Source: a virus | Reading direction: 5' to 3' (one strand) | IMG/VR virus record: IMGVR_UViG_3300036770_006434 | Span: 62,001 to 126,000 of that record | DNA length: 64,000 bases | In this document: one piece after another, positions 1-64,000 of the stretch | Layout: each line of letters starts with the position of its first letter | Numbering within the stretch: the stretch's first letter is position 1 | Notes under the pieces: model-generated | Told to the model about the DNA's origin: nothing | Databases searched by the model: none | Seen by the model: only the letters and a program-made list of their open reading frames with translations | Position numbers and translations under genes: made by a program

Positions 1-389
1 GCCAGACTGTAGATGTTGATGATTCCTTCATAGTCCGTGCTGCCGTCGCCGGCCATCCAGATGATTACGTTGGACTGGTTTTTGAGACTGGCCTCGGATT
101 TGTCCTCCATTTTGTCGCAAACCGCCAACTTGAGGCCGAACACCATCTGGCACCCGACATCTTTCAGGTTTTTCTGCGCGGTCATGAAATCCGCGAACTT
201 GGAAGCGACGAAATGGAGTTGGGTCAATCCCTCGGATTTGGCCAAATCACAGAGAGAGACGGAGCCGTAGTCCTTGCCGGATTTCGCGGCAGCGCCTGCC
301 TTGTCAAAGGTGAAGATGCCGCCCTCTTTCAGGGAGCTGGATGAGTAGAAAAGGGGGAGGATATCCTTCATGTAAGTGCTTAAATCCAT
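1..389 (-). CDS. DNA polymerase III alpha-like protein, N-terminal PHP domain (partial)
   Basis: The frame opens with ATG at 389 (context TAAACTATG, no SD) and stays open for 129 codons to the window edge, so only the N-terminus is visible. Residues 41-130 follow the layout of the PHP domain of C-family (DnaE/PolC) polymerases: a SVSLCDLAKSEGL strand-turn, an amphipathic helix (FADFMTAQKNLKD), the VFGLKLAV strand, then an IIW strand and an EGIINIYSLA helix. The His-x-His metal motif expected near the N-terminus is absent; that stretch reads FYSSSSLKEGGIFTF, so any phosphoesterase activity is probably lost. The primase and helicase lie just upstream in the same leftward block, which fits a phage replicase. 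Assignment rests on pattern recognition of one partial domain. Confidence 0.6.
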   Translation of the reverse strand, partial: MDLSTYMKDILPLFYSSSSLKEGGIFTFDKAGAAAKSGKDYGSVSLCDLAKSEGLTQLHFVASKFADFMTAQKNLKDVGCQMVFGLKLAVCDKMEDKSEASLKNQSNVIIWMAGDGSTDYEGIINIYSL

Positions 390-516
390 AGTTTACCGCC
401 GGTCCAACATATTCGGATTCGTTCCATATGTCCGGGCCAGCGGCACGTATACCATGCTGTCGCATCCAAATACTTCAAGATATTCCTCAATCGGTCTATA
501 ACTACCTTCCGTTCAT

Positions 517-524
517 GTGTAACC
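517..524 (+). promoter_or_regulatory. GTGTAACC motif before the LAGLIDADG gene
   Basis: GTGTAACC ends 8 nt before the ATG at 533. The same word precedes most of the structural genes at the right end, several at almost this same distance. A promoter -10-like or other 5' signal is inferred. Confidence 0.4.
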
Positions 525-532
525 CCCACAAC

Positions 533-1465
533 ATGAGACGTGTATTCACCACAGAAATGACGGAATGGTTTGTAGTTAACTACCCTCACCTTGGTTCTGC
601 CAGATGTGCCAAGCATCTTGGTATAACGATGAGACAGGCCAAGTCGAAGGCAAGAGAAATGAAACTTCAAATGACAGAGGACGGCAAACGACTGGCTGCC
701 TCTGACGGGTGGAAGGGCCGCGTCCGTAATTATCGCGTGGCCCCCGAGCAGTTTCTCTGCGTCAGCACGCCTGAAGTCGCTTATCTCTTGGGTTTCCTTT
801 GGGCTGACGGGTATTTGTCGCGCTCTTGCGCTCATCCAATTGGCTTTGAGATAGCTACGGTGGACTTTGAGGAGATATGGCCCATTTTTCTCCGCACCGG
901 CTCGTGGTGTCGGCATGATCGCACACGAGAGGGGCGTGGCCGTCAATCCATGGGGAGAACCAACAATCGCCCTATCTATGAGTTTCTCATTGGAAAAGGG
1001 TATGCGGCTAAGTCGAGTGTCTCGGCTTGCGCCATTGTGGAGCACGTGCCTGCTCACTTGCGCCGATATTGGTTTCGCGGTCTTGTTGACGGTGATGGGC
1101 ACATTGCGAAGAGCACGGTTGAAATTGCCTCCTCTTACAAACAAGATTGGACGTATATGATCGCTATATGCAACGAGTTTAATTTGGCCTATCGAATTCG
1201 ACATTACATCTCTAAAAAAGGCCACAAAGGGTCTACCTTCACTATCAGTCGAAAAGCTGGCGCTCGTATTTTCCTTGATTGGATATATGAAGGATTTGAA
1301 ACAGACAGGATTGGATTTAGTCGTAAACATTTAGCGTATAAGGTCTTATGTGAGGTAAAAACTACGGGAAGGTGGCAGTTACCGGCGGGGTATCATCCCG
1401 CACCGGCGCAGCCACCGGTTCCCAATGCCATTTTCCCGAAGAGTTTAGTTGTTGCAAAGACTTAA
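533..1465 (+). CDS. Free-standing LAGLIDADG homing endonuclease
   Basis: A 310-residue protein with two LAGLIDADG helices: LLGFLWADGYL at residues 85-95 and FRGLVDGDGHI at 181-191, each ending in the acidic residue that binds the catalytic metal. The N-terminal 60 residues look like a helix-turn-helix (RCAKHLGITMRQAKSKA). It is the only rightward gene in the first 47 kb, sitting between leftward genes, and its last 35 codons run antisense into the 3' end of the phosphoesterase at 1362. In-frame ATGs also exist at 428 and 515; 533 was preferred because a GTGTAACC motif ends 8 nt upstream, as in other genes here. No intron or intein boundaries are visible, so it is taken as free-standing, presumably targeting a neighbouring replication gene. 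Confidence 0.85.
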   Translation: MRRVFTTEMTEWFVVNYPHLGSARCAKHLGITMRQAKSKAREMKLQMTEDGKRLAASDGWKGRVRNYRVAPEQFLCVSTPEVAYLLGFLWADGYLSRSCAHPIGFEIATVDFEEIWPIFLRTGSWCRHDRTREGRGRQSMGRTNNRPIYEFLIGKGYAAKSSVSACAIVEHVPAHLRRYWFRGLVDGDGHIAKSTVEIASSYKQDWTYMIAICNEFNLAYRIRHYISKKGHKGSTFTISRKAGARIFLDWIYEGFETDRIGFSRKHLAYKVLCEVKTTGRWQLPAGYHPAPAQPPVPNAIFPKSLVVAKT

Positions 1466-2210
1466 TCTGTATCGAGCCTTTTTGTTCAAGAAGCGCATAC
1501 GTTGTTCCGGTGTCTATACAGTAAGACCTGCCCTTTCGACGCGGTAATTCGTCGCTCGAATGGCCGACGATTTGTGGATACGGCAGATTATCCTCGAATT
1601 CTGTGTCCCAGTCAAGCCATAAAGGGCCACCGTTATCGTAGGAGCCGCCCCGCGAGAAACCAACTGCAAAAAGGTGGTCCGGGCGATACGGTGCCATTTC
1701 CAGCGCGGCTTCCGCTTTCTGGTTCAGGTTCGCCAAATTTTCCACGTCCGTCAAATGGTTCCACCAGTAATTCTCCCTGATTCCGGCGTGGGACAGAAGC
1801 CACCCATTGGCAAGCACAAATAACCGGACTTTTTGCCAGATGACCCACTCCATCTCCTTCGCGATTTCCAGAGACTTGCCGTTGGAATAACCTGCACAGG
1901 AATTTAGCAGCGGGATTTTTTTCTTGAACTGCTTGCTGCTGAAATGGGATTCAAGGTATGGGAGTTCGTGATTCCCGGCCAGCACCGTAACATCCTTGCG
2001 CTCAATCAGTTTGCGATACCAGCGCGCGGTCTCTCGGATTCCTGTAACAGCCGGGGGCTCGTCAAAAGAGTCAAACACGTCCCCGAGGAATACGATGTGG
2101 TCGTAATTCCCGGCCTCTTTCTCAAGAACGGCGTCCGCCCAGTTTGTTCTCTGGTGAATGTCGGAGATGACTAGGATGCGGTCAGCGGAAATGGAGAATG
2201 AGTCTGACAT
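1362..2210 (-). CDS. Calcineurin-like metallophosphoesterase
   Basis: 282 residues with the full set of metallophosphoesterase motifs in order: SDIHQR (D-x-H) near residue 16, GDVFD near 43, GNHE near 79, SHAG mid-protein and VGHS near 216. These ligate the two metals of the PPP/MPE fold. Overall it resembles protein phosphatase or diadenosine-tetraphosphatase-like members; the substrate cannot be told. It is the first of three phosphoesterases in 10 kb. The start is ATG 2210, placed 9 nt behind a strong -10/-35 pair (2220-2247), leaving almost no leader. Its 3' end overlaps antisense with the LAGLIDADG gene. Confidence 0.85.
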   Translation of the reverse strand: MSDSFSISADRILVISDIHQRTNWADAVLEKEAGNYDHIVFLGDVFDSFDEPPAVTGIRETARWYRKLIERKDVTVLAGNHELPYLESHFSSKQFKKKIPLLNSCAGYSNGKSLEIAKEMEWVIWQKVRLFVLANGWLLSHAGIRENYWWNHLTDVENLANLNQKAEAALEMAPYRPDHLFAVGFSRGGSYDNGGPLWLDWDTEFEDNLPYPQIVGHSSDELPRRKGRSYCIDTGTTYALLEQKGSIQIKSLQQLNSSGKWHWEPVAAPVRDDTPPVTATFP

Positions 2211-2219
2211 TGGGAGCGG

Positions 2220-2247
2220 ACTGTAACGGGATTTCCCCGCAAGTCAA
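2220..2247 (-). promoter_or_regulatory. Leftward promoter TTGACT-N16-TACAGT
   Basis: On the minus strand TTGACT (2242-2247) and TACAGT (2220-2225) are 16 bp apart; the -10 ends 9 nt before the ATG at 2210. The spacer contains the palindrome GGGAAATCCC, also present in the promoter at 9292. Confidence 0.6.
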
Positions 2248-2250
2248 GGC

Positions 2251-3264
2251 TCAATTGAAGTTCCGGGCTCTTCCGTCTTTGCTGAAAAACGCGGTGCAGC
2301 CGGGATAGTGGCGAGGCTCAATCTTGTGTCCCTCTTTCAATTTGGGCTTCAGCTCCTCCTTAGTAAATCCGCTCGCGGTAATTTCTCCGTTTTGGTCCAG
2401 CGCCACGAAGTAGTCCAGCGGCTTCCGCGCGGAACACATCCACATGGGGTTACCGTCCTTCTTGATACCTTCCCGACCGCACAGCCATTTGACATCCTCT
2501 TTGAATAGCGCGAGGTTATCGGCCACATTGGCTTCCGTAAAGTTGTCCACGCCAGCCTGTAGGCCAGTCAGGTAATACTCGAATCCCGTCAGTTCATCGT
2601 CCGTCATAGACGGCTGGTCCTGCCATGGGTTCTTGGGGAATTTGAGAAAAAGGAAGCGGAAGCGGCGGTTCTTGATGTCGGGATACAGGTGCTTGGCCGC
2701 GAGTTCGTAGATGATCTTCTGGATATTGAACGTCTCTTTTTCGCCTTTGAAAAAATCCTTGCTCGTTTTGAAATCCCTTAGTTCCAACAAGATACAATTC
2801 TCGCCCCTTACCTTGAATACCTGATCTATGAACCCCTTTACCCGGTATTTGCGCCCATCCGATGAGTCTACGGAAATCTCAAAAGCCTTTTCTGCTTCGG
2901 CCTCAAAAGTCCCTTTCGGTCCATGGAATTCGTTCATCAGGGCAACTAACATGAATCCGTCAATCGTTTCCATGTTCTTCGGGTCATTCACCCCCTTTTT
3001 CTTGGCATAGATATTGAGGAGACGCCATACAGCAGGAACCTCCCGGCAGGTCTGGTGCTGAATGATTTTATCGTATAGCCCCCGATGCTTCGGTTTAAGG
3101 AGCAGTTCCAGAGTATCATGCACTACCGTCCCGCGCGAGGACCCTTGGTTGCCGGGGTCCGGGATTTTCCACAGATACTTGGCGGCATACAGCTGGGAAC
3201 AGGTTTGAAAGGTATCTATCCGACTGGCGGAAAGGTAGACAGGCTTCTTGGTTGGCTCGCTCAT
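2251..3264 (-). CDS. PD-(D/E)XK nuclease, RecB/Cas4-like
   Basis: 337 residues. The order of motifs is that of the PDDEXK_1 (RecB-type) nuclease domain: an N-terminal SASRIDTFQTC helix, RGTVVHDTLE (His-containing helix), KGFIDQVF followed by LLELRDFKTSK (the D...E-x-D-x-K core; here KGFID and L-E-L-R-D-F-K), and QKIIYELAA (the Q-x3-Y motif). Three cysteines (TC near residue 22, LCGREG and MWMCS late, YPGC near the end) could suggest an Fe-S site but do not form the usual C-x2-C pattern. Probable role is exonucleolytic processing in replication or recombination beside the RecA-like protein. It overlaps the upstream gene at 3261 by ATGA. Confidence 0.8.
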   Translation of the reverse strand: MSEPTKKPVYLSASRIDTFQTCSQLYAAKYLWKIPDPGNQGSSRGTVVHDTLELLLKPKHRGLYDKIIQHQTCREVPAVWRLLNIYAKKKGVNDPKNMETIDGFMLVALMNEFHGPKGTFEAEAEKAFEISVDSSDGRKYRVKGFIDQVFKVRGENCILLELRDFKTSKDFFKGEKETFNIQKIIYELAAKHLYPDIKNRRFRFLFLKFPKNPWQDQPSMTDDELTGFEYYLTGLQAGVDNFTEANVADNLALFKEDVKWLCGREGIKKDGNPMWMCSARKPLDYFVALDQNGEITASGFTKEELKPKLKEGHKIEPRHYPGCTAFFSKDGRARNFN

Positions 3265-3533
3265 TTCCCAGCCTTCTCTTTGGTCTCGGTCTTTTTGGTG
3301 GCAGGCCCCTGCAATCTCTTCATTTCAATGTCGCGGACCGTCCGCTGGCGGTTTGACCAGAAGACCTTGGAATCCTCCCAGCAAAGGGAGTCCTCTTCCT
3401 CGATGCAGCGGGCCGCCGGGCAGTCCTCTATGTGGATTTCCTTTACCACCTTTTCGCGGTCCAACCAGACTTTGATGGCTAGGACGCCGGGTTGGATTTG
3501 AAAAGCGTCTGATATTACGGTGCCGCAGGTCAT
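3261..3533 (-). CDS. Hypothetical protein, 90 aa
   Basis: Small soluble protein with three central cysteines (EDCPAARC...LCWED) and a lysine-rich C-terminal tail (KKTETKEKAGK). It is locked by ATGA overlaps to the genes on both sides, so it is very likely translated with them. The cysteine spacing does not match a zinc ribbon I recognise. No function assigned. Confidence 0.6.
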   Translation of the reverse strand: MTCGTVISDAFQIQPGVLAIKVWLDREKVVKEIHIEDCPAARCIEEEDSLCWEDSKVFWSNRQRTVRDIEMKRLQGPATKKTETKEKAGK

Positions 3534-4021
3534 GAGATAGCCTTCATAATGGAGTGGAACCAGCCGTTTTTCTCGGTATCCTCTTTGGACATGCAGGCAA
3601 GGATTTCAGCCGCTTTGCAAACTTTACCCTTCCAATGGGAAATGGAGTCATACTCCAAAACCTTAAACCCCTTGAACACGTCCGGCCGCTCTGCCAGCCA
3701 CTGCGCGCAGACCTTTTCCACTTGACTTGCTGATTTGCTGTCGGGAGTGGAAATGATGTAAACGAACTCACTGGCCATTACAATGTCTCGGGTGGACAGC
3801 GGCAGGCCGCGCCCGGCGGTAATTGGGTATACCGTGTAGGGAATCCCGTGTTCCAGAGCAAAGGAGGTAACCAGAGGATTCGCGCCGTTCGTGTAAATGT
3901 GGGAGATCACATCGGTCTTGTCGCCCAAGAGGTCGGGCAGGAACCCGGGATCGTCCAAGGACTTGGATGCTATCACACCGAGTTTGAATGTTTTGACGGG
4001 CTTGGGGTCGGATAGGCTCAT
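3530..4021 (-). CDS. SLOG-superfamily (YspA/DUF2493-like) protein
   Basis: 163 residues from ATG 4021. It has the DUF2493/YspA pattern: a first strand FKLGVIASKSLDD, a glycine-containing IYTNGANPLVTSFALEHGIPYTVYP segment split over a Rossmann-like turn, TRDIVMASEFVYII, and a final SASQVEKVCAQ helix. SLOG domains bind nucleotides or nucleotide-derived ligands; the biochemical role in phages is not settled. An upstream ATG at 4075 overlaps the preceding stop by ATGA, but the promoter at 4032-4059 ends 10 nt before ATG 4021, so the shorter form is preferred and both may be made. Confidence 0.65.
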   Translation of the reverse strand: MSLSDPKPVKTFKLGVIASKSLDDPGFLPDLLGDKTDVISHIYTNGANPLVTSFALEHGIPYTVYPITAGRGLPLSTRDIVMASEFVYIISTPDSKSASQVEKVCAQWLAERPDVFKGFKVLEYDSISHWKGKVCKAAEILACMSKEDTEKNGWFHSIMKAIS

Positions 4022-4031
4022 GTTGGAAGGG

Positions 4032-4059
4032 ATTCTAGGTGATTTGCGGGGCAAGTCAA
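4032..4059 (-). promoter_or_regulatory. Leftward promoter TTGACT-N16-TAGAAT
   Basis: TTGACT (4054-4059) and TAGAAT (4032-4037) on the minus strand, 16 bp apart, 10 nt before ATG 4021. The spacer shares a GATTTSC core with the promoters at 2220 and 9292. Confidence 0.6.
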
Positions 4060-4071
4060 GGATTTTTGGGT

Positions 4072-4593
4072 TCATCCAACGTATGGAATTTTTATCACGC
4101 CGAAACCGGCAAACTCTCTGGCAAAAACAGATATATCTATGCCAAAATAAGTTACAACACTGCCCTTAGTAACTCCCTTTTTCAAAGAACCATCCGGCAA
4201 ATAGTAATTCGTTCTGGGCGAAAGATAACACTGGGGGCGGCGCAAAAGAGGTTGAAACCACTGTTCTGATGTTGCCGCAAATGTAATGCAACACCCACAA
4301 ATAGCGCGGCCACTGTCATATTCCGCTTCGGCTTTGCGAACACACGGTCCATTCGTTTTTCTTCCAAACGGATGGTTCATCCAAAAGGCGGGCGTATTCC
4401 ATGGTTGATTCAATCCATCGTCTTCCAACGCAAAATAACGAGACGCTTTGACTCTGGTATTTGCCACAGCGGAAGAAAATGGGTCCAGCTCTATTTGTCC
4501 CATAACCCTGCGGGCGGCCTCCACGATTTCCTGTGGGGTATAATATTCCACATCGCCGCTGTCTGAATTGATTCTTTGATGATTTTCGTTCAT
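4072..4593 (-). CDS. Phage N6-adenine DNA methyltransferase (Dam family, PF05869-like)
   Basis: 173 residues from ATG 4593 (3 nt after the primase stop). The signature of the phage Dam family is clear: YYTPQEIVEAAR, then IELDPFSSAVANT, and a catalytic NHPF tetrapeptide in AFWMNHPFGR where most members read NPPY. A conserved late segment (SPRTNYYLPDG) is also typical. It would methylate adenine in the phage genome, plausibly against host restriction. This is one of three DNA methylase genes in the left 14 kb. An in-frame ATG at 4644 would overlap the primase heavily and is disfavoured. Confidence 0.8.
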   Translation of the reverse strand: MNENHQRINSDSGDVEYYTPQEIVEAARRVMGQIELDPFSSAVANTRVKASRYFALEDDGLNQPWNTPAFWMNHPFGRKTNGPCVRKAEAEYDSGRAICGCCITFAATSEQWFQPLLRRPQCYLSPRTNYYLPDGSLKKGVTKGSVVTYFGIDISVFAREFAGFGVIKIPYVG

Positions 4594-4595
4594 AC

Positions 4596-5495
4596 TCAAG
4601 TCGTTTCTGTGATACGATTCAGTTGATTTTCCCACTCCACCCACTGCTCCTCGTTTTCAATGTCCAAAAAGTCCTTGGCCGGCGGCAGGATGACTCTGGC
4701 TACTTCCGGGAGAAAGAAATTGCTCAAAACCTCTTTGACCTTGGCGGCGGCTTTCTGGCCGGCGGCATGAGTTTTTCTGTCGTTGTTCAGGGCGATCACA
4801 ATGTCTGTGGGGTCCAGTTCTATCAGCTTTCCAAGAACGGCTTCCGACATATTGATGCCGAACAGAATGAGGGCTTGGGTATGGCCACGGGTAGCGAGCG
4901 CGAGCGAACAGCCAATGCCCTCTACGAGAATGGCCCGGCGCGTGGAGCGAATCTCCTCGGTATCTGCGCACACCCATTTGTCCACGGCACCTAAGTGCTT
5001 GTATTTCGGGCGCTTGAACTGTTTGCGCTCGGCTTCCGTCATGGTCATGACACAGCGACCGGAGAAGCCGTGAATCTCACCGTCCTCATTGAAAATCGGG
5101 AAGACATAGCGGTTCTTCATCTGCCCCTCGGTTGCGATACCTCCTTGGAAAGAGGCTATCACGGACTCGGGGATACCGCGCTTGACCCAGTAGGAGTGGT
5201 CTTTGATCAATTTATCCAACAGACTCTTGGGCCAAATCCTCTCGATGTCCGGCGGCGGGTCCTGTCTTGGGGTGAAATCGGGTAGACCACTAGAACCTTC
5301 GCCTGCTAACCGCCAAATCTCGCGCGAGTGCTCGGGACTCCTATCTACCGCGCAGCCGTAACGGCCATCTGCGGCTATGAACAAATGGTTTTTTCCATTG
5401 ATATCAGACCCCTGCTCAAAGCACTTGGGACAACGCCCGACCCAGTTTGACCCAACTTTCTTTAGTCCCTCTATTTTGTCCAGATTTAACGGCAT
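4596..5495 (-). CDS. DNA primase with zinc-binding and Toprim domains
   Basis: 299 residues. An N-terminal zinc-binding domain is indicated by C22-x2-C25, H37 and C48, and a Toprim domain by AILVEGIGCSLALATRG (Glu192) and the later IALNNDRK. The Toprim metal motif usually reads D-x-D; here the first Asp is Asn (NND), the second is D239. Length and layout match short phage primases that partner a separate DnaB-like helicase, which is the next gene upstream (5507). It would lay RNA primers at the phage fork. Confidence 0.85.
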   Translation of the reverse strand: MPLNLDKIEGLKKVGSNWVGRCPKCFEQGSDINGKNHLFIAADGRYGCAVDRSPEHSREIWRLAGEGSSGLPDFTPRQDPPPDIERIWPKSLLDKLIKDHSYWVKRGIPESVIASFQGGIATEGQMKNRYVFPIFNEDGEIHGFSGRCVMTMTEAERKQFKRPKYKHLGAVDKWVCADTEEIRSTRRAILVEGIGCSLALATRGHTQALILFGINMSEAVLGKLIELDPTDIVIALNNDRKTHAAGQKAAAKVKEVLSNFFLPEVARVILPPAKDFLDIENEEQWVEWENQLNRITETT

Positions 5496-5506
5496 ATTAG
5501 ATAGAC

Positions 5507-7039
5507 TTATAGCAGAGGTCCGCCGCCACTCGGGTCCGGCTGTGCTACGGGAATGCCCATAATCCTATTGCGTTCGACCAAATCGTAGAATGTCGGTGCC
5601 TGCTCACACTCATGGACATTGAAGGTGTCGAAATTGAACAGGAGGTAATTGTCGCAGAACCTGTCCTTCTTGCCGCCTTCTTCCCGGTATTTCACGAGGC
5701 GGTTCTTGTTCATGTCATCCGGCCCAAGGACACGGGTGACCAGCGGGAGGAGTCGGTGCGTGAATTTTACCCGCAAATCCGGGCACATCCTCATTCGATC
5801 CTCTGGCGACATCCTTTCCAAGAGATACACGTTTGAGGCGAACTGCGCGATCATGTCGGAACCACCGATGGCGGCGGTATTCTGGATGCGGGCACCGCCC
5901 TTGGTGTCCTCGTTTTCGCGGTTGGCCTGACAGAAGGTGAGGACTGGCAGATTGAGTTCCTTGGATAGATTCTTGAACGCCTCAATCTTTGCTCCAATCG
6001 ACAGGAATAGCGGGTTCTTGCTCGCGAAATCCGCAGTTCCGCTAAGTTTAATATAGTCAAGCACGATCAACCCCTTCTTCCCCTCTTTCAACGTTTTGAA
6101 GGCCCAGCGGCGGGCGACCGAAATCATGTGTTCAAGACTCTTGCCGCCGACGAAAACGTGGGAGACCCGGCCGGCGAGCGGAGCCAGCGCGGCTTCGGCC
6201 ATCTCCACTTTGCGGCGCATCTCGGGATTGTTCTTATACTTCTTGTATCGAATCAGATACTCCTTGACCCCGGACGCGGCGGCCAACGCGCGCGACTGGT
6301 TCTCCTCCTTGGTCAGCTCCGTGTCCAGAACGAGAGCGCGGAAATTGTCATCCTTGTCCTGCGCGGACAGTTGCCGCAGGGTGGACAGCCAAAACGTGGA
6401 TTTGCCCACCTTCATGCGGGAACACACCACTGTAACGCCCAAGTCCAAGGCTCCATACAGGTCATTCATGACCGGGAACGGCAGGGTTATGGCGCGCTTA
6501 TCGTATACCGTCTCCTGATTGAGAAAATCCCCGACCGTGCCGAACAGGTCGGACGGCTCATCCTCGTCCCGGCCCGACAGCAGATTGATCTTTTTATTGA
6601 AGATTTCCGTCGCCCGTGCCAGCAGTTCTGTAGACTTCAGCGGCTCACTCTCGCCATTGGGCACGTCTTTCCCGGTGAGATTCGCGATTTCCACGGCGGC
6701 TCCATGGATTTCGCGGCGGTTCGCGATCCGACGGAGTTCCCGCGCGATGGATAGAGTGGCCTTCTCGCTGACCGAGAGACCTTCAAGAGATTTGATATAG
6801 ACTCCCGGCTCGATAGAATCCGCTATCTTGATGCCGAGACTACTGAGGCGGTCGGAGAGGAGGTGAACGCTGAACTGGCCGCCGGAGGCCAGACAAGAGT
6901 CTATGCCAGACAATACAACGCGGTTCGTGACCGACAGGTCTTCGGGCCTTACGTGGGTGGTCTCAGCCCTTGTTTCCGGGTGCAGAATGGTGCCGGATAG
7001 GAATTTCTTTTCAAGGTCAATGTTGTAGAGATCGGCCAT
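5507..7039 (-). CDS. DnaB-like replicative DNA helicase
   Basis: 510 residues, usual for the DnaB family. The N-terminal ~110 residues match the DnaB N-domain (VIL-type start, LSDRLSSLGI and ELRRIANRREI helices). The RecA-fold motor has Walker A SRMKVGKST at 207-215, ALVLDTELTKEE, Walker B LIVLDYIKL at about 324-332, and the QANRENEDTKGG...IGGSDMIAQ DNA-binding/sensor segment. It opens with ATG 7039 in ATTTAATGG context. With the adjacent primase it forms the phage helicase-primase pair. Confidence 0.9.
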   Translation of the reverse strand: MADLYNIDLEKKFLSGTILHPETRAETTHVRPEDLSVTNRVVLSGIDSCLASGGQFSVHLLSDRLSSLGIKIADSIEPGVYIKSLEGLSVSEKATLSIARELRRIANRREIHGAAVEIANLTGKDVPNGESEPLKSTELLARATEIFNKKINLLSGRDEDEPSDLFGTVGDFLNQETVYDKRAITLPFPVMNDLYGALDLGVTVVCSRMKVGKSTFWLSTLRQLSAQDKDDNFRALVLDTELTKEENQSRALAAASGVKEYLIRYKKYKNNPEMRRKVEMAEAALAPLAGRVSHVFVGGKSLEHMISVARRWAFKTLKEGKKGLIVLDYIKLSGTADFASKNPLFLSIGAKIEAFKNLSKELNLPVLTFCQANRENEDTKGGARIQNTAAIGGSDMIAQFASNVYLLERMSPEDRMRMCPDLRVKFTHRLLPLVTRVLGPDDMNKNRLVKYREEGGKKDRFCDNYLLFNFDTFNVHECEQAPTFYDLVERNRIMGIPVAQPDPSGGGPLL

Positions 7040-7053
7040 TAAATCGGTTTGTT

Positions 7054-7875
7054 TCAGGCGGGATTCAGTATACCGCCGGCAGAGATTGTAAACTGTTGGG
7101 TGACAGTGGTTTCGTCATAGACCTGAGTGATCACACTCTTGGAGGGCCAGACAAAGGCGGAGAGCACCCCGTAACCGCGCTTAACGTAAGCTGCCCCGGT
7201 GTCTATCATGGCGTAACTGGGGGTTATTGCAACCTCTTTCTCGGGGGTATGGCCGAAAACGCGGAATAGGCCGTCATCTCGCTCATTTCCTGTAGCTGGA
7301 TCGCGGGAAAACGGGCCATCACCTGACCGATGACGACCCCACAGAGTCTGGAACCATTCCTCATGATCGGCGTTGAGGCCGTATCCGGTATGGCTTACCA
7401 TCAAGCGGCGGCCATTTTCGTCCAATTGATTGGAGGGATACAGGTAAGGTGGAAGTCCCTCCATCCAGTCCAGCACATCTTCCGGCGCCCTGCCGCCAAG
7501 GTGCCTGTCTCGTTCGCGCTCAATGCGTTTCGTCGGTGAGTCCAGATGCCTCTTGTCGATAATGGGCCAGTTACGCACTGCTTCGTCGCCGCCGTTGTCA
7601 AGCCAAACGCCATGAGCATACATCTCCGCACATTTGGCATCCCGGTTGTAGAACGCTAAGGCAAGCGATTCATGGTTGCCCATAACTGTGGGGATACCGT
7701 GCTTCATGGCCAACTCCACGACCGCGCGCGAATTGGGTCCACGGTCAATCAGATCGCCGCCAAAAACGATTTGGCTCTGAACCCTGATCTTGCCCAACAG
7801 ACGAATCAGGGTATTGATGCATCCGTGAATGTCGCTGATGCAAATTACTGGCAGATCGGTGTGCAAAGTGGTCAT
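7054..7875 (-). CDS. Serine/threonine phosphatase-like metallophosphoesterase (lambda-PP type)
   Basis: 273 residues with SDIHG near residue 14, GGDLIDRG near 39, GNHE near 67 and GHTPE near 208. This arrangement is that of bacteriophage lambda phosphatase and PrpA/PrpB, which remove phosphate from proteins or small phosphoesters. It overlaps the methylase at 7872 by ATGA. It is not closely similar to the other two phosphoesterases here, so three separate activities are likely. Confidence 0.85.
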   Translation of the reverse strand: MTTLHTDLPVICISDIHGCINTLIRLLGKIRVQSQIVFGGDLIDRGPNSRAVVELAMKHGIPTVMGNHESLALAFYNRDAKCAEMYAHGVWLDNGGDEAVRNWPIIDKRHLDSPTKRIERERDRHLGGRAPEDVLDWMEGLPPYLYPSNQLDENGRRLMVSHTGYGLNADHEEWFQTLWGRHRSGDGPFSRDPATGNERDDGLFRVFGHTPEKEVAITPSYAMIDTGAAYVKRGYGVLSAFVWPSKSVITQVYDETTVTQQFTISAGGILNPA

Positions 7876-8603
7876 GTAACTGCGTTGATTCCTTCCACCC
7901 TCTGTTGCGCTATGCGGAAGTAGGCTTCGTCCTGTTCGATGCCGATGTAGCGACGCCCCGTGTTCTTGGCGGCCAAACAGGTGGTGCCGGAGCCCATGGT
8001 GTTGTCTAGGACGACCTCTCCCTCGTTGGTGTAAGTGCGAATGAGGTATTCCATGAGGGCGACGGGCTTTTGAGTTGGGTGGACCTTATCTGCATCGTAA
8101 TCAAAGCTCAGCGTTAGGCGCGGGTAGTTTGTGAACTCCTGCATATTACTGTTGCCCGATTTACCAAAATTCCCTCCATTATGCCCTCGGCGAGTGACCT
8201 TGCCATAGGGGACAAGTCCTTGAGGATTATAGGTCGGCTGTTTACGGTAGAATACAAGGATGTCCTCGTAATTCTTCATCGGCATCCGCTTAGCGTTTAG
8301 GTGCCCTGTAGCGTTGCCCTTAATCCAAACCCAACTGTAGCGTAGGTTTGACGCGTTGGACGCTCCAAGGATACTGGTAAACGGTTGAGAGGCGGTAAAC
8401 ACCATCGCGCCATTCTGCTTGACGATACGATTGTATTGAGCCCAAAGAGGTTCAAGAGTGATTATGCTATCCCAAGTATTCTGGGTAGAACCATATGGGA
8501 GGTCACAGATAACCGCATCCACCGATCCATCAGGTATCCTCTTCATCATCTCCAAGCAATCACCCAAACACAGGGTATTTGGCAATATAGGATTATCAAT
8601 CAT
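7872..8603 (-). CDS. Beta-class DNA methyltransferase (N4-C or N6-A)
   Basis: 243 residues from ATG 8603 (context GTCTACTATG). Motif order is the circularly permuted beta class: catalytic DLPYG near residue 37 (DPPY-type, first Pro replaced by Leu), then HPTQKPVALMEYLI and the SAM-binding VVLDNTMGSGTT late in the protein. Enzymes with this order methylate the exocyclic amino group of adenine or cytosine. No cognate restriction endonuclease is adjacent, so a protective role for phage DNA is inferred. A longer reading from 8696 would overlap the dUTPase and is rejected. Confidence 0.85.
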   Translation of the reverse strand: MIDNPILPNTLCLGDCLEMMKRIPDGSVDAVICDLPYGSTQNTWDSIITLEPLWAQYNRIVKQNGAMVFTASQPFTSILGASNASNLRYSWVWIKGNATGHLNAKRMPMKNYEDILVFYRKQPTYNPQGLVPYGKVTRRGHNGGNFGKSGNSNMQEFTNYPRLTLSFDYDADKVHPTQKPVALMEYLIRTYTNEGEVVLDNTMGSGTTCLAAKNTGRRYIGIEQDEAYFRIAQQRVEGINAVT

Positions 8604-8616
8604 AGTAGACACGCTT

Positions 8617-9183
8617 TTACTTCCCCGTGCTCCCAAACCCGCCGCCACCTCTCGGGGTAGTGCCAATCTCATCGACCTCCGAGAAATTGATGTCATCCTG
8701 CAATTCTACCGGCACGATTTGTCCGATCCTTTCACCGGAATGGTAGATTTTCGCCATGTTCACGGCTCCGACCAGACCCCCGTCTACTACCGAGTAATCT
8801 TCCGGCTGCCAGATATACTTGAACCTAAGCAGGATTTCGCCGGAATAGGAGTGGTCTATCACCCCTACAGAATTGGCCAGCGCCAGATTGTATTTGGACA
8901 CGGAGGAGCGCGGGAATAACAGGGTCCAATACTTGCGGTAATACTTCATGCAAACGCCAATCGCTTGCCCCGGCACTTGGATGTAGGACATCATTTCGGG
9001 CCTATCCAGTCGGATTCCCGTCGAATACTCGATGTAATCCAACCTCTTCCAGCCGCCATTCGGGTAAGCCTCTCCCACGAATTTCGGCTCCTTCAGTGCG
9101 ACCAGATCGTAGCCGGAATCGTCGGGATTGGATTTGGCCGGGAGAATGGCGGCGGGTTCTTTTTTGAAACGGTATTGGGTCAT
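8617..9183 (-). CDS. dut: dUTP diphosphatase (trimeric dUTPase)
   Basis: 188 residues carrying all five dUTPase motifs: DDSGYDL (1), PRSSVSK (2), GVIDHSYSGEI (3, uracil pocket, Asp), GERIGQIVP (4) and the C-terminal glycine-rich RGGGGFGSTG (5). It hydrolyses dUTP to dUMP, feeding the ThyX encoded at 14415 and keeping uracil out of DNA. It is about 35 residues longer than typical trimeric enzymes because of inserts before motif 2. About 100 nt upstream lies the promoter at 9292-9319. Confidence 0.93.
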   Translation of the reverse strand: MTQYRFKKEPAAILPAKSNPDDSGYDLVALKEPKFVGEAYPNGGWKRLDYIEYSTGIRLDRPEMMSYIQVPGQAIGVCMKYYRKYWTLLFPRSSVSKYNLALANSVGVIDHSYSGEILLRFKYIWQPEDYSVVDGGLVGAVNMAKIYHSGERIGQIVPVELQDDINFSEVDEIGTTPRGGGGFGSTGK

Positions 9184-9291
9184 AGAAAAATGTGGGGGTA
9201 TTATGGTTTTCGGGATATGGCAAAGCCGGGGTCAGACTGGACACCGTTTTTGCGGAATCAAGTCTAGTGACTTACCTCGGACAGTGTCGGG

Positions 9292-9319
9292 AGTATAGGG
9301 GATTTCCCGTTGCCGTCAA
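9292..9319 (-). promoter_or_regulatory. Leftward promoter TTGACG-N16-TATACT
   Basis: TTGACG (9314-9319) and TATACT (9292-9297) on the minus strand with a 16 bp spacer that holds the palindrome GGGAAATCCC (9299-9308). It would drive dut with a leader of roughly 100 nt. The rest of the 169 bp gap 9184-9352 shows no gene. Confidence 0.6.
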
Positions 9320-9352
9320 GTCAATTCTGTGACCGACTGACAGCGAATCCAT

Positions 9353-10591
9353 TCACTTCTTGGCGTAGTGGTAAAGGTGCGCCAGCAATCCGTCTTCCTT
9401 GTGGAAGAGGAATCCTTCCGCTGCCTTGATGTTGCCCACGTATCCTTGGCCAAAATGCCAGTAATCGTTGCCGGAAAGAGATGCAATAGTGCGTATTTTC
9501 ACGCCCTTTTCCTCAATGCAGGCTTCTCCGTGTCTGTGCCCCAGATGCCACTCGCGAAAAAGACACTGACCCCAGTCGCCGGGCCGCTCGGTCGCGCCCA
9601 AGAGTGGGAGGTCCTTCAACTTCTCCTTGTCGCCGTGAGTAAAGCCGATAATGACATTCCCATAGCGATAATATTTGCGCAGTGCGGGGGAGTTGTCTAC
9701 CGTGACCAGCGGATCAGCGTGAAACCAACATTCAAGCGCGTCTCCGAGGTGGAACATGGAATTTGAGTCGTGATTGCCCGGGCAGACAACGACATCGACC
9801 GGCGCAATGGTCTTGAGATATTCAACAGTCTCAACCAGTAACTTACGGCCATCGCGGAAGATACGCGAGAAACGGCTGTCGGCGTCTTGGCGGGTTCCGA
9901 GGGTCGTGGTCTGCTCTCCTGTGTCAATGTGCAGGTAATCGTTGCCGGCTGGAAACAGAATACGATTGATCTTCCCTTGGCGTTGGGCCTTGGCGACTAG
10001 TGAACGGATAGCTGTAGTATACCGGGCGGCGGCAATCTTACTGTCGTAGTTCTCACCGCAGTCCTCATCCCAGCCGAGTTTGCCGAAGTGAAGGTCCATG
10101 GCGGCAATCTCTAAGAGAATGTCGCCCTTATTGTCTTCCGGCAAAGCCTTGGACTGAAGCGGTTTTACAAACGCCTTGAACTCGGCCTTGAACTCCTCAA
10201 TCTCGGCCTTGGCCGAAACGGCGATGGGCTTACGAGAGAACCGCGCATTCCAACCAAACCCTTTGGCCCCGCGTCGGATAGAGAAGCCCCTGCTCTCGTA
10301 TTGCTCCGTGTCCACCCCGCACAACGCGATCACCTCGTCAAGGGTCGCGGCCTTGGAAGTCTCTACTTCGGCGTTGAATTCGTCTTCGGAACCGCCGCTG
10401 GTAATACCCCACTGGGATTCTCCCGCCTTCCAAAAGCCGTGGCGACGGTTCATTCTGGTCACGTTATCGGGATGCACATCCAAGCGTTTGACGAGCAATG
10501 CTTTGGCCTCCTCCCAAGTCTGGCAATCGGCCACCAATTCGCGTAATTCGGAAACAAGTTCTGGGGTATATACAGGTGATGCTTTGGACAT
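9353..10591 (-). CDS. Calcineurin-like phosphoesterase with N-terminal DNA-binding-like region
   Basis: 412 residues from ATG 10591. The catalytic part (about residues 165-400) has MDLHFGK (D-x-H), AGNDYLH (GND), CPGNHDS, FTHGDK and LGHRHGE, the complete metal set of the MPE fold, closest in style to phage Mre11/SbcD-like or nuclease-type members. The first ~60 residues (ELRELVADCQTWEEAKALL then VTRMNRRHGF) look like a helix-turn-helix. Substrate unknown. A TTG reading four codons earlier is possible but ATG 10591 is preferred. A GTGTAAC motif lies 63 nt upstream. Confidence 0.8.
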   Translation of the reverse strand: MSKASPVYTPELVSELRELVADCQTWEEAKALLVKRLDVHPDNVTRMNRRHGFWKAGESQWGITSGGSEDEFNAEVETSKAATLDEVIALCGVDTEQYESRGFSIRRGAKGFGWNARFSRKPIAVSAKAEIEEFKAEFKAFVKPLQSKALPEDNKGDILLEIAAMDLHFGKLGWDEDCGENYDSKIAAARYTTAIRSLVAKAQRQGKINRILFPAGNDYLHIDTGEQTTTLGTRQDADSRFSRIFRDGRKLLVETVEYLKTIAPVDVVVCPGNHDSNSMFHLGDALECWFHADPLVTVDNSPALRKYYRYGNVIIGFTHGDKEKLKDLPLLGATERPGDWGQCLFREWHLGHRHGEACIEEKGVKIRTIASLSGNDYWHFGQGYVGNIKAAEGFLFHKEDGLLAHLYHYAKK

Positions 10592-10654
10592 AATTTTTAA
10601 CAAGTATTGAGTATTGACTTACAACCGATGCGGCACGACGACGGTTACCGTAAT

Positions 10655-10661
10655 GTTACAC
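10655..10661 (-). promoter_or_regulatory. GTGTAAC motif (minus strand)
   Basis: GTGTAAC on the minus strand, 63 nt upstream of ATG 10591. It directly follows two nested hairpins formed by CGACGG/CCGTCG and CGTCGG/CCGACG repeats between 10661 and 10690, which may end transcription of the gene at 10711. The 107 bp gap holds no gene. Confidence 0.35.
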
Positions 10662-10710
10662 GTCGGAACCGACGGTTTCCCGTCGTCTCCTTGGTATAAG
10701 GATACCTGAT

Positions 10711-11130
10711 TCAAAGTGTGATCCCGTAGGTTTCCTCAAACCATTTCGGTGACATCAGGTCTATATCCTTCTCATTCAATTCCACGTAAGTGAAGCCTAT
10801 CATCTTGCACCATTCCTCTTTTTTCAAGTCCCGGTGGACGGCGGCGCTGAAACGGATACGATCCTTGTGAAAGAATTGATTGAAGGAATGGCTGGAAACC
10901 GGACTGACTTCCACCGCGATTTGGCGGGTCCAGTTGATGAGGTCCACTCTGAGCGGGCGCTTCCCGCAGCCGGGGATAGCGAACTCCTCGGACAGGACGT
11001 GGGACACCCAGTAGGGGCGCAGGAAGTCTTTGACTCTTTTCTGGGGTTTGGACACTTTTCGGTTCCAGTCCAGAGCGTAATCCGTCAGACAGACGGGGTA
11101 TTGGCGGCCGTTCAGACCGAGGACCTTCAT
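10711..11130 (-). CDS. Putative PD-(D/E)XK endonuclease (DUF559/Vsr-like)
   Basis: 139 residues. RVDLINWTRQIAVEVSP gives the D...E-x-V core strand pair of a small restriction-like fold, followed by a conserved helix with FHKDRIRFSAAVHRDLKKEEW and a final strand FTYVELNEKDI, the order seen in DUF559/Vsr-type nucleases. It overlaps the RecA-like gene by ATGA, suggesting work in recombination or repair, but the exact substrate is not shown. Confidence 0.6.
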   Translation of the reverse strand: MKVLGLNGRQYPVCLTDYALDWNRKVSKPQKRVKDFLRPYWVSHVLSEEFAIPGCGKRPLRVDLINWTRQIAVEVSPVSSHSFNQFFHKDRIRFSAAVHRDLKKEEWCKMIGFTYVELNEKDIDLMSPKWFEETYGITL

Positions 11131-12275
11131 GTTTTGTCCGTGACCAGCTTGAGGAATTTGCCGAACAGGTAGCTAGACAGGGTCTTGTCGTCTTCCAGTA
11201 GTTTATAGAGATTGTCCACGCCCTGAATCTTTTCCGGCACTTCTACGCCGGTTTTCTCCAAGATTTCGGCGCGAATCTCTTCTGTGAAGCGAAACCACCC
11301 CCCAGTGCGCTGGACCATCTCCCACCCCATCATCAAATCAACAATTTCACGCTCCACCCAAACCGACGACGCGTTCTTGCGGTTATACTTGATGGGATAA
11401 CGGATTTCTGTCCCATACTTCTCGTTATTGCTCTTTACGATCTTGGCGCGACAGTAGTGGCCGATCACCTTGCCGGACTTTTCGCCGCCTTCCCGGATGA
11501 TGTCATCGTTGAATCGCGGCAGGAACTCCAGAACCCAGTCGCCGGCATGTTCCACGGCGTGACCACCGGAGGCACCGCCTTGTCGCGGCGGGGTCTTTTC
11601 ATATGGATTCAGCTTAATAGACTCGCGGACTTGGGAAATGAACCAACAGATGTGACCGCGCTTGGCCAAGGCCGCGCTGGTTTTCTTGAGGAAGACACTG
11701 GTCAAAAGAGACCCGCCAGCCACTTGCCCGGCCTGCTCCAAAGGTTTGGCCAAATCATCGCGTTTCGCCATCATGTCCAAGGAGTCGAGAATAAAGAAAT
11801 AGCGGGTGTTCTGGGGGTTGTTGCGGATCAATTCGCCCATGAGCCCGAAAACAGCCTCATACACATTGGACTCGAACACGAAACAGGTTCCGTCCACCCA
11901 CTTCTCGGAATCGGTGACAAATGTCACACCGGAACGCTCTTTGACCTCCTTGGACAAGCGGCCCTCGGCCTTGACGTAAAGACCCCTGTAACCATCGCCG
12001 TTTTGGAGGAAATGATGCATGAGGTCCAGAGTAAAACTGGTCTTGCCGCCGGCCGTGATCCCAGTGGCGCGGTGGGCGCCCGGGGTAATGCCGCCGTCCA
12101 TGTGAGCGGTAACCGTCAGGCTAGAGGCGCGGACGCGGTAATCATTGTCGTCTTCAAAGTTGTAGTGATCCGTTTTATTGGCCTTGAGAAAGGATGTTAC
12201 CTGCTGCTGGGGAGTGACTCCGTTTTCGGACGGATCAGTGTCATCAGCTTTATTCTTATTTGTGGTTTTTGCCAT
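11127..12275 (-). CDS. RecA/UvsX-like recombinase
   Basis: 382 residues. RecA-fold ATPase with Walker A GITAGGKTSF near residue 72, Walker B YFFILDSLDMM near 160, and a FISQVRE segment (motif C-like) followed by GGHAVEHAGDW, as in phage RecA/UvsX proteins. The N-terminal 35 residues are hydrophilic and disordered-looking, and the C-terminal ~80 residues are a separate helical part. It would form filaments on ssDNA for strand exchange. Start ATG 12275 has the recurrent CACTATG context; upstream only 9 bp separate it from the methyltransferase. Confidence 0.85.
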   Translation of the reverse strand: MAKTTNKNKADDTDPSENGVTPQQQVTSFLKANKTDHYNFEDDNDYRVRASSLTVTAHMDGGITPGAHRATGITAGGKTSFTLDLMHHFLQNGDGYRGLYVKAEGRLSKEVKERSGVTFVTDSEKWVDGTCFVFESNVYEAVFGLMGELIRNNPQNTRYFFILDSLDMMAKRDDLAKPLEQAGQVAGGSLLTSVFLKKTSAALAKRGHICWFISQVRESIKLNPYEKTPPRQGGASGGHAVEHAGDWVLEFLPRFNDDIIREGGEKSGKVIGHYCRAKIVKSNNEKYGTEIRYPIKYNRKNASSVWVEREIVDLMMGWEMVQRTGGWFRFTEEIRAEILEKTGVEVPEKIQGVDNLYKLLEDDKTLSSYLFGKFLKLVTDKT

Positions 12276-12284
12276 AGTGTAAAA

Positions 12285-13997
12285 TTATTTGGAAATCAGT
12301 CTTTTATAGAGTGTTGCAAATGCTTTTGCGGCGACATCTGGGTCAACACCGTTTCCGAGGAGTCGCAGCTCGTCAGTGCGGGAGAATCCGTGGTTGGTTG
12401 CTTCGTTATAGGCCCGGAGCGTCCACGTCTCTTCGTTAAATTGGGATCGCCATACTTCTTGAATCGCTGGTGGTGTTTCTGACAGAACCCATTGCGCCGC
12501 GCCGGACTCCCGCACGCTTTGCACAGAGAGCGTTCCTTCCACGGGCGCTTCCCCTCTTTCCAGTGCAATTTTGTATGACAGGACGCACAAAGTGTAAGCA
12601 AGTTCTCGGGCGAGTTGTTCGCGGGATTCCTGTCCTCGTGATGAATCCCTAGATTGTCCTCGGAGCCACATTGATGGCAGACCGAATCCTTTAACTGGGT
12701 CGCCCGCTTGTATAGCCCAGACAGCGAAACAGACTCTTTGAGGGAATGCTGTGAACTGCAATCCAGATTGCAGAACTGTCTCCGCAAGAACACCGCCCGG
12801 TCCTCCAGTCGGCCATTGTATCTCTTGCGTTGCATTTCTTTCCCACAATGAGAGCAGTGCTTGATAAGCACGGAGTGTTTGGCTTTCATAGGTTACGGAC
12901 GAACCCACCCTATTGGAAGCCCCATGAGAGAACAAACCCAATCCGGGTTCAACTTGCCCGATTTCGTCGCTCCCGCCCCCTCCGTCTGAGCTGGCAGATC
13001 CTTGGCTTCTCCCTTGTATGCTCGCCCTTGCTGCCCCTTCCAGTCGCGCGTTTGAGGGGTATTCCACTGATTGTGAACCTGCTCCTCCAACCGAAACTTG
13101 CCCGTGTCCATTGTGTTCCCGCCCATCTGAGACCGAGGGGTGCCCCACTGGGCTTGGCCCACTTGTGTCTCCAGATTGGGGAATCGGTCCTGATTCCAGA
13201 CTGACTCGGGAGTGATCGTTGCTGCCATTGCACTGCATGAGCGCGGAGTTGCCCACTGACTTGTGGATGACTCGGGTTGGCTCCCACCACCATTGATCTC
13301 GTCCGGGAGGCTTTGGTCGTAGATAAACGTTCCGTTGTGGTGAACCCATTCCCTCAGATTCCCGCAACCACCCTTGGTTCGCGCGCGATCCAGAGCAGTT
13401 TGACCCTTGGGCGGCACCGTGTCCATCGTGCATGGGGTCGGCCAATTGGGCAAGGATGAAAACCCGCTTCCGTTGATGGCTCGCCCCGATTTCAGCCGAA
13501 CTGAATACTCCTGCCGTTGCTCGGTAACCCACTCGCTCCAGCTCTCTAAGGACATGGAGCAGAACGGGCGTTCCTGCGGGGTCTCGCCAGTCGGTTCCGG
13601 CGAGCTTGGCGCTGATGATTCCCTCGACATTCTCAAGGAAGACGAGTTGGGGCTGGCACTCGGTGATACCTCTGAGGATGTGAGGAAACAGGTGTCTAGG
13701 GTCTTCGTCTCCTCCACGCTTCCCTGCTGCGCTGAAGGGCTGACAAGGGAAGCCTCCAGAGAGGATGCCCACTTTGCCGCGAAAGTCGGCCCAAGGGAAG
13801 GTCTTAACATCCGTCCAGATAGGTGCTGCGTCCAAGAGTCCCGCTTCCATTTTAGCGACCAAGTTCGCACAGGGGAAGGCTTCGATCTCACTAAAAGCGA
13901 CTGTGCGCAGATTGGGGATAACTCGGCTGAGTCCGATATCAATGCCGCCGTATCCGGCACAAAGGCTGATGTGTGTAAAGGCTTTGGTAGAATCCAT
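12285..13997 (-). CDS. DNA (cytosine-5-) methyltransferase, interrupted by a nested HNH gene
   Basis: 570-residue frame. N-terminal C5-MTase motifs are intact: SLCAGYGGIDIGL (motif I, SAM), ENVEG (ENV, motif VI), GFPCQPFSAAGKR (motif IV, catalytic Cys) and ASHQRKRVFILA (QxRxR, motif VIII). The C-terminal motif X is also present, ELRLLGNGVDPDVAAKAF at about residues 538-555. Between them the protein is low-complexity, and from about residue 370 the DNA encodes an HNH endonuclease in another frame. The frame happens to stay open through that insert. It starts at ATG 13997, 5 nt inside the overlapping frame that starts at 14002. Activity depends on whether the inserted segment is tolerated. Confidence 0.75.
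   Translation of the reverse strand: MDSTKAFTHISLCAGYGGIDIGLSRVIPNLRTVAFSEIEAFPCANLVAKMEAGLLDAAPIWTDVKTFPWADFRGKVGILSGGFPCQPFSAAGKRGGDEDPRHLFPHILRGITECQPQLVFLENVEGIISAKLAGTDWRDPAGTPVLLHVLRELERVGYRATAGVFSSAEIGASHQRKRVFILAQLADPMHDGHGAAQGSNCSGSRANQGWLRESEGMGSPQRNVYLRPKPPGRDQWWWEPTRVIHKSVGNSALMQCNGSNDHSRVSLESGPIPQSGDTSGPSPVGHPSVSDGREHNGHGQVSVGGAGSQSVEYPSNARLEGAARASIQGRSQGSASSDGGGGSDEIGQVEPGLGLFSHGASNRVGSSVTYESQTLRAYQALLSLWERNATQEIQWPTGGPGGVLAETVLQSGLQFTAFPQRVCFAVWAIQAGDPVKGFGLPSMWLRGQSRDSSRGQESREQLARELAYTLCVLSYKIALERGEAPVEGTLSVQSVRESGAAQWVLSETPPAIQEVWRSQFNEETWTLRAYNEATNHGFSRTDELRLLGNGVDPDVAAKAFATLYKRLISK
12296..12889 (-). CDS. HNH homing endonuclease nested in the C5-methylase gene
   Basis: 197 residues. 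An N-terminal zinc finger-like part (CSHCGKEM...FCNLDC) is followed by a clear HNH domain: CHQCGSEDNLGIHHEDR, then NSPENLLTLCASCHTKLHW (two CxxC pairs around HH and N). A third cysteine-rich piece, CKACGSPARRNGFCQKHH with QRFKKYGDPN, is typical of phage HNH proteins. The last ~45 codons read through methylase motif X in a different frame and are probably not functional. Start ATG 12889 lies 3 nt after the stop of the overlapping frame at 12893. It appears to have inserted between the methylase target-recognition end and motif X. Confidence 0.8.
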   Translation of the reverse strand: MKAKHSVLIKHCSHCGKEMQRKRYNGRLEDRAVFLRRQFCNLDCSSQHSLKESVSLSGLYKRATQLKDSVCHQCGSEDNLGIHHEDRNPANNSPENLLTLCASCHTKLHWKEGKRPWKERSLCKACGSPARRNGFCQKHHQRFKKYGDPNLTKRRGRSGPITKQPTTDSPALTSCDSSETVLTQMSPQKHLQHSIKD

Positions 13998-14002
13998 GTC
14001 AT
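12893..14002 (-). CDS. Overlapping frame with phage methylase-associated 'WPTP...GWV' protein features
   Basis: 369 codons on the same strand as, and +1 to, the C5-methylase frame, from ATG 14002 (5 nt before the methylase ATG). The translation is not random: WKRDSWTQHL, CSMSLESWSEWVTEQRQEY, repeated WPTP/WATPR/WGTPR/WNTPQTRDWKG segments and the ending LNPDWVCSLMGLPIGWVRP. That ending (L-[NS]-P-x-[FW]-V-x-x-[LM]-M-G-x-P-x-G-W) and the WPTP repeats are known to me from phage proteins found beside or within dcm-type genes. Whether it is an independent product, a frameshift extension of the methylase or both cannot be decided by eye. Confidence 0.55.
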   Translation of the reverse strand: MTWILPKPLHTSAFVPDTAALISDSAELSPICAQSLLVRSKPSPVRTWSLKWKRDSWTQHLSGRMLRPSLGPTFAAKWASSLEASLVSPSAQQGSVEETKTLDTCFLTSSEVSPSASPNSSSLRMSRESSAPSSPEPTGETPQERPFCSMSLESWSEWVTEQRQEYSVRLKSGRAINGSGFSSLPNWPTPCTMDTVPPKGQTALDRARTKGGCGNLREWVHHNGTFIYDQSLPDEINGGGSQPESSTSQWATPRSCSAMAATITPESVWNQDRFPNLETQVGQAQWGTPRSQMGGNTMDTGKFRLEEQVHNQWNTPQTRDWKGQQGRAYKGEAKDLPAQTEGAGATKSGKLNPDWVCSLMGLPIGWVRP

Positions 14003-14013
14003 GTGTTTATATT

Positions 14014-14418
14014 TTACTCTTTGTCCGCCCATTCCGCCATACTCAGCTTCTTGGGCTTAACCTCTGTCTTGGGGGCTTCCCCACTATCCGTCAAACTATC
14101 CAGTATGCCGCATTTGTCAACCCATTTCAGCAAATCCTCTTTCTCCAACTGGTGGGTAACCCAGAACTCGCGGAGGGCGGCCTGACCGTTTTCTGTCAGA
14201 AGATAGGACAGGCTTTCCAGCTTTTCGTGGGGGCGGAGATTGAGCCAAAACACTTCGTCGGGATACGATTTGCGGAGTTTGGACAGGATTTTGAGTTCTC
14301 GGCCCCAGACCCCCGGCTGTCTCAGGGCTTCCGGCTTCAAGAGCCGCGCGAGGATGGAGCAGGAGATTCCGGCGGGGGATAGGGGGTCTATGGGTTTGCG
14401 GAATTTCTTCCAAGTCAT
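14014..14418 (-). CDS. Hypothetical protein, 134 aa
   Basis: Basic-to-neutral soluble protein rich in Leu, Lys and Trp, with a long helical middle (LKILSKLRKSYPDEVFWLNL...EKLESLSYLL) and the tail KKLSMAEWADKE. It overlaps thyX by TATGA (ATG 14418, thyX stop 14415), so it is co-translated with it. No family recognised. Confidence 0.6.
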   Translation of the reverse strand: MTWKKFRKPIDPLSPAGISCSILARLLKPEALRQPGVWGRELKILSKLRKSYPDEVFWLNLRPHEKLESLSYLLTENGQAALREFWVTHQLEKEDLLKWVDKCGILDSLTDSGEAPKTEVKPKKLSMAEWADKE

Positions 14419-16166
14419 AGATTAAAAGCGGCGATAGTGTGCTTGAACGGGTTGCCCTCAATCTCTTTAACAAGTCTCAGCATTTCGGCGACAACCATCT
14501 GCGTTTCCTTTTGGGCATCGGGTTTCAGCCGCAGGTTGCAGAGATGGACGAAAGCGAGAAAACTGCCGGTCCAAATAAAAGTTGTTTCGAGACAGAGAGG
14601 AAGAATGACCCGGCATTGCTCCTTAGCGACACCGAAATCTTCCATTTCCCGGTATAGCTTTTGGGCGGCGTCCACCAGTTCCTGCATTTTAAGCCGGAAG
14701 TTTTGGTTGTCAGACGCTTCAAGATCGCCGGCACTTCCCTGCTTGCTGGACTTGGACTGATAGCGGAGTTGCTCCGGAATATCGTAGGAATCGGAAAAGT
14801 CCACGTATCTGCCCGAAATGGAATTTGCAGAATTGTGAACGACCATGCCATTTGCAACAAAATTTTTCCATTTTCCATCAATTTCAATGTCGTATGTTTC
14901 CTCTGTCCCAATTTTTAAAATTGACACGATTTTTGAAAAACCAACTTTTAAACGAGCCTTAGAGCGGTCTCCAATTCTTTTTTTATAAATGAATGGAACA
15001 AAATCTTTGGAAGAAACTTTTTCTGCAAATTCAATTTCATTTTCCAAGCTAAAATGGATTTTTTTGTGACAATCTTCGCAAACAGTTATTAGATTGTCAA
15101 AATCCATACCTTTTGACGGATTTTGAGCTACTGGAATAATGTGGTGAGCGTGTAATTTGCCACTGCTTTCTCCACATTTTTGACAGGTAAAATTGTATTT
15201 TTTGTGAACATTATGCGCGTTCCGCGTTGACCAAACGGCTATCAAATCCCGATTTTCAGTTATGCCACCTCGCCAAAAATGACTATTCTCTCCCTTTCTT
15301 GCATTATTTTTTGCATGTAATACCTTGTTTTTATAACTCTCTTCTGTAAAATTTAGGGAATAACCTTTTACGTTTTCATTCCAAGGTCTGTTGCCGGGCT
15401 TAAAACAAGTTTCCTCTTTTGAAAAACAAAGATTATGTATTTTAAGCCATTTTCTAATAGTATGATAAGACACTTTGCAATCACATGCCATTTCTTCAAC
15501 AGACATTTTTTTATCTCTGCACAGTTTCAAATAATTATAATCTCTATAGTTTCCATTACCCGCTACGGAAAGCCCATTTGTTGCAATGAAGTCAGCCAGA
15601 CCCAAACCGTCGGTGATAGTTTTCCAACCATCTTTTGTAAAAATCTTATGATCTTTTGAACACTTTAGACTCTTTCCGTCTTGCAGGGTGATTTCATATA
15701 TTTCTTTTACCCCGGATTTGAAGACATTTTTGATATTTGACGTTTCAAAAAAACCATTATCCTCGTTTAAAACCCTTATTTTTCTGCCGCTAATTCTTCT
15801 TTGTTGATATTCTTTGTCTTTGGGCGTGTTCTGGTGGGGGCGACCATTTTCCCATTTTTCATATAAGTCTTTTATCTTTATCTTTTGGATTTTACCAGAA
15901 GCCTGTTTGAAATAGATTTCCGAATCGCCTGACAAACACCAGCCGATTTGGTGCTTAAACAGTTGTCTCTCAACGAAGATCGCGCATTTTACTCGGAACT
16001 GCAACTGGGAATGGCGGAAGGGCGACGTATGATTGTGGGCGACAAGGTATTTCAGAAGTTTTTCGTCCTTTTCGTCAAACGCTTCCTTGGTCTTCCCGTA
16101 GCTAACGCGGGCCACGTTCGCGGCCATCAAATCGCCGCCAAAATAGTCTAGGAGTTCGGCCTTCAC
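14415..16166 (-). CDS. thyX: FAD-dependent thymidylate synthase ThyX containing an intein
   Basis: 583 residues, of which 214 are ThyX exteins (1-76 and 446-583), the usual ThyX size. Joined, they restore the ThyX signature: KHQIGW + SANSISGRY aligns position by position with RHRxxASxNExSxRY, though RHR is KHQ here. ThyX makes dTMP from dUMP with methylene-THF, NADPH and FAD. The start is GTG 16166, overlapping the upstream stop (GTGA). Residues 77-445 are an intein that must splice out for activity. It works with dut (8617) and RNR (20552, 21622) in the phage nucleotide pathway. Confidence 0.92.
   Translation of the reverse strand: MKAELLDYFGGDLMAANVARVSYGKTKEAFDEKDEKLLKYLVAHNHTSPFRHSQLQFRVKCAIFVERQLFKHQIGWCLSGDSEIYFKQASGKIQKIKIKDLYEKWENGRPHQNTPKDKEYQQRRISGRKIRVLNEDNGFFETSNIKNVFKSGVKEIYEITLQDGKSLKCSKDHKIFTKDGWKTITDGLGLADFIATNGLSVAGNGNYRDYNYLKLCRDKKMSVEEMACDCKVSYHTIRKWLKIHNLCFSKEETCFKPGNRPWNENVKGYSLNFTEESYKNKVLHAKNNARKGENSHFWRGGITENRDLIAVWSTRNAHNVHKKYNFTCQKCGESSGKLHAHHIIPVAQNPSKGMDFDNLITVCEDCHKKIHFSLENEIEFAEKVSSKDFVPFIYKKRIGDRSKARLKVGFSKIVSILKIGTEETYDIEIDGKWKNFVANGMVVHNSANSISGRYVDFSDSYDIPEQLRYQSKSSKQGSAGDLEASDNQNFRLKMQELVDAAQKLYREMEDFGVAKEQCRVILPLCLETTFIWTGSFLAFVHLCNLRLKPDAQKETQMVVAEMLRLVKEIEGNPFKHTIAAFNL
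14832..15938 (-). mobile_element. ThyX intein with HNH homing endonuclease domain
   Basis: 369 residues. It begins with Cys77 (block A CLSGDSEIYF), has block B CSKDHKIFTKDGW, and ends with block F/G YDIEIDG...ANGMVVHN, followed by Ser as +1 nucleophile. Inside lie a helix-turn-helix (MSVEEMACDCKVSYHTIRKW), a NUMOD3-like GENSHFWRGG and an HNH domain (CQKCGESSGKLHAHHIIP ... ITVCEDCHKKIH). It is visibly AT-richer than the exteins, so it arrived separately. The site splits the flavin/dUMP-binding motif of ThyX, a classic conserved-site target. Confidence 0.92.
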
Positions 16167-16438
16167 GATTCATCCTCCCCCAGATGCTTCAACGGATTCA
16201 ATCCCGTGGAGCCCACGATTTCCTCGAATTTCGCGATAAAGTCCTGATCCTCGGAAATCACTTCAAAGTCGTCTTCCGAGAGGATTCCTACAATGTGGCT
16301 GTGTTTTCCGAGGGATTCCCCGAAGTCTGCCTCGGACCCAATTACCGCTTTGATAATCTCGGGCTCGGCGGCGAACACGCTTTCAATGTCGCCCCAAGAA
16401 TAGGACCACTGGAATTTGTATAGTAGTTTTTTGCTCAT
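16163..16438 (-). CDS. Hypothetical acidic protein, 91 aa
   Basis: Acidic soluble protein (SEDDFEVISEDQDF, C-terminal GEDES) with an N-terminal KKLLYKFQWSYSWGD. Its stop overlaps the GTG start of thyX, so thyX translation is probably coupled to it. No family recognised. Confidence 0.6.
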   Translation of the reverse strand: MSKKLLYKFQWSYSWGDIESVFAAEPEIIKAVIGSEADFGESLGKHSHIVGILSEDDFEVISEDQDFIAKFEEIVGSTGLNPLKHLGEDES

Positions 16439-16450
16439 ATAATATGTAAA

Positions 16451-16765
16451 TTACTTCCCCGCCTTACGCGCTTTGCCCTTCTTCTTGAATTCCAACAGCT
16501 TATAGAAAGGCACCTCCACGGGTTTAGGCACACTCTGCTCCTGATACAGGACATGGTCGCCGGACAGGAACTTGAGAGTTCCCACATCGGGCCTTTCCGA
16601 TTCCGGCACAATTGAAAGTGGCAATACCCATTGGTTTACGGCACCGTTGGGTTCCTTTACATCCGCGATCACATGAGACTTGCCCATGAAATATTTGACG
16701 TGGATTTCTGCGGGCAGGTTGCCGGCGGGTTTGGCCGGCTTGCGGCGTTTGGCGGGGGTCTTCAT
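16451..16765 (-). CDS. Hypothetical basic protein, 104 aa
   Basis: Lysine-rich at both ends (KTPAKRRKPAKPAG and KKKGKARKAGK) around a beta-rich core (EIHVKYFMGKSHVIADV). Such charged tails suggest nucleic-acid contact, but this is inference. It overlaps gmd by ATGA. Confidence 0.55.
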   Translation of the reverse strand: MKTPAKRRKPAKPAGNLPAEIHVKYFMGKSHVIADVKEPNGAVNQWVLPLSIVPESERPDVGTLKFLSGDHVLYQEQSVPKPVEVPFYKLLEFKKKGKARKAGK

Positions 16766-17916
16766 GTGGTGACTCTCGCTTCCTTCAGGTCGTTTTCCAC
16801 CATTCGGCGGACCAGTTCGTCAAAGGTAACCTTGGGCCGCCAGCCGAGTTCGGTTCTAGCGCGGGTGGAATCTCCTGTTAGGGTTTCTACATCGGCAGGG
16901 CGATAGAAGGCGGGGTTGATTCGGACAAGAGTCCGAAATGCGCCCAGTCTCGTCGTCTCGTCCACGCAAAAATGGTTGACGTAAACCTCGTCTTTTGGAT
17001 CGTTGGGCTTGCTGCCCCAAAGCCCGGAAATGCCAGCCACTGTAAACGCTTTCTCCACGAATTCCCGGACGGTATGGGTTTCACCGGAGGACAGGACGTA
17101 TTCATTCAGTGCGGCGGCGGCTCGTTTGCGGGACAATTCCATGTCCGCACAGGCTCCGACAGGGAAATTCGGATTGTATCGCTCCTGATTCAACATCCGC
17201 CAGACGCCATCCACAAAGTCTGACGCGTGACTCCAATCGCGGCAAACATCAAGCGCACCTAACTCCAGCGGTTCAAACGACTTGCCATCCTGTATAGCCT
17301 TGGCGATTCTGGCGACACCCTTGGTAATCTTGCGCGTAACAAATTCCTGCCCTCTGCGCTCCGACTCATAGTTGAGACACCAACACTGAATGGCGTAGAG
17401 CCCATAACTCTCACGGTAAACTTTGACCAGTTGTCTGGCCGCGATCTTTGAAGCGCCATACGGGCTGCGGGCGCGCGGCGGGTGTCTCTCGTCCTGCGGC
17501 GAATAAAGGACATCACCCCATTCTTCCGAGCTGCCGAAATTGATGTAACGAGTGGTCGGGCTAAACTTGCGAATGGCCTCCAACTGGCGCAAGACTCCAA
17601 GAGCGTTATACTCCATATGCTGCTCCGGGTAGGTCCAACTAGAGCCTACAAAACTGTTTGCCGCACAGTTAAAAAAATAGTCGGGTTTTATCGCTTGGAT
17701 CAGACTGCTGATAGAATGGGAGTCACCTAAGTCCATAGGTGCGATAGAGAAAAGCGGGCTATGGATGTGAGCAATATTCTTGTCATTCGGCACGGACAGG
17801 CGGCGGACGGCGCCGACAACCTTGATGTCGCGCTCCAATAGGAAGTCGGCGATATAGGACCCCATCTGGCCCGTGACGCCCGTAACAATAGCTGTTTTAT
17901 TCGTAGATTCGTTCAT
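16762..17916 (-). CDS. gmd: GDP-mannose 4,6-dehydratase
   Basis: 384 residues from ATG 17916. Extended short-chain dehydrogenase with NAD(P)-binding GVTGQMGSY at the N-terminus, a GSSEEWGD (catalytic Ser/Thr and Glu region), the YGASK catalytic Tyr-Lys pair, and the family landmarks RDWSHASDFVDGVWRML and ELGWRPKVTFDEL. It converts GDP-mannose to GDP-4-keto-6-deoxymannose, precursor of fucose, rhamnose and perosamine sugars. It is the first sugar-nucleotide gene of the window and is separated from the main glycan cassette by the RNR genes. It overlaps the gene at 17913 by ATGA. Confidence 0.9.
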   Translation of the reverse strand: MNESTNKTAIVTGVTGQMGSYIADFLLERDIKVVGAVRRLSVPNDKNIAHIHSPLFSIAPMDLGDSHSISSLIQAIKPDYFFNCAANSFVGSSWTYPEQHMEYNALGVLRQLEAIRKFSPTTRYINFGSSEEWGDVLYSPQDERHPPRARSPYGASKIAARQLVKVYRESYGLYAIQCWCLNYESERRGQEFVTRKITKGVARIAKAIQDGKSFEPLELGALDVCRDWSHASDFVDGVWRMLNQERYNPNFPVGACADMELSRKRAAAALNEYVLSSGETHTVREFVEKAFTVAGISGLWGSKPNDPKDEVYVNHFCVDETTRLGAFRTLVRINPAFYRPADVETLTGDSTRARTELGWRPKVTFDELVRRMVENDLKEARVTT

Positions 17917-18182
17917 TTCGCAATAGATTCTTTGGTTACCGCCGGCAAATCCCGCCACTCCTCCTTGATCGGAACCCAGTGAAACTTGAGTCCCGGCACG
18001 TTCTCCCACTTCCTGTCCTCGGGCGGCGGAGTGTAAAGCGCGTTCCCGATTTCGCCGTCCTGCACAATGTATTTGCGCTGAACCCCGACGACCACGTTAT
18101 AAGCCTGACACGGCTCTGTGTAAACACATTGGGTCACGGCCCTCATCTCATCTGTCGGTCTTTCAAAAGGTTTGGTAGACAT
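17913..18182 (-). CDS. Hypothetical protein, 89 aa
   Basis: Small protein with CVYTEPCQAYNVVVGVQRKYIV and a TPPPEDRKWENVPGLKFHWV segment, reminiscent of short beta proteins. Start ATG 18182 has the recurrent TAAACTATG context without SD; the stop overlaps gmd. No family recognised. Confidence 0.6.
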   Translation of the reverse strand: MSTKPFERPTDEMRAVTQCVYTEPCQAYNVVVGVQRKYIVQDGEIGNALYTPPPEDRKWENVPGLKFHWVPIKEEWRDLPAVTKESIAK

Positions 18183-18185
18183 AGT

Positions 18186-18773
18186 TTAGTCGCAATTCTC
18201 ACCGATTACCCAGAACCCGAATCTGTTGATACAACCGAGCGCCCGGCTCCAGCCGTCCTTCCATTCGATCAGGTCATCCAAGTCCTTGGGCAGGTCGTCC
18301 GCGACCATGTCTTTGACGTATTCCACGTCAATAGGGTAAATACCCTCTTCAAAACAGCGATGGGACTGGTTGCAGTCCGCCCCGAAGAGGTGGCGGAGGT
18401 CCGCGCTGTAATCGTTCAGGCTCTTCAGTCCTACGCCGAACGCCCCGACATTGGAGTCCAGCCACTTCTCCTGTAGGGCAGTCATGCCATAGCGGACCTT
18501 TTCACTGACTGGCGTCAAAACAGTGGCATGGATATAATGCTGATGACACCCGATTCCCGCCGTCTGGTGCGCCAGATTCACCCAAGTCCGGCCGGGCTTG
18601 AAATTGTATACCCGCTGCATATCGGGCTTCTCAAACTCCCACGGCTTGACTTCTATGCCCAAGATCAGGGAGGGCAAAGGAATATTCAGCTGATCCGCAT
18701 ACTTGAATTTTTCAACCGTCAAAGGGGCGGCTATCTCGCCGCGCCGGGATTTGGATTTAACGAGTCTTGGCAT
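18186..18773 (-). CDS. Hypothetical protein, 195 aa
   Basis: Soluble protein with a basic N-terminus (RLVKSKSRRGE) and several scattered Cys/His residues (IGCHQHYIHAT, GADCNQSHRC, LGCINRFGFWVIGENCD) that could bind metal. It starts the transcription unit driven by the promoter at 18802-18829. No family recognised. Confidence 0.6.
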   Translation of the reverse strand: MPRLVKSKSRRGEIAAPLTVEKFKYADQLNIPLPSLILGIEVKPWEFEKPDMQRVYNFKPGRTWVNLAHQTAGIGCHQHYIHATVLTPVSEKVRYGMTALQEKWLDSNVGAFGVGLKSLNDYSADLRHLFGADCNQSHRCFEEGIYPIDVEYVKDMVADDLPKDLDDLIEWKDGWSRALGCINRFGFWVIGENCD

Positions 18774-18801
18774 ATTATGGTCTGGGGCTATTCACCCCGC
18801 C

Positions 18802-18829
18802 ATCATATCCGTTATGAATCCCCTGTCAA
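18802..18829 (-). promoter_or_regulatory. Leftward promoter TTGACA-N16-TATGAT
   Basis: TTGACA (18824-18829) and TATGAT (18802-18807) on the minus strand, 16 bp spacer, 28 nt before ATG 18773. The -35 sits in the loop of a CCCC/GGGG inverted repeat. Confidence 0.6.
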
Positions 18830-18841
18830 GGGGTTTTTGTA

Positions 18842-19306
18842 TCAAGCGGCCGAAAACGGCGGCCGACCACCATTGAATGAAGCACAGGTCAAATACGGCT
18901 TTATGGAGTCCAAATTGCTGAATGCAAATCTCTTGCCACCGTTCTTTTTGATCCTTTTGTGTTTTTGGTGTGCGGATTCCAGTTTTTGGCAAATGCCGGA
19001 TTTGGAGATATTCGTTTTTCGGATATAGTCCAAAACCCCCAAGTCCATAGCCTCTTTCATAGATGCGTCCGTCGGGTCTCCGGTCAGAACAACTATGGGT
19101 ATATCGTATTCCAGAACGCTTTCTATTGAATTCAAACCGCTGGAATCCGGCAACTCAAGGTCAAGCAGGATTGCATCATATCCCCCCGAGTCAAGCATTG
19201 CGCGGGCTTCGCGAATTGTTTCTGCCTGATCGAAAGAGATATTTGGGCAACTCGCTTTGATACAGGAAAAAATTGAATCCAAGTCTTCAATGTGGAGGAC
19301 TTTCAT
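18842..19306 (-). CDS. CheY-like response-regulator receiver protein
   Basis: 154 residues from ATG 19306. The receiver fold is complete: acidic pair E7/D8 (LHIEDLD), phospho-acceptor D49 (ILLDLELPD), T75 (VVLTGD) and K97 (DYIRKT). The receiver covers residues 1-120; the remaining ~35 residues (KHKRIKKNGGKRFAF ...) are basic and match no output domain. Such stand-alone receivers are rare in phages. It could intercept host two-component signalling or respond to a host kinase. The start lies 8 nt after the stop of the membrane protein at 19315, so the two are probably one unit. Confidence 0.85.
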   Translation of the reverse strand: MKVLHIEDLDSIFSCIKASCPNISFDQAETIREARAMLDSGGYDAILLDLELPDSSGLNSIESVLEYDIPIVVLTGDPTDASMKEAMDLGVLDYIRKTNISKSGICQKLESAHQKHKRIKKNGGKRFAFSNLDSIKPYLTCASFNGGRPPFSAA

Positions 19307-19314
19307 CGGGGGGG

Positions 19315-19659
19315 TTACTTTGGTGAAAAAAATTGGAGAATAGAAAAAATAGTCGCCAATCCACCAAGAATAGAGAGAATCACACCGCCGAGCGCCCACC
19401 ATGAAGAGAACATGTTCTTCCAACCTTCCAGCCGCTTGACCCGGCCATTGGTCTTGCGGGCCTCAAGATTGGAGGATACCAGAATGGGGGCCGCCCATTC
19501 TGCGAAAGCGGCCATCTTGCTGACTTCATTCAGGATGAACTGCTCTTCCTCCGGCTTGCCGGCAAGCAGGGACGGAGGGATACGGCTTTTGAACCCCTCT
19601 TTGGGTAACTCCAAAACGGGAATGTCGCTGCTTTCTTCGGGTTTTGTTATTTCTGACAT
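19315..19659 (-). CDS. Small protein with one C-terminal membrane segment
   Basis: 114 residues. Residues 1-85 are hydrophilic and largely helical (EEEQFILNEVSKMAAFAEW, LEARKTNGRVKRLEGW); residues 88-111 form one membrane span (ALGGVILSILGGLATIFSI), ending FFSPK. This resembles tail-anchored phage proteins such as hemolysin XhlA-type helpers of lysis, but no enzyme of lysis is nearby, so the role is open. GTGTAAC lies 11 nt before the ATG. Confidence 0.6.
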   Translation of the reverse strand: MSEITKPEESSDIPVLELPKEGFKSRIPPSLLAGKPEEEQFILNEVSKMAAFAEWAAPILVSSNLEARKTNGRVKRLEGWKNMFSSWWALGGVILSILGGLATIFSILQFFSPK

Positions 19660-19670
19660 GGCTCATAGAA

Positions 19671-19677
19671 GTTACAC
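19671..19677 (-). promoter_or_regulatory. GTGTAAC motif (minus strand)
   Basis: GTGTAAC, 11 nt upstream of ATG 19659, the same short spacing as at 52495, 57882, 60169 and 517. Confidence 0.45.
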
Positions 19678-19748
19678 GCCAAAACGAGGTGTTTTTGGCC
19701 GCTTCTGGTAGTTTTTGCCAGAAATGCAAATGATTGGATTAAAGGGAT

Positions 19749-20552
19749 TTAAGTATCACTGAAAAGCGCCGATTCAGAGAAGTCAGAGTTTCTCATGGGT
19801 ATATACCTATTTTCCACTATCGTATCGTTAAGAATGTCTTCTTGAGGTTTGTCCCAGCGTTCAAAAGACGCGCGCCTAGTGTTGTGAATGTCGCGACACA
19901 TAAAATAAAACCAACTCTCCTTATTGTCTATCTTGCAGCGATTTACGGCAGAGTGAAGAATTTGAATGTTGTCTTTGGTGTATCCTTTTGAAGAGTCAAT
20001 GCGATCTACAGATGCGGTTGTTTTGCCCTTTAGACGAAAGGTTACTTTCCACCCGGTGAGAGCGCATCGCTTGCCCTGTTTGATATATTGATCCCAAACA
20101 TCTTTCTCTGTAATTTCAAAGGCCAAACCACGCGCAAGCGCCCCTCTCAATACGCTTTTCCATCTGGAATTAGGTATCGTTTTATATGGCTTTTTATGGA
20201 TGCCCTTTTTGGCGGCTCCAATACCATAGGCTCTGGAAACTACTGCCGATATGGTTTTGCCCAATTTTTCGGCGCAATATCGAGAACCATGCTCTTGATA
20301 ATTTTGAAGAACAAAAGAATCCTGCTCTTCTGTCCAAGTCTTTTGCGATTCGTCGTAACATTTTCTGCATCCATGTCCACCCCAAAGGTCGGAGGCGACA
20401 ACCTTGAACTCTCCATGTGTGGGGCAATTCACGAAAACGCTTTGACCACTTCCGGCATACACAGATTTTGAATAATCGTATTTGTCTCCGTGAACCTCTT
20501 TTGCGCGATTTACAAAATCCTCCTGAGTTAACTTTAATTTTGGCTTATCCAT
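19749..20552 (-). CDS. Homing endonuclease with DUF723-like zinc domain and HNH-like domain
   Basis: 267 residues. Residues 8-65 (FVNRAKEVHGDKYDYSKS, then CPTHGEF and HGCRKC) form the zinc-bearing recognition domain often attached to phage homing endonucleases. A SANT/HTH-like piece follows (WTEEQDSFVLQNYQE). The C-terminal part has CALTGWKVTF ... ASVDRIDSSKGYTKDNIQ, the HNH variant also seen in the gene at 35084. It is AT-rich relative to nrdB, which it follows immediately with a TAATG overlap. It presumably targets an RNR gene. Confidence 0.75.
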   Translation of the reverse strand: MDKPKLKLTQEDFVNRAKEVHGDKYDYSKSVYAGSGQSVFVNCPTHGEFKVVASDLWGGHGCRKCYDESQKTWTEEQDSFVLQNYQEHGSRYCAEKLGKTISAVVSRAYGIGAAKKGIHKKPYKTIPNSRWKSVLRGALARGLAFEITEKDVWDQYIKQGKRCALTGWKVTFRLKGKTTASVDRIDSSKGYTKDNIQILHSAVNRCKIDNKESWFYFMCRDIHNTRRASFERWDKPQEDILNDTIVENRYIPMRNSDFSESALFSDT

Positions 20553-21607
20553 TAGAGTTTGAATCCTTCAAAAGTAGAATCGGTCACATCATTTGTAACG
20601 CCCTTGACGTAAGCAGCGCCTTCCGTCTCTTGTGGGGCCACCTGAATCTTGGTAGAATCATAAAACCCGTCCAACCAGCCTGAAAGCGGGTTATGCTTGG
20701 TATCATACAGTTTTTTGTAACCCAGTGACATGAGACGGTTGTTGGCCAGCCATTCAATGTATTTCTTCAGAGAATCCGGGGTGAGCCCCACAAGGCTGCC
20801 ATGCGAAAACAGGTAGTCAGCCCATTCTTTTTCGGCTTCAACCGCCGCGCGGTAGAATTCATAGACCTTGTCTTCGTTCTGTTTTACAATGGTCTGAAAC
20901 CCTTCGTCGGGATTTTCCTCCCAATTCTTCATGATATTCTGCGTGATGGCGACGTGAAGGTTTTCGTCTCGGGAAATGAGCCCGATGATCTTACCGTTGC
21001 CTTCCATCTTCTTGCGGTAGCGGAAGTAGAAAGAGCAGGCGAAAGACACGTAAAACGTAAGACCTTCAACGATTTGCGTAGACAAAACCGCGTCGAATAT
21101 CTGCTGCCGGGGATCGTCAGAAGGCGTGATCAGCGAATCGTATTTATTGGCAATAAATTCCGCTCGCTTGACGATTTCTTTGTCCCCCAAAATGGAGTCG
21201 AAGAATTTCGTGGCGTCAGGATATACGTTTTCAAGGATATACGTGTAGCTATTGGAATGAATCGTCTCAAAGAAACTCCACGTATTCATGCAGATTTCCA
21301 GCTCGGAATTGGTGCAGAAATCCAACAGTTTGCCGATAGACCGACTCAGCATGGAGTCCGTCATGGTCTGAAAGCGGATGTTGGAATCAAAGACAAAACG
21401 CTCTTCGTCAGAAAGCATTTTGTAGTCGCCAATGTCTTTAATCAGTGAAATCTCCTGCGGACGCCAGTAGTAGTTAAGTTGCTGATTATAAAGATCATAG
21501 AACTTCGGGTATTTCTTGATGTCATACCGCTGAAGCGCCAAGTCTTCGCCCAAGAACATTGGGTTGCGCAATAGGTCAATGTTTTGCTTATTGAGAACTG
21601 TTTTCAT
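20552..21607 (-). CDS. nrdB: Ribonucleoside-diphosphate reductase class I, beta subunit
   Basis: 351 residues, the normal length. Di-iron ligand helices are visible: DEERFVFDSN region, WSFFETIHSNSY (E and H), STQIVEGLTFYVSF (E) and SRDENLHVAIT (E and H). The radical tyrosine lies in the SNSYTYILENVYP helix. The C-terminal tail DSTFEGFKL ends with hydrophobic residues suited to docking on NrdA. With nrdA 14 bp upstream it provides dNDPs for phage replication. Confidence 0.95.
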   Translation of the reverse strand: MKTVLNKQNIDLLRNPMFLGEDLALQRYDIKKYPKFYDLYNQQLNYYWRPQEISLIKDIGDYKMLSDEERFVFDSNIRFQTMTDSMLSRSIGKLLDFCTNSELEICMNTWSFFETIHSNSYTYILENVYPDATKFFDSILGDKEIVKRAEFIANKYDSLITPSDDPRQQIFDAVLSTQIVEGLTFYVSFACSFYFRYRKKMEGNGKIIGLISRDENLHVAITQNIMKNWEENPDEGFQTIVKQNEDKVYEFYRAAVEAEKEWADYLFSHGSLVGLTPDSLKKYIEWLANNRLMSLGYKKLYDTKHNPLSGWLDGFYDSTKIQVAPQETEGAAYVKGVTNDVTDSTFEGFKL

Positions 21608-21621
21608 GTAATTTTAGAGAG

Positions 21622-23910
21622 TTAGATTGCACAGGCACCGGATTCACAAGATTGACCGCGATCAACAGTCTCTGGAATTTTGTGCTTCGTTTCTGACGCC
21701 GTCTGGCGGTCCCCGTCATCCGTGTTAGCGTAATAGAGGGATTTGAGACCATATTTGTAGGAAAGAAGGATGGTATGGATGATCTCGGAAAGCGGCGTCT
21801 TATTGTCCTTGTGCTTGCTTGGAACGTGATAGGTGTTGGTGGAAATAGCCATATCCGTGAACTTTTGCGCAGCAGCCGAAACCTTTAGCACCCCCTCGTT
21901 TGAGGGCATGTCAAAGGCCATGGTATAATTCTCCTTCCATTTCTCAATGCCCGGCACGACCACCGGGATACTGCCACCCTTAGAGGTCTTGATGGAAATC
22001 AACTGGCGAACGGGCTCAATACCATTGGTGGAAGACTGAACGACACTGCTGGACTCGGCTGGCATGATTGCGGTAAGAGTGGAGTTTCGGATGCCGGTTG
22101 CAAGCAATTTTTTGCGAAGCGCTTCCCAGTCACAGTGGAGGGGCTCTGTGACGAATTCGTCAATATTCTTGCAATACGTGTCGATAGGCAGGATTCCTTG
22201 AGTGAACTTGCTATCAGCCGCTTTTTCGCAGGGTCCAAACTCCTTGGACAGTTCAGCGGAGGCGTCAATCAGGTAGTAGCTGGTCTTTTCCATCCAGCGG
22301 GCCACAATATTGGGCGCTTCGGGGTCATAGTATTTCACGCCCTCTTTCGCAAGTAGCGCAGCCACATTGGTAATTCCCACCCCGAGGCTTCGGCGCTTCT
22401 TGGCAAAATTCTCCATCGCCGGCAGTTTGTATACCTGATGGTCGATAAGAGAATCCAACATGCGAACGATAACGTCACAGACCGACTTCATATCGTTATC
22501 ATCCCGGATTTCCAGCCAGTTCACAGCGGCCAAGACACAGACGCCAATTTCTCCATTGGGGTCTTTTAGGTCTTCAATAGGCTTCAATGGGTGGGAGACC
22601 TCCAGACAGAGGTTCAGGGTATCAACATGCAGGTTCCATGATCCATGGTCATTTACGTGATCTACTGCCATAGTGTAGATACGCGTCGTTTCGCTTCTCT
22701 GTTTGGCGAGAAGGTTCATCAGGTCACGGGCTGGCACCTTCTTCTTGAATTTGATCGTCTTGTTCTTTTCCGCCTTCTCGTAAACATCTTTGAAGCTCGG
22801 CAGGCCGAAGTTATCCCACACCTCTGGAACCTCATGATAGGAAAATAGCGTGACATCCTGATTGTTCAGGAATCGCTCCAAAAACAGTCGGTCAATGCCG
22901 ATGACGTAGTCCAGTTTGCGAACTCGGTTATCGTCCGTTCCCGAATTGTCTTTGAGCACCAAAACCTCTTGAATGTCGTGGTGGAACCAAGCGATATTGA
23001 CCGTGCCGCCGCCGCCGCGAATCCCGTTTTGCTGACAGGACTTTACCGTGGACTCATACATCTTGAGATAGGGGACCACGCCGGTATGGGTCAGCGTGCC
23101 GTTTTTGACCGGGGCATTGATAGCGCGTATGCGTGAAACGTTAAGGCCGATACCGTAGCGGTCGGCGGTGGCGAATCCAATGGCAGAATTGTTGGCAAAA
23201 ATGGATGGTAGCGTATCGTCAATGGCAAAAAGAGCGCAAGAAGCGTAGCTCTTCAGGTTTGATCGGACGCCCGCCATAATCGGGGTGGGCAGGTTGATCT
23301 TGTGTTTGCTGAAGTAGTTGTAAGCCTTTTTGACGTATTCCATGCGGTTGTCACCGTAGTCTTGGAAAAAGACCATGGCGACAAGGATATACATGAACTG
23401 TGGAGTTTCGTAAATCTTTCCAGTAGAACGGTTTTGGAGGAGATACTTGTCGCACAGCTGCCGGATTCCGGCGTAGGCGAAGTTCAGGTCGCGCTCGTGC
23501 TTGATGTATTCGTTAATCTTCCCGATTTCCCGCTCGGAATACTTCTCAAGAATTTGGGCGTCATAAACCCCGTGCTTGATGTTATCCTTGATGACGTGAA
23601 GCAGCGTAGGCGCGTCCTTGCCGCCCCAAACCTCTTTTCGGAGATGGTAATTGACCAGTCGGCCTGCGACAAACTGATAATTCGGCTTTTCCTCGGAAAT
23701 CAGTCCGGCGGCAGCCTCGATCAACAGCGTGTGGACCGATTTGGACTCGATCCCATCGAAAAACGTAAGATGAGCATTCATAGCCACTTCCTCAAAGGAA
23801 ACGTCCTTGATTCCGTCAACGGCCCATTCAAGGACCTTGTTGATTTTTTCAGCCGAAAACTTCTCCAGTTTTCCGCTCCGTTTTTTGACCAGAATGTCTT
23901 TTTTGCTCAT
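21622..23910 (-). CDS. nrdA: Ribonucleoside-diphosphate reductase class I, alpha subunit
   Basis: 762 residues. An ATP-cone is present at the N-terminus (VKKRSGKLEKFSAEKINKVL), then the catalytic barrel with the finger-loop NLCLEVSHPL (N, C and E of the active site), SCALFAIDDTLPS with the active-site cysteine, and a redox tail ending CESGACAI, very like the tail of E. coli NrdA. The allosteric cone implies dATP control. A GTGTAAC motif lies 46 nt before the ATG, and an AT-rich TATTAT precedes it closely. Confidence 0.96.
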   Translation of the reverse strand: MSKKDILVKKRSGKLEKFSAEKINKVLEWAVDGIKDVSFEEVAMNAHLTFFDGIESKSVHTLLIEAAAGLISEEKPNYQFVAGRLVNYHLRKEVWGGKDAPTLLHVIKDNIKHGVYDAQILEKYSEREIGKINEYIKHERDLNFAYAGIRQLCDKYLLQNRSTGKIYETPQFMYILVAMVFFQDYGDNRMEYVKKAYNYFSKHKINLPTPIMAGVRSNLKSYASCALFAIDDTLPSIFANNSAIGFATADRYGIGLNVSRIRAINAPVKNGTLTHTGVVPYLKMYESTVKSCQQNGIRGGGGTVNIAWFHHDIQEVLVLKDNSGTDDNRVRKLDYVIGIDRLFLERFLNNQDVTLFSYHEVPEVWDNFGLPSFKDVYEKAEKNKTIKFKKKVPARDLMNLLAKQRSETTRIYTMAVDHVNDHGSWNLHVDTLNLCLEVSHPLKPIEDLKDPNGEIGVCVLAAVNWLEIRDDNDMKSVCDVIVRMLDSLIDHQVYKLPAMENFAKKRRSLGVGITNVAALLAKEGVKYYDPEAPNIVARWMEKTSYYLIDASAELSKEFGPCEKAADSKFTQGILPIDTYCKNIDEFVTEPLHCDWEALRKKLLATGIRNSTLTAIMPAESSSVVQSSTNGIEPVRQLISIKTSKGGSIPVVVPGIEKWKENYTMAFDMPSNEGVLKVSAAAQKFTDMAISTNTYHVPSKHKDNKTPLSEIIHTILLSYKYGLKSLYYANTDDGDRQTASETKHKIPETVDRGQSCESGACAI

Positions 23911-23956
23911 GAAAATAATAGTTTAATTTGACCCCAGCATTCAGGGGCGAAGGAAT

Positions 23957-23963
23957 GTTACAC
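23957..23963 (-). promoter_or_regulatory. GTGTAAC motif before nrdA
   Basis: Minus-strand GTGTAAC, 46 nt upstream of ATG 23910, in the 130 bp gap 23911-24040 that separates the RNR genes from the glycan cassette. I see no gene in that gap. Confidence 0.4.
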
Positions 23964-24040
23964 AGACCCCACCGGGACTCCACGAAACATTGAAAACTCT
24001 AATCCTTTTTCCGGTAAAGTCCAGAAAAAAGTGTAGTCCG

Positions 24041-24826
24041 TTACTCGGAAATCCGCCTGACCTCCGGCAAAGGGAGCCCGCGCTTTTGGTAGTAATCCTC
24101 GTTGAAGGAAAGCCCACCCTTGGACTCGTCCCAGACAAAGGAGGAGTGGCCCCAGCGGCGGTTTTGGTATAAAATCTTGAGGCGACTCCTCTCGTTGTTG
24201 AGCCAAGTAAAATGAAGAGGCGCAGCCACTGACTGGGGGATGGTAACGGACGGGAAATCCAAGTCCCTCTTGATGTCTCGGGTAATAGTCCCGTGATAGG
24301 CGACGTTATTGTCATCCCAGAAGGAGCGGGCTTCGTATTTGTGGCCTGCCGGCCGCAGGCGGTGAATGCGTGGCGGGGTAAACGGGTCGGCCAAACATTG
24401 CGAGCGGGTGAATACGAGATTCCTATAAGATATGCGGAACCAAGGAATTTGAGGCCGTTTTTCCACGAAGTCTAGGATTCTGGCGATCTCCTCTGGCGAA
24501 AAGACCTCGTCTCCATCTACCTGCATGACGATATCACAACCGGCGTCTGACAAATAGGTAAGGGCCGCGCCACGGGCGGCGACTTCTGTGACGGGCTCTT
24601 TCCCTGTTATTAGATGGTCTAATAGACCAGAATCCCTGATGGCCGCCAGTCTTTCCGTGGTTCCGTCCTCGGGTGGTAGGTCAAACCCTATGAATGACAG
24701 AGAAACGGCACAAATCACGATAGAATGGCCGTTAACCCCTGTTTTTCTGGCTTCAAGCCATGGCGAAAGGGAAGCGGCCAAATACTCGGCTGTCCGATAA
24801 GAGGTGTAGATCAACCCCAGCTTCAT
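24041..24826 (-). CDS. Glycosyltransferase, GT2/GT-A type
   Basis: 261 residues from ATG 24826. Rossmann-like start MKLGLIYTSYRTAEYLAASL, a strand with GCDIVMQVDGDEVF carrying the D-x-D metal/nucleotide-sugar motif, and a later HRLRPAGHKYEARSFWDD region typical of GT-A acceptor loops. Sugar donor unknown. It is the last gene of the leftward glycan cassette and overlaps the small gene at 24823 by ATGA. Confidence 0.75.
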   Translation of the reverse strand: MKLGLIYTSYRTAEYLAASLSPWLEARKTGVNGHSIVICAVSLSFIGFDLPPEDGTTERLAAIRDSGLLDHLITGKEPVTEVAARGAALTYLSDAGCDIVMQVDGDEVFSPEEIARILDFVEKRPQIPWFRISYRNLVFTRSQCLADPFTPPRIHRLRPAGHKYEARSFWDDNNVAYHGTITRDIKRDLDFPSVTIPQSVAAPLHFTWLNNERSRLKILYQNRRWGHSSFVWDESKGGLSFNEDYYQKRGLPLPEVRRISE

Positions 24827-25014
24827 CGCCGATTTGGGTCTGTCAGGTGAATGGCGGCACCCATGGCGCGGAGACATTCATCAAACTCCTGTTCCTCGGT
24901 TTTCTTGGCTTCCGGCTTTTTGCGCCAGTCAATCTCATCCCAGTTTCGGGAGAACTTTTCCCGGTTTACGGGGCGGGGTTTGTCGCCTTTGCCGGCAGAA
25001 TGGGGGCCACTCAT
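24823..25014 (-). CDS. Small conserved phage protein, 63 aa
   Basis: Reads MSGPHSAGKGDKPRPVN at its start; GKGDKPRPVN followed by a short WDEIDW segment is a pattern I know from many phage small proteins of unknown function. Start ATG 25014 overlaps the stop at 25011 (ATGA); an upstream ATG at 25047 is less likely. Confidence 0.65.
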   Translation of the reverse strand: MSGPHSAGKGDKPRPVNREKFSRNWDEIDWRKKPEAKKTEEQEFDECLRAMGAAIHLTDPNRR

Positions 25015-25424
25015 TGGGAAATCTTCATGTTCTCCGGAATTTTGCATCCATACTCCCCGTGGTTACCCATATATGTGAAAGCCTGCGGAATAGCTGTCTC
25101 TCCAGAGGGTGTCTTGATATAGGCGACCGAATCCACGACTTCCTCCCAGTAATGGACTTCCTCATTCAAAACGGGCCACTGTTCAAGTGCCCAAATCGGG
25201 AAAAAGTCTTTCTTGAAGTGTTGCCACCAGTTAATGGGATAACTCACGCAGCGGGCGACCTTTGTGGTGCGGATCGGTTCATTGAGACCGACCAGTTGAC
25301 CGATTGTCGGGGTGGGGTCAGATGTAATCGTAATCTTTCCGATATCTACGCTGGACATAGTGTATACGCCGGATTCCTTCTTGCTCTTGCGCGGGTTACG
25401 CGTCTTTTTCTTCTGTTTTTTCAT
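25011..25424 (-). CDS. Hypothetical protein, 137 aa
   Basis: N-terminus is extremely lysine-rich (KKQKKKTRNPRKSKK); the core has VSYPINWWQHFKKDFFPIWALEQW. That core recalls the KTYSTWWDHFKDSKLPEW segment of the protein at 30519, suggesting a shared acceptor-binding or interaction element. A second start, ATG 25358 (context TACACTATG), would remove the basic tail. Function unknown. Confidence 0.55.
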   Translation of the reverse strand: MKKQKKKTRNPRKSKKESGVYTMSSVDIGKITITSDPTPTIGQLVGLNEPIRTTKVARCVSYPINWWQHFKKDFFPIWALEQWPVLNEEVHYWEEVVDSVAYIKTPSGETAIPQAFTYMGNHGEYGCKIPENMKISQ

Positions 25425-25430
25425 GGCTTT

Positions 25431-25913
25431 TCAATTCTCCCTAGTCGTGTAAACCGCTATTACCTTGCCGCGATACGTTTTCTCGGTCACCCGCCAAGAC
25501 GCCTCGGTCCTCGCGTTATTGTCACCGGTCAGAATCCACCCGTAGGAGTCCTTGGAAACCAGTCGGTGACAGGTCACCGGAGAACCAACCGGGAGCCAGT
25601 CCGCGACATAGATGATGATTTGCCCCGGCTTCAGGTCTTCATACGGGAATTTTTGGCTGACCACGATACAGTCATAGTCATTGATAAATGGGCGCATGGA
25701 CCCGGTGGGTTGAACCAGATAATGCTGACCCCCGCCGCCGGGCAGGTCCCGCGCGTGGAGTCGGGCCGCCTCGCCAGCCGCCGCGACAGAGGTGTAACCG
25801 TAATATACCGGGGGATTGTCATCGGGGGGGTAACCACAGCCAGAAAGAGCGAAGGCGCAGATTCCGGCGACAACGGCGAATGTGATAAAACTGAAAAGAT
25901 GCGCGCGTTTCAT
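25431..25913 (-). CDS. Lipoprotein with S26 signal-peptidase-like domain
   Basis: 160 residues. A signal sequence ends in a lipobox LSGC (Cys26), so the protein is probably lipid-anchored outside the cytoplasm. The rest follows the S26 peptidase core: PTGSMRP with the nucleophilic Ser72, DCIVVSQKF, GQIIIYVADW, then CHRLV (His116) and WILTGDNNA. A His rather than Lys general base in that place is what archaeal/ER-type signal peptidases use. It may cleave exported phage proteins or be a degenerate relative. It overlaps the gene at 25910 by ATGA. Confidence 0.7.
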   Translation of the reverse strand: MKRAHLFSFITFAVVAGICAFALSGCGYPPDDNPPVYYGYTSVAAAGEAARLHARDLPGGGGQHYLVQPTGSMRPFINDYDCIVVSQKFPYEDLKPGQIIIYVADWLPVGSPVTCHRLVSKDSYGWILTGDNNARTEASWRVTEKTYRGKVIAVYTTREN

Positions 25914-26101
25914 GTGGCTTTCTCCTTGAGCGTAACTGCATCCCAGTTGTTGAACATGGCAAGAAACTTTTTGCCCTCCGGAGTGGGGCGTGAAAACAAC
26001 AAGGTTCCATTCTTGCGCTCTTCAAGCTCGCAATCTTCGATGGTTAACTGGAATTCTTTTGTTATCACGATATAATCGTATGTTTTTGTATCGGTTTCCA
26101 T
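25910..26101 (-). CDS. Hypothetical protein, 63 aa
   Basis: Acidic small protein (QLTIEDCELEERKNG, then RPTPEGKKFLAMFNNWDAV) starting in the recurrent ACACTATG context. Coupled by ATGA to the lipoprotein gene. No family recognised. Confidence 0.5.
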   Translation of the reverse strand: METDTKTYDYIVITKEFQLTIEDCELEERKNGTLLFSRPTPEGKKFLAMFNNWDAVTLKEKAT

Positions 26102-26110
26102 AGTGTTTTA

Positions 26111-26587
26111 TCAGCGTTTTAGATTCAAGTAAGAGGGTTTTTCGTTATACAACCACTGCTCCGTCACTTCCGGCAGTTCTGCCACGGTTTCGGGCCAAAA
26201 CGAGATGATCCTTGGGAATATCGAGACAATCTCTCTGTCGTCATAGGCGTGGTGAGTCATGCCGTCTTCCGAGTAGTCCCCGCCGCGACCGCCGCCCAAC
26301 AGCTTGACCGGAATACCCTCATGGTCGATGTAGTTGCGGTGCCACTCAAACGGTCGCCCCAATAGGAACGGGGTAATGGAAAAGCAGACGGGAATCTTGC
26401 CGGCAAGAGCTAAGCCAACGCCAGCGCCGACCAGTAGCTGCTCCGATGCTCCGACATTGTGAAACCGTTCCGGGAACTCGGCGGAAATCGCGTTGAACAT
26501 GCCGTAGCCAAGGTCCCCGGTCAAAACATGGATTCGGGGGTCTTGCCGCATGTGCTGCAACAGAATGGGGTGAAATTCTCGTCTCAT
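26111..26587 (-). CDS. Transketolase-like protein, C-terminal (pyrimidine-binding) half
   Basis: 158 residues. VLTGDLGYGMFNAISAEF and NVGASEQLLVGAGVGLA are the transketolase Pyr-domain landmarks; Glu49 in GASEQ would activate thiamine diphosphate. The region GGGRGGDYSEDGMTHHAYDD matches the next conserved block. Only the Pyr domain is present; the PP domain is in the gene directly upstream, so the two chains should assemble. The usual third (C-terminal) domain of full transketolases is missing. Likely role: two-carbon transfer in making an unusual sugar. Confidence 0.8.
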   Translation of the reverse strand: MRREFHPILLQHMRQDPRIHVLTGDLGYGMFNAISAEFPERFHNVGASEQLLVGAGVGLALAGKIPVCFSITPFLLGRPFEWHRNYIDHEGIPVKLLGGGRGGDYSEDGMTHHAYDDREIVSIFPRIISFWPETVAELPEVTEQWLYNEKPSYLNLKR

Positions 26588-26588
26588 A

Positions 26589-27221
26589 TTATACGACCTC
26601 CTGATCTTGGACCCAAGCCCAGTCGGCGTCCGTCATTTTGCAGTAATGGGCGTTGAGACCGGAAAGAAAGGGGATTTCCGCGAAATCAGTGTGCCAGACA
26701 TCCACTTTGTCGTTCCAGACATGGATAGCTTTTTCCAGCTGGTCTACGTCAACTTCCCGGTAGGCACCATACCCATTGGCGTTTACAAACCAGTTGAGAT
26801 TCGGGATTTTGCCCCTAGCCGAAAACATGAGCGTCTCCCAGCAGGAGCCCTCGGCCATCCCGCCGTCCGAGGAAATCAGCCAGACTCGGCGATTGGGGTG
26901 GGCCAGCGCCAGCCCCGCCGCTACCGTTTCTACTTGCCCCAAAGACCCGGAACTGACGTATACCCCGTTAGCCTCGTCTCTGGTAGCGTGAATCCCGTGC
27001 TTGGCCAACATCATCTCAGGGTCGATCCCGAGATATTTCTCCAAAACCACGTAAAGCGCCAGTCCCGCGTGACCTGCGCCGAGACAAACGGGTTCACTGG
27101 GTTTACGAAAGGAGTAGACGTGATCCAGTATCCCGACAATGGAGATACAAGACCCGATATGGGTCAATCCGTGGCGGTATGAAAGTTCAAGGATTCTTTT
27201 CTGTGGTCGGGTCAAAGCCAT
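26589..27221 (-). CDS. Transketolase-like protein, N-terminal (diphosphate-binding) half
   Basis: 210 residues. The PP domain of ThDP enzymes is shown by GHAGLALYVVLE, VSSGSLGQVETVAAGLA and the metal-diphosphate loop LISSDGGMAEGSCWE ... LNWFVNANG. Ends 1 nt before the ATG of its partner at 26587. Split transketolase pairs occur in bacterial O-antigen and sugar clusters, next to epimerases as here (27187). The start overlaps the epimerase gene by 35 bp and has its own promoter at 27251-27278. Confidence 0.8.
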   Translation of the reverse strand: MALTRPQKRILELSYRHGLTHIGSCISIVGILDHVYSFRKPSEPVCLGAGHAGLALYVVLEKYLGIDPEMMLAKHGIHATRDEANGVYVSSGSLGQVETVAAGLALAHPNRRVWLISSDGGMAEGSCWETLMFSARGKIPNLNWFVNANGYGAYREVDVDQLEKAIHVWNDKVDVWHTDFAEIPFLSGLNAHYCKMTDADWAWVQDQEVV

Positions 27222-28086
27222 GTTCGCGGAGGTAGTCGTTTAGAGTCCGAAGTATAGCCGACTTGGAATCCATGTCAAGGGACAAGTTGAAGTGGGAGCG
27301 GATTCGGGTGAGATCGGCGGAATAGGTGTCTACCCCGGCATTGGATGGAAACGCTGAGTTGGCCACTTCCACGATTCGGTCTGAAATCAGTAGCGCCGCC
27401 TCCCGAACAGTGATAACGTCATCGGAACCAACGTCATACGGCCTATTATCTCCGTGGATCATAACGTGGAGACACTGTGTTACCAAATCGGAGATATGGA
27501 CGAAAGACCGGCGGATTTCGTTTTGGGACACAATCAGGGGGTGCCCGGCCAGCCGCGCTCTCAAAAAGGCGGACACGGCAAACGGTTTGTTCAGCCCCAT
27601 ACCGTGGCCCACAGTCGCGAACGGGCGGACGATCTGGGTTTTGCCGCCAAGGGCCAGAAGACCGTTTTCGGTAAACTGTTTGTTGATTCCGTATGGAGTC
27701 AAAGCGTTTTGGGCTGCGCCGCTGCTGAAATGAAGCAGGGTCACGTCTTCATCCAGCTTTTTGCGCAATTCCAGAGGGCCGTCCATGTGAGGATACATCT
27801 CTACGTTGGTTTTGGGTGTAGAGCTGCCGGCACAATTTATCACATACCCCCGAATGCCCCCCATATTTTCGGGTAGATTGCAGATATCGAATCCGCTGGC
27901 ACGGGAGAGGCCGCGAATACGGATGTCGAGTCCGCCCTTTTCATTCGCGTATTCCAGTGTTTTCTTGAACCATGAGCCGTAGAAGCCGGTGTCTCCCAGA
28001 ATGGTGACGGATTTGCCGGCGAGGTGGTCTAGTGGTTCAGAAGAGCGGACAAAGGTGGAGTGTAAATATTGGTGGTTGGCAGTCAT
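27187..28086 (-). CDS. NAD-dependent epimerase/dehydratase (extended SDR)
   Basis: 299 residues. Cofactor-binding GDTGFYGSWF near residue 31, a short SSGAAQ (catalytic Ser region), YGINK (catalytic Tyr and Lys), and RRSFVHISDLV with PYDVGSDDVITVREAA, as in UDP/GDP-sugar epimerases. Substrate unknown. The neighbouring split transketolase suggests that the two act in one nucleotide-sugar pathway. Confidence 0.85.
   Translation of the reverse strand: MTANHQYLHSTFVRSSEPLDHLAGKSVTILGDTGFYGSWFKKTLEYANEKGGLDIRIRGLSRASGFDICNLPENMGGIRGYVINCAGSSTPKTNVEMYPHMDGPLELRKKLDEDVTLLHFSSGAAQNALTPYGINKQFTENGLLALGGKTQIVRPFATVGHGMGLNKPFAVSAFLRARLAGHPLIVSQNEIRRSFVHISDLVTQCLHVMIHGDNRPYDVGSDDVITVREAALLISDRIVEVANSAFPSNAGVDTYSADLTRIRSHFNLSLDMDSKSAILRTLNDYLREHGFDPTTEKNP
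27251..27278 (-). promoter_or_regulatory. Internal leftward promoter TTGACA-N16-TATACT
   Basis: TTGACA (27273-27278) and TATACT (27251-27256) on the minus strand with a 16 bp spacer, lying inside the 3' end of the epimerase gene, 29 nt before ATG 27221. It could raise expression of the transketolase pair. Confidence 0.5.
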
Positions 28087-28087
28087 G

Positions 28088-28891
28088 TTAATTGTCTATT
28101 TTGAAACCTGTTTCTGAAAAAAGGTGATAGTATACTCTCGGGGTTTGGTTTGATAACTCAAACATGTTTTTGGTGTAAATATAAGCTGGAAAGCAGTGGT
28201 TTTTGTAAAAACCGAAACTTGGTATGTATACGTGGCTTTGGCACCCCAAAGCGACTGCCATGTGCAATAACCCGTTTTCAACTCCAAAATGTCTTTTAGT
28301 TAACTCCATTACTGCGGCGATTTTGCCTACTGGAAATCCCTTAAGGGGCACTGTGAATGGCATTTCAACGTAGTTTCCGGCAGATGTGAAATACAAAATA
28401 TCCCGGCTTTCATGAATTTTTTCAAGAATCGGGCTCCAATATTTTGGAGGCAAAAACTTCCCACTGGCGGTGTGGTCGTTTTGATCCTGATATCCACCGG
28501 GCATCGGTGTAAAAACAATCGGGTCTCTGTATTGTTTTAGGAATTTATCGGCCCATTCCAACTCCCAAGGCGGCGATTTCGCGACGGGAATACACGGATT
28601 CAGCGGCAAACCGAAGAGACGAAGGTAGTTCCTTGTCGCGTGAAGTCCATTCCAACCCCTCGGACCGTCCGGACCTATGCCATATTTTGAAAAAGATTCG
28701 TTTTCAGAGATGGGGTTTTTTACAAAGTCTATCTCACAAACGCTGGAAAGAACAGACGAAATATCTGAGGCGCAAAACGTATCGCACGGGACTTCAAGAA
28801 TAGTTCGGCAAGAAGCAAAGGCAGGCGTGAGCAAAAATATATCGCCAACGCTAGTTCTATTTGCGTTTAGTCCAAATCTTATCGTTTTCAC
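28088..28891 (-). CDS. Glycosyltransferase family 9-like (heptosyltransferase-type)
   Basis: 267 residues from GTG 28891, which overlaps the previous stop (GTGA). GT-B layout of heptosyltransferases: KTIRFGLNANRTSVGDIFLLTPAF at the N-terminus, IVFTPMPGG centrally, and HFGVENGLLHMAVALGCQSHVYI (the donor-side loop) late. The gene is clearly AT-rich compared with the epimerase downstream, as is its neighbour at 28888, so the pair may have been acquired together. Confidence 0.7.
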   Translation of the reverse strand: MKTIRFGLNANRTSVGDIFLLTPAFASCRTILEVPCDTFCASDISSVLSSVCEIDFVKNPISENESFSKYGIGPDGPRGWNGLHATRNYLRLFGLPLNPCIPVAKSPPWELEWADKFLKQYRDPIVFTPMPGGYQDQNDHTASGKFLPPKYWSPILEKIHESRDILYFTSAGNYVEMPFTVPLKGFPVGKIAAVMELTKRHFGVENGLLHMAVALGCQSHVYIPSFGFYKNHCFPAYIYTKNMFELSNQTPRVYYHLFSETGFKIDN

Positions 28892-30519
28892 GGTAAAACA
28901 AGCCCAATTTCTGCTGTATTTATAAACCAACGGGCATATTGGTTGTCTATCGGGTATTTTTCCAAAAACAGTTTGAGCGTTTTCAAATCACATTTGTGGA
29001 CATATCCGTTTTGGTCAGACAAATTTGATGTGTTTCCTTTGCAGAAATACTTGTATACCTGCCCCTCCCTGAAGTCTTGCTTTTGTATGTTCTTAAAATA
29101 CGGAGACATGGAATTGTCAAAAAACCTTTGGTCTATGATACTCTTTTTTATGTAGCAAACGGCCCCTTCGTGAATAGTTGAATTCCACGACTGAATTTCC
29201 TGTGTCACAAAATCTTTTCCATCAAAATCTTTTGAGACATCATATCCAACCAAAACGTCTGAGTCAAGAAAAAACAAATCCAAATCGTTAAAGTAGCACA
29301 TCCCAAGACAGTCAAGCGTGACTCTGGACGCGCCCTCCACATGTGGAAGGTGTAACAGATAGTTTTTTACGTGTATTTTGACCTTCGGATTTATGTAAGG
29401 CTCCTGTCTCTGATCCAGTATTTCGTAAGGCTCTCCGATCTTGTTCAAAACTGGAAAAATAGGAATTGAAGACCCCGAATTTACAATGTAAATATGGTGG
29501 TCTGGCCAAAACTTCCTCACATTCAAATACCAAAGGTAAAAAAACTCCTCGTATTTGCACGGGTTATTGGTCAAGTGATGGGGATTGGATTTTGAAACAT
29601 CCAATAAGGAAGCCGACGGATACCAAGATGTGCAGATGACCGGTTCTTCAAAACGCCTTTTGCGAGGCGCGGGTATTTTCGGCAAAGCGGGCTCTGACTT
29701 GATAAAAACGTCGGTCTCCTTCAAGATGTCGCCAATGTTTTTCACCCAATCCTTGTGACAATAATAGGTTACGCGAACTTTTTCTTGACCCCAACAGTTA
29801 TCGTGATACAGCAAGTTCCAGTATTTGTAACCCATTTGGTCCGAATGCTCTGGAATGAATGTAAGGCATCTTCCGCCTACTGCCAGCATCAGGTGATAAT
29901 CGCCTGTGCATCCACCGATATACTTGCCGACAACATGATAACAGGCCGCCAGTTCTCTTACGCTTAGTCCTTGTATGATTTTTGCTCCGGGAAGCGGTTG
30001 CAATATATTTTTGTAAAAAACCTCCTCTTTTGGCCCAAACTGAAGAACGTCATGTCCAAGTTCCTGTGCGTAAAAAGACAAAATTGAAATCAACCTTTCG
30101 GAAGGTCGTATGTAAGACGCAAGAATGTTTTTGGGATCGTGACAGCCACCGTTTTGATTGCAAAAAACTATTGGATTATTGAATTGGGACAAAAATTGTC
30201 TGGCCCATTGTATTTCCTCTGTTTTTAGCCGAACCTTGGGGATAGAACTGCAACCGCCAAATCCATAAGCCTCAATTATTCTTTGGGTTACATGTTTTTG
30301 AGATGATGACTGTAAATACAGGTTTTCTTCCGGTTTTTCAACAAATTTTACCTCGCATATACCATCAAAAATAGGAGCAGTCATCTCGGCTCTTTTGCAC
30401 CCTTTTCTAAGGTAAACAACCGAATTTGGAACCTTATCCAAGAGAGCGGTAAGATAAAGACAATCTCCAAGATTCGAGAACGGTTGGCCTAGAATGAGTT
30501 TTTCCGACAGTTTGTTCAT
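28888..30519 (-). CDS. Two-domain glycosyltransferase (GT9-like + DxD GT-A-like)
   Basis: 543 residues from ATG 30519 (TAATG overlap). The first ~290 residues are GT9-like: GQPFSNLGDCLYLTALL, IVFCNQNGGCHDPKN, KYIGGCTGDYHLMLAVGG. The second half has ICTSWYP, HIYIVNSGSS and LDLFFLDSDVLVG, a D-x-D-containing GT-A pattern. The first domain is paralogous to the protein at 38914 (shared TGDYHLML and a CWGQEKVRVTY/CWQETERRVTY element). AT-rich. Confidence 0.7.
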   Translation of the reverse strand: MNKLSEKLILGQPFSNLGDCLYLTALLDKVPNSVVYLRKGCKRAEMTAPIFDGICEVKFVEKPEENLYLQSSSQKHVTQRIIEAYGFGGCSSIPKVRLKTEEIQWARQFLSQFNNPIVFCNQNGGCHDPKNILASYIRPSERLISILSFYAQELGHDVLQFGPKEEVFYKNILQPLPGAKIIQGLSVRELAACYHVVGKYIGGCTGDYHLMLAVGGRCLTFIPEHSDQMGYKYWNLLYHDNCWGQEKVRVTYYCHKDWVKNIGDILKETDVFIKSEPALPKIPAPRKRRFEEPVICTSWYPSASLLDVSKSNPHHLTNNPCKYEEFFYLWYLNVRKFWPDHHIYIVNSGSSIPIFPVLNKIGEPYEILDQRQEPYINPKVKIHVKNYLLHLPHVEGASRVTLDCLGMCYFNDLDLFFLDSDVLVGYDVSKDFDGKDFVTQEIQSWNSTIHEGAVCYIKKSIIDQRFFDNSMSPYFKNIQKQDFREGQVYKYFCKGNTSNLSDQNGYVHKCDLKTLKLFLEKYPIDNQYARWFINTAEIGLVLP

Positions 30520-31607
30520 TATCGTTTTACCGCGCTCTGTATAAAACTGCTTTTCGCCAACACCATTCTTTGCGGCAAGTTCATTCCCGGCAAAGAAAGA
30601 ACAAGACTTCCCGGCTGCCACTGTCCCGGCGTGGAATCCGGCCAGTCATATTGCCGATAGTCATATGCGTTGATCGTTTCTTGTGGCAAAATCTTGATTT
30701 TATCGGAGAATCTGGCGTCTTTGTGATATTGGATTACCACCTGTTGCTCATGCCAGCAGTGATTGATTTTAGGAGACTCTTCCAGCAGGAATTCGAGCCA
30801 TTTCTTTGTCCATTCGCTTTTGCGCACAATGAAGCTACCCATGTTAATGTCATGGCAGTCCTTGGTGACGTAGAAATCGTGGGTATCGTCCAGATATTCC
30901 TCTATTCTTTGGGTGAAATTCGTTATAATTGACTGGATATTGAGGACCCACACGAAGTCCATATCGTTCTGCGTCTTAAACAAGTAGTCATATAGAATGT
31001 GAAGTCTTTGAATGGCATAATACAGATTTTGATCGTGGTATACCCCGCTTGCGACCAAATGCTTGTAACCATTTCGATTGCAGTATTCCTCTCGGTCCGG
31101 CACCGCGATCTTGGCGAGGTCACCGTAATTCTCCTGATGGGTGGGAAGAAAATGGGTGAGCAACGCGATATTGGGAGATGTGTCCTTAAACGTGTGTTCG
31201 GTGAAACTGGCGGGCCATTTCTGTTTGGCCCATTCCGGCAGTTTGGAGTCCTTAAAATGGTCCCACCAAGTGGAATAGGTCTTGAACGTTTTTATGACTG
31301 GCGGCGAAATACGCTTCGGCGCATTATAAACGCTAAGAGCCGGATACTGTATGATGATAGGTGACGGAGGCGGAGGGGGAAGAGGCGGGGGTTGCGGCTC
31401 TGGCGGCGGAATGGGCGCGGGGATTTCCGCGACCTTTACCTTTTCAAAAGCGGGGTCAGTTACCGCGCTCGGCGTTTCTTTGACAACGGGTTCTGGCAAC
31501 GGTTTGCGGGCTTCTTCAATGGCCGGAAGCGTTTCGATCACTGGAGTCGGTGCTGTCTTGACCGCTCGTTTCGTCGGTTTTCTGGCCTTCTTTTTTGTAG
31601 CGCTCAT
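30519..31607 (-). CDS. GT34-like (GMA12/MNN10-type) glycosyltransferase with proline-rich N-terminus
   Basis: 362 residues. Residues 1-95 are Lys/Pro-rich, ending in a run of prolines, a flexible linker or anchor. The rest matches galactosyl/mannosyltransferases of the GMA12/MNN10 type: NYGDLAKIAVPDREEYCNRNGYKH, DINMGSFIVRKSEWTKKW and INAYDYRQYDW. The D-x-D that normally follows the FVWVL strand is absent here (it reads NIQ), so metal use or activity may differ. The segment KTYSTWWDHFKDSKLPEWAK resembles one in the gene at 25011. Confidence 0.65.
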   Translation of the reverse strand: MSATKKKARKPTKRAVKTAPTPVIETLPAIEEARKPLPEPVVKETPSAVTDPAFEKVKVAEIPAPIPPPEPQPPPLPPPPPSPIIIQYPALSVYNAPKRISPPVIKTFKTYSTWWDHFKDSKLPEWAKQKWPASFTEHTFKDTSPNIALLTHFLPTHQENYGDLAKIAVPDREEYCNRNGYKHLVASGVYHDQNLYYAIQRLHILYDYLFKTQNDMDFVWVLNIQSIITNFTQRIEEYLDDTHDFYVTKDCHDINMGSFIVRKSEWTKKWLEFLLEESPKINHCWHEQQVVIQYHKDARFSDKIKILPQETINAYDYRQYDWPDSTPGQWQPGSLVLSLPGMNLPQRMVLAKSSFIQSAVKR

Positions 31608-32485
31608 GTGATTGCCTCAAGTTTTTTTACGCCCATAGTTACCCGCTCTACTCCGACCCGCAAATCTTTGTATCCGGCTTTATTCAAAAACACCAACCTT
31701 GAGACGGAAATCCTCAGGTAGTAAACCCAGAATCTGTTCTGCCAGTCTGTGTCGGAGACAATTTGCGCTGCCTGTTCTCCGTAGTAAAACGGCAAAATAC
31801 AATCCCAATTCCCGATCCAGCCGGGCCTAGTGAAAGCCGCCCAAGACACCAAGTCAAATACGGGGTCGCCGACCAGTGCGTCTTCCCAGTCTATGATAGC
31901 GGAGATTTCTCCGTTATGGAAAAAGACGTTCCTGTCATTCAGGTCGCCGTGAAGCAGGAATAGCGGGCGGTTTACGGTGGACTCTTGTTTGCAAAACGAC
32001 CGAATTGCAGAAAGGATTGCGTCGCCGCCCTCTTTGACGACCAGAGAGTTATCAACCAGATAGCTGATATTCTCTAAAACGTTGCTGATCAGGTATTCGG
32101 ACCATTTTTCGTGTCCACCTTTTATGGGTTCTGTCCCGTCTACTAACCCAGCGCCATCACCGGGAATAGCGTGGACCTTGGCCAGCAGGGCACCCAATTT
32201 TCTATATGCCATCGAACGCTGTTCCTGATCCAGTTTATCCAGACTCACGCCCTTGGCGCGATCCCAGACCTGATGCCCCAAATCCCCGTATTTGACGAAG
32301 ACTCCGTTCGGGACCGGAACCCCGGCTTCACGGAGTTTTGCGGCAATCTGTATTTCCCGCTTTAGGCCCGCATAGTTTTGGGTCAAAGTCCGTCGGTAGA
32401 AAAGACCGTAGCGTTCTTCCGTTTTGTTGCGGCAGACAGCGGGACCATCCGTTTTCAGGTGAAACAGCTGGCGATCAGTCTTCAT
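31604..32485 (-). CDS. Aminoglycoside-phosphotransferase-fold kinase
   Basis: 293 residues. The APH/choline-kinase fold is clear from LLHGDLNDRNVFF (Brenner-type catalytic loop, Asp and Asn) and AIIDWEDALVGDPVFDL (metal-binding Asp). The N-lobe KREIQIAAKLREAGVPVP fits the kinase helix C. In a glycan cassette the substrate is more likely a sugar or a lipid-linked glycan than an antibiotic; this is inference. It overlaps the sulfotransferase-like gene by 11 bp and the next gene by ATGA. Confidence 0.8.
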   Translation of the reverse strand: MKTDRQLFHLKTDGPAVCRNKTEERYGLFYRRTLTQNYAGLKREIQIAAKLREAGVPVPNGVFVKYGDLGHQVWDRAKGVSLDKLDQEQRSMAYRKLGALLAKVHAIPGDGAGLVDGTEPIKGGHEKWSEYLISNVLENISYLVDNSLVVKEGGDAILSAIRSFCKQESTVNRPLFLLHGDLNDRNVFFHNGEISAIIDWEDALVGDPVFDLVSWAAFTRPGWIGNWDCILPFYYGEQAAQIVSDTDWQNRFWVYYLRISVSRLVFLNKAGYKDLRVGVERVTMGVKKLEAIT

Positions 32486-33419
32486 GGGGATTCAGCCCAA
32501 AATCAGCCGCTTCATACCCCCATTCGACAAGTTGAAAATAGCACTCGGTTTCGATGGCTTTAGCCTGAATTAGTGATAGCTCTTGGGCGGTGGCGATATT
32601 AGCCTCTCTGGTCGCGCTCTTGATCGTGCCCCAAGGGTAGACTTGCGTAAGCGGAGTCCGATTGAAGGACGGCGCGGGGGTTTCGGCGAATCGGTCGAGG
32701 CCAATGTTCTCCATGACTCGGTTCAGTGTGCCGGCCGGACTTCTGACCAAGTCCTCATATCGAATCACATGGAAGCGGCCATGATACTTGATCTGGCAAA
32801 TCTTGGCGTGACTCTGAAACACGTTCCAGAGTTGACAATACTTCTCAAGCGACCAAGGGAACGGGCGCTTGATAGTATCTGAAAATCCAGACCACGGGTT
32901 ACGAGATACATAAATCATGTGCCCATCCGGGAAGTCTTGGAAGAACTTGTCAGCATCCATGTGAATGGCGGGGAGGTAGCCAACATAATGGGTCTCGCGA
33001 CCAGTCCGGGCGAAGTTCTTCCACGCTTCAAAGGTTGAGCGGAAGTAGGCTTCCACGTATCCGCGCCGTTGATAGGGGGCTTGGGCAGTATTGATAAAAG
33101 CCCGAATCCGATCCTTCTCATCCATCTCCATCCCGCAATCCTTGAACTTCGACCGATAGCGCGTGCGCAAGAACGTCTTGACCTCCTCGTCATAGAACAA
33201 ATGATAAGCCTGCTCCGGCGTTACTTCGGAATCAAACGACGGCCAAGCGTAGCGAAACGGGACTGCCGGCGTCAGGATATTCGCGGAATTCGGTGTGCCA
33301 AGCATGGATTCTGTTGGATACACCATGAGTTGAGGGTGGGAGTCGAGGTGGCGATGGGTGGTATTCCCGCCAGCTTCAAAAGTTGCCGACAACATGATAA
33401 GATTGAATTTATTTGACAT
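32475..33419 (-). CDS. Sulfotransferase-like protein
   Basis: 314 residues. The pattern is that of PAPS-dependent sulfotransferases: FEAGGNTTHRHLDSHPQL in the position of the 5'-phosphosulfate loop (usually RSGTT), MIYVSRNPWSGFSD (3'-phosphate loop, R and S) and FHVIRYEDLVRSPAGTLNRV. It would place sulfate on a glycan or protein. The P-loop-like segment is divergent, so activity is not certain. The gene starts 31 nt inside none of its neighbours but its ATG (33419) overlaps the end of the HNH-AP2 gene by 11 bp. Confidence 0.7.
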   Translation of the reverse strand: MSNKFNLIMLSATFEAGGNTTHRHLDSHPQLMVYPTESMLGTPNSANILTPAVPFRYAWPSFDSEVTPEQAYHLFYDEEVKTFLRTRYRSKFKDCGMEMDEKDRIRAFINTAQAPYQRRGYVEAYFRSTFEAWKNFARTGRETHYVGYLPAIHMDADKFFQDFPDGHMIYVSRNPWSGFSDTIKRPFPWSLEKYCQLWNVFQSHAKICQIKYHGRFHVIRYEDLVRSPAGTLNRVMENIGLDRFAETPAPSFNRTPLTQVYPWGTIKSATREANIATAQELSLIQAKAIETECYFQLVEWGYEAADFGLNPHED

Positions 33420-34188
33420 AAATAGGTGATGGTGAATTATCTTTGAAATTGAGCTTTCTGTTTAGATTGTTTGATATGCAATAATTGTCATATGCTTTGG
33501 CCGCGTCTTCTTCTGTGTCAAACCGTCCTAAATAAATATTTCTGTCGTTTACTCTTATGCAGCCATTCCAAGTATTTCTACGCTTGTCAAGTTGAACGCC
33601 TACGAATTTACTGGAACTTTTCCTTGTTTTGGCCGTTGACAACGCCTTTTTCGCGCTTTCAATCTCTTCTGGGGATGCGTCTTGTATATTTAAGACCACA
33701 ACTTCGTTGGGATACAAAACCGACATGTATAAATCTCTAATTAAAGCAGCCTCTCTTGCTGAATCTGTGTAGCAAATCGTTTTTGGTTTATTGTTTATGG
33801 AGACACGCGCAATATAGCGTGTTTTGCCTTCAAATCTTTTGTCTATTGACACCCCAATGTAACCGGTTGTATTTTTGTCTGTTTTGCCTTTGTTCAAGGC
33901 GTTTTGCAACGCGTTTACCTTTCTTAAATTGGTGATTTTGTTATTTAGCCTGTTTCTGTCAATGTGATCTATGAAACCAGACTCAATCGGGCCATAAACC
34001 GACTCGTAAATCAGACGATGCATCCACGGCGACTTTGTGTCCTCTACCTTTCTTTTGCGCGATCTTTTTGCGTATCCGTAATGGGTTTTATGCCATTTGA
34101 ATTTGCTAACGGTTTCAAACTGATCGTCGTCAATGATGGCGAAATCTATCGCTTTTCCTGATTTGTCATTTAATGGAATTGTGCTCAC
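33409..34188 (-). CDS. HNH-AP2 homing endonuclease
   Basis: 259 residues from GTG 34188. N-terminal HNH_3-type domain: AIIDDDQFETVSKFKWH, MHRLIYESV, FIDHIDRNRLNNKITNLR. Two AP2-like DNA-binding repeats follow, YIGVSIDKRFEGKTRYIARV and FVGVQLDKRRNTWNGCIRV with YLGRFDTEEDAAKAYD. AT-rich and flanked by GC-richer glycan genes, with its own weak promoter (34208-34235). A mobile gene inserted between two glycan genes. Confidence 0.88.
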   Translation of the reverse strand: MSTIPLNDKSGKAIDFAIIDDDQFETVSKFKWHKTHYGYAKRSRKRKVEDTKSPWMHRLIYESVYGPIESGFIDHIDRNRLNNKITNLRKVNALQNALNKGKTDKNTTGYIGVSIDKRFEGKTRYIARVSINNKPKTICYTDSAREAALIRDLYMSVLYPNEVVVLNIQDASPEEIESAKKALSTAKTRKSSSKFVGVQLDKRRNTWNGCIRVNDRNIYLGRFDTEEDAAKAYDNYCISNNLNRKLNFKDNSPSPIYVK

Positions 34189-34207
34189 TGGATATTGACT
34201 TCCCCAA

Positions 34208-34235
34208 TAGTATGGGGCGTATTAGGTGTGAGGCA
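34208..34235 (-). promoter_or_regulatory. Possible leftward promoter TTGCCT-N16-CATACT
   Basis: TTGCCT (34230-34235) and CATACT (34208-34213) on the minus strand with the same 16 bp spacing as the other promoters, 19 nt before GTG 34188. Weaker match to consensus. Confidence 0.4.
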
Positions 34236-34253
34236 AGTCTTTTCTGTCGAAAG

Positions 34254-35081
34254 TTACAGGATATCCCGTAATCCGGCGATAACCCATTCAGCGGGAATAT
34301 CCGATACCGTCCTGCCAACCAGATATCTTCCGTTTTTGTTGATGGGCTGGATATTATGAATGTAGTCCCGGCCAAAGTAGCGTTCCGAGTATAACCCGAC
34401 TACCGGGAAATCATACCCGGAAAGAAGCCAGTTGAACCCGGAGTCGCCCATGACCATGGCTCGGCAGCCAAGAACGTTGCGAACGGACGTAAAATAATCA
34501 GTGTCCAGTTTTGCGACGTTATCCAACTTGGGCTCAGTCGGGCCGCCGACCTGCAATACGCCGTAGCCGAGACCGAGGATTGCGTCCACGATTTCCTGCG
34601 CCTTGGCCGGCGGGATTGCCTTCGGGTTGTTCACGCCTTCATGGAAGGATGGCCAAGGGGAAAATGCCACAAACTTTTCGAGACCCGGCGTCGGTTTGAA
34701 CCATTTGGTAAGAGTGATCTTCCCGTCATCACCATCGTAGGGAATTCCATGCATGTGCGCGGCTTCCAGCGCCTGATGACGGTTCTGCCACCAAGGAGTG
34801 GAATGGTCATGGTCGGCCATGGGATTGAAAACGTGGGCAAACCTCTGGGAGTTGATCCAATCCATGTCTACGGAATCAAACCCGTCTCGGGACTTGTTCA
34901 AAATGTGAACCCGGTCAATGTGGGGACTGTCCAGAAAGATAGGCGCACATTCTCTGAAATCGCCGGCAATCACGAAGGTCAGGTGGGAGTCGGGGACAGC
35001 ACGTTTCAGGCAGCGGGCAGCGACGGACATCATGTAGAGGTCGCCATACATATTTGGATTGAACCCAAGGAAGCGTTTCAT
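34254..35081 (-). CDS. Glycosyltransferase family 9-like
   Basis: 275 residues. GT9 features: FLGFNPNMYGDLYMMSVAARCLK at the start, FVIAGDFRECAP, FVAFSPWPSFHEG, GYGVLQVGGPTEP and CRAMVMGDSGFNWLLSGY (donor-side loop with Gly-Asp-Ser). Members transfer heptose or similar sugars to LPS core or other glycans. Preceded by a homing endonuclease (35084) with a 2 nt gap. Confidence 0.75.
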   Translation of the reverse strand: MKRFLGFNPNMYGDLYMMSVAARCLKRAVPDSHLTFVIAGDFRECAPIFLDSPHIDRVHILNKSRDGFDSVDMDWINSQRFAHVFNPMADHDHSTPWWQNRHQALEAAHMHGIPYDGDDGKITLTKWFKPTPGLEKFVAFSPWPSFHEGVNNPKAIPPAKAQEIVDAILGLGYGVLQVGGPTEPKLDNVAKLDTDYFTSVRNVLGCRAMVMGDSGFNWLLSGYDFPVVGLYSERYFGRDYIHNIQPINKNGRYLVGRTVSDIPAEWVIAGLRDIL

Positions 35082-35083
35082 TT

Positions 35084-35692
35084 TTAGATTTTTCCGTAAA
35101 CTGTTGGAATAGAAAATCTAGAAGCGGATTCGGAGTTCCAAGAACCCATAAACGGAAGTGGTTTTGAAGAAGATTTGGTTGCTATTAATTTACAATATGA
35201 AATAAAATCGTTTTGATCAAAATTCCATTTCATTTGATTTATGTCTTTGTGAATCCATTGAATATTTCCCTCAATATATCCCTCGTCCGAGTCTATTCTA
35301 TCTAAAGACGCTGTTCCGTCAGACGAAGTTGAACTGGACGCGAAACAAATTGGCAAATCTGTAAGGGCACACTTTTTTGACTGTCGCAAATATAAAAACC
35401 ACAAATATTCGCCCGTAACCGAATACTCTAAATTTCGCAATTTTGCATTGTGTTTAATGTTGTGTAAATAAGTCCCGGATATATCTTCGTAACCGTTAAA
35501 TGCGGCGTGCTTTTTGCCTTTATTTCTGCTGACTGGGTTACATTTTGTTTTTAATCCCATACGATTCGCCTTGCTTAATATAGAATGCGCGCTTTTATTT
35601 AATTTTTCAGACAAACCTTTTGCTCCCAAATTAAAATAATCAGATAGCAATATTTGCTCTTCGTCATCTGTCCAGCTTTTTGGTCTTCCCAT
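35084..35692 (-). CDS. HNH-type homing endonuclease
   Basis: 202 residues. An N-terminal SANT/HTH-like segment (SWTDDEEQILLSDYF ... AHSILSKANRMGLK) precedes an HNH variant with CALTDLPICF and ASLDRIDSDEGYIEGNIQW, then IHKDINQMKW. The catalytic part is related to that of the gene at 19749. AT-rich, TAATG overlap with the methyltransferase at 35692. Confidence 0.75.
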   Translation of the reverse strand: MGRPKSWTDDEEQILLSDYFNLGAKGLSEKLNKSAHSILSKANRMGLKTKCNPVSRNKGKKHAAFNGYEDISGTYLHNIKHNAKLRNLEYSVTGEYLWFLYLRQSKKCALTDLPICFASSSTSSDGTASLDRIDSDEGYIEGNIQWIHKDINQMKWNFDQNDFISYCKLIATKSSSKPLPFMGSWNSESASRFSIPTVYGKI

Positions 35693-36417
35693 TATAAATT
35701 AGTTGCTTCGACTGGAGTGCAGTCTAAAAATTTAGATTCAAACTTTGGAAATACAAGTTTTTTTTCTTTCCATGGTCTATTTAGGCATTTATATTGATAA
35801 GCTGGCCAACCTCTGTCTTTTGGTTCGTAAGTGTAAAAATCAATTATTGGAAGGGCCATTTGTCTTAAAAATATTTCAAAATTAGCATGTGGCCATAAAA
35901 GGGATGGATAAACTACATTGTGTGTTACAAGCTCAGTAGGAATACTTATAAAAATATTTCCGTTTTCCTTGACCATTTTTTTTATTTCAACAATGGCATT
36001 ATATGGATTACTGAGGTGTTCAAGAACCTCCAGACAGAACGCCGCGTCAAATGGCTTTGAAGGAAGCGCGCCAAGTATATCGGGCTGTTTGGGCAGCGTT
36101 CCATAATTGTTCCAGTAATCACCAAAACGATGATAGTCCAAGTCTACTTTGTGCCAAATCCCTTTTGATACCTTGCTTTCTTCCGGGATATTGGCACCGT
36201 CAAATACGTGATACTCCGTGGACTTGTCCAGATACTCTCCGGCGAAACCGAGGCCGCCGCCGACATCGGCCAGCCGCTTGCCGGCCAACTTCTCTTTCAA
36301 CCCATACCGGCGGACCAGTTCGCCTATTCTGGGACCGTGGTCTGCTCTATAATTTTCGATGTATGAACTGACGGGCTTAGTGTAAAACCCGTCTACGGAA
36401 TTGGTTATGTCACTCAT
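35692..36417 (-). CDS. Class I SAM-dependent methyltransferase
   Basis: 241 residues. SAM-binding motif I RLADVGGGLGFAGEYL near residue 48, acidic motif II YHVFDGANIP, and the motif IV region FDAAFCLEVLEHLSNP, as in UbiE/methyltransf_11-type enzymes. Its N-terminal half is GC-rich like the neighbours, while the last ~100 codons (below about 36010) are AT-rich like the adjoining endonuclease, so the gene may be a hybrid. Probable target: a sugar or glycan. Confidence 0.75.
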   Translation of the reverse strand: MSDITNSVDGFYTKPVSSYIENYRADHGPRIGELVRRYGLKEKLAGKRLADVGGGLGFAGEYLDKSTEYHVFDGANIPEESKVSKGIWHKVDLDYHRFGDYWNNYGTLPKQPDILGALPSKPFDAAFCLEVLEHLSNPYNAIVEIKKMVKENGNIFISIPTELVTHNVVYPSLLWPHANFEIFLRQMALPIIDFYTYEPKDRGWPAYQYKCLNRPWKEKKLVFPKFESKFLDCTPVEATNL

Positions 36418-36809
36418 TTTGGCTGATCGTTTTCTGCGTTTTCGTATCCTATCTTGATCTCTTTCTCCTTTGTCTCTGGAAAGAATTTTTCCTGCAATCT
36501 ATTCTTGGCTTTCCATCTGGCGAGGTTCAGGCTGTCCACCTCCAAGTCATAGCATTGGCCGGGCACTCTTTCCGGCGACTTCAGGTAGTCGATAAGATCG
36601 TATAGCTTCAGGTTTTCCTGAAGGAGTTCGCCATACTCTTTCGAGCTGATAATCCATAGGTGAAGAGAGCGCCCTATTGACTGCGCCATGTCAGATGAAA
36701 ATTTGAGCAAAGCATCGTCAACAGCTGGACTCCGAGTTTTGAAGGCTTTGATTTCGAGTATCGCCAACATGTCGTAGGCGACGCCCGGTGGAACAGAGAC
36801 TTTGATCAT
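36414..36809 (-). CDS. Hypothetical protein, 131 aa
   Basis: Helical, charged protein (ILEIKAFKTRSPAVDDALLKF, LARWKAKNRLQEKFFPETKEKEIK) that starts MIKVSVPPGVAYDML. ATGA overlap with the methyltransferase gene. It sits between two methyltransferases and might be a partner; no family recognised. Confidence 0.6.
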   Translation of the reverse strand: MIKVSVPPGVAYDMLAILEIKAFKTRSPAVDDALLKFSSDMAQSIGRSLHLWIISSKEYGELLQENLKLYDLIDYLKSPERVPGQCYDLEVDSLNLARWKAKNRLQEKFFPETKEKEIKIGYENAENDQPK

Positions 36810-36812
36810 GAT

Positions 36813-37511
36813 CTAGGAAAGTGGTCGGATAGAAAAAAGATCGGAACTGATCGGCGCAAACAGCAGGTCTGTCTGTATCAGCATTCCTTTAGAACTGTAG
36901 TGAAAGTCAACAATGTCGTATACCCTAAAGCCAAGGACCGACATTTCCGCGATTACGTCACCTATTCTCGGGGCACCCTCATTGTAATCTTGTATTTGGA
37001 CTTCCAATTGGATCAGTTTTGCGCCCTTCAAAGTATTTGCGCCACCCCTTAGAATGGAAACTTCTGCGCCCTGACAGTCCAACTTGATGAAATCATAGAG
37101 GATTCCTTTGCAAACTTTGTCCAAAGTCTCGGTTCTTACCGGAACCGATTGAAATGGAGCGGAAGAGTTTTCCTTGAACAATCCATTTCCCTCGCCGCAA
37201 CCGGTTTGGCATTTGTGATAAAATGTGTTCCGAGAAACACTGTCCAATACCGCAATAATCGGAGGCAACACATGGATTTCGGCAGCCTTTTTGTTCAGGA
37301 CATGTTCGCAGTCCGGGTTGGCTTCTATCATCTGAATTTCGGCTTGCGGCCAAATATGACGAGCCAAACCGCACCAATGGCCATGGTATGCGCCGATATC
37401 CAGAATCCGCTGCGGTGAAAACCCCAAAGCGCGGACCGCCGCGAAACGGACAGCCTGATTCAGCCAATCTTTACCGTAGTTTTCGGGCAAAATGGAAGTG
37501 GCGTTATTCAC
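36813..37511 (-). CDS. FkbM-family methyltransferase
   Basis: 232 residues from GTG 37511 (GTGA overlap with 37508). SAM motif RILDIGAYHGHWCGLA, acidic IQMIEANPDCEHVL, and FIKLDCQGAEVSILRGG with LIQLEVQ, all diagnostic of FkbM-type O-methyltransferases that act on sugars and polyketides. Fits late methyl capping of a glycan. Confidence 0.85.
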   Translation of the reverse strand: MNNATSILPENYGKDWLNQAVRFAAVRALGFSPQRILDIGAYHGHWCGLARHIWPQAEIQMIEANPDCEHVLNKKAAEIHVLPPIIAVLDSVSRNTFYHKCQTGCGEGNGLFKENSSAPFQSVPVRTETLDKVCKGILYDFIKLDCQGAEVSILRGGANTLKGAKLIQLEVQIQDYNEGAPRIGDVIAEMSVLGFRVYDIVDFHYSSKGMLIQTDLLFAPISSDLFSIRPLS

Positions 37512-38110
37512 TTCGCAATCCTCCAAGTGCCAAATTCGATTTCGGTCACCTTGTCCCTGTCAACAAAAGCGCAGACCGTTTCGTAAGCCTCCGGGGCGTA
37601 TATCGTTACAACCGCCCTCGGTTTAAGCGCCGGCCACCATGAGTCCAAATCCCTTTTGACGTTTTCCGGCTTCTGGGAAAGCCCAAGGTGGAGATAAGAC
37701 ACGCTCTCGTTTTTGAACTCGCACCCGCAGGCAGACGGGAACTGCGCATAATCATGGAGATATCCTGCGGCAGGCGAGTGTTTGACATAAATCTGGAACA
37801 GGTCAAAAAAGCAGCCGGGACCGCCCATGCGGGAATACCATTCGGTCAACTGTTCTCCCCAAGGGGTATTTCCGGTTCTGCCCTCGCCATGGACCGGCTC
37901 AACGTTTTGACCCCAAGTGTCGATTGCGTAAAACCGGGCTTTTGACGAGAATTTCTTGAGGCTTTCCATCATGTAGCAAGTGCCGCGCCCCATATATGGA
38001 CCGACCTCCACAATGATGTCGTCCTGTTTGGCGGTCGCTGCCACGTTGTCGAACTCCGAAAACGGCGGGTTTTTGCCCGGGATAAAGGTCCAGTATTCGA
38101 TGTGGTTCAT
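37508..38110 (-). CDS. Class I SAM methyltransferase (Methyltransf_24/CmcI-like)
   Basis: 200 residues. IIVEVGPYMGRGTCYMMESL gives motif I, FYAIDTWG the acidic strand, and a late PRAVVTIYAPEAY in the position of the catalytic/metal region. The usual DH metal ligands of this group are not plain (HDYAQF is the nearest), so substrate and activity are uncertain. Overlaps both neighbours by 4 nt. Confidence 0.65.
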   Translation of the reverse strand: MNHIEYWTFIPGKNPPFSEFDNVAATAKQDDIIVEVGPYMGRGTCYMMESLKKFSSKARFYAIDTWGQNVEPVHGEGRTGNTPWGEQLTEWYSRMGGPGCFFDLFQIYVKHSPAAGYLHDYAQFPSACGCEFKNESVSYLHLGLSQKPENVKRDLDSWWPALKPRAVVTIYAPEAYETVCAFVDRDKVTEIEFGTWRIAK

Positions 38111-38385
38111 TTTTTCAGGGGTTGATTCAGGTTCTTGTCCACATATTCCGACAGGACTTGGGCGTAAAAGGCGAGAGAGTTGACTACCTTGTCCGGGTCA
38201 TGTCCTTTTTCGATTTGGACCTGCGCCCAGCGGGCCAGATTGGTAAAAACCTTTGCCTTTCTGTTGAAGATATTGCCGAGAATGCGGACCATATCGTCGG
38301 GATTAGCATGAATATAGCCACGGACAAAATTGAGTATAATCACTTTTTTGATGGCGTTTTCCAAATCGTTAAGGGTCAGATTCAT
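38107..38385 (-). CDS. Hypothetical helical protein, 92 aa
   Basis: All-helical, no cysteines: LNDLENAIKKVIILNF, DDMVRILGNIFNRKAKVFTNLARWA, VVNSLAFYAQVLSEYV. Coupled by ATGA on both sides to methyltransferase genes. No family recognised. Confidence 0.6.
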   Translation of the reverse strand: MNLTLNDLENAIKKVIILNFVRGYIHANPDDMVRILGNIFNRKAKVFTNLARWAQVQIEKGHDPDKVVNSLAFYAQVLSEYVDKNLNQPLKK

Positions 38386-38927
38386 AGGGAATAAACAAAG
38401 TCGGAGTCTCGAACGGAGGTTCGGCGATATCCATTGGACTCGGCCCAGTCTTGGATTTCGATTAGGTATGGATTCACATAGGAGCCGAGGTCATTGTATG
38501 TTTCCACCACAATCTGTTTGGGGCGGCTGACCAAGTGCTTGAGGCAGAACCACTCCGCACCTTCCGTATCAACGCGCAAAATGTCTATTTGGCCATAGTC
38601 GTATTCGGATATCTTCCTGACTCTTACCTCAATGGAAAAATCATCCTCTTTGCCGGAATGCTGCGCGGCTGGCGAGGATACCCCCGCAATGGAAGAAGAG
38701 GTTCCCGCAGTGTGGAAACGAGTCATCCCGTTCTCGTCTCCTATCGCCACATTGTAGAGTTCGACGTTTTTAAGGTGGCGGGCAGCCGCCGCGATCTGGT
38801 CGTGGTATTCGGGCAGTGGCTCGAACAGCATGAAATGCATGGCGGGATTATTCCAGTGCAGGGCTGAAAAACACATGGATAAAGGACCAACTCCGACTTC
38901 CGCCAAAACCGTTTTACCGTTTATCAT
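38382..38927 (-). CDS. FkbM-like methyltransferase, short form
   Basis: 181 residues. VLAEVGVGPLSMCFSALHW (motif I), FMLFEPLPEYHDQI (acidic motif II), ELYNVAIGDENG, and IDILRVDTEGAEWFCLKHL with IVVETY follow the FkbM order. It is about 50 residues shorter at the start than the gene at 36813. It overlaps the GT at 38914 by 14 bp. Confidence 0.75.
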   Translation of the reverse strand: MINGKTVLAEVGVGPLSMCFSALHWNNPAMHFMLFEPLPEYHDQIAAAARHLKNVELYNVAIGDENGMTRFHTAGTSSSIAGVSSPAAQHSGKEDDFSIEVRVRKISEYDYGQIDILRVDTEGAEWFCLKHLVSRPKQIVVETYNDLGSYVNPYLIEIQDWAESNGYRRTSVRDSDFVYSL

Positions 38928-39699
38928 AGAGATTCAATTTCGTGATAGATTCAAATGGGAGCTGGGTCCAGTCATGGTAGGTTACCCTGCGCTCGGTTTC
39001 CTGCCAGCAGTCGAGTCCGTAATGGACGTATGGGTAGCAATAGGTCGGGCTATTCGGCGGGCAAATTACATCGGACTTGCCGCCGACCGAAAGCATGAGA
39101 TGATAGTCCCCGGTGTCGCACCCGATATAGCGGCCGACTCCCGCGTAGATTGCGGCCATGTCGCGGACCGGAACATCCAAAAACTCAATAGCGCTCGGAG
39201 CCTTGACATACGAGGTCTCGGCTTTCAGGTGATTCGAGGAGAATCCGAATTGGATAAAGGTTACATCTGGATTTGCCGCGACTATGCGCTTTACCACGTC
39301 TTCCGGCATGGTCCTTTCGCCCCGTTTCTGGGGGCTGACCTTGATAATACATGGGTTATGGTAAATGTTTGCAACCCTTTTTCCCTCCTTTAGTTCAGCG
39401 TCTGATAGCCGGATTTTCGGAATGGCCGGGACACTCCACAGTCCGTAAAATCCAAGGACTCTCTTTGTCCAAGGACGCGGGATACTGATATGGTCCGGCG
39501 GCCTGATCTTGGAACGGTCGTCAAACCACACGGTTTCACGAGGGAGCCCGTCAAAAATTGGCGCTATCCCGCGAACCCAAGGCTCGTTAAACAGGTGGAG
39601 ACGGCATGGACGGTCAAGCAGAATAGGCGTCAGAGCAAGGTTGTCGCCCAAGTTCGCGGAATCACTGTAAACGTCTGTTAGACCGTCGTTTTTCGACAT
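38914..39699 (-). CDS. Glycosyltransferase family 9-like
   Basis: 261 residues from ATG 39699. SANLGDNLALTPILL at the N-terminus, TFIQFGFSS centrally, and RYIGCDTGDYHLMLSVGG near the end are GT9-like. The last block and the CWQETERRVTYHDW tail are shared with the first domain of the protein at 28888, showing an internal gene family. An upstream ATG at 39828 would overrun the gene at 39731 and is rejected. Confidence 0.7.
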   Translation of the reverse strand: MSKNDGLTDVYSDSANLGDNLALTPILLDRPCRLHLFNEPWVRGIAPIFDGLPRETVWFDDRSKIRPPDHISIPRPWTKRVLGFYGLWSVPAIPKIRLSDAELKEGKRVANIYHNPCIIKVSPQKRGERTMPEDVVKRIVAANPDVTFIQFGFSSNHLKAETSYVKAPSAIEFLDVPVRDMAAIYAGVGRYIGCDTGDYHLMLSVGGKSDVICPPNSPTYCYPYVHYGLDCWQETERRVTYHDWTQLPFESITKLNLYDKR

Positions 39700-39730
39700 G
39701 GACTGAATCTTAACGGTCCTTTGGAACAAG

Positions 39731-39955
39731 TCAATCCAAATCCGATATGCCGACCCTGTCCATCTCTTCCCAAATCCATTTTCTGGCAACTTCCGGGGAA
39801 AACGACTGTTGTTCCTCTTCTGGTCCATACTTGTTCAGCTGCCGCAGTCTTTCGTCCAAAGACCGAATGGCAGACCAGTATTTGAAGCCGTTATTGGCCC
39901 AATCAAATTCGGACTGCTCTTTTGGAAGGGTAAATTCAAGTGTGACTTTGGGCAT
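39731..39955 (-). CDS. Small conserved phage protein, 74 aa
   Basis: The pattern LEFTLPKEQSEFDWANNGFKYWSAI...LDERLRQLNKYG (beta strand, then PEEQ-EF and a helix with L-R-x-x-x-K) recurs in many phages as a small protein of unknown function. Located between glycan genes but probably unrelated to glycans. Confidence 0.65.
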   Translation of the reverse strand: MPKVTLEFTLPKEQSEFDWANNGFKYWSAIRSLDERLRQLNKYGPEEEQQSFSPEVARKWIWEEMDRVGISDLD

Positions 39956-39959
39956 GGTG

Positions 39960-40709
39960 TTAGATCAGTTTGTGTTCCGCTACGACCTTATCGTAATCCT
40001 CTTGTTTGACCCCGATATGCAGGGCTTCCGCATAGTCCGTTTCCCAGACCAAGTGCCTCTTGTGGGACCGTGAGAAGTGTTGTAGAATCAGCCGCCAGAG
40101 CATCTCACACTGCACCTGTTGGCGGGCCAGCGGGTTTTGTTCCAGCGCCAGACAAAGGCGATAATAATCCAGACTCCGCATAATGATGGGTTGAAAATTG
40201 ACGTGTTCCGACCAGAAGTAGTCAGTCCCGGAGTCCGCAGGGAAGCCCGGCCCTTTGTCGTCGCCCCGCCGCATGAAGCGGGCGGTCAGCATTTCGTGGT
40301 CATTCGCCAGTTTTTGACAAGCAGAAGTCAAGAGGTCGTCCAGCGGGATTTTGTGACTGATTACCGGTGAATCGTCCTCGGCCAGCATAAAATACGGCTG
40401 GCTATAGACTTCCGGGTTTTTGGACACAGTGATTTGGTCACAGAGATAAGCGTCTCCGTGAGACAGTCCGCGATTCCAGTCGCCCATGGTCTCAATCACT
40501 TGGAAACCTCGCGCAGTCAGGTCTTCCCGCATGGACTTGGCGATATCCTCATCCCCCGGTGTCACTTTGAGATGTGCGACAAGACGCCCAAAGACGACAA
40601 GCGGAATCTGTTTGTTCCAGTGATTCAGGGTAAGGCGATAGTCAGTTTTCCGGCCCCAGTGTCCTTTGGTAGACGTGAAGAGTGCGAATGTGATCGGGAG
40701 TTTGTTCAT
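39960..40709 (-). CDS. Putative glycosyltransferase-like protein
   Basis: 249 residues. FALFTSTKGHWG ... YRLTLNHWNKQIPLVVF and YFMLAEDDSPV (acidic D-x-D-like site) followed by FMRRGDDKGPGF suggest a GT-A fold acting on a donor at EDD. The family is not recognised with certainty. It lies in the glycan cassette, 5 bp from the small gene upstream. Confidence 0.45.
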   Translation of the reverse strand: MNKLPITFALFTSTKGHWGRKTDYRLTLNHWNKQIPLVVFGRLVAHLKVTPGDEDIAKSMREDLTARGFQVIETMGDWNRGLSHGDAYLCDQITVSKNPEVYSQPYFMLAEDDSPVISHKIPLDDLLTSACQKLANDHEMLTARFMRRGDDKGPGFPADSGTDYFWSEHVNFQPIIMRSLDYYRLCLALEQNPLARQQVQCEMLWRLILQHFSRSHKRHLVWETDYAEALHIGVKQEDYDKVVAEHKLI

Positions 40710-40719
40710 GTTTTATGTA

Positions 40720-41361
40720 TCACCACTTGCAATACCAAGCCGCGACCCACAGGCGTTTGAGCCACCAATGAATAAGTTCGCCTAATGAGCGCAGTTTCAG
40801 GATGCGGCTATTGGCGGGAAAGGCGATGTCGGGAGAGCATCCCGTCAGAATCGTGCGGATAGGGGAGTTCACCCTCCCGAGGATAATCGTCAAGGGGCGG
40901 TCGGAAACGTGGCTTAGGTGGGAGAGGTCTAAGGAGTGGACGGGCGCAGAGGATTGGTCTGACCACTCGCCCAGCGAAACGTCGGCTTTTGTGCCCGTAG
41001 ATTCAACTTCTCCCTTGAGTGTTAGCTCGTGGCTACCTCCCTTGATCTTGAACACGTATTCGCCCTCGTTACCGGCGACCCCAAAGCGTCCCTCAAGGCA
41101 GCAGTAGCACGTAGTGTTGTTGCAATCCACGGCGGCTTCCTTGCCTTGGGCGACCCTGAGATTGGGAAGGTCTGTATAGGTGCGACCGGAGAGTTTCAGG
41201 ATCGCGTCCCATGCCTTGGGGTCGGTCGGAACGAGGTCGTTCATCGGAGCGCCGGGCTCAGCCGGGGTTTCCCGGTCTGTGCCGGCGAACCAGATGATGC
41301 TGTCCACGTTATAGGACAGGTAGTTGGCGTCTTTCTCGGCGGTGCGGATGGGGGTGATCAT
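40720..41361 (-). CDS. Hypothetical protein, 213 aa
   Basis: Starts at ATG 41361 (ATGA overlap with the Tat-signal gene). Beta-rich middle (EGEYVFKIKGGSHELTLKGEVESTG) with a CNNTTCYCCLEGRFG cysteine cluster, and a very aromatic C-terminus, ELIHWWLKRLWVAAWYCKW. Translational coupling suggests it works with the protein at 41358. No family recognised. Confidence 0.55.
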   Translation of the reverse strand: MITPIRTAEKDANYLSYNVDSIIWFAGTDRETPAEPGAPMNDLVPTDPKAWDAILKLSGRTYTDLPNLRVAQGKEAAVDCNNTTCYCCLEGRFGVAGNEGEYVFKIKGGSHELTLKGEVESTGTKADVSLGEWSDQSSAPVHSLDLSHLSHVSDRPLTIILGRVNSPIRTILTGCSPDIAFPANSRILKLRSLGELIHWWLKRLWVAAWYCKW

Positions 41362-42068
41362 GAGGTATAGGAGATTACAGGATAACTGGTGCGATAACGG
41401 GGGTCGGTGGACTGCCAACGCAGACAGTGCATGCGTAGAGTCTCGCGCAGTCGGGACATCTCCTCGGGGGTGGACACGATGGTGTTGACGGTCATGCGTG
41501 GACCCGAAGTATTCCCGTAGCCCATCAGTGCGGCAGCGGGGCTAATCCACTGGATGTCCGGCGACGCGGGATCGCAAATACGCGAGCCCTTCTGCGGCTG
41601 GTCACAATGAACGCCCCAGTCATAAAGCATCTGCCAGTTAGGTAACCATGGACGCGTCCGATCATTGGTTACCCAATCGCCGCCAATGCTGTGACTAGGA
41701 GAGGTTTCCCCTTCTCTTTCCAAAAGGTCCGCTAAAATGTAGGCCGGATTAGAGCAGCCGCGCTCTAACTTGAAGGTGCCGTCCCAGTCGCCAAAATACC
41801 GGTATGAGGCGTTTATGCCCGGATGATATCCGTCGCGCGCGATAGCGTCACAATCCTCAACGTAATAGCGATTTGACGGGACCTTGACAGCTAAGCCTTT
41901 GACCAGAACGCCTGTCGGTCCGGGTAGTCCAACGTCCTTAAAATCGGCTATGGGGTCGGACGTGGGCGGGGTCTGATTCACTGCCCTAGCTACCAGCGGT
42001 GCGGCAGCTAAGCTACCGAGTATAGATATGAACTGACGACGTGTAGTGGACGCGATAAGTGTGCTCAT
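41358..42068 (-). CDS. Tat-signal protein of unknown function
   Basis: 236 residues from ATG 42068. The N-terminus STTRRQFISILGSLAAAPLV is a twin-arginine (Tat) export signal: RRQFI, a hydrophobic stretch and an A-x-A-like end (VARA). The mature part contains SNPAYILADLLEREGE and NWQMLYDWGVHCDQ, which recall the NPAxxLxDLL...YCD pattern of tail-tip (gpJ-like) proteins; that likeness is weak. Export in folded form before lysis would be unusual for a virion part, so a surface-acting factor is as likely. Confidence 0.55.
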   Translation of the reverse strand: MSTLIASTTRRQFISILGSLAAAPLVARAVNQTPPTSDPIADFKDVGLPGPTGVLVKGLAVKVPSNRYYVEDCDAIARDGYHPGINASYRYFGDWDGTFKLERGCSNPAYILADLLEREGETSPSHSIGGDWVTNDRTRPWLPNWQMLYDWGVHCDQPQKGSRICDPASPDIQWISPAAALMGYGNTSGPRMTVNTIVSTPEEMSRLRETLRMHCLRWQSTDPRYRTSYPVISYTS

Positions 42069-42361
42069 GCAATAACCTCTTTCCATGTGGCAAAATAATT
42101 TTCACCCTTCATTTCCAACCAGTAATCTGTGATAAACGTTTCGGGGTTAAAGGAATTGTTCTGTTTTACGTCAAGTCGCACAGTGCCGCGCCCTAAGTTA
42201 AGGTTCGGAAACCCCTTCTCTGCCGCCGAAGCGGCTGCCTCAATGCAAAATTCGTCAATCTCCCCGGTGGAACGTCGGAACTGGCCTCTCCAACTTCCAT
42301 TGTCTTTGACCTCGTAAGTCTCTGTCAATTGGGATGTATATGTTCGTGATACAGCATTCAT
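42065..42361 (-). CDS. Hypothetical protein, 98 aa
   Basis: Soluble protein with SQLTETYEVKDNGSWRGQF and AAASAAEKGFPNLNLGRGTVRLDV. ATGA overlaps on both sides. No family recognised. Confidence 0.55.
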   Translation of the reverse strand: MNAVSRTYTSQLTETYEVKDNGSWRGQFRRSTGEIDEFCIEAAASAAEKGFPNLNLGRGTVRLDVKQNNSFNPETFITDYWLEMKGENYFATWKEVIA

Positions 42362-43230
42362 ATAATGGGTAAAGCATCGGCGGGGTTATGGTTGTCCTTG
42401 ATTCCATCGGTCCGACCGTGGAACAGGTGATAGGCATCCGACAGAATCTTCTCTCCCCCGAGGTAAGCCTTCAGGGTGTCGTCCAAAGGACCGGTGAGCA
42501 AGGTCTTGAGCCCCTCCACAGTGAGCGGCACCCCACGGCGCTTCATCTCCTTGCGGAACGCCAAGCGCATTCCCTCCCGGCGCGCAAAAACCTCTTGGGT
42601 GGCACCTCCGGGATGCTGCTCCAAACCGAGCGCACAGGTGTTGGAGCCTGCCGCTTGCGTGACATAGTAATACGCGTAGTGGAGCACAAAATGAAACGGG
42701 TCCTTTCGCTTCTCGGGTCGCACATTCAGCCGCACCAGTCTCTCATTCGGCTCAATGTTTGACCACTCAATTCCGCGTCCATTCCAGCCCGTCAAAGTCC
42801 AATGCGGAGTTTGGCGGTATTCAAGCGTTTCCCGGTAACGGAACAGGTAGGCTTTTCCGTAGTAAAAAACGACATCCAACTCCGCCTCATCCATCATGGG
42901 AATGATCTCTGTTTTGACCTTGGACAAAAACTCTACTGCGGGTCTCTCTTTATCGTCTGTCCAGATACAAAAATCTCCTTCCTGTATGAGTCCGGTGAAT
43001 AGCGTATCGTTCATAGCGTGCCAGTGCCGTGTCGGCCAAGAGCGATGAATAATGCGACCAGCCCCTTTGACGGTTTCCAGATACCGGGCGCTGGGCGCGT
43101 CTGTCGGCACGTCGTTGAGGACCCAGATGATACCGTCAAGGTGGGGTAGGATAGGTTCGATCATCTCTACCGGGTTTTCGGCAGAGGCGTCGGAGGACAT
43201 GGAGGTGAGAAAGAGGCGTGGTGCGCTCAT
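42358..43230 (-). CDS. Putative glycosyltransferase-like protein, 290 aa
   Basis: Begins MSAPRLFLTSMSSDASAENP at ATG 43230. PHLDGIIWVLNDVPTDAP and GRIIHRSW, then FCIWTDDKERP (DD metal-binding position) follow the GT2-like GT-A order: donor strand, second strand, D-x-D. HFVLHYAYYYVTQ later is hydrophobic but not a clear membrane span. A truncated copy of its N-terminus lies upstream at 43420-43509. Confidence 0.5.
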   Translation of the reverse strand: MSAPRLFLTSMSSDASAENPVEMIEPILPHLDGIIWVLNDVPTDAPSARYLETVKGAGRIIHRSWPTRHWHAMNDTLFTGLIQEGDFCIWTDDKERPAVEFLSKVKTEIIPMMDEAELDVVFYYGKAYLFRYRETLEYRQTPHWTLTGWNGRGIEWSNIEPNERLVRLNVRPEKRKDPFHFVLHYAYYYVTQAAGSNTCALGLEQHPGGATQEVFARREGMRLAFRKEMKRRGVPLTVEGLKTLLTGPLDDTLKAYLGGEKILSDAYHLFHGRTDGIKDNHNPADALPII

Positions 43231-43418
43231 TTGGTCTTCTTGGGGGTCAAATACTCTACCTGCATGGGTGCAAATACGGAGAGGCACGGGAACATGATAC
43301 CACCCGAGTGAGGTGGACAACAGTGCTTACCGCTCTTGTTGACGTAGGGGGCCTCCCTACCGTGGGTGTTGCACCACCATATACCATCCGGCTCTTGATA
43401 CTTGGATAGCGTGGTCAT
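43227..43418 (-). CDS. Small cysteine-rich protein, 63 aa
   Basis: Cys/His-rich: WWCNTHGREAPY and HCCPPHSGGIMFPC, a likely zinc-binding knuckle. Start ATG 43418 is 1 nt after the stop of the 29-codon fragment at 43420, suggesting re-initiation; ATG 43439 is an in-frame alternative. No family recognised. Confidence 0.55.
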   Translation of the reverse strand: MTTLSKYQEPDGIWWCNTHGREAPYVNKSGKHCCPPHSGGIMFPCLSVFAPMQVEYLTPKKTK

Positions 43419-43419
43419 A

Positions 43420-43509
43420 TCAAGCAATAGGCAACCCATGCTTCATCACCAGATTCTCCGAGGATGGGTCCGAGGACATTGACGTAAGAAAAAGTCGTGG
43501 TTCTGGCAT
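43420..43509 (-). pseudogene. Truncated duplicate of the N-terminus of the gene at 42358
   Basis: A 29-codon frame reading MPEPRLFLTSMSSDPSSENL, against MSAPRLFLTSMSSDASAENP for the gene at 42358: 15 of 20 positions are identical. It then diverges and stops. It is a gene remnant, or a leader peptide kept for coupling to the gene at 43227. The rest of the 43440-43548 gap shows no gene. Confidence 0.6.
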
Positions 43510-43548
43510 ATTTCCCCTAGTCTCTAAGTTTTACGTCCAGAGTCAAGT

Positions 43549-44379
43549 CTATTCCCGCCAAGACGGCAGGTTATGCCTGTATTTCGGCATGGCCAGCAAA
43601 TCTTCCATCGTCTTCGCGGCTTCCGAAGAATGCTTGTCGCGGTTATCCCAGACCGGCCGCCAGAACTCGGAGCGTTTAAGCCTCTGTTCCAGATTGAGAT
43701 ATCCGAGATGGTAGACAAAGGGGATTTCTCCACCCTCCATTTGGCCGACCAGCAAAAAAGACGGCAGAGCGGTGTTCATGATGGCGGCGGCGTTGACCAA
43801 TTCTCGGGTCTCTTTGTGAATCGCATCACAGGTGTCGCTTTTCGTCTTGTCGATGGACCCATCCTCTCGGTAAGCCCACTTCACTACTCCTCGGGTGATG
43901 TGCGGCAGATTCTTGTGGAGATACCATTTTAGACCGGTCTTGGCGTATCTGTCCTCTCTTTCAATCAGGTCAACGACAGGAATCAGAAATGCTTCATACT
44001 GACTGTGTTCCAGTTCTTGCGCCAGACGCTCCCAAAACCGACGCTGGCGTGGGATCAGGACTTCATCCAAGTCCAAGAGGATGCAGAATTTCTCCGTGCA
44101 TTTCTCCAAGGCAGCGGCCTTCCCTCGACCATCAAATTCCGGGTCAGTGTAGGGGATATCAATGTCTACCACCTCGGTCTTAGTCTGGCTCCACGGGTTC
44201 TGGAACTTCCACTGCTTAAAGAAATCCCGCAGGACCTTCGCGGTGTCGTCCTCAGATTTGTTCACGGCGATCACGATTTGGCCGGACCCGCGCAGGAAGG
44301 ATAGCCAGTTTGTAAGGACAGGCTTCCAATCGAAACCAGCGGAAATAATGTTAAAGGAGCTGTTGTAAATGCTGAACAT
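43549..44379 (-). CDS. Glycosyltransferase, GT2-like
   Basis: 276 residues. FNIISAGFDWKPVLTNWLSFL, IVIAVNKSEDDTAKVLRDF and FCILLDLDEVLIPRQ (D-x-D) match GT-A family 2 enzymes. A later FVYHLGYLNLEQRLKRSEFWRP resembles the acceptor-side helix of GT2/GT92-like proteins. Donor and acceptor unknown. Confidence 0.7.
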   Translation of the reverse strand: MFSIYNSSFNIISAGFDWKPVLTNWLSFLRGSGQIVIAVNKSEDDTAKVLRDFFKQWKFQNPWSQTKTEVVDIDIPYTDPEFDGRGKAAALEKCTEKFCILLDLDEVLIPRQRRFWERLAQELEHSQYEAFLIPVVDLIEREDRYAKTGLKWYLHKNLPHITRGVVKWAYREDGSIDKTKSDTCDAIHKETRELVNAAAIMNTALPSFLLVGQMEGGEIPFVYHLGYLNLEQRLKRSEFWRPVWDNRDKHSSEAAKTMEDLLAMPKYRHNLPSWRE

Positions 44380-44387
44380 AGAATGAT

Positions 44388-44720
44388 TTATACGTTGTAA
44401 TCCGACAGTTTGTCGTATTCTTTCTTGGCGGGCAACAATTCTATGAGTCTCTTGATACGGTTATACTCCGCTTCACTCAAACTCCAACCCCAACTTCTAC
44501 GCTCAATCCACCCGCTAAAAGGAGGGGTTTCGCGAGGGTCTCGTTGACAAATGTTCTCTAAAAACCCACCGAAAATCTCAATCGGAACGTCCGTGACCAC
44601 GCCTTGCGGCCAAGTGTCCGATTTTTTCTCGTCCACCTCATCTTTGTGCGGAATAGCGATAAGGGCGGAAAACCATTGGGTCCCGGTATCTGTCACAAGG
44701 TAATGGCGTGTTTTGGACAT
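44388..44720 (-). CDS. Hypothetical protein, 110 aa
   Basis: Soluble protein (WFSALIAIPHKDEVDEKK, PFSGWIERRSWGWSLSEAEYNRIKRL) in the glycan operon, 6 bp from the GT gene at 44727. No family recognised. Confidence 0.55.
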   Translation of the reverse strand: MSKTRHYLVTDTGTQWFSALIAIPHKDEVDEKKSDTWPQGVVTDVPIEIFGGFLENICQRDPRETPPFSGWIERRSWGWSLSEAEYNRIKRLIELLPAKKEYDKLSDYNV

Positions 44721-44726
44721 GGCGTT

Positions 44727-45554
44727 TTAGTTCCAGACGTGGAATGAATCTTTTTTTTCGTTTTCAGGAATCTCGCCCGGCGGCCAAGATTGGGTGCCGA
44801 GAACGTATTCCCACTCCCTGTCCGAGAACTTGGGGTAAACGTATCTCTCTTTGACCGGCCCATTAATCAACCAGAGTTGTTTGGTATCCGGGTAATGCAT
44901 CCATTTTGATCCATCCGGGTTCTCACGAACCGCTGTTCGCCCGTTGTCTACGACCATTCGCGGCCATGCCGTGAAATGAAGGTAGTCGTAATCCGAGTAG
45001 TATTTCTGAATCTGTTCTTCCCGCCAAATGACATGGTGGAACGGTCCCGCGCCCCCGTAAGTCAGCGGCAGGTTGTGTTCCATCTTCCTATAAAAATCGG
45101 TCCGCATAATATATGCCCTCTCCGAATAGATATGACGCTCTTCCTGAGTGTCGCAGACCGGCCCGGCTAGGCTGATGGACTTTACCACATATCCATCGCG
45201 GTCCATCTGATCCAACAGGTCCTTTAGGTCTTCAAACTCGTTTTGCCCCAAATCGCGGCCAAAGAACTGGTCATTCTGCAAGTAAATGACGAATGGACTG
45301 AAGACTGCCGCCATAAGGTCGCGCGTGCCAAGCCCGAGGCCACCATTGGTTCGGGGCATGATAAGGGTGTCGATCAGCCCCTCTTTCAGGTAGATTGTCG
45401 GGTAATCTGCCATCCCGTTGTGGAGATACACGACTTTGGTCGGAATCTTGACATGCTTCTTTATGGATTCGAGGCATGGTCTAGCGGCTTCCGGTTTTTG
45501 GAAGTCCAATACGGCGATGGTCAGTTCGGGTTCGGTGTAAGTGGGGAGATTCAT
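44727..45554 (-). CDS. Glycosyltransferase, GT2-like
   Basis: 275 residues from ATG 45554. ELTIAVLDFQKPEAARPCLESI is the classic GT2 start, KVVYLHNGMADYP the second strand, GLGLGTRDLMAAVFSPFVIYLQNDQFF gives the donor-binding acidic site (QND in place of D-x-D). Later GGAGPFHHVIWREEQIQ fits the catalytic loop. Donor and acceptor unknown. Confidence 0.75.
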   Translation of the reverse strand: MNLPTYTEPELTIAVLDFQKPEAARPCLESIKKHVKIPTKVVYLHNGMADYPTIYLKEGLIDTLIMPRTNGGLGLGTRDLMAAVFSPFVIYLQNDQFFGRDLGQNEFEDLKDLLDQMDRDGYVVKSISLAGPVCDTQEERHIYSERAYIMRTDFYRKMEHNLPLTYGGAGPFHHVIWREEQIQKYYSDYDYLHFTAWPRMVVDNGRTAVRENPDGSKWMHYPDTKQLWLINGPVKERYVYPKFSDREWEYVLGTQSWPPGEIPENEKKDSFHVWN

Positions 45555-45558
45555 GTTT

Positions 45559-45780
45559 TTAGGTCCAGATTTCCATTTTGGGCGTTCCACGCCAGAGCGG
45601 TTCCCGATATTCAAGGGTCGCATAGTCTGGAACGTCCATCCAACAGCACGAGCATACTGGATGATCTACATGTGACTGCATCCATTTGCCGCCATACGCG
45701 CGGCGATACCAAGAGTATTCAGACATAAAGGCTGAAACGATGGTTGACCTAAAAACGGATTTTGAAAGTTTGATAATCAT
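45559..45780 (-). CDS. Small cysteine-rich protein, 73 aa
   Basis: WMQSHVDHPVCSCCWMDVPDYATLEYREPLW is distinctive, with a CSCC cluster near His residues that could bind zinc. Start ATG 45780 overlaps the upstream stop (ATGA); an internal ATG at 45726 would also keep the cysteine region. No family recognised. Confidence 0.55.
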   Translation of the reverse strand: MIIKLSKSVFRSTIVSAFMSEYSWYRRAYGGKWMQSHVDHPVCSCCWMDVPDYATLEYREPLWRGTPKMEIWT

Positions 45781-46688
45781 GTGATACTGTTGTAAACCGA
45801 TTCAATCCTGCGGGCCACCCCGGCAGGTGACACCTTCTCTTTGAGGTTCAGGTTAAAATGGGATCGCAGCCGCAGCTTCATCTCCCTCATCCTGTCCCCG
45901 GACTCCTCGTTTACGAAATGCGAGATAAAGGCGGCGATTGACCGGGGGGTCGGATGGACATCCTCGTATTCAGGGAATAGGTCGGTGGGGAAGAGTTCCT
46001 CGCGAGTGGTCAGATCGTTACAGATAATGGGAATAGCGCCCGCCGCCGCGCTCTCCAACGGCGTCAATGAAAGTCCTTCAATTTTTCCCAAGCAGAAAAC
46101 GAAGTCCACCGAGTTATACACGATATTCAGGTTCTCGTCATTCAGAACCCCAAGATAGTCACCCCAACCGGGCTCGTTCCCGACAAGGCATAGGTCATTT
46201 TGCGTATACCCAAGGGTGTTGAGTGCCAGAGCGCCGAGGTTAAACCGTTTATTGGCATCCTGCCGGCGGCCCACATGGGCGAAGCGGTAGAACGGCTTGC
46301 GCGTCAAGTCCGGTCTGTGGGCGGCGGGCTTGATGGGCTGGTAGATAACCGTGGACTCAATCCCCAGATACTCTTTCAGCTGCCATTGCCCATACTCGGA
46401 AATGGCGCAAACCGCATCGGCGGCGACCAGTTGATCCCTAAGTCCACCCATATCGAAATTCGGCAAAAGGTGTATCGGGACATCCAAGCAGGTCAAAATC
46501 ACCTTGGCTCCCGGCTTAATCGTGCCATTGGACTTGTCTTTGACCACCTGTTCGTGCGAATTGTTGGAATACACCAAGTCCGCTTCGGTGATATACTCCG
46601 TTACCTCCCACCCGATTTCACGGAATCCATCCGCGATTCGCGGCACTTGCCCGGCAAAGTGAGTCGCGCCGTTTAGCCAGACCTTCAT
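45777..46688 (-). CDS. Glycosyltransferase family 4-like
   Basis: 303 residues. GT-B organisation: MKVWLNGATHFAGQVPRIADG, CLDVPIHLLP, CAISEYGQWQLKEYLGIE and the C-terminal KIEGLSLTPLESAAAGAIPIIC, the conserved E-x7-E sugar-nucleotide loop of GT4. It is the second gene after the leftward promoter at 46987 and heads the glycan cassette. Overlaps on both sides by ATGA. Confidence 0.8.
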   Translation of the reverse strand: MKVWLNGATHFAGQVPRIADGFREIGWEVTEYITEADLVYSNNSHEQVVKDKSNGTIKPGAKVILTCLDVPIHLLPNFDMGGLRDQLVAADAVCAISEYGQWQLKEYLGIESTVIYQPIKPAAHRPDLTRKPFYRFAHVGRRQDANKRFNLGALALNTLGYTQNDLCLVGNEPGWGDYLGVLNDENLNIVYNSVDFVFCLGKIEGLSLTPLESAAAGAIPIICNDLTTREELFPTDLFPEYEDVHPTPRSIAAFISHFVNEESGDRMREMKLRLRSHFNLNLKEKVSPAGVARRIESVYNSIT

Positions 46689-46951
46689 GCCTCGTCCTCT
46701 TTTTCCGCAATGGACAGGTATTCGTCCTGCGGCACTAGCTCGGACAGGATTTGGGAATCCACCCCGCCGTTAGTCCCCAAATACCCGCGAAGTGCAGCCA
46801 GAGCCGTGTCCAAATCGTCAAAAGTGCCGACCGGCGCACCGTCCACCCCGACATACCAGATGCGGACATACTCGTTGTCAGTGGGTTTTCCTGTTTTTTC
46901 CTTGAAGGCCGCTGCCGAGGAAGCGGGGGACGTGTGTTTGGAGTGAGACAT
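46685..46951 (-). CDS. Hypothetical protein, 88 aa (first leftward gene)
   Basis: From ATG 46951. Ser/Thr-rich start (MSHSKHTSPASSAAAFKE) then VRIWYVGVDGAPVGTFDDLDTALAALR and an acidic end. It starts 35 nt after the -10 of the promoter at 46987, so it opens the long leftward operon. No family recognised. Confidence 0.6.
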   Translation of the reverse strand: MSHSKHTSPASSAAAFKEKTGKPTDNEYVRIWYVGVDGAPVGTFDDLDTALAALRGYLGTNGGVDSQILSELVPQDEYLSIAEKEDEA

Positions 46952-46986
46952 GGGATTTATGCGATATTGAATGGCGGCAGTTTCCA

Positions 46987-47014
46987 ATGATAAGGATACT
47001 GGTAAGTGAGTCAA
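46987..47014 (-). promoter_or_regulatory. Leftward promoter TTGACT-N16-TATCAT
   Basis: TTGACT (47009-47014, with an overlapping second TTGACT at 47014-47019) and TATCAT (46987-46992) on the minus strand. It would drive the glycan cassette away from the promoter at 47243. Confidence 0.6.
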
Positions 47015-47165
47015 GTCAAAAAGGTAAACCAGTATCAAGAGATAGATTCTAACGTAAACAACCACAACTACCACACAGTTCCACTTCCCCCAGTTCACCC
47101 TAATATATGTCCTGTTCTTTTTTGTTGGGCCAAAACCTGTGTTACGGAAATGTGTCGTAAATCGG

Positions 47166-47187
47166 ACAGTTTGAACGGCCAAACTGT
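47166..47187. repeat. Perfect inverted repeat, operator candidate
   Basis: ACAGTTTG (47166-47173), 6 nt loop, CAAACTGT (47180-47187). It lies between the two divergent promoters, 56 bp upstream of the rightward -35. The rest of 46952-47242 holds no convincing gene. Confidence 0.5.
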
Positions 47188-47242
47188 TTGTGGGCTAAAC
47201 CATTGACGATAGATGAGTTATGAAAATAATGCGACTTTATGC

Positions 47243-47270
47243 TTGACATATCGCACAACTGTTGTATAAT
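47243..47270 (+). promoter_or_regulatory. Rightward consensus sigma70-type promoter
   Basis: TTGACA (47243-47248), 16 bp, TATAAT (47265-47270): a perfect hexamer pair, the strongest in the window. Transcription would start near 47277, but no open reading frame follows for about 700 bp. Confidence 0.75.
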
Positions 47271-47276
47271 CTGAGG

Positions 47277-47575
47277 AGGCTCGGCGACGAAGATTATGCT
47301 AACCAAGCGAGCCTTAAGCGAGCGCGCATCGTGAGGACAACGTCCGAACGATATAGTTCGGGGCGGTGAACTGGCGGGCGTGAATCTGGTTCATTCGACA
47401 GACGGCGTTCAAGGGGACACATTCTCGCCGCAATGGGCGCGGACGCAAGTCAAAACGGTAACGCGGCCAACAGGGCGATCCTTGCCTTCCAATACTTTCG
47501 ATGTGCTCCAAGCAGCCCATCGAGCGCCTAGCGGCGCACCGACTGCGGGTAATACACTTCGTTAATAAAAAAAAC
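47277..47575 (+). ncRNA. Candidate structured noncoding RNA
   Basis: Directly downstream of the consensus promoter, without a credible coding frame. Local stems: GGCTCG/CGAGCC (47278-47283 with 47308-47313) at the very 5' end, CCGAAC/GTTCGG (47344-47349 with 47356-47361) and GCGCC/GGCGC with a 4 nt loop (47524-47537). A GGTTCATTCGAC segment (47388-47399) looks like a T-loop. It is not a tmRNA, RNase P or 6S RNA that I can recognise. The 3' end is guessed at the A-rich stretch 47566-47574; the RNA could run on to about 47880. Confidence 0.4.
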
Positions 47576-47630
47576 GTATTGAAACCGAGGCTTGCCGAGG
47601 TTAGCCGAGCCTGCGAGGCTTAACGGGGGT

Positions 47631-47650
47631 GGCAGGGGGTCGCCCCCGCC
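47631..47650 (+). other. GC-rich hairpin
   Basis: GGC-A-GGGGG, loop TCG, CCCCC-GCC. No T-run follows, so it is not a typical intrinsic terminator; it may be part of the same structured RNA. Upstream, GAGGCTT recurs twice (47587-47593, 47615-47621). Confidence 0.45.
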
Positions 47651-47724
47651 GTAAAACGTAGGACAGATACGCGATTAACCCTTTAACGGTAAACAAGGAC
47701 TCACGGCTGCCGCTACCCCACGCT

Positions 47725-47777
47725 TTGCGCTTCACGACAGGCTGGGCTAGCGCCAAATGAAGGGTGTTTAGCGCTTA
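47725..47777 (+). repeat. Imperfect direct repeat, copy 1
   Basis: Shares TTGCGCTTCACGAC, GGGCT-GCGCC, GGGTG and GCGCTTA with copy 2 at 47818-47865, in the same order. Possible origin iterons or paired RNA domains. Confidence 0.55.
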
Positions 47778-47817
47778 TGGCGGCAAGCGGGAAAAGCGTT
47801 CAACGTTTTACGGTGTC

Positions 47818-47865
47818 TTGCGCTTCACGACGAATGGGCTGGCGCCTGTAACGGGTGGGCGCTTA
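47818..47865 (+). repeat. Imperfect direct repeat, copy 2
   Basis: Second copy of the 47725 repeat, 40 bp further on. It is followed by TTAATAGGGG...ACCCTTAA (47863-47886), a weak hairpin before the next transcription unit. Confidence 0.55.
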
Positions 47866-47978
47866 ATAGGGGTCGAATACCCTTAATGAGATATATTCTC
47901 AATTATTTGCTTGCCTACTTTTGCATACTTGCCATTATAGTATGCCATAGACAGACATACACCTACTCTTTTACCTCT

Positions 47979-48386
47979 ATGACCCTTTTGGATATCCAGA
48001 ATCAGATAGTAAACCACTTCTCCAGTAGCTCCTCGTCTTTCTCCCTTGCCGCGAATCTGGCGGCAATCAAGGTGCCGGCCACCTTTTCGGAGCACAAAGC
48101 GGCCATGGTAAAAGCAGTCATGGCGGAATTGGAGAAAATGGGTATGGTCAAACCTCTGGACGCCGAAACTTGGATTCTGACCTCCCCGCTGGGCAGCAAT
48201 GGGCAGCAAATCGAGATTTCCTACGCCCTTTCCAACGCGATTGCCGAGGAAATCAAGGCTTACGCCGATGCCAACGACTTGGAATGGACGGTTGACCCGC
48301 TCAACCTCCATGAGGGCAACTTCCTCATGCTTTTAGCCATTATCAATGACCTTCGGTCGGATGACCCGGAAGGCGACGAAAGCTGA
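47979..48386 (+). CDS. Hypothetical protein, 135 aa (first rightward gene)
   Basis: From ATG 47979 (context TACCTCTATG, no SD). Helical, Ser-rich early (NHFSSSSSSFSLAANLAA), then ISYALSNAIAEEIKAYADAND. An upstream in-frame ATG at 47886 would add a hydrophobic extension but overlaps promoter-like sequence, so it is disfavoured. No family recognised. Confidence 0.6.
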   Translation: MTLLDIQNQIVNHFSSSSSSFSLAANLAAIKVPATFSEHKAAMVKAVMAELEKMGMVKPLDAETWILTSPLGSNGQQIEISYALSNAIAEEIKAYADANDLEWTVDPLNLHEGNFLMLLAIINDLRSDDPEGDES

Positions 48387-48399
48387 ACCATTTTTTACT

Positions 48400-48690
48400 A
48401 TGACCACCTTCACCGGACCACTCGAAACCACTATCTTAGCTGCCCTCAGTCTGTGGGCGGTTTTTTACCTGATCAATTACGCGGACATCCTGAATAAACC
48501 ACGGGACTTCTTCAAGAAATTCTCCCCGAACTGGCTGAAATACCTGCTTTCCTGCGCGCTGTGCTTCTCGTTCTGGGCGCTGACCGCTATCTCGCTATTC
48601 GTCGGGTTTACCCCGCTGATCCTGTGGACACCGGTCGTGACGCTGTTTGTGGAACTGGGGTTCCGAAAACTGGCGGGAAAAGACAAGTAA
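48400..48690 (+). CDS. Small membrane protein, 96 aa
   Basis: From ATG 48400 (TTACTATG). Two or three membrane spans: TTILAALSLWAVFYLINYA, YLLSCALCFSFWALTAISLFV and PLILWTPVVTLFVEL. The CALCFSFW segment recalls DUF1360-like small membrane proteins (which carry C-x-x-C-x-x-F/G-W). A holin role is possible but nothing else supports it. Confidence 0.6.
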   Translation: MTTFTGPLETTILAALSLWAVFYLINYADILNKPRDFFKKFSPNWLKYLLSCALCFSFWALTAISLFVGFTPLILWTPVVTLFVELGFRKLAGKDK

Positions 48691-48691
48691 A

Positions 48692-49168
48692 ATGAACAAT
48701 TATCCATTCAAGTTTCGGGTATGGAGCGAAACCGCCAAGCAGTGGATGAACCATGTTGCCGTGATAAACTGCCAAGGAGAGGTTTTTAGCCATTTCGTGG
48801 AGGTAAACGAAGAAAAACGCGAGGCGCGCGACCGTCTTGTCAATCTTGCTCGTCACCAGCCCGTGGTTGAACGGTGGACCGGTCTTGTAGATATCAACGG
48901 CAAAGAAGTGTATGAAGGGGATATTTGCCGCGAGAGTTGGACCGCGCCTTGCGGCCAAATGGAGTCGATTTATGTGGTGCGTTTTGGAGCGTATAAAGAT
49001 GGCGAGGGTTTTCCAAACGTCGGATTTTATACAGATAGCGACCTCAGCGACGAAACACTCGTTAATCCCGGCGGAAACTTATACCCAAACAACGACCGAT
49101 GGTATGTTGTTGGGAACATCCATGAAAACCCTCGTCTTTTAACTCATTCGTCCACATCTATTCCATGA
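48692..49168 (+). CDS. YopX-family protein
   Basis: 158 residues from ATG 48692, 1 nt after the previous stop. FKFRVWSETAKQWMNH at the start, GLVDINGKEVYEGDICR centrally and VVGNIHENPRLL at the end are the three conserved pieces of the YopX family, common in phages and prophages, with unknown function. It overlaps the GT at 49165 by ATGA. Confidence 0.8.
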   Translation: MNNYPFKFRVWSETAKQWMNHVAVINCQGEVFSHFVEVNEEKREARDRLVNLARHQPVVERWTGLVDINGKEVYEGDICRESWTAPCGQMESIYVVRFGAYKDGEGFPNVGFYTDSDLSDETLVNPGGNLYPNNDRWYVVGNIHENPRLLTHSSTSIP

Positions 49169-50307
49169 TTGAAAAACTCAATGTCCGCGTAGCCTGCAAC
49201 AGCCTAAGTCTTGGACAGGTCGGCTTTAATATCGTCCGCGAACTGTATAAGCGCAGAATCAAGTGTTCCATCTTCCCGTATGGTGGCGTTGACTTGTCTG
49301 CCTACAAAGTGGACCCCCAATTCGGGGCTTGGCTCACCAAATCGGTGAACGAGCGGTATACGTCCCTAGATAGGAAAATTCCCACCCTGAATTGCTGGCA
49401 CCTGCGGGATTCCGAACTCCGGCTGAGTGACAAACAGGTTACGCTTTCGTTTCACGAAACGGACCAGCCGACGAATGAAGAGGTCAATATCGTAAACCAG
49501 CAGGATTACACATTTTTCTCCTCCTCTTGGTCGGTGGACAACTTCCTGACATTTGGCGCGAAAAACGTGGGCTTCGTCCACCTTGGGCTGGACCCCGATT
49601 TCGTGCCGGCCGCCGGTTCGATGTTCCCGCCGGAAGTGACCCATTGGATTTGTGTCGGCAAATGGGAGGACCTGCGCAAGATGACTGGGCAGAAAATCGC
49701 GACTTGGATCAAGAGGTATGGCGGGAATCAGAGCCATCAATTGACCATTTGCGTGAACAACCCGTTCTATCAGAAGCGCCGGCTTCCCGACGGTCGGGTG
49801 GAGGGGTTTGACATGAATGACGTGTATGCGCGGCTGTTCGGCAGCGCGGACTGGCCGCGAGCCAAGCCGTCCAACGTTAATGTCCTGCCGCACCTGAAGA
49901 CAAACGCGGAAATGGCCAGTCTCTACCAATCAGCCGACATTGATCTGTCCGGCATCTCCCGCGCGGAGGGGTATAACCTCCCCGCCTTTACGGCGACCGC
50001 TTTCGGCAAGTGGAGTATTGTCACCAACTGTTCTGCCCACAAAGATTGGGCGACAGCCGAAAACAGTATCCTTATCGAGCCGACGGGCAGCGTCAAAGCG
50101 GTGGACGGGTTCTTCTTCCGTGAAGGCGACCAGTTCAGCTCCGGCAATATGTTCGACTTTGCGCCTGATGCCATTGAGGAAGCCATGATTAGGGCGGAAA
50201 AACTGGCGAAGACCCCGAATCCAGCCGGTCTGGAACTCGGTAAAACACTGACTTACAAGCATACGGTTGACCGTATTCTGGATAAAATCGAAGAGATTTC
50301 GGTGTAA
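49165..50307 (+). CDS. Glycosyltransferase family 4-like
   Basis: 380 residues. N-terminal ACNSLSLGQVGFNIVRELYKR with LSFHETDQP, FVHLGLDPDFVPA (hinge), WICVGKWEDLRKMTG, NVLPHLKTNAEMASLYQSADIDLSGISRAEGYNLPAF (the GT4 donor loop with E-G-Y), then a C-terminal helix. It stands apart from the leftward cassette, in the rightward late region. Ends in GTGTAACC, the motif of the next gene. Confidence 0.8.
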   Translation: MIEKLNVRVACNSLSLGQVGFNIVRELYKRRIKCSIFPYGGVDLSAYKVDPQFGAWLTKSVNERYTSLDRKIPTLNCWHLRDSELRLSDKQVTLSFHETDQPTNEEVNIVNQQDYTFFSSSWSVDNFLTFGAKNVGFVHLGLDPDFVPAAGSMFPPEVTHWICVGKWEDLRKMTGQKIATWIKRYGGNQSHQLTICVNNPFYQKRRLPDGRVEGFDMNDVYARLFGSADWPRAKPSNVNVLPHLKTNAEMASLYQSADIDLSGISRAEGYNLPAFTATAFGKWSIVTNCSAHKDWATAENSILIEPTGSVKAVDGFFFREGDQFSSGNMFDFAPDAIEEAMIRAEKLAKTPNPAGLELGKTLTYKHTVDRILDKIEEISV

Positions 50308-50309
50308 CC
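50302..50309 (+). promoter_or_regulatory. GTGTAACC motif
   Basis: Overlaps the stop codon of the GT gene (GTG-TAA-CC) and lies 23 nt before ATG 50333. Confidence 0.4.
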
Positions 50310-50332
50310 AACTGAATAGACCAATTACTACC

Positions 50333-51052
50333 ATGCCATTTGATCTTTGCGCCATTGCCGGAGTCACATACGAAGACCAGTCTCTTCTCAAAACCGTCCG
50401 AAAGGAAGCTGACAAAAAGTTCTCGAAAGACTCTTATACCAAAAACCTCTGGGTCCTTCGCGAATACAAGAAGCGCGGCGGCAAGGTGAAGTATGAGGGG
50501 CGGAAACCGGCACGAAAGGAAATCAAGAAGCAAGTAACCGCTTCCATTGATTTCGAGATGGAGGCCGTTCGTCTAAGCATTCCCGCCGAAATCGAAGCCG
50601 CCAACGCTTCGGCAGACTCGGATATCCGCGATTTGGTGGAAGACCTTCAGACTTACGCCTATTGTGTGGAGGCTGATGAGGATGATACGGACGGATTCAT
50701 GCAGGACTTTGTGGAAGAGGCGGCGAAAAAGAAGAAGAATGTGAAGCTGAACAAACCGTTCCGCACTCCGGGTGGCCCGAAGAAATTCGCGGTATACGTG
50801 AAGAATGAGAAGGGCAATATCGTGATGGTTAGGTTTGGCGATCCTTCGTCCGAGATAAAGCGCGATGACCCCGAACGGCGTAAGAATTTCCGCGCTCGTC
50901 ATAACTGTGATAATCCCGGCCCAAAAACGAGGGCCAAATTCTGGTCTTGCCGGCTGTGGGCTCGTAAGCCCGTTTCCGACATCGTCGGCAGCGAAAACGA
51001 AAGTGCATTGAAAGAGATTTTTGGCGAAGTAGAGGTAGAAGAGTCAGAATGA
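50333..51052 (+). CDS. Conserved phage protein with Arg/Cys-rich C-terminal domain
   Basis: 239 residues from ATG 50333 (TACCATG). The first half is charged and helical (VREADKKF..., EMEAVRLSIPAEIEAAN). The second half FRTPGGPKKFAVYVKNEKGN, IKRDDPERRKNFRARHNCD, KFWSCRLWA is a block I know from diverse phages, where it is found near head/tail genes and sometimes at the end of larger proteins; its role is not known to me. The HNC and SC cysteines may bind metal. Confidence 0.7.
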   Translation: MPFDLCAIAGVTYEDQSLLKTVRKEADKKFSKDSYTKNLWVLREYKKRGGKVKYEGRKPARKEIKKQVTASIDFEMEAVRLSIPAEIEAANASADSDIRDLVEDLQTYAYCVEADEDDTDGFMQDFVEEAAKKKKNVKLNKPFRTPGGPKKFAVYVKNEKGNIVMVRFGDPSSEIKRDDPERRKNFRARHNCDNPGPKTRAKFWSCRLWARKPVSDIVGSENESALKEIFGEVEVEESE

Positions 51053-51837
51053 AGTATTACGTATACGTTATTTTAGACCCATTTACGGGTCCATATGATT
51101 GTTTTGAACACCATCCTATCTACATCGGAAAGGGAACTGGAAACCGTTGCGAAATGCACCTAAAACTCGGATTTGAAGAAGACTCAAACAGGGTAAAAAG
51201 TTCTAGAATAAAGAAAATAATGTCAAAAGGTAAAAAACCTGTGATTTTGAAGGTTTTTCATACGGATGACGAGACCGAAGCATACGAACACGAGGAGTCT
51301 TTGATAGCAAAATATGGAGTTTTTGGTGATGGTATTTTGACAAATCTAACCCCAAGTTGTAGACCACCAAGCAGAAAAGGCGCGATTATATCACAGGAAC
51401 AAAGAGATATTGTTGGAAAAGCCGCCAGAAAAAGACTTTTAGGTAAGACATATGAAGAATTATACGGAGACCGTGCCGAAGAAGTAAAAAAGAAGATTGG
51501 GGCCGCAACCAGAAGACGGGCAAAAGACATTAAAACGGAAACTCGCGAAAAACTGAGCAAATCAAACGTTAGATCATACGTGGAAATATATGGATCAGTA
51601 GAAGAGGCGGAAAGACATAAAAAAATACGATCAGAAGCAAGAAAAGGGAAGAAAAGAACTCCAGAGCAAAGAGCGAGAATGGCAGAGTTAAATAGAAAAA
51701 CAAGAGAAAAATTTGGAAACGACAAAAGCAAAACTTGGAATGGAGTTAGGTATAATACTACCAAAGAAGCAATAAAAGCGTCAGGTCTTTCCTCGGGAAG
51801 ATTTTACAAATTCTTACATAGCACACAAACGAATTAA
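51049..51837 (+). CDS. GIY-YIG homing endonuclease
   Basis: 262 residues. YYVYVILDPF ... IYIGKGTGNRCEMHL shows the GIY-YIG core (Y-V-Y...Y-I-G, then the R of the second motif), and ESLIAKYGVFGDG...LTNLTPSC carries the catalytic Glu region. Downstream are NUMOD3-like basic repeats (RARKGKKRTPEQRARMAEL) and a helix-turn-helix end (TTKEAIKASGLSSGRFYKFL). AT-rich compared with both neighbours; inserted with an ATGA overlap after the gene at 50333. Confidence 0.9.
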   Translation: MKYYVYVILDPFTGPYDCFEHHPIYIGKGTGNRCEMHLKLGFEEDSNRVKSSRIKKIMSKGKKPVILKVFHTDDETEAYEHEESLIAKYGVFGDGILTNLTPSCRPPSRKGAIISQEQRDIVGKAARKRLLGKTYEELYGDRAEEVKKKIGAATRRRAKDIKTETREKLSKSNVRSYVEIYGSVEEAERHKKIRSEARKGKKRTPEQRARMAELNRKTREKFGNDKSKTWNGVRYNTTKEAIKASGLSSGRFYKFLHSTQTN

Positions 51838-51846
51838 CCTCACTCT

Positions 51847-52266
51847 ATGCCCGCTTACGATTTTGAGAATCCAGAAACCGGAGAAGTCATTTCCGCCTAT
51901 ATCCCTTTGACTGCGCCTGACTCTGCGCGCCAGTTCCAAGTGATTGACGGCAAGACCTATAAGCGTGTCTACTCCTCGCCGCTGGCCGCCGTGGACCTAG
52001 CCACCCGTCAAGGAGATGGAACAAAGAATGACTTTTATCGCGTTACCACGGGTAAACGCGGCATGAAAGTCGGAGACCTTTGGGAAATCTCACAGTCCAT
52101 GAGCGATAAACGTAAAAACCTTATGGGCACGGACCCGGTCCACGAGGAATACTACCGCAATTACGAGAAGGAAAACGGCGAACGCCACTCAGACCTTGTC
52201 AAAAGGGAAAAAGCGGAAAAACTGAATGCCCGGCTGGCGGACATGGGGATCAAGATTAAAACCTGA
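51847..52266 (+). CDS. Hypothetical protein, 139 aa (FmdB-like start)
   Basis: From ATG 51847. MPAYDFENPETGEVISAYIPL and FQVIDGKTYKRVYSS recall FmdB-type zinc ribbon proteins but the CxxC pairs are missing. The second half is charged and helical (SDKRKNLMGTDPVHEEYYRNYEKENGE). Likely a small regulatory or structural accessory protein; not resolved. Confidence 0.55.
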   Translation: MPAYDFENPETGEVISAYIPLTAPDSARQFQVIDGKTYKRVYSSPLAAVDLATRQGDGTKNDFYRVTTGKRGMKVGDLWEISQSMSDKRKNLMGTDPVHEEYYRNYEKENGERHSDLVKREKAEKLNARLADMGIKIKT

Positions 52267-52267
52267 C

Positions 52268-52483
52268 TTAGCCGGGGTAAGCGCCCCTAGACTTCATGTC
52301 GGACACCCATTTTTTGCGATGCCCAGCTATATCCCAGTCCCACTTGGCGGTTTCATAACCCACATCGTAGCCAGCTTTTTCCGACATATACCATTTGTGC
52401 TCAAGGATAGCCTGTTTTTCCATCAACCAAGCCGTGTAAAGATTGGACCTTTCAATCGGGAACATCTCTCCGGTAGCGTTCAT
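52268..52483 (-). CDS. Small conserved phage protein on the opposite strand, 71 aa
   Basis: Leftward gene inside the rightward region. ILEHKWYMSEKAGYDVGYETAKWDWDIAGHRKKW is a conserved phage/bacterial motif (HKW-x-LSE-x-AGxDVG), function unknown. ATG 52483 follows a GTGTAAC by 11 nt on its own strand, so it has its own signal. Confidence 0.6.
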   Translation of the reverse strand: MNATGEMFPIERSNLYTAWLMEKQAILEHKWYMSEKAGYDVGYETAKWDWDIAGHRKKWVSDMKSRGAYPG

Positions 52484-52494
52484 TGTCAACAGTA

Positions 52495-52501
52495 GTTACA
52501 C
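52495..52501 (-). promoter_or_regulatory. GTGTAAC motif (minus strand)
   Basis: 11 nt upstream of ATG 52483; it is on the minus strand, matching its gene. Confidence 0.45.
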
Positions 52502-52521
52502 TTGTCGCAACGGGTTTTCTC

Positions 52522-52549
52522 TTGACTACCTGACAAATACCTCCATAAT
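52522..52549 (+). promoter_or_regulatory. Rightward promoter TTGACT-N16-CATAAT
   Basis: TTGACT (52522-52527), 16 bp, CATAAT (52544-52549), about 88 nt before ATG 52638. The 52490-52637 gap has no other gene. Confidence 0.55.
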
Positions 52550-52637
52550 AGACTTTTGCTGAAATCCGTGTCGGTCACAAGCCACTCGGGTCTAGGCAGA
52601 TACCAAACAAAAACCAAACACAAAACCAAATACTACC

Positions 52638-53387
52638 ATGGCACTTAGCAATGGATCAGGCACAAACAACTCCGGGCCGCTCGTCTTTTTGAGCGCCCGT
52701 TCAAAGATCAAGGGCTCAGATGGAAAAGACGTGGAACTCGCCAAGCCCTATTTCGAGATTTCCCGCGTAAACGACGAGGGTCAGATCGTAAAAACCGACG
52801 AGACCGCGACCCGAGTGGAAGGAGACCTTGTAGCTATCAAACTCAAGGTCCGTGAATACAACGGCAAAAAGACCCCTCATGTAGTCCTTTACGTTCAGGA
52901 CAATAACCCGGAAGCTGAAAAGAAGGAAACCTACTCTCTGGATTTGACGCACCGCATCTCGACCCGATCCCTGTTCAACGCCATCCTCTCGCTGGAGAGC
53001 CCGAAGAATATCGCGATCAGTATCTACAAGTCGAAAAAGGGTTACGAATCCTTTGGGCTGGATCAGGACGGCGAAAAAGTGAAGTGGAAGTATGAAATTG
53101 CCGATCTTCCCGCCGCCGAAGTAATCAAGGACAAGAGGGGCGAAGTCATCAAAACGGATCACAGCGATGTTGACGCCTTTTTCGAGACCGAACTCAAGGT
53201 GTTGGCCGAAAAGTTCGGGTTCAACACCGGGAATAAGTCGGACAACAAGCCGGCCACGGATGAGACCCCGACTCCTGCCGCGACTCCCGCTGCCAAGCCT
53301 GCTGCAAAGTCCACTGGCAAACCGGCCGCCAAAGCCGCCGCCAAGCCGGAGCCCGAACAGAACGACGACGATAGCGTGCCGTTCTAA
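52638..53387 (+). CDS. Single-stranded DNA-binding protein-like
   Basis: 249 residues. The N-terminal ~150 residues are beta-rich with K/E alternation (FLSARSKIKGSDGK, VAIKLKVREYNGKKTPHVVLYV), as expected for an OB fold. The end is decisive: a long Ala/Pro/Lys linker and an acidic tip reading EQNDDDSVPF, the DDDIPF-type tail that SSB proteins use to bind partners. It would coat ssDNA at the fork and interact with primase or helicase. Followed by a strong intrinsic terminator. Confidence 0.75.
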   Translation: MALSNGSGTNNSGPLVFLSARSKIKGSDGKDVELAKPYFEISRVNDEGQIVKTDETATRVEGDLVAIKLKVREYNGKKTPHVVLYVQDNNPEAEKKETYSLDLTHRISTRSLFNAILSLESPKNIAISIYKSKKGYESFGLDQDGEKVKWKYEIADLPAAEVIKDKRGEVIKTDHSDVDAFFETELKVLAEKFGFNTGNKSDNKPATDETPTPAATPAAKPAAKSTGKPAAKAAAKPEPEQNDDDSVPF

Positions 53388-53413
53388 TCGGGACTGAAAT
53401 AAGACCCCACTCG

Positions 53414-53448
53414 CCCCGTTCGCCGGATTCTCTGGCAACGGGGTTTTT
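53414..53448 (+). terminator. Intrinsic terminator after the SSB-like gene
   Basis: CCCCGTT (53414-53420) pairs with AACGGGG (53437-53443), followed by TTTTT. Confidence 0.8.
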
Positions 53449-53466
53449 GGGTAAGGAACGGTAACT

Positions 53467-53673
53467 ATGGACGCTACACAATTTACATATTGGCTCAAAG
53501 GGTATACGGAACTCGGGGGAGACTGCCCGACTCCGGCGCAGTGGGAAGTAATCAAGGAGCATTTGGATTTGGTGTTTAACAAGGTAACGACGAAGACGGT
53601 GACATCTCCAAGTCCTACCCCTACATACTGCACGAATGCTGCGGTAAATTACACCAATTTAGACCTAAGCTAG
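53467..53673 (+). CDS. Small conserved phage protein, 68 aa
   Basis: MDATQFTYWLKGYTELGG, then PTPAQWEVIKEHLDLVFNKVT: the M-[ND]-A-x-Q-F-x-Y-W-L-x-G pattern with H-L-x-L-V-F-x-K-V-T is widespread in phage genomes, role unknown. Start in GGTAACTATG context; the C-terminus is Pro/Thr-rich. Confidence 0.75.
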   Translation: MDATQFTYWLKGYTELGGDCPTPAQWEVIKEHLDLVFNKVTTKTVTSPSPTPTYCTNAAVNYTNLDLS

Positions 53674-53709
53674 AATAAGTCAAACCCCATCATTCGCTGT
53701 TAACTTTCT

Positions 53710-56700
53710 ATGTCCCGCAAAAAGAAAATCGTTCTTTCCACCAACCCGCCTTGGCTCCACACCGGACTGGCGGAAAACGGTCGCTTTCTGGCACAATGGT
53801 TGTATAAGACCGGAAAATATGACCTCTCCTATTACTGCTCCCAGTCCAGTGTGGCGGACCCCAATCACGGGCGGCAACCTTGGAAGAGTCGCGGCTGTAT
53901 CCCGAACGACCCCAACATTATCCAACAGCTGAATCAGGACCAGAACCGCGCCAGAATGGCATCATACGGCGGGCTGCTCATCGGACAAGTGGTAAAAGAG
54001 GAACAACCGGACATCCTGTGGTGTTCGGACGACGCTTGGGCGTTCCCCGGAAACGAGTTTTTCAACGCCCCTTGGTGGAATAAAATCAATCCGATTCTCC
54101 ACATCACGGTAGACTCTCTCCCCATTCTGGAACAGGCGTATGATCAGGCGAAAGTGACGCCCAATTTTTTTACGTGGGCCAAATTCGGGTCCACCGAAAT
54201 GCGGAAACGTGGCCCGGAATGGGCGCATACCAAGCAGATTTACGGCGCGACGAATGTAAACAATTTCTCTCCGGTTTCAGCGAACGAGAAAGCGGAGTTG
54301 CGGCGACGGTTCGGTATCGGGCAGAACACACTGGTATTCGGATTCACGTTCCGTAACCAGTTGCGAAAAGAAGCGCTTTCCGTCCTTCGCGCGTTCCAAG
54401 AGTTTACGAAACTCCACAAAACGGTTGACGCAAAACTCCACCTGCACACGAGTTGGAGTGAAACCGCGAACGGATGGGACATCCCGAAGTTCATCAAACT
54501 CTTCGGTGTAAATCCCGAAAGCGTGCTCTGCACTTACGTTTGCAAAAACTGCGGGAACTGGCACATCTCCCCGTATCGCGGCGAGGATCAGAACTGCCCG
54601 TATTGCGGGGCGCAGAAGTCCATGGTAACCGCCAATATCAATCACGGTGTTCCGGATGAGGAAATGAAATATGTCTACGGCATCCGTGACGCGACAGTTT
54701 CCGCTTTCACCTCCGGTGGTCTGGAATTCGAGAACGTGAATACCCTCCTTTGCGGACTCCCGCTGGCCAGCACCAATTACTCGTGCGGTCAGGATTTCTG
54801 CGAGCAACCGTTTGTGACTCCTATCGACTGGCATTTCCGCAATGAGGCTGGCACCTCTTTCATCAAGGCCACCAACGATATCGGCTCCATCCGGAAGTTC
54901 ATGGAAAAGATTTCTGCCATGTCTCTTGCGAAACGTCAGGAAATCGGAGAAATCGGGCGGGATTGGGCGAAGAACACGTTTTCCATCGAGTCTATTGGGC
55001 CGCAGTGGGAGCAAGTTTTCGACGCTTTGCCGCCAAAAGATTGGTCCTCCATCTCCCTTACGCCGCCGCGCAAGAACGAGACTTATCCTATTCCCCAGAT
55101 TCAGGATGATCAAGCATGGGTGACGGCGCTGTATAACAATATCCTTGTCTGTCAGCCCGACCCCGATGGGCTCAAACACTGGATGTCCCAGCTGAAATCG
55201 GGAATCACGCGAGACGCGATCTATCAGTTTTTCCTCAAGATTGCCCGCGAGGACAACGCCAAGCTGGAGCCGCCGAAAGACTTCTCATCCCTGTTTGACG
55301 CAAATGATAGGAAGAAAATCCTCTTCGTAATGAAGGAGTCCGGCGGGGACCTGTTTATTGCCAGTGCCCTGTTCAAGGGACTGAAGGCTCTATACCCCGG
55401 AGCAGACCTATACGTTGGGTGCGAACCCAAATTCGCGGAAATCATTGCTGGAAATCCCTATGTTCACAAAATCCTGAGCTACCACCCGGCCATGGAGCAG
55501 GAACTGGTCATGCGCAACTACGTTGACCATTACTACTTCCCGGCGGTCCAGACGCAAAGACAACTCGGGTATCTGACCCGCAAGTTGACGCTGGCCCAGA
55601 CCTACGCGCACGCATCCGGCGTTGAGTTGGACAAACCTTGGATTCTGTCCACGTTTTTCCCGCTGGATCATCCGGTCGAAAAATCTATTCTGATCCACGC
55701 CTTTGCCGGGGCCACGGTAAACCAAAACGGGCAAATCCACGCCACGTTTCCGGCCAAAATCTACGATCACTTCAATGACGTGGTCCAGCTCCTGAAACCA
55801 ATCGCGGAATCTCTCGGCTACAAACTGTATCAGATCGGCGGACCCGGCGAACCCGGCTTGAAGGGAATAGAGTCTCTGGTCGGAAAAACGAGCATGCACC
55901 AATGCGCGTATCTGGTCAAAAACTGCGCGCTCCTTATCGGGAATGACTCCATGTGGGCTCATATCCGAGGGGGCGAAATGAAGCCACAGGTCCATATCTA
56001 TGGCTCAACTTCATCCCCTCATTTCCCACACTGGCGCGACCCCGAAAAGTCGTTTTTGATCGAGTCCCATCGCGGCGGCAAGAAACCCAGTTACGCGGCT
56101 GTAGAAACCCCCAAGACGATCAACTGGATCACGCCGGAAGAGATCGTGAATACGTCCCTCAAAGCGATTGGAGCTGAACGGCGCGTGACCCAGAAATCCA
56201 TTCTGTTCGGCGATGCCTACCATGTGGCAGCGGTCGAGCTTGTGCCCAACTGTATTGTCGGTCCACAAGTTCAGATGCCGGGACCTCTGGTGGTCAGAAT
56301 GGATTATGTGTCGGACGCAAAGGCGGCAGAGCCCCATCTCCTCTCCAATCTACAGATCAGGCCGTGCCTGATTATCACGGACAAGGAATTGGACCTGAAC
56401 CTTTTGCGACAGGCCAAGCCGAGGATCACAGCGTTGCGCGTAGAGGTTGACAAAGTAAGTCCCGAATGGGTCAAGCAGGTCAAAAAGATCGGTATCCCGA
56501 CGGCGTTTTTCTCATCGGAACAGGACCCCGAAAAACTCGCCAAGCTACGGTTGGACTATTACGATACCTGCGTTTTCGACCATTTTCAACCGCCTAAGAA
56601 AGAGGAGTTTGAAAAACTTGCGGCAACATACCTGAACAAATCTCTTGACGCAGGTGGCATACCTGCTAACCTAAGGTTTGCTACAAATAAATTCCTTTTA

Positions 56701-56841
56701 TCCGAAGGAAAGGTCTATCTGTCAAAGGCTCACTGGAAACTCGGCAAACACGCCGACAGCACAGAAAAAAATACCGATGACGTGATAGATTCTCCGGATT
56801 TCTGGGAAGAGTTTTCACACTTCTACATATACCAAAAATGA
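53710..56841 (+). CDS. Large multidomain glycosyltransferase (GT4-like + DUF4214-like + GT9-like)
   Basis: 1043 residues. Residues 1-440: GT-B domain (LSTNPPWLHTGLAENGRFLA, EMKYVYGIRDATVSAFTSGGLE) with a zinc-ribbon insert C278/C281 and C296/C299. Residues 468-510: DUF4214-like (TALYNNILVCQPDPDGLKHW). Residues 535-860: GT9-like (KKILFVMKESGGDLFIASAL, YLVKNCALLIGNDSMWAHI). The last 180 residues match nothing I know. It starts in TTCTATG context. Placed between small phage genes and a probable annealase in the rightward unit. Confidence 0.8.
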   Translation: MSRKKKIVLSTNPPWLHTGLAENGRFLAQWLYKTGKYDLSYYCSQSSVADPNHGRQPWKSRGCIPNDPNIIQQLNQDQNRARMASYGGLLIGQVVKEEQPDILWCSDDAWAFPGNEFFNAPWWNKINPILHITVDSLPILEQAYDQAKVTPNFFTWAKFGSTEMRKRGPEWAHTKQIYGATNVNNFSPVSANEKAELRRRFGIGQNTLVFGFTFRNQLRKEALSVLRAFQEFTKLHKTVDAKLHLHTSWSETANGWDIPKFIKLFGVNPESVLCTYVCKNCGNWHISPYRGEDQNCPYCGAQKSMVTANINHGVPDEEMKYVYGIRDATVSAFTSGGLEFENVNTLLCGLPLASTNYSCGQDFCEQPFVTPIDWHFRNEAGTSFIKATNDIGSIRKFMEKISAMSLAKRQEIGEIGRDWAKNTFSIESIGPQWEQVFDALPPKDWSSISLTPPRKNETYPIPQIQDDQAWVTALYNNILVCQPDPDGLKHWMSQLKSGITRDAIYQFFLKIAREDNAKLEPPKDFSSLFDANDRKKILFVMKESGGDLFIASALFKGLKALYPGADLYVGCEPKFAEIIAGNPYVHKILSYHPAMEQELVMRNYVDHYYFPAVQTQRQLGYLTRKLTLAQTYAHASGVELDKPWILSTFFPLDHPVEKSILIHAFAGATVNQNGQIHATFPAKIYDHFNDVVQLLKPIAESLGYKLYQIGGPGEPGLKGIESLVGKTSMHQCAYLVKNCALLIGNDSMWAHIRGGEMKPQVHIYGSTSSPHFPHWRDPEKSFLIESHRGGKKPSYAAVETPKTINWITPEEIVNTSLKAIGAERRVTQKSILFGDAYHVAAVELVPNCIVGPQVQMPGPLVVRMDYVSDAKAAEPHLLSNLQIRPCLIITDKELDLNLLRQAKPRITALRVEVDKVSPEWVKQVKKIGIPTAFFSSEQDPEKLAKLRLDYYDTCVFDHFQPPKKEEFEKLAATYLNKSLDAGGIPANLRFATNKFLLSEGKVYLSKAHWKLGKHADSTEKNTDDVIDSPDFWEEFSHFYIYQK

Positions 56842-57821
56842 CCCAACAAACATACTCCGTCGGAAACGAAAACATGCCTGTCACCTTCTGGGGTCCGGCG
56901 TTCGTTGAGGCGAAAGCCAAACCTGAATGGCCGCGCAAACCGGACGGTTCCGTCAATTGGCGCGCTCTTGTCCGCCCCGAACACCTTTATGTTAAACGGG
57001 AGTTCGAGCCGAAGGTAGCGGAAATGCTGGGTAAGAAATCGACCGATATCGCCAACCTCTTGCCAGAGGATATCGCCAAGGTCCCGGACAGGTATCTTGT
57101 CATCCGAAAGGCCGGTATTCTGGAACTGGCGCGACTGCGCGGCTACTCTTCCGCTGTCCCGGATGTTAAACATGCTGCCCGCGATTACGTGGTGGTTCAG
57201 ACTCTTGTCTCTTGGCTTCCGTTTGAGGGGCAGCCCGTAAAGACGAACGGCGGAGTAGGTGAAGCCCACCACGAGAATACCAGCCGACTCGGCGCATTCT
57301 ATCTTGCCGCAATGGCGGAAAACCGAGCCTTCGCCCGAGCCGTCCGCCAGTTCCTTGAAATCGACATCGTTTCCAGCGACGAACTCGGTGCGGGCATCGA
57401 GCCGGAGCAGAACCCGTCCGCTGTCCAGACCGCTACGTCAAACATCAATGACATGTTACCGACCGGCGCCTTGGCCAAAGCGGCGCATGAAGGCGGTTTC
57501 TCCTTTGAGCAGATCAAGAAGGCGGCCCTTTCCCGGTGGCAGGAGGACTCCATCAATGTCGCTAAAGACGCCAACTTCAAGCGCCGAATCGAGAATGACC
57601 CCACCGCTTGGCAGGACTTCAAGGATATCCCGGCCCGCGACTGCATGTCTCTGATTACACTGATCAAGGCCGCGAAAGCCGCGCGGGAGACCAGTAAAAA
57701 AGAAATGGAAGCCGAAAAGGTAAGTCAAACAACTCCGGTTGCCGAAACCGAGTCAGCTACCAAGCGCCGTGGACGACCGCCAAAGACTTCGCCTGCTCCG
57801 CAAGATCAGGCATCTGCATAG
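56838..57821 (+). CDS. Probable single-strand annealing protein (Rad52/Sak-like) with AT-hook-like tail
   Basis: 327 residues. The block KTNGGVGEAHHENTSRLG and AFYLAAMAENRAFARAVRQFL (residues 136-173) matches the GEA...N...AMAExRAxxRAV pattern of phage annealases and their relatives. The C-terminus has KRRGRPPKTS, with the RGRP core of an AT-hook, which binds the minor groove. Annealase plus RecA-like protein plus nuclease (2251) would form a recombination system. An intrinsic terminator follows. Confidence 0.5.
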   Translation: MTQQTYSVGNENMPVTFWGPAFVEAKAKPEWPRKPDGSVNWRALVRPEHLYVKREFEPKVAEMLGKKSTDIANLLPEDIAKVPDRYLVIRKAGILELARLRGYSSAVPDVKHAARDYVVVQTLVSWLPFEGQPVKTNGGVGEAHHENTSRLGAFYLAAMAENRAFARAVRQFLEIDIVSSDELGAGIEPEQNPSAVQTATSNINDMLPTGALAKAAHEGGFSFEQIKKAALSRWQEDSINVAKDANFKRRIENDPTAWQDFKDIPARDCMSLITLIKAAKAARETSKKEMEAEKVSQTTPVAETESATKRRGRPPKTSPAPQDQASA

Positions 57822-57853
57822 GAACGGTAGGATAAAAGGACAGGAAACCCCAC

Positions 57854-57880
57854 GCCCGAGGCTAAACCCTCGGGCTTTTT
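57854..57880 (+). terminator. Intrinsic terminator
   Basis: GCCCGAGG (57854-57861) pairs with CCTCGGGC (57868-57875), followed by TTTTT. GTGTAACC starts 1 nt later, so it separates two transcription units. Confidence 0.8.
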
Positions 57881-57881
57881 C

Positions 57882-57889
57882 GTGTAACC
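57882..57889 (+). promoter_or_regulatory. GTGTAACC motif after a terminator
   Basis: Begins 1 nt after the terminator T-run and ends 9 nt before ATG 57899. Transcription must restart here, which supports a promoter role. Confidence 0.55.
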
Positions 57890-57898
57890 TACTCGGAA

Positions 57899-58351
57899 AT
57901 GTCGTCTCTAATATCCGACTCCGAAAAGGCTTTGCTCCTGACTGATTTTCAGCAGGTCGTGGACACGTTCCTGCGCCCGTTGGTCGTTTATCAGGAAGCG
58001 CAAAGAACAGTGATAGTCTCAAATCCAGATTATAACCCATTTTCCGACTGGAATCAGAACAATACGGACATCCAGAATACGCCGGTTTACACGACCATCA
58101 GCGGGCGAATCCTGTGGGACAAGCAGCAGGAATGGAAGTATGTCCGGCCGCCGGATAGCCCCCAGATCAAAACGAAGGATGCCACCAATCGCTCGGTTCG
58201 CCTCAAGGTGGACCCATCTGGATACAATCTGTTGAAGGACGCGAAAAAGGTAGAGATCGACGGCGTTCTTCTGGATATCGAAAGTCAGGCTAGACCCCAC
58301 GGGCTTTTCGATACCAATTACTACACCTTCTATTTTGTCCGTTCCATGTAA
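57899..58351 (+). CDS. Putative phage connector/head-closure protein
   Basis: 150 residues, beta-rich second half: TTISGRILWDKQQEWKYVRPP, RSVRLKVDPSGYNLLKDA, KVEIDGVLLDIESQARPHGLF. Its place directly before a neck-like gene and tail-tube-like genes, and its size, fit a head-tail connector or head-closure protein. Assignment is mostly by gene order. Confidence 0.4.
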   Translation: MSSLISDSEKALLLTDFQQVVDTFLRPLVVYQEAQRTVIVSNPDYNPFSDWNQNNTDIQNTPVYTTISGRILWDKQQEWKYVRPPDSPQIKTKDATNRSVRLKVDPSGYNLLKDAKKVEIDGVLLDIESQARPHGLFDTNYYTFYFVRSM

Positions 58352-58366
58352 CGGAAAAGGCTCATT

Positions 58367-59029
58367 ATGGCCAAAATGAACATGGCAGCCATAAAGGTGA
58401 CGGTAGCCCAAGATAAGAACGGGGTTATGAAAAAAGCTGCGCAAACCCGTGCGGAACAGGTATTTGAGGACGCTGTAATCGGTATGCAGATGGAGTTTGA
58501 GAATCACTCTGTCACAAAAGAGGTGGCCCAAGGAATTGGAGCCTCGAATATCAGCAAGACGCTTGGCGGCAAAGCGGCACCCAAAAACCTTTACTCATTT
58601 ATCGGGTTTGAGGCCAGTGAAAATGACCAGACGGGACCTATTCGAGACGCTCTTTCGCCAGACGACCCGGCGGGACCCAAGCTGAGGTATGGCGGTAAAG
58701 AAGTGATGTCTAATCAGAATGCCAGATTCAAATTCGAGATATCGGCACCCGACAAGCAGAGAATCTACAAAAACACCCCGATGCCTTGGGCTTCCGGCTG
58801 GAGCTGGGCGCAGAAGATAGAGACAAAAATCCCCGGATTCTCGCGGTTTCTCGCCGAGTTCATGGGCGACCCGTCGCGTTCAGGCGGCGGCGTTCAGATC
58901 AAAGGCCATGACATTAGAAGCGAAGAATACACCCCGCCAGACGAGGGGTATTTAACGACCATATTCCAGAACTTCTTGAACCGTGTCCGCCAGTATAATC
59001 GCGGCGGGTTCAGACGGAGATTCAAATGA
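58367..59029 (+). CDS. Putative neck/tail completion protein
   Basis: 220 residues. Helical N-terminus (VFEDAVIGMQMEFENHSVTKEVA), then a beta part with a TPMPWASGWSWAQKIETKIPGF segment and an Arg-rich end (GGFRRRFK). Size and position match a tail-completion/minor neck protein. No sequence signature is decisive. ATGA overlap with the next gene. Confidence 0.35.
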   Translation: MAKMNMAAIKVTVAQDKNGVMKKAAQTRAEQVFEDAVIGMQMEFENHSVTKEVAQGIGASNISKTLGGKAAPKNLYSFIGFEASENDQTGPIRDALSPDDPAGPKLRYGGKEVMSNQNARFKFEISAPDKQRIYKNTPMPWASGWSWAQKIETKIPGFSRFLAEFMGDPSRSGGGVQIKGHDIRSEEYTPPDEGYLTTIFQNFLNRVRQYNRGGFRRRFK

Positions 59030-60162
59030 TAACGACCTCTTTTTCCAAGTCTGCTCTTTTGTCGTTTTTCGCTTGGTTGGACCATCAGCTCCTTCAGGAA
59101 GGACAGATGTATACCAATGCCAATACCCAGCTTTACAAGCAGACGAGCACGGACCCGGTTCTTGGAAACCAGTATACCACCTATTCGTCTCCTTTTCGGT
59201 CTCTGGTCTGGGATCAATCCGTGAGTGGCGCAAATCGGTTTAACGCCATTTCCGGCTACGTTTTCAACTCCTCTCAGTTCACCTCCAGCGGAGGCGACCA
59301 ACTGTATTCAAGCGTCATTTTTCCGCAAATCCCTGCCACCGGATATGGCGGCGCGTCTTTGCAGATGGACCTCAGTTTTCCAGCCTATATAACGGCCCCG
59401 ACCGGGACGGTGATATTGAGCGGAAACAGCGTCTTTTTCCCCGACAACCTGACGCAGACCACGGCAATCCGCTTTTCTGGTGCAAACTCGGGGGATTACT
59501 CGGACCTGATTGTATCCATCACGGGAACGGCCACCGTCATTTCCGGGGGCCAATATGGGATGCAAATGGACTTCCAAAACGGAAGAGTTATTGTCCCGAT
59601 AGACACTTTTCCCGCAACCTCTATTTTTTCAGGCTCTTACGCGATAAAGGACTTCAATCTGTATTTTGCCAATGGCGGCGCTGACCGCATGGTATTTACG
59701 AACAAACCCTATCTGAACAGTAGGTTTAACCGGGCAATGACCGGAATGCCTCCGCCCCATCAAAGAGTGACTCCAGCCATCTTCATCTCCACCCAAACCC
59801 TCAAGAATGAGCCAAAATCGCTGGGTGGCGGCTATATGTATGATACCGAAATAAAGGTAAAACTGGATGTTTGGGCGGAAACAGCGGGACAGCTGGAAAA
59901 CGCTCTATCCCTATTGGTAGACTCAAAAGACCTGTGTTTCCCCGAGATTTCGGAGTCACAGTGGCCGTTGGCCCCTACCGGCGACCTCAAATCTACGCCA
60001 TACAACTACGAAACGCTTTTTGACAGCCTATATACTCCATCAAACCTGTATAGCATCACAAAAGTCAGGTCTTCAAAATACGGGGACTCGGTTCCGATAG
60101 ATCAGTCAATTTTTGGCGGCAAGGTGGAATTAACCCTGCAAAGGACCCGCAGACTCAGGTAG
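59026..60162 (+). CDS. Virion-associated protein, paralog of the next gene (378 aa)
   Basis: Shares with the gene at 60185 a frame of blocks: LLSFFAWLDHQLLQEGQMY, YSSPFRSLVWDQSVSGA, FQNGRVIVP, MVFTNKPYLNSRFNRAMTGMPP and AETAGQLENALSLLVDSKD. It carries about 90 extra residues (about 75-165) rich in G, S and T, absent from the copy. The tandem pair lies just before the tail-tube-like genes, which suggests tail-terminator or tail-tube-capping roles; this is inference. Confidence 0.5.
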   Translation: MITTSFSKSALLSFFAWLDHQLLQEGQMYTNANTQLYKQTSTDPVLGNQYTTYSSPFRSLVWDQSVSGANRFNAISGYVFNSSQFTSSGGDQLYSSVIFPQIPATGYGGASLQMDLSFPAYITAPTGTVILSGNSVFFPDNLTQTTAIRFSGANSGDYSDLIVSITGTATVISGGQYGMQMDFQNGRVIVPIDTFPATSIFSGSYAIKDFNLYFANGGADRMVFTNKPYLNSRFNRAMTGMPPPHQRVTPAIFISTQTLKNEPKSLGGGYMYDTEIKVKLDVWAETAGQLENALSLLVDSKDLCFPEISESQWPLAPTGDLKSTPYNYETLFDSLYTPSNLYSITKVRSSKYGDSVPIDQSIFGGKVELTLQRTRRLR

Positions 60163-60168
60163 CTCTCA

Positions 60169-60175
60169 GTGTAAC
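60169..60175 (+). promoter_or_regulatory. GTGTAAC motif
   Basis: 9 nt before ATG 60185, right after the stop of the previous gene. Confidence 0.45.
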
Positions 60176-60184
60176 TGAAAACGT

Positions 60185-61051
60185 ATGGCGAACACATCAT
60201 TCTCAACGATTACGCTGCTCTCCTTTGCTCAGTGGTTTACAAACAGATTGCAACAGGACGGTCAGGCGTATTTCAACACGACCAGCCGGCTCTACTATCA
60301 GCCGGATACCCGGTTGCCTGCGGGATATATCGCATACTCATCTCCTTTCAGGTCATGGGTTTATGATTCTGGTGTATCTGGCGCTGCGGTTTTGGACAGA
60401 ATCAGCGGCTCTCTAGGAGTCGGTGGGACAGGCTTCGTTTTGCGCGGCCAGTCCGGGCTACAGATAGACTACACAAATGGGCGGGTAATTTTCCCCTCTT
60501 CCGTTGGAACAAATGCCGTAATATCAGGGACTTACGCGGTTTCAGAGTTGAACACTTATTTCGCCAACCAAAGCGCGGAAAAGATGGTGTTTACCAACAA
60601 GTATTACCTGAACAGTCGGTTTAACAGGCCAATTACCGGTATTCCTCCGGCCAACGACATGGTCACGCCCTGCGTTTTTGTAACAAATCTTGGCGGCGAG
60701 AATGAGGGCCGAGCATTTGGCGGCCTCTACAACACCATGATGGATGTAAGACTCATAGTCATGGCTGAGACCATTAACCAACTGGAGGGAACACTATCTT
60801 TGGCTACCGACGCTACCGACGCCAATTTTCCGCAGTTGCCGCCATACCTGTGGCCCCTTGGACCGCTTGGAGATGTAAAATCCGGCTACAACTACCAAAC
60901 CATCAAAGAGGAGTATGGCCAGCCGCGCAACCTGTATACCATAAACGAGGTGACAGCGACAAAGGTCGGTGACAATCTGAAGATAGACGAGTCCGTTTTT
61001 GTCGGCCTGATAGACCTTAAAATAGAGCGGCCTCGTTCGATCCATGGATAA
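60185..61051 (+). CDS. Virion-associated protein, paralog of the previous gene (288 aa)
   Basis: Parallel blocks to the gene at 59026: LLSFAQWFTNRLQQDGQAY, YSSPFRSWVYDSGVSGA, YTNGRVIFPS, MVFTNKYYLNSRFNRPITGIPP and AETINQLEGTLSLATDATD. It lacks the 90-residue insert. Each copy has its own upstream signal, so they may be made in different amounts. Confidence 0.5.
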   Translation: MANTSFSTITLLSFAQWFTNRLQQDGQAYFNTTSRLYYQPDTRLPAGYIAYSSPFRSWVYDSGVSGAAVLDRISGSLGVGGTGFVLRGQSGLQIDYTNGRVIFPSSVGTNAVISGTYAVSELNTYFANQSAEKMVFTNKYYLNSRFNRPITGIPPANDMVTPCVFVTNLGGENEGRAFGGLYNTMMDVRLIVMAETINQLEGTLSLATDATDANFPQLPPYLWPLGPLGDVKSGYNYQTIKEEYGQPRNLYTINEVTATKVGDNLKIDESVFVGLIDLKIERPRSIHG

Positions 61052-61076
61052 TTCACGAGAAAACCATCGGGAATAC

Positions 61077-61084
61077 GTGTAACC
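61077..61084 (+). promoter_or_regulatory. GTGTAACC motif
   Basis: 32 nt before ATG 61117. Confidence 0.45.
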
Positions 61085-61116
61085 AATATCGCCAAACCAC
61101 GGGAAAGGTATAATTT

Positions 61117-62073
61117 ATGCCGCAATATCAGGCAGGTCAAGTTCGACTGGAGTCCGGAGTTCTGTATTCTTCAACGATGCAGCCGGTTCCGCGCGTCTCA
61201 AACGTGAGGATAGACTACAACGTTCCGCGCGCCAATGTTGGTGTATTGAACCGTGGGAAACCTCTTGAAGGCAGGCCGGTAATCAACTATACTCCCGTAG
61301 ACGCATCGGTTGAGTTCTACAAAAGCGACTCTTCCATTGAGCAGATGCTGGGACTGGTCAATGGAACCAGCGTCGTCTCGAATATTACAGAGACAAAGGC
61401 CGCCAATGCTACCTACGGAATCCGTTCCATGCAGGTTGCCTTTGCGCCGACCTCGTCTACCAACTACAACGGTCTTTATGATCTAAAGAGCGGCGTTCTA
61501 ACGAGTTACACCCTTCAGGGCGGAGTCGGCGACCCGGTTCGCGGCTCTTTCGGTCTGCAATTCTTGGATTGCTCTGGCTCCATCAATACAACCACCAGAG
61601 ACTCTTCAAACACTGCCGCAAATCTGGTAAAACCGGAAAACGTCTCTCTTACCGGCATTCAGTTTACCGGTTACGGGCTTACCGGCGTCACCATTCAATC
61701 CTTTTCCTTCAGTCTTGGTTTTGGCCGCGCCTCTGTCCAACAGCTTGGCACAAAATTCCCCACAGAGCGCCCGCTAACCGATGTGAATGCGTCTTTTCAG
61801 TGTCAGGGCTGGTTCGAGGGGATCAATAATTCGGTGACCGGCCTATCGCAATACGATTGCGGTGCGCCATCTGTCGGGGTCGTTGGCCTGACCATGCAGC
61901 CCTCCTGCGGCGGCGGGTCTCCCAGCACGATTACCATGAGGAATCCCTACATTGACAGCTTCTCCATTGATTCTCAAGTCGGAGGCTTTTCAACAGTGGC
62001 AATTTCTCTTTCCCTGCCTATTGGACCGAATCCAAACGAGACGAGCGACGGGTCTGTGGTCATATTCAATTGA
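61117..62073 (+). CDS. Tail-tube-like protein, paralog 1 (318 aa)
   Basis: Beta-sandwich style, Ser/Thr/Gly/Asn-rich. RVSNVRIDYNVPRANVGVLN, then RPVINYTPVDASVEFYKSD, and a late ASVQQLGTKFPTERPLTDVN correspond to FGVLNRVDQIIIAPPSITMDLSW and LDRLNSTFGYSREIQFPVN in the gene at 62162. The fold pattern and location suit phage tail-tube subunits. The similarity to paralog 2 is clear but the tail-tube call is inferred from layout. Confidence 0.5.
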   Translation: MPQYQAGQVRLESGVLYSSTMQPVPRVSNVRIDYNVPRANVGVLNRGKPLEGRPVINYTPVDASVEFYKSDSSIEQMLGLVNGTSVVSNITETKAANATYGIRSMQVAFAPTSSTNYNGLYDLKSGVLTSYTLQGGVGDPVRGSFGLQFLDCSGSINTTTRDSSNTAANLVKPENVSLTGIQFTGYGLTGVTIQSFSFSLGFGRASVQQLGTKFPTERPLTDVNASFQCQGWFEGINNSVTGLSQYDCGAPSVGVVGLTMQPSCGGGSPSTITMRNPYIDSFSIDSQVGGFSTVAISLSLPIGPNPNETSDGSVVIFN

Positions 62074-62111
62074 GTTTTCTCAATATTTAGACGGAAATCC
62101 ATCCGTTTCTT

Positions 62112-62119
62112 GTGTAACC
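62112..62119 (+). promoter_or_regulatory. GTGTAACC motif
   Basis: 42 nt before ATG 62162. The 15 bp before it (GAAA-TCCA-C--TTTC) resemble those before the motif at 63380. Confidence 0.5.
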
Positions 62120-62161
62120 CAAAGAGGGACCAGCATTTCCCGGTAAAACCTTTTACACACC

Positions 62162-63298
62162 ATGCCCGCATCCACTCCTCGCACTCGTCTTATCTTCCAG
62201 AACGTCAACGCGTTTGTCGGCCCTGCGGCCGGTTCTGGAACCACGGCTACTGGCGCTCACTATACCAGCGGCAATGTTCCCATTGGAAATCTTGTCGCTG
62301 AAATCGCCAATGTGACCTCGGCCACGCTGAATGTCGGTATCAACCGACAGGACATCAATGTCTTCGGCGTTCTTAACCGCGTTGATCAGATCATCATCGC
62401 TCCTCCGAGTATTACGATGGACCTGTCTTGGAACGTTACGGACGGTTACAATGAGTCGATTGTTGGTCTCAACGCTCTTGGAGGTTCTTTTATCTCTGGG
62501 CTTTTGACGAAGGTTTCGGATTCAAAGAATTACTTCTTAGCTATTTCGCAACAAGGCATTGATGATGACGGTGTGACCAACCCCAATCAGCGCGACGTTC
62601 TCGCCGTTGGCAATGGGTTTATATCAAATTATACGTTCAATGCCGCGGTCGGTCAAGTTGCTACGGCCTCAATTTCGATTGACGCCATGAACGTTGTGGG
62701 CTACACGGGCGCGAGCGGAAATAACATTCCAGCCATCAACCCTGAAACCAGCAGCCGAGTCACGACTTGGAACTTCCAGCTTCCGACTGCTACTACTATT
62801 ACGGGTGGCAACAACGTTTTCGCCCTTCGCCCCGGTGATATTACGCTTTCTTTCCCGACCAACGCCGGATTCCTTTCGCCACTGAGCGGTCAAAACGCGA
62901 TCAACGTTCAATCGGTCAGCATGTCTGTTCCGATCAGCCGTGTGACGCTTGACCGTTTGAACTCAACTTTTGGATATAGCCGAGAAATTCAGTTCCCGGT
63001 CAACTGTTCGCTGGCGATCCGCGCTCTGGCCACAGAAGTAAACCCGACCTCGTTTGATTCGCTTTACTGCAATGACCAAGCCTATAATTTGACGCTTACC
63101 CAGCGCCAGCCTAGCTGCAACGGAACAGGACTTAACGCTTTGATCATCGGATTTAACGAAGCCAAAATTGCAAGCTGGTCGCAGGGAATTACGGTCGGCG
63201 GAGACAGCACAATTGATATAAATGCGGTAGCACAGATCGCTGGCGCTACAGCTACTGACGGTATCACGTTCTCCGGTTACGGAGCGGTTCGGATTTAA
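62162..63298 (+). CDS. Tail-tube-like protein, paralog 2 (probable major form, 378 aa)
   Basis: 378 residues, beta-rich with no long helices; RLIFQNVNAFVGPAAGSG near the start, GVLNRVDQIIIAPPSITMDLSW and SIDAMNVVGYTGASGNNIPAI centrally. It stands between a GTGTAACC signal and the strongest terminator of the region, as a highly expressed structural gene would. A paralog is the gene at 61117. The call of major tail tube is an inference. Confidence 0.5.
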   Translation: MPASTPRTRLIFQNVNAFVGPAAGSGTTATGAHYTSGNVPIGNLVAEIANVTSATLNVGINRQDINVFGVLNRVDQIIIAPPSITMDLSWNVTDGYNESIVGLNALGGSFISGLLTKVSDSKNYFLAISQQGIDDDGVTNPNQRDVLAVGNGFISNYTFNAAVGQVATASISIDAMNVVGYTGASGNNIPAINPETSSRVTTWNFQLPTATTITGGNNVFALRPGDITLSFPTNAGFLSPLSGQNAINVQSVSMSVPISRVTLDRLNSTFGYSREIQFPVNCSLAIRALATEVNPTSFDSLYCNDQAYNLTLTQRQPSCNGTGLNALIIGFNEAKIASWSQGITVGGDSTIDINAVAQIAGATATDGITFSGYGAVRI

Positions 63299-63324
63299 CT
63301 CAAAACACACTTCAAACCCCTAGA

Positions 63325-63350
63325 CCCGCAGACTAAAATCTGCGGGTTTT
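63325..63350 (+). terminator. Intrinsic terminator
   Basis: CCCGCAGA (63325-63332) pairs with TCTGCGGG (63339-63346), followed by a T-run (63347-63350, then more T). Confidence 0.85.
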
Positions 63351-63379
63351 TCTTTTTTCTGAAACTCCACCATTTTCCT

Positions 63380-63387
63380 GTGTAACC
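63380..63387 (+). promoter_or_regulatory. GTGTAACC motif after a terminator
   Basis: 64 nt before ATG 63452 and about 30 nt after the terminator above; again transcription has to restart here. Confidence 0.5.
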
Positions 63388-63451
63388 CCACTTTGCAGGC
63401 TTCTGTCAAAGGTCGCCGGCAGGAACGGAAGAGTAATACGAAACATTTCAC

Positions 63452-63769
63452 ATGAACGGAACGGAGCATTTTAGTCCGCACATTGTCGTGCCGGACCCCA
63501 CCGAACTGCTGAAGACCAAGGTTACCTTGGCTATCAACAGGATTATGGCGAACTATCTGACAAATCTGGAGCAGCTGGCAGATGAACACGATGAAGCCAT
63601 GGGTAAATTGATAGATACCCTGCCGCCGGAGTATAAGGCCAATGTCCATCTCGCTGACATCTATGGAGATACGAGATTTGAGGCTATCCGTAAGTTCGTT
63701 CTGAAGAGCGGGAATGACGGTAGGAGAGAGATTGAGGAAATGATTGATTTTCTCAAAGGAACAAAATGA
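63452..63769 (+). CDS. Hypothetical protein, 105 aa
   Basis: Helical protein (TELLKTKVTLAINRIMANYLTNLEQLADEHDEAMGKL) located right behind the tail-tube-like gene, the usual place of a tail assembly chaperone, but no slippery frameshift site was seen and it overlaps the next gene by ATGA. Name withheld. Confidence 0.55.
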   Translation: MNGTEHFSPHIVVPDPTELLKTKVTLAINRIMANYLTNLEQLADEHDEAMGKLIDTLPPEYKANVHLADIYGDTRFEAIRKFVLKSGNDGRREIEEMIDFLKGTK

Positions 63770-63978
63770 AAGACGGGGCGATAAAGTTGGTGATAAAATC
63801 CGACGGACTCTCTACAAACACCCACTTGTGTTTATCCAATGGAGAAAAACTTGAACAGGTTGAATCGGTGCATTGGAGCATAAAGGTCGGAGAGGCGGCA
63901 AAATGCGTTTTAACTATGGCGGCAATACCCGTAGAGCTGGAGACAGACATGGAATCAGTTGAAATTTCAAGAAACTAA
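63766..63978 (+). CDS. Small conserved phage protein, 70 aa
   Basis: IKLVIKSDGLS...LSNGEKLEQVESVHWSIKVGEAAKCVLTMAAIPVELE: the G-x-x-L-x-x-V-x-S-x-x-x-x-x-x-x-G-E pattern with an I-P-x-x-x-E ending is seen in many small phage proteins of unknown function. Stop TAA at 63976-63978; nothing complete follows to the window end. Confidence 0.6.
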   Translation: MKDGAIKLVIKSDGLSTNTHLCLSNGEKLEQVESVHWSIKVGEAAKCVLTMAAIPVELETDMESVEISRN

Positions 63979-64000
63979 CAAAGAGCAAATCAGAAAAATG

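Follow-up and report, generated by a model that had tools for sequence, protein, structure and literature searches.

The window analysed here is a stretch of 64,000 nucleotides (bases 62001-126000 of a virus record of 190,671 bases), and on its minus strand three open reading frames, A, B and C, lie over one another in what appears to be a cytosine methyltransferase locus (Table 1). Frames A and B had been described in an initial annotation, and their coordinates, phases and quoted peptides, together with the spacing of 5 nt between the two ATG codons, were found to be as given there. The third frame, C, had been overlooked; its ATG is placed 3 nt past the stop codon of B (TAACCTATG), and its own stop codon lies shortly upstream of that of A. 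C is in the frame of B and runs over the C-terminal third of A. Since C covers what B leaves of A, almost all bases of A are double-coding.

Table 1. Overlapping reading frames and sequence features of the candidate methyltransferase locus (positions in the window).
Feature	Position	Strand	Remarks
Frame A	12285..13997	minus	570 aa; ATG 13997, end 12285; candidate catalytic subunit of a C5-cytosine methyltransferase
Frame B	12893..14002	minus	369 aa; ATG 14002; +1 to A; proposed target-recognition subunit
Frame C	12296..12889	minus	197 aa; HNH endonuclease (PHROG match)
Paired overlapping start codons	13995..14002	minus	ATGACATG: ATG of B, then ATG of A 5 nt downstream
Methylase motif I region, frame A	13929..13979	minus	FTHISLCAGYGGIDIGL; conserved in the alignment of A
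Methylase motif IV, frame A	13731..13757	minus	GGFPCQPFS, with the catalytic Cys
Methylase motif VI, frame A	13620..13637	minus	LENVEG
Methylase motif VIII, frame A	13449..13475	minus	QRKRVFILA
Methylase motif X, frame A	12318..12380	minus	RTDELRLLGNGVDPDVAAKAF; 3' of B, under the end of C
First WPTP-type repeat, frame B	13433..13444	minus	such repeats also in relatives of B
Later repeat WATP, frame B	13244-13255	minus	
Later repeat WGTP, frame B	13136-13147	minus	
Later repeat WNTP, frame B	13055-13066	minus	
Motif-IX-like segment, frame B	12905..12955	minus	KLNPDWVCSLMGLPIGW

Protein A has the features of the catalytic chain of a C5-cytosine methyltransferase. Residues 7-187 match the Pfam family DNA_methylase (PF00145, 5.9e-32), and the PHROG methyltransferase families 363 (3.6e-50) and 116 were also recovered. 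These matches, along with an alignment of relatives in which residues of motifs I, IV (PCQ), VI (ENV), VIII and X are invariant, bear out the methylase motifs initially assigned to this frame. Motif X occupies residues 540-560, with an invariant GNG at 548-550. AlphaFold predicts for A a Rossmann core (residues 7-187) and a motif X helix (553-569), both with pLDDT of about 85-95, joined through a linker (195-368) with pLDDT of about 30-50 that is predicted to be disordered, and the best Foldseek matches of the model were M.HaeIII and M.HhaI. Between motifs VIII and X the protein is weakly conserved in the alignment, as well as disordered in the prediction, and the linker holds one conserved block, W-P-x-R-P-G-x-x-Q-x-x-W-E-P-P-R. 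No motif IX was seen in the alignment of A; a motif-IX-like segment sits in B.

Protein B has a high content of Ser, Thr and Pro and bears the WPTP-type repeats already noted in the initial annotation; a profile search, as proposed there, matched B to PHROG 1008, 'DNA methyltransferase' (1.7e-9). Motif X of A, rather than B, is matched by the final part of this PHROG profile, and this sharing of one family between B and the last motif of A was the first sign of a single enzyme divided between two chains. The alignment of B ends in KLNPRWVETLMGLPVGW, which falls in register with motif IX of Dcm (RLTPRECARLMGF); the match is modest (hhalign P = 0.034, a single comparison), with motif X collinear. 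L351, N352, V356 and W366 of B are invariant among 68 sequences. The Pfam DNA_methylase search recognised neither B nor those of its relatives that carry motif X, a comparison of the B profile with PDB sequences gave a spurious match only, and the AlphaFold model of B alone is of low confidence (pLDDT 53). The N-terminal half of B has no counterpart in standard methylases. The WPTP-type repeats of B are probably the recognition region.

Relatives were collected by a protein search with B over virus contigs, which returned 244 stretches, 80 of which were fetched. B is +1 to the catalytic part of A in all 80, and nearly all of them have motif X in frame A again. A start pair of the form ATG...ATG/GTG (ATGTG or ATGACATG among its forms) is kept in 78 of 81 loci, the ATG of B preceding the start codon of A by 5 nt in 38 loci, by 2 nt in 32 and by 8 nt in 8. 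A Shine-Dalgarno-like core is found upstream in 53% of the loci, against 26% in shuffled sequence, with a median spacer of 5 nt to the ATG of B.

Avoidance of stop codons was evident in both directions. In the window, none of 500 synonymous shuffles of B kept A open, with 5.6 stops expected; two open frames at once are thus far from a chance outcome, and they are found again in nearly all relatives. Over the later part of B, 78 loci contain 10 A-frame stops, as compared with 512 expected from synonymous shuffling of B, and eight of the 10 come from two atypical loci: L033, which may be an indel case, and L049, which has motif X in frame B. When A was shuffled in the same 78 loci, 227 B-frame stops were expected over its catalytic part and none was observed. 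These loci are mutually related, so that the counts are not independent events, but many of them share just 40-60% protein identity.

Both frames show lowered divergence at fourfold-degenerate sites when compared with neighbouring single-frame genes of the same amino-acid identity. For A it was 0.36 against 0.44 at 75-80% identity and 0.21 against 0.35 at 85-90%, and for the later part of B it was 0.25 against 0.51 at 60-65%. The similarity of B also exceeds that of synonymous shuffles when the A proteins are only 53-60% identical (z 4.6-7.4); between the window and phage C75C1, with A 58% identical, B is 36% identical, versus 26% in shuffles (z 4.9). A leave-one-out score of B gave a mean z of 12, which is inflated by common descent, and weight was thus put on the stop counts, the fourfold sites and the distant pairs.

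These sequence comparisons make it virtually certain that both frames are coding. The initial annotation had offered, as one of two options, that a single stretch of ~1.1 kb is overprinted by two selected proteins, and this option is upheld by the two-way avoidance of stops, with further backing from the fourfold sites, the paired starts and the recurrence of the arrangement in distant phages. The test suggested along with it, a search for stop codons of B in relatives or for constraint in a single frame, was run and left overprinting standing. There is next to no chance that A is the sole gene and B a passive open frame generated by the codon use and amino-acid bias of A. Richness in Ser, Thr and Pro, as seen in B, is indeed common for shifted frames, but a passive frame is contradicted by the stop counts, the slow-down at fourfold sites and the start-codon pair, and the homology of B extends through its later part, in which frame A is the one that is weakly conserved.

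The large domain of C5 methyltransferases is built from motifs I-VIII and X, and the small domain from the recognition region and motif IX; the frame switch at this locus thus coincides with the domain border. Such enzymes can be divided between chains, and the small-chain reading frame of M.EcoHK31I is nested inside the large-chain gene in another frame. The large subunit of M.EcoHK31I carries motifs I-VIII and X, the small subunit carries motif IX only, and the recognition domain was reported on the large subunit (PMC3404938). In M.AquI, the catalytic and recognition parts are on two chains, and motifs IX and X are both on the small one (PMC3404938). By motif layout, the locus in the window is likened to M.EcoHK31I, with I-VIII and X on A and motif IX, through a modest match, on B. 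It differs in that B is fully overlapped, starts ahead of A and has WPTP-type repeats, in the added HNH gene, and in its candidate for the recognition region, which is the repeats of B and not a part of the large chain. With M.AquI the locus would share the division of catalysis and recognition between two chains; the M.AquI placement of both IX and X on the small chain is seen only in some of the relatives (L124, L132, L217 and Arthrobacter phage Andrew gp43/gp44). Motif X is on B in a few relatives (L049, L098, L124, L132, L154, L217 and Andrew gp44).

The motif split, the relatives with motif X on B and the precedents of M.EcoHK31I and M.AquI led us to propose that the locus encodes an overprinted two-subunit C5-cytosine DNA methyltransferase, a reading drawn from sequence and analogy to which we give a probability of roughly three in four. 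A would be the catalytic large domain, containing motifs I-VIII, followed by a largely disordered linker and completed by the motif X helix, and B the small domain, with the WPTP-type repeats, probably for recognition, and motif IX. The order of motifs I-VIII, target-recognition region, IX and X would thereby be kept along the DNA, with the part for recognition and motif IX displaced into the +1 frame. Having one initiation region with start codons 2-8 nt apart, both proteins may be made from a single mRNA. We infer that A and B bind to each other to give the active enzyme, that B recognizes a target sequence on the DNA, and that the enzyme methylates the phage genome, most simply for the purpose of restriction evasion.

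The second option of the initial annotation was a programmed +1 frameshift from A into B near position 13440, which would yield a longer methylase with a recognition part derived from B. The collinear order of motifs along the DNA fits this proposal, as does the fact that A runs into B at a natural domain border, yet we regard it as highly improbable. A shift needs neither the conserved start codon of B nor its 185-codon N-terminal part, which is open in every relative (the 0 against 227 stops given above); frame A remains open and partly conserved beyond the junction; motif X, encoded again in frame A, would be missing from the shifted product; and a conserved slippery site combined with a stop was not found at the junction. 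The accompanying remark on a different target-recognition part holds insofar as B is probably the recognition part, but as a separate subunit and not as a frameshift product.

B might instead be genuine and overprinted but serve a separate function, such as DNA binding or anti-restriction, and be no subunit of the methylase. Speaking for this are the missing fold match, the lack of a significant Pfam match for B alone and the N-terminal half that standard methylases do not have. We consider it unlikely, given that the motif-IX-like end is on B and absent from A, that motif X has a place on B in some relatives, an arrangement most easily understood as a split enzyme, and that sites with B and without A are few, several of them being contig ends or indels.

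Frame C matches the HNH endonuclease family PHROG 1271 (3e-13) and, below the curated cut-offs, Pfam HNH_3 (6e-4) and HNH_2 (7e-4). Nine further virus loci (L022, L077 and L087-L093) have HNH relatives at this site, between the stop codon of B and motif X, and frame A is open across the HNH region in all nine; in L089 the head of A has an upstream break. Over the HNH gene in eight loci, 66 stops would be expected in frame A and none was observed, whereas the third frame contains the usual number. Between loci, this region is 77% identical in C and 72% identical in A, and fourfold-site divergence in C is 0.26, compared with 0.44 in single-frame genes of similar identity. The absence of A stops, the conservation of A and the slow fourfold sites of C together indicate that A is maintained under the nuclease gene, and A and the HNH gene thus form a second overprinted pair. 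The nuclease gene occupies the space between the stop of B and motif X, with A kept open and conserved throughout it.

It is very unlikely that A, B and the HNH gene form a small restriction-modification unit, with C as the cutting partner. The HNH gene, where present, is always at the same place beside A and B, as such a unit would have it, but it is missing from most relatives (of the 80 loci retrieved with B, just 2 have it), and C resembles phage HNH proteins generally. A better fit is provided by a nuclease of the homing type that invaded the locus. Four of the HNH loci (L022, L077, L087 and L088) have a distinct variant of motif IX in B, WVC.LMN.PVFWVKP, as if the HNH insertion and the end of B had co-evolved. 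In L093 (2559-3333), B and the HNH gene are fused in a single reading frame, apparently by deletion.

The distribution of the arrangement was followed by scanning IMG/VR with a DNA pattern for WVEWLMG, which gave at least 121 sites and represents a motif-based sample, not a census. Among the sites listed, 105 of 121 have an A-phase reading frame with methylase motifs over more than half of B, and nine more have an A-phase frame of like extent over B without a recognised methylase motif. At the 105 sites the mean cover of B by the A-phase frame is 98%, against 13% for the third frame. About 13% of the listed sites are without an A frame bearing recognised methylase motifs, some of them being indels or contig ends, and two B-frame reading frames contain motif IV themselves, which are presumed to be indel or recombinant cases. 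Three of the four bacterial genome matches to B (L095, L096 and L097) are from Geminisphaera, Pedosphaera and Verrucomicrobia bacterium assemblies, a hint at the host group.

The same phase of A and B occurs in 13 named phage or plasmid loci, including Salmonella SEN4, Burkholderia BcepC6B, Pseudomonas PMG1, Bacteroides BS-TP4, Acinetobacter ABMM1, Lactobacillus Lc-Nu and Paenibacillus phages, and in three E. coli prophages. Mostly A alone is annotated in the named loci. This is the case in the nearest named phage, C75C1 (DNA methyltransferase, OQ984151), which has the same phase (A is 50% identical over residues 4-216, and B, along its full length, 27%) and differs from the window in that B and motif X are not separated by an HNH gene. 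In Pseudomonas phage PMG1 (L101, 1371-2201), B alone is annotated, as 'DNA methyltransferase', with no annotation for the catalytic frame A. In E. coli O103:H2 12009 (L235, 792-1805), an annotated cytosine methyltransferase of 337 codons conceals a +1 frame of 305 codons with LNPAHSRWLMGLPPEW close to its end. Both frames are annotated as DNA cytosine methyltransferase in the Paenibacillus larvae phages Bloom, Jacopo and their kin (BLOOM_56/BLOOM_57), where B is nested +1 in A and motif X is in A, as in the window; unlike in the window, B is without the long N-terminal part and the HNH gene is absent.

On balance, we lean towards the overprinted two-protein enzyme being a main form of C5 methyltransferase across phages of several bacterial phyla, with many of the annotated ones lacking their recognition subunit, and towards one branch in which a nuclease entered the overlap, so that ~1.7 kb, nearly all of it double-coded, would specify three proteins. 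To our knowledge, long same-strand overlaps with both proteins under constraint have rarely been documented in dsDNA phages, and a literature search among open-licence papers found no description of the A/B overlap in phages. Annotation pipelines usually retain one frame, and the hidden one probably holds the part that chooses the sequence to be methylated; an annotated protein cloned alone would thus be inactive or unspecific. The two-subunit reading predicts which phage and prophage methyltransferases require a second protein, and the locus would be a naturally occurring case of an enzyme whose two halves impose mutual constraint on their shared DNA.

Near the methylase locus, an intein-split thymidylate synthase gene, thyX, lies on the minus strand (window 14415-16166), and its intein (PF14890, 9e-18) bears an HNH domain of its own, as the methylase locus bears an HNH gene. 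Elsewhere in the window, the small and large chains of ribonucleotide reductase are encoded side by side on the minus strand (20552-23910), and a DnaB-type helicase is found at 5507-7039.
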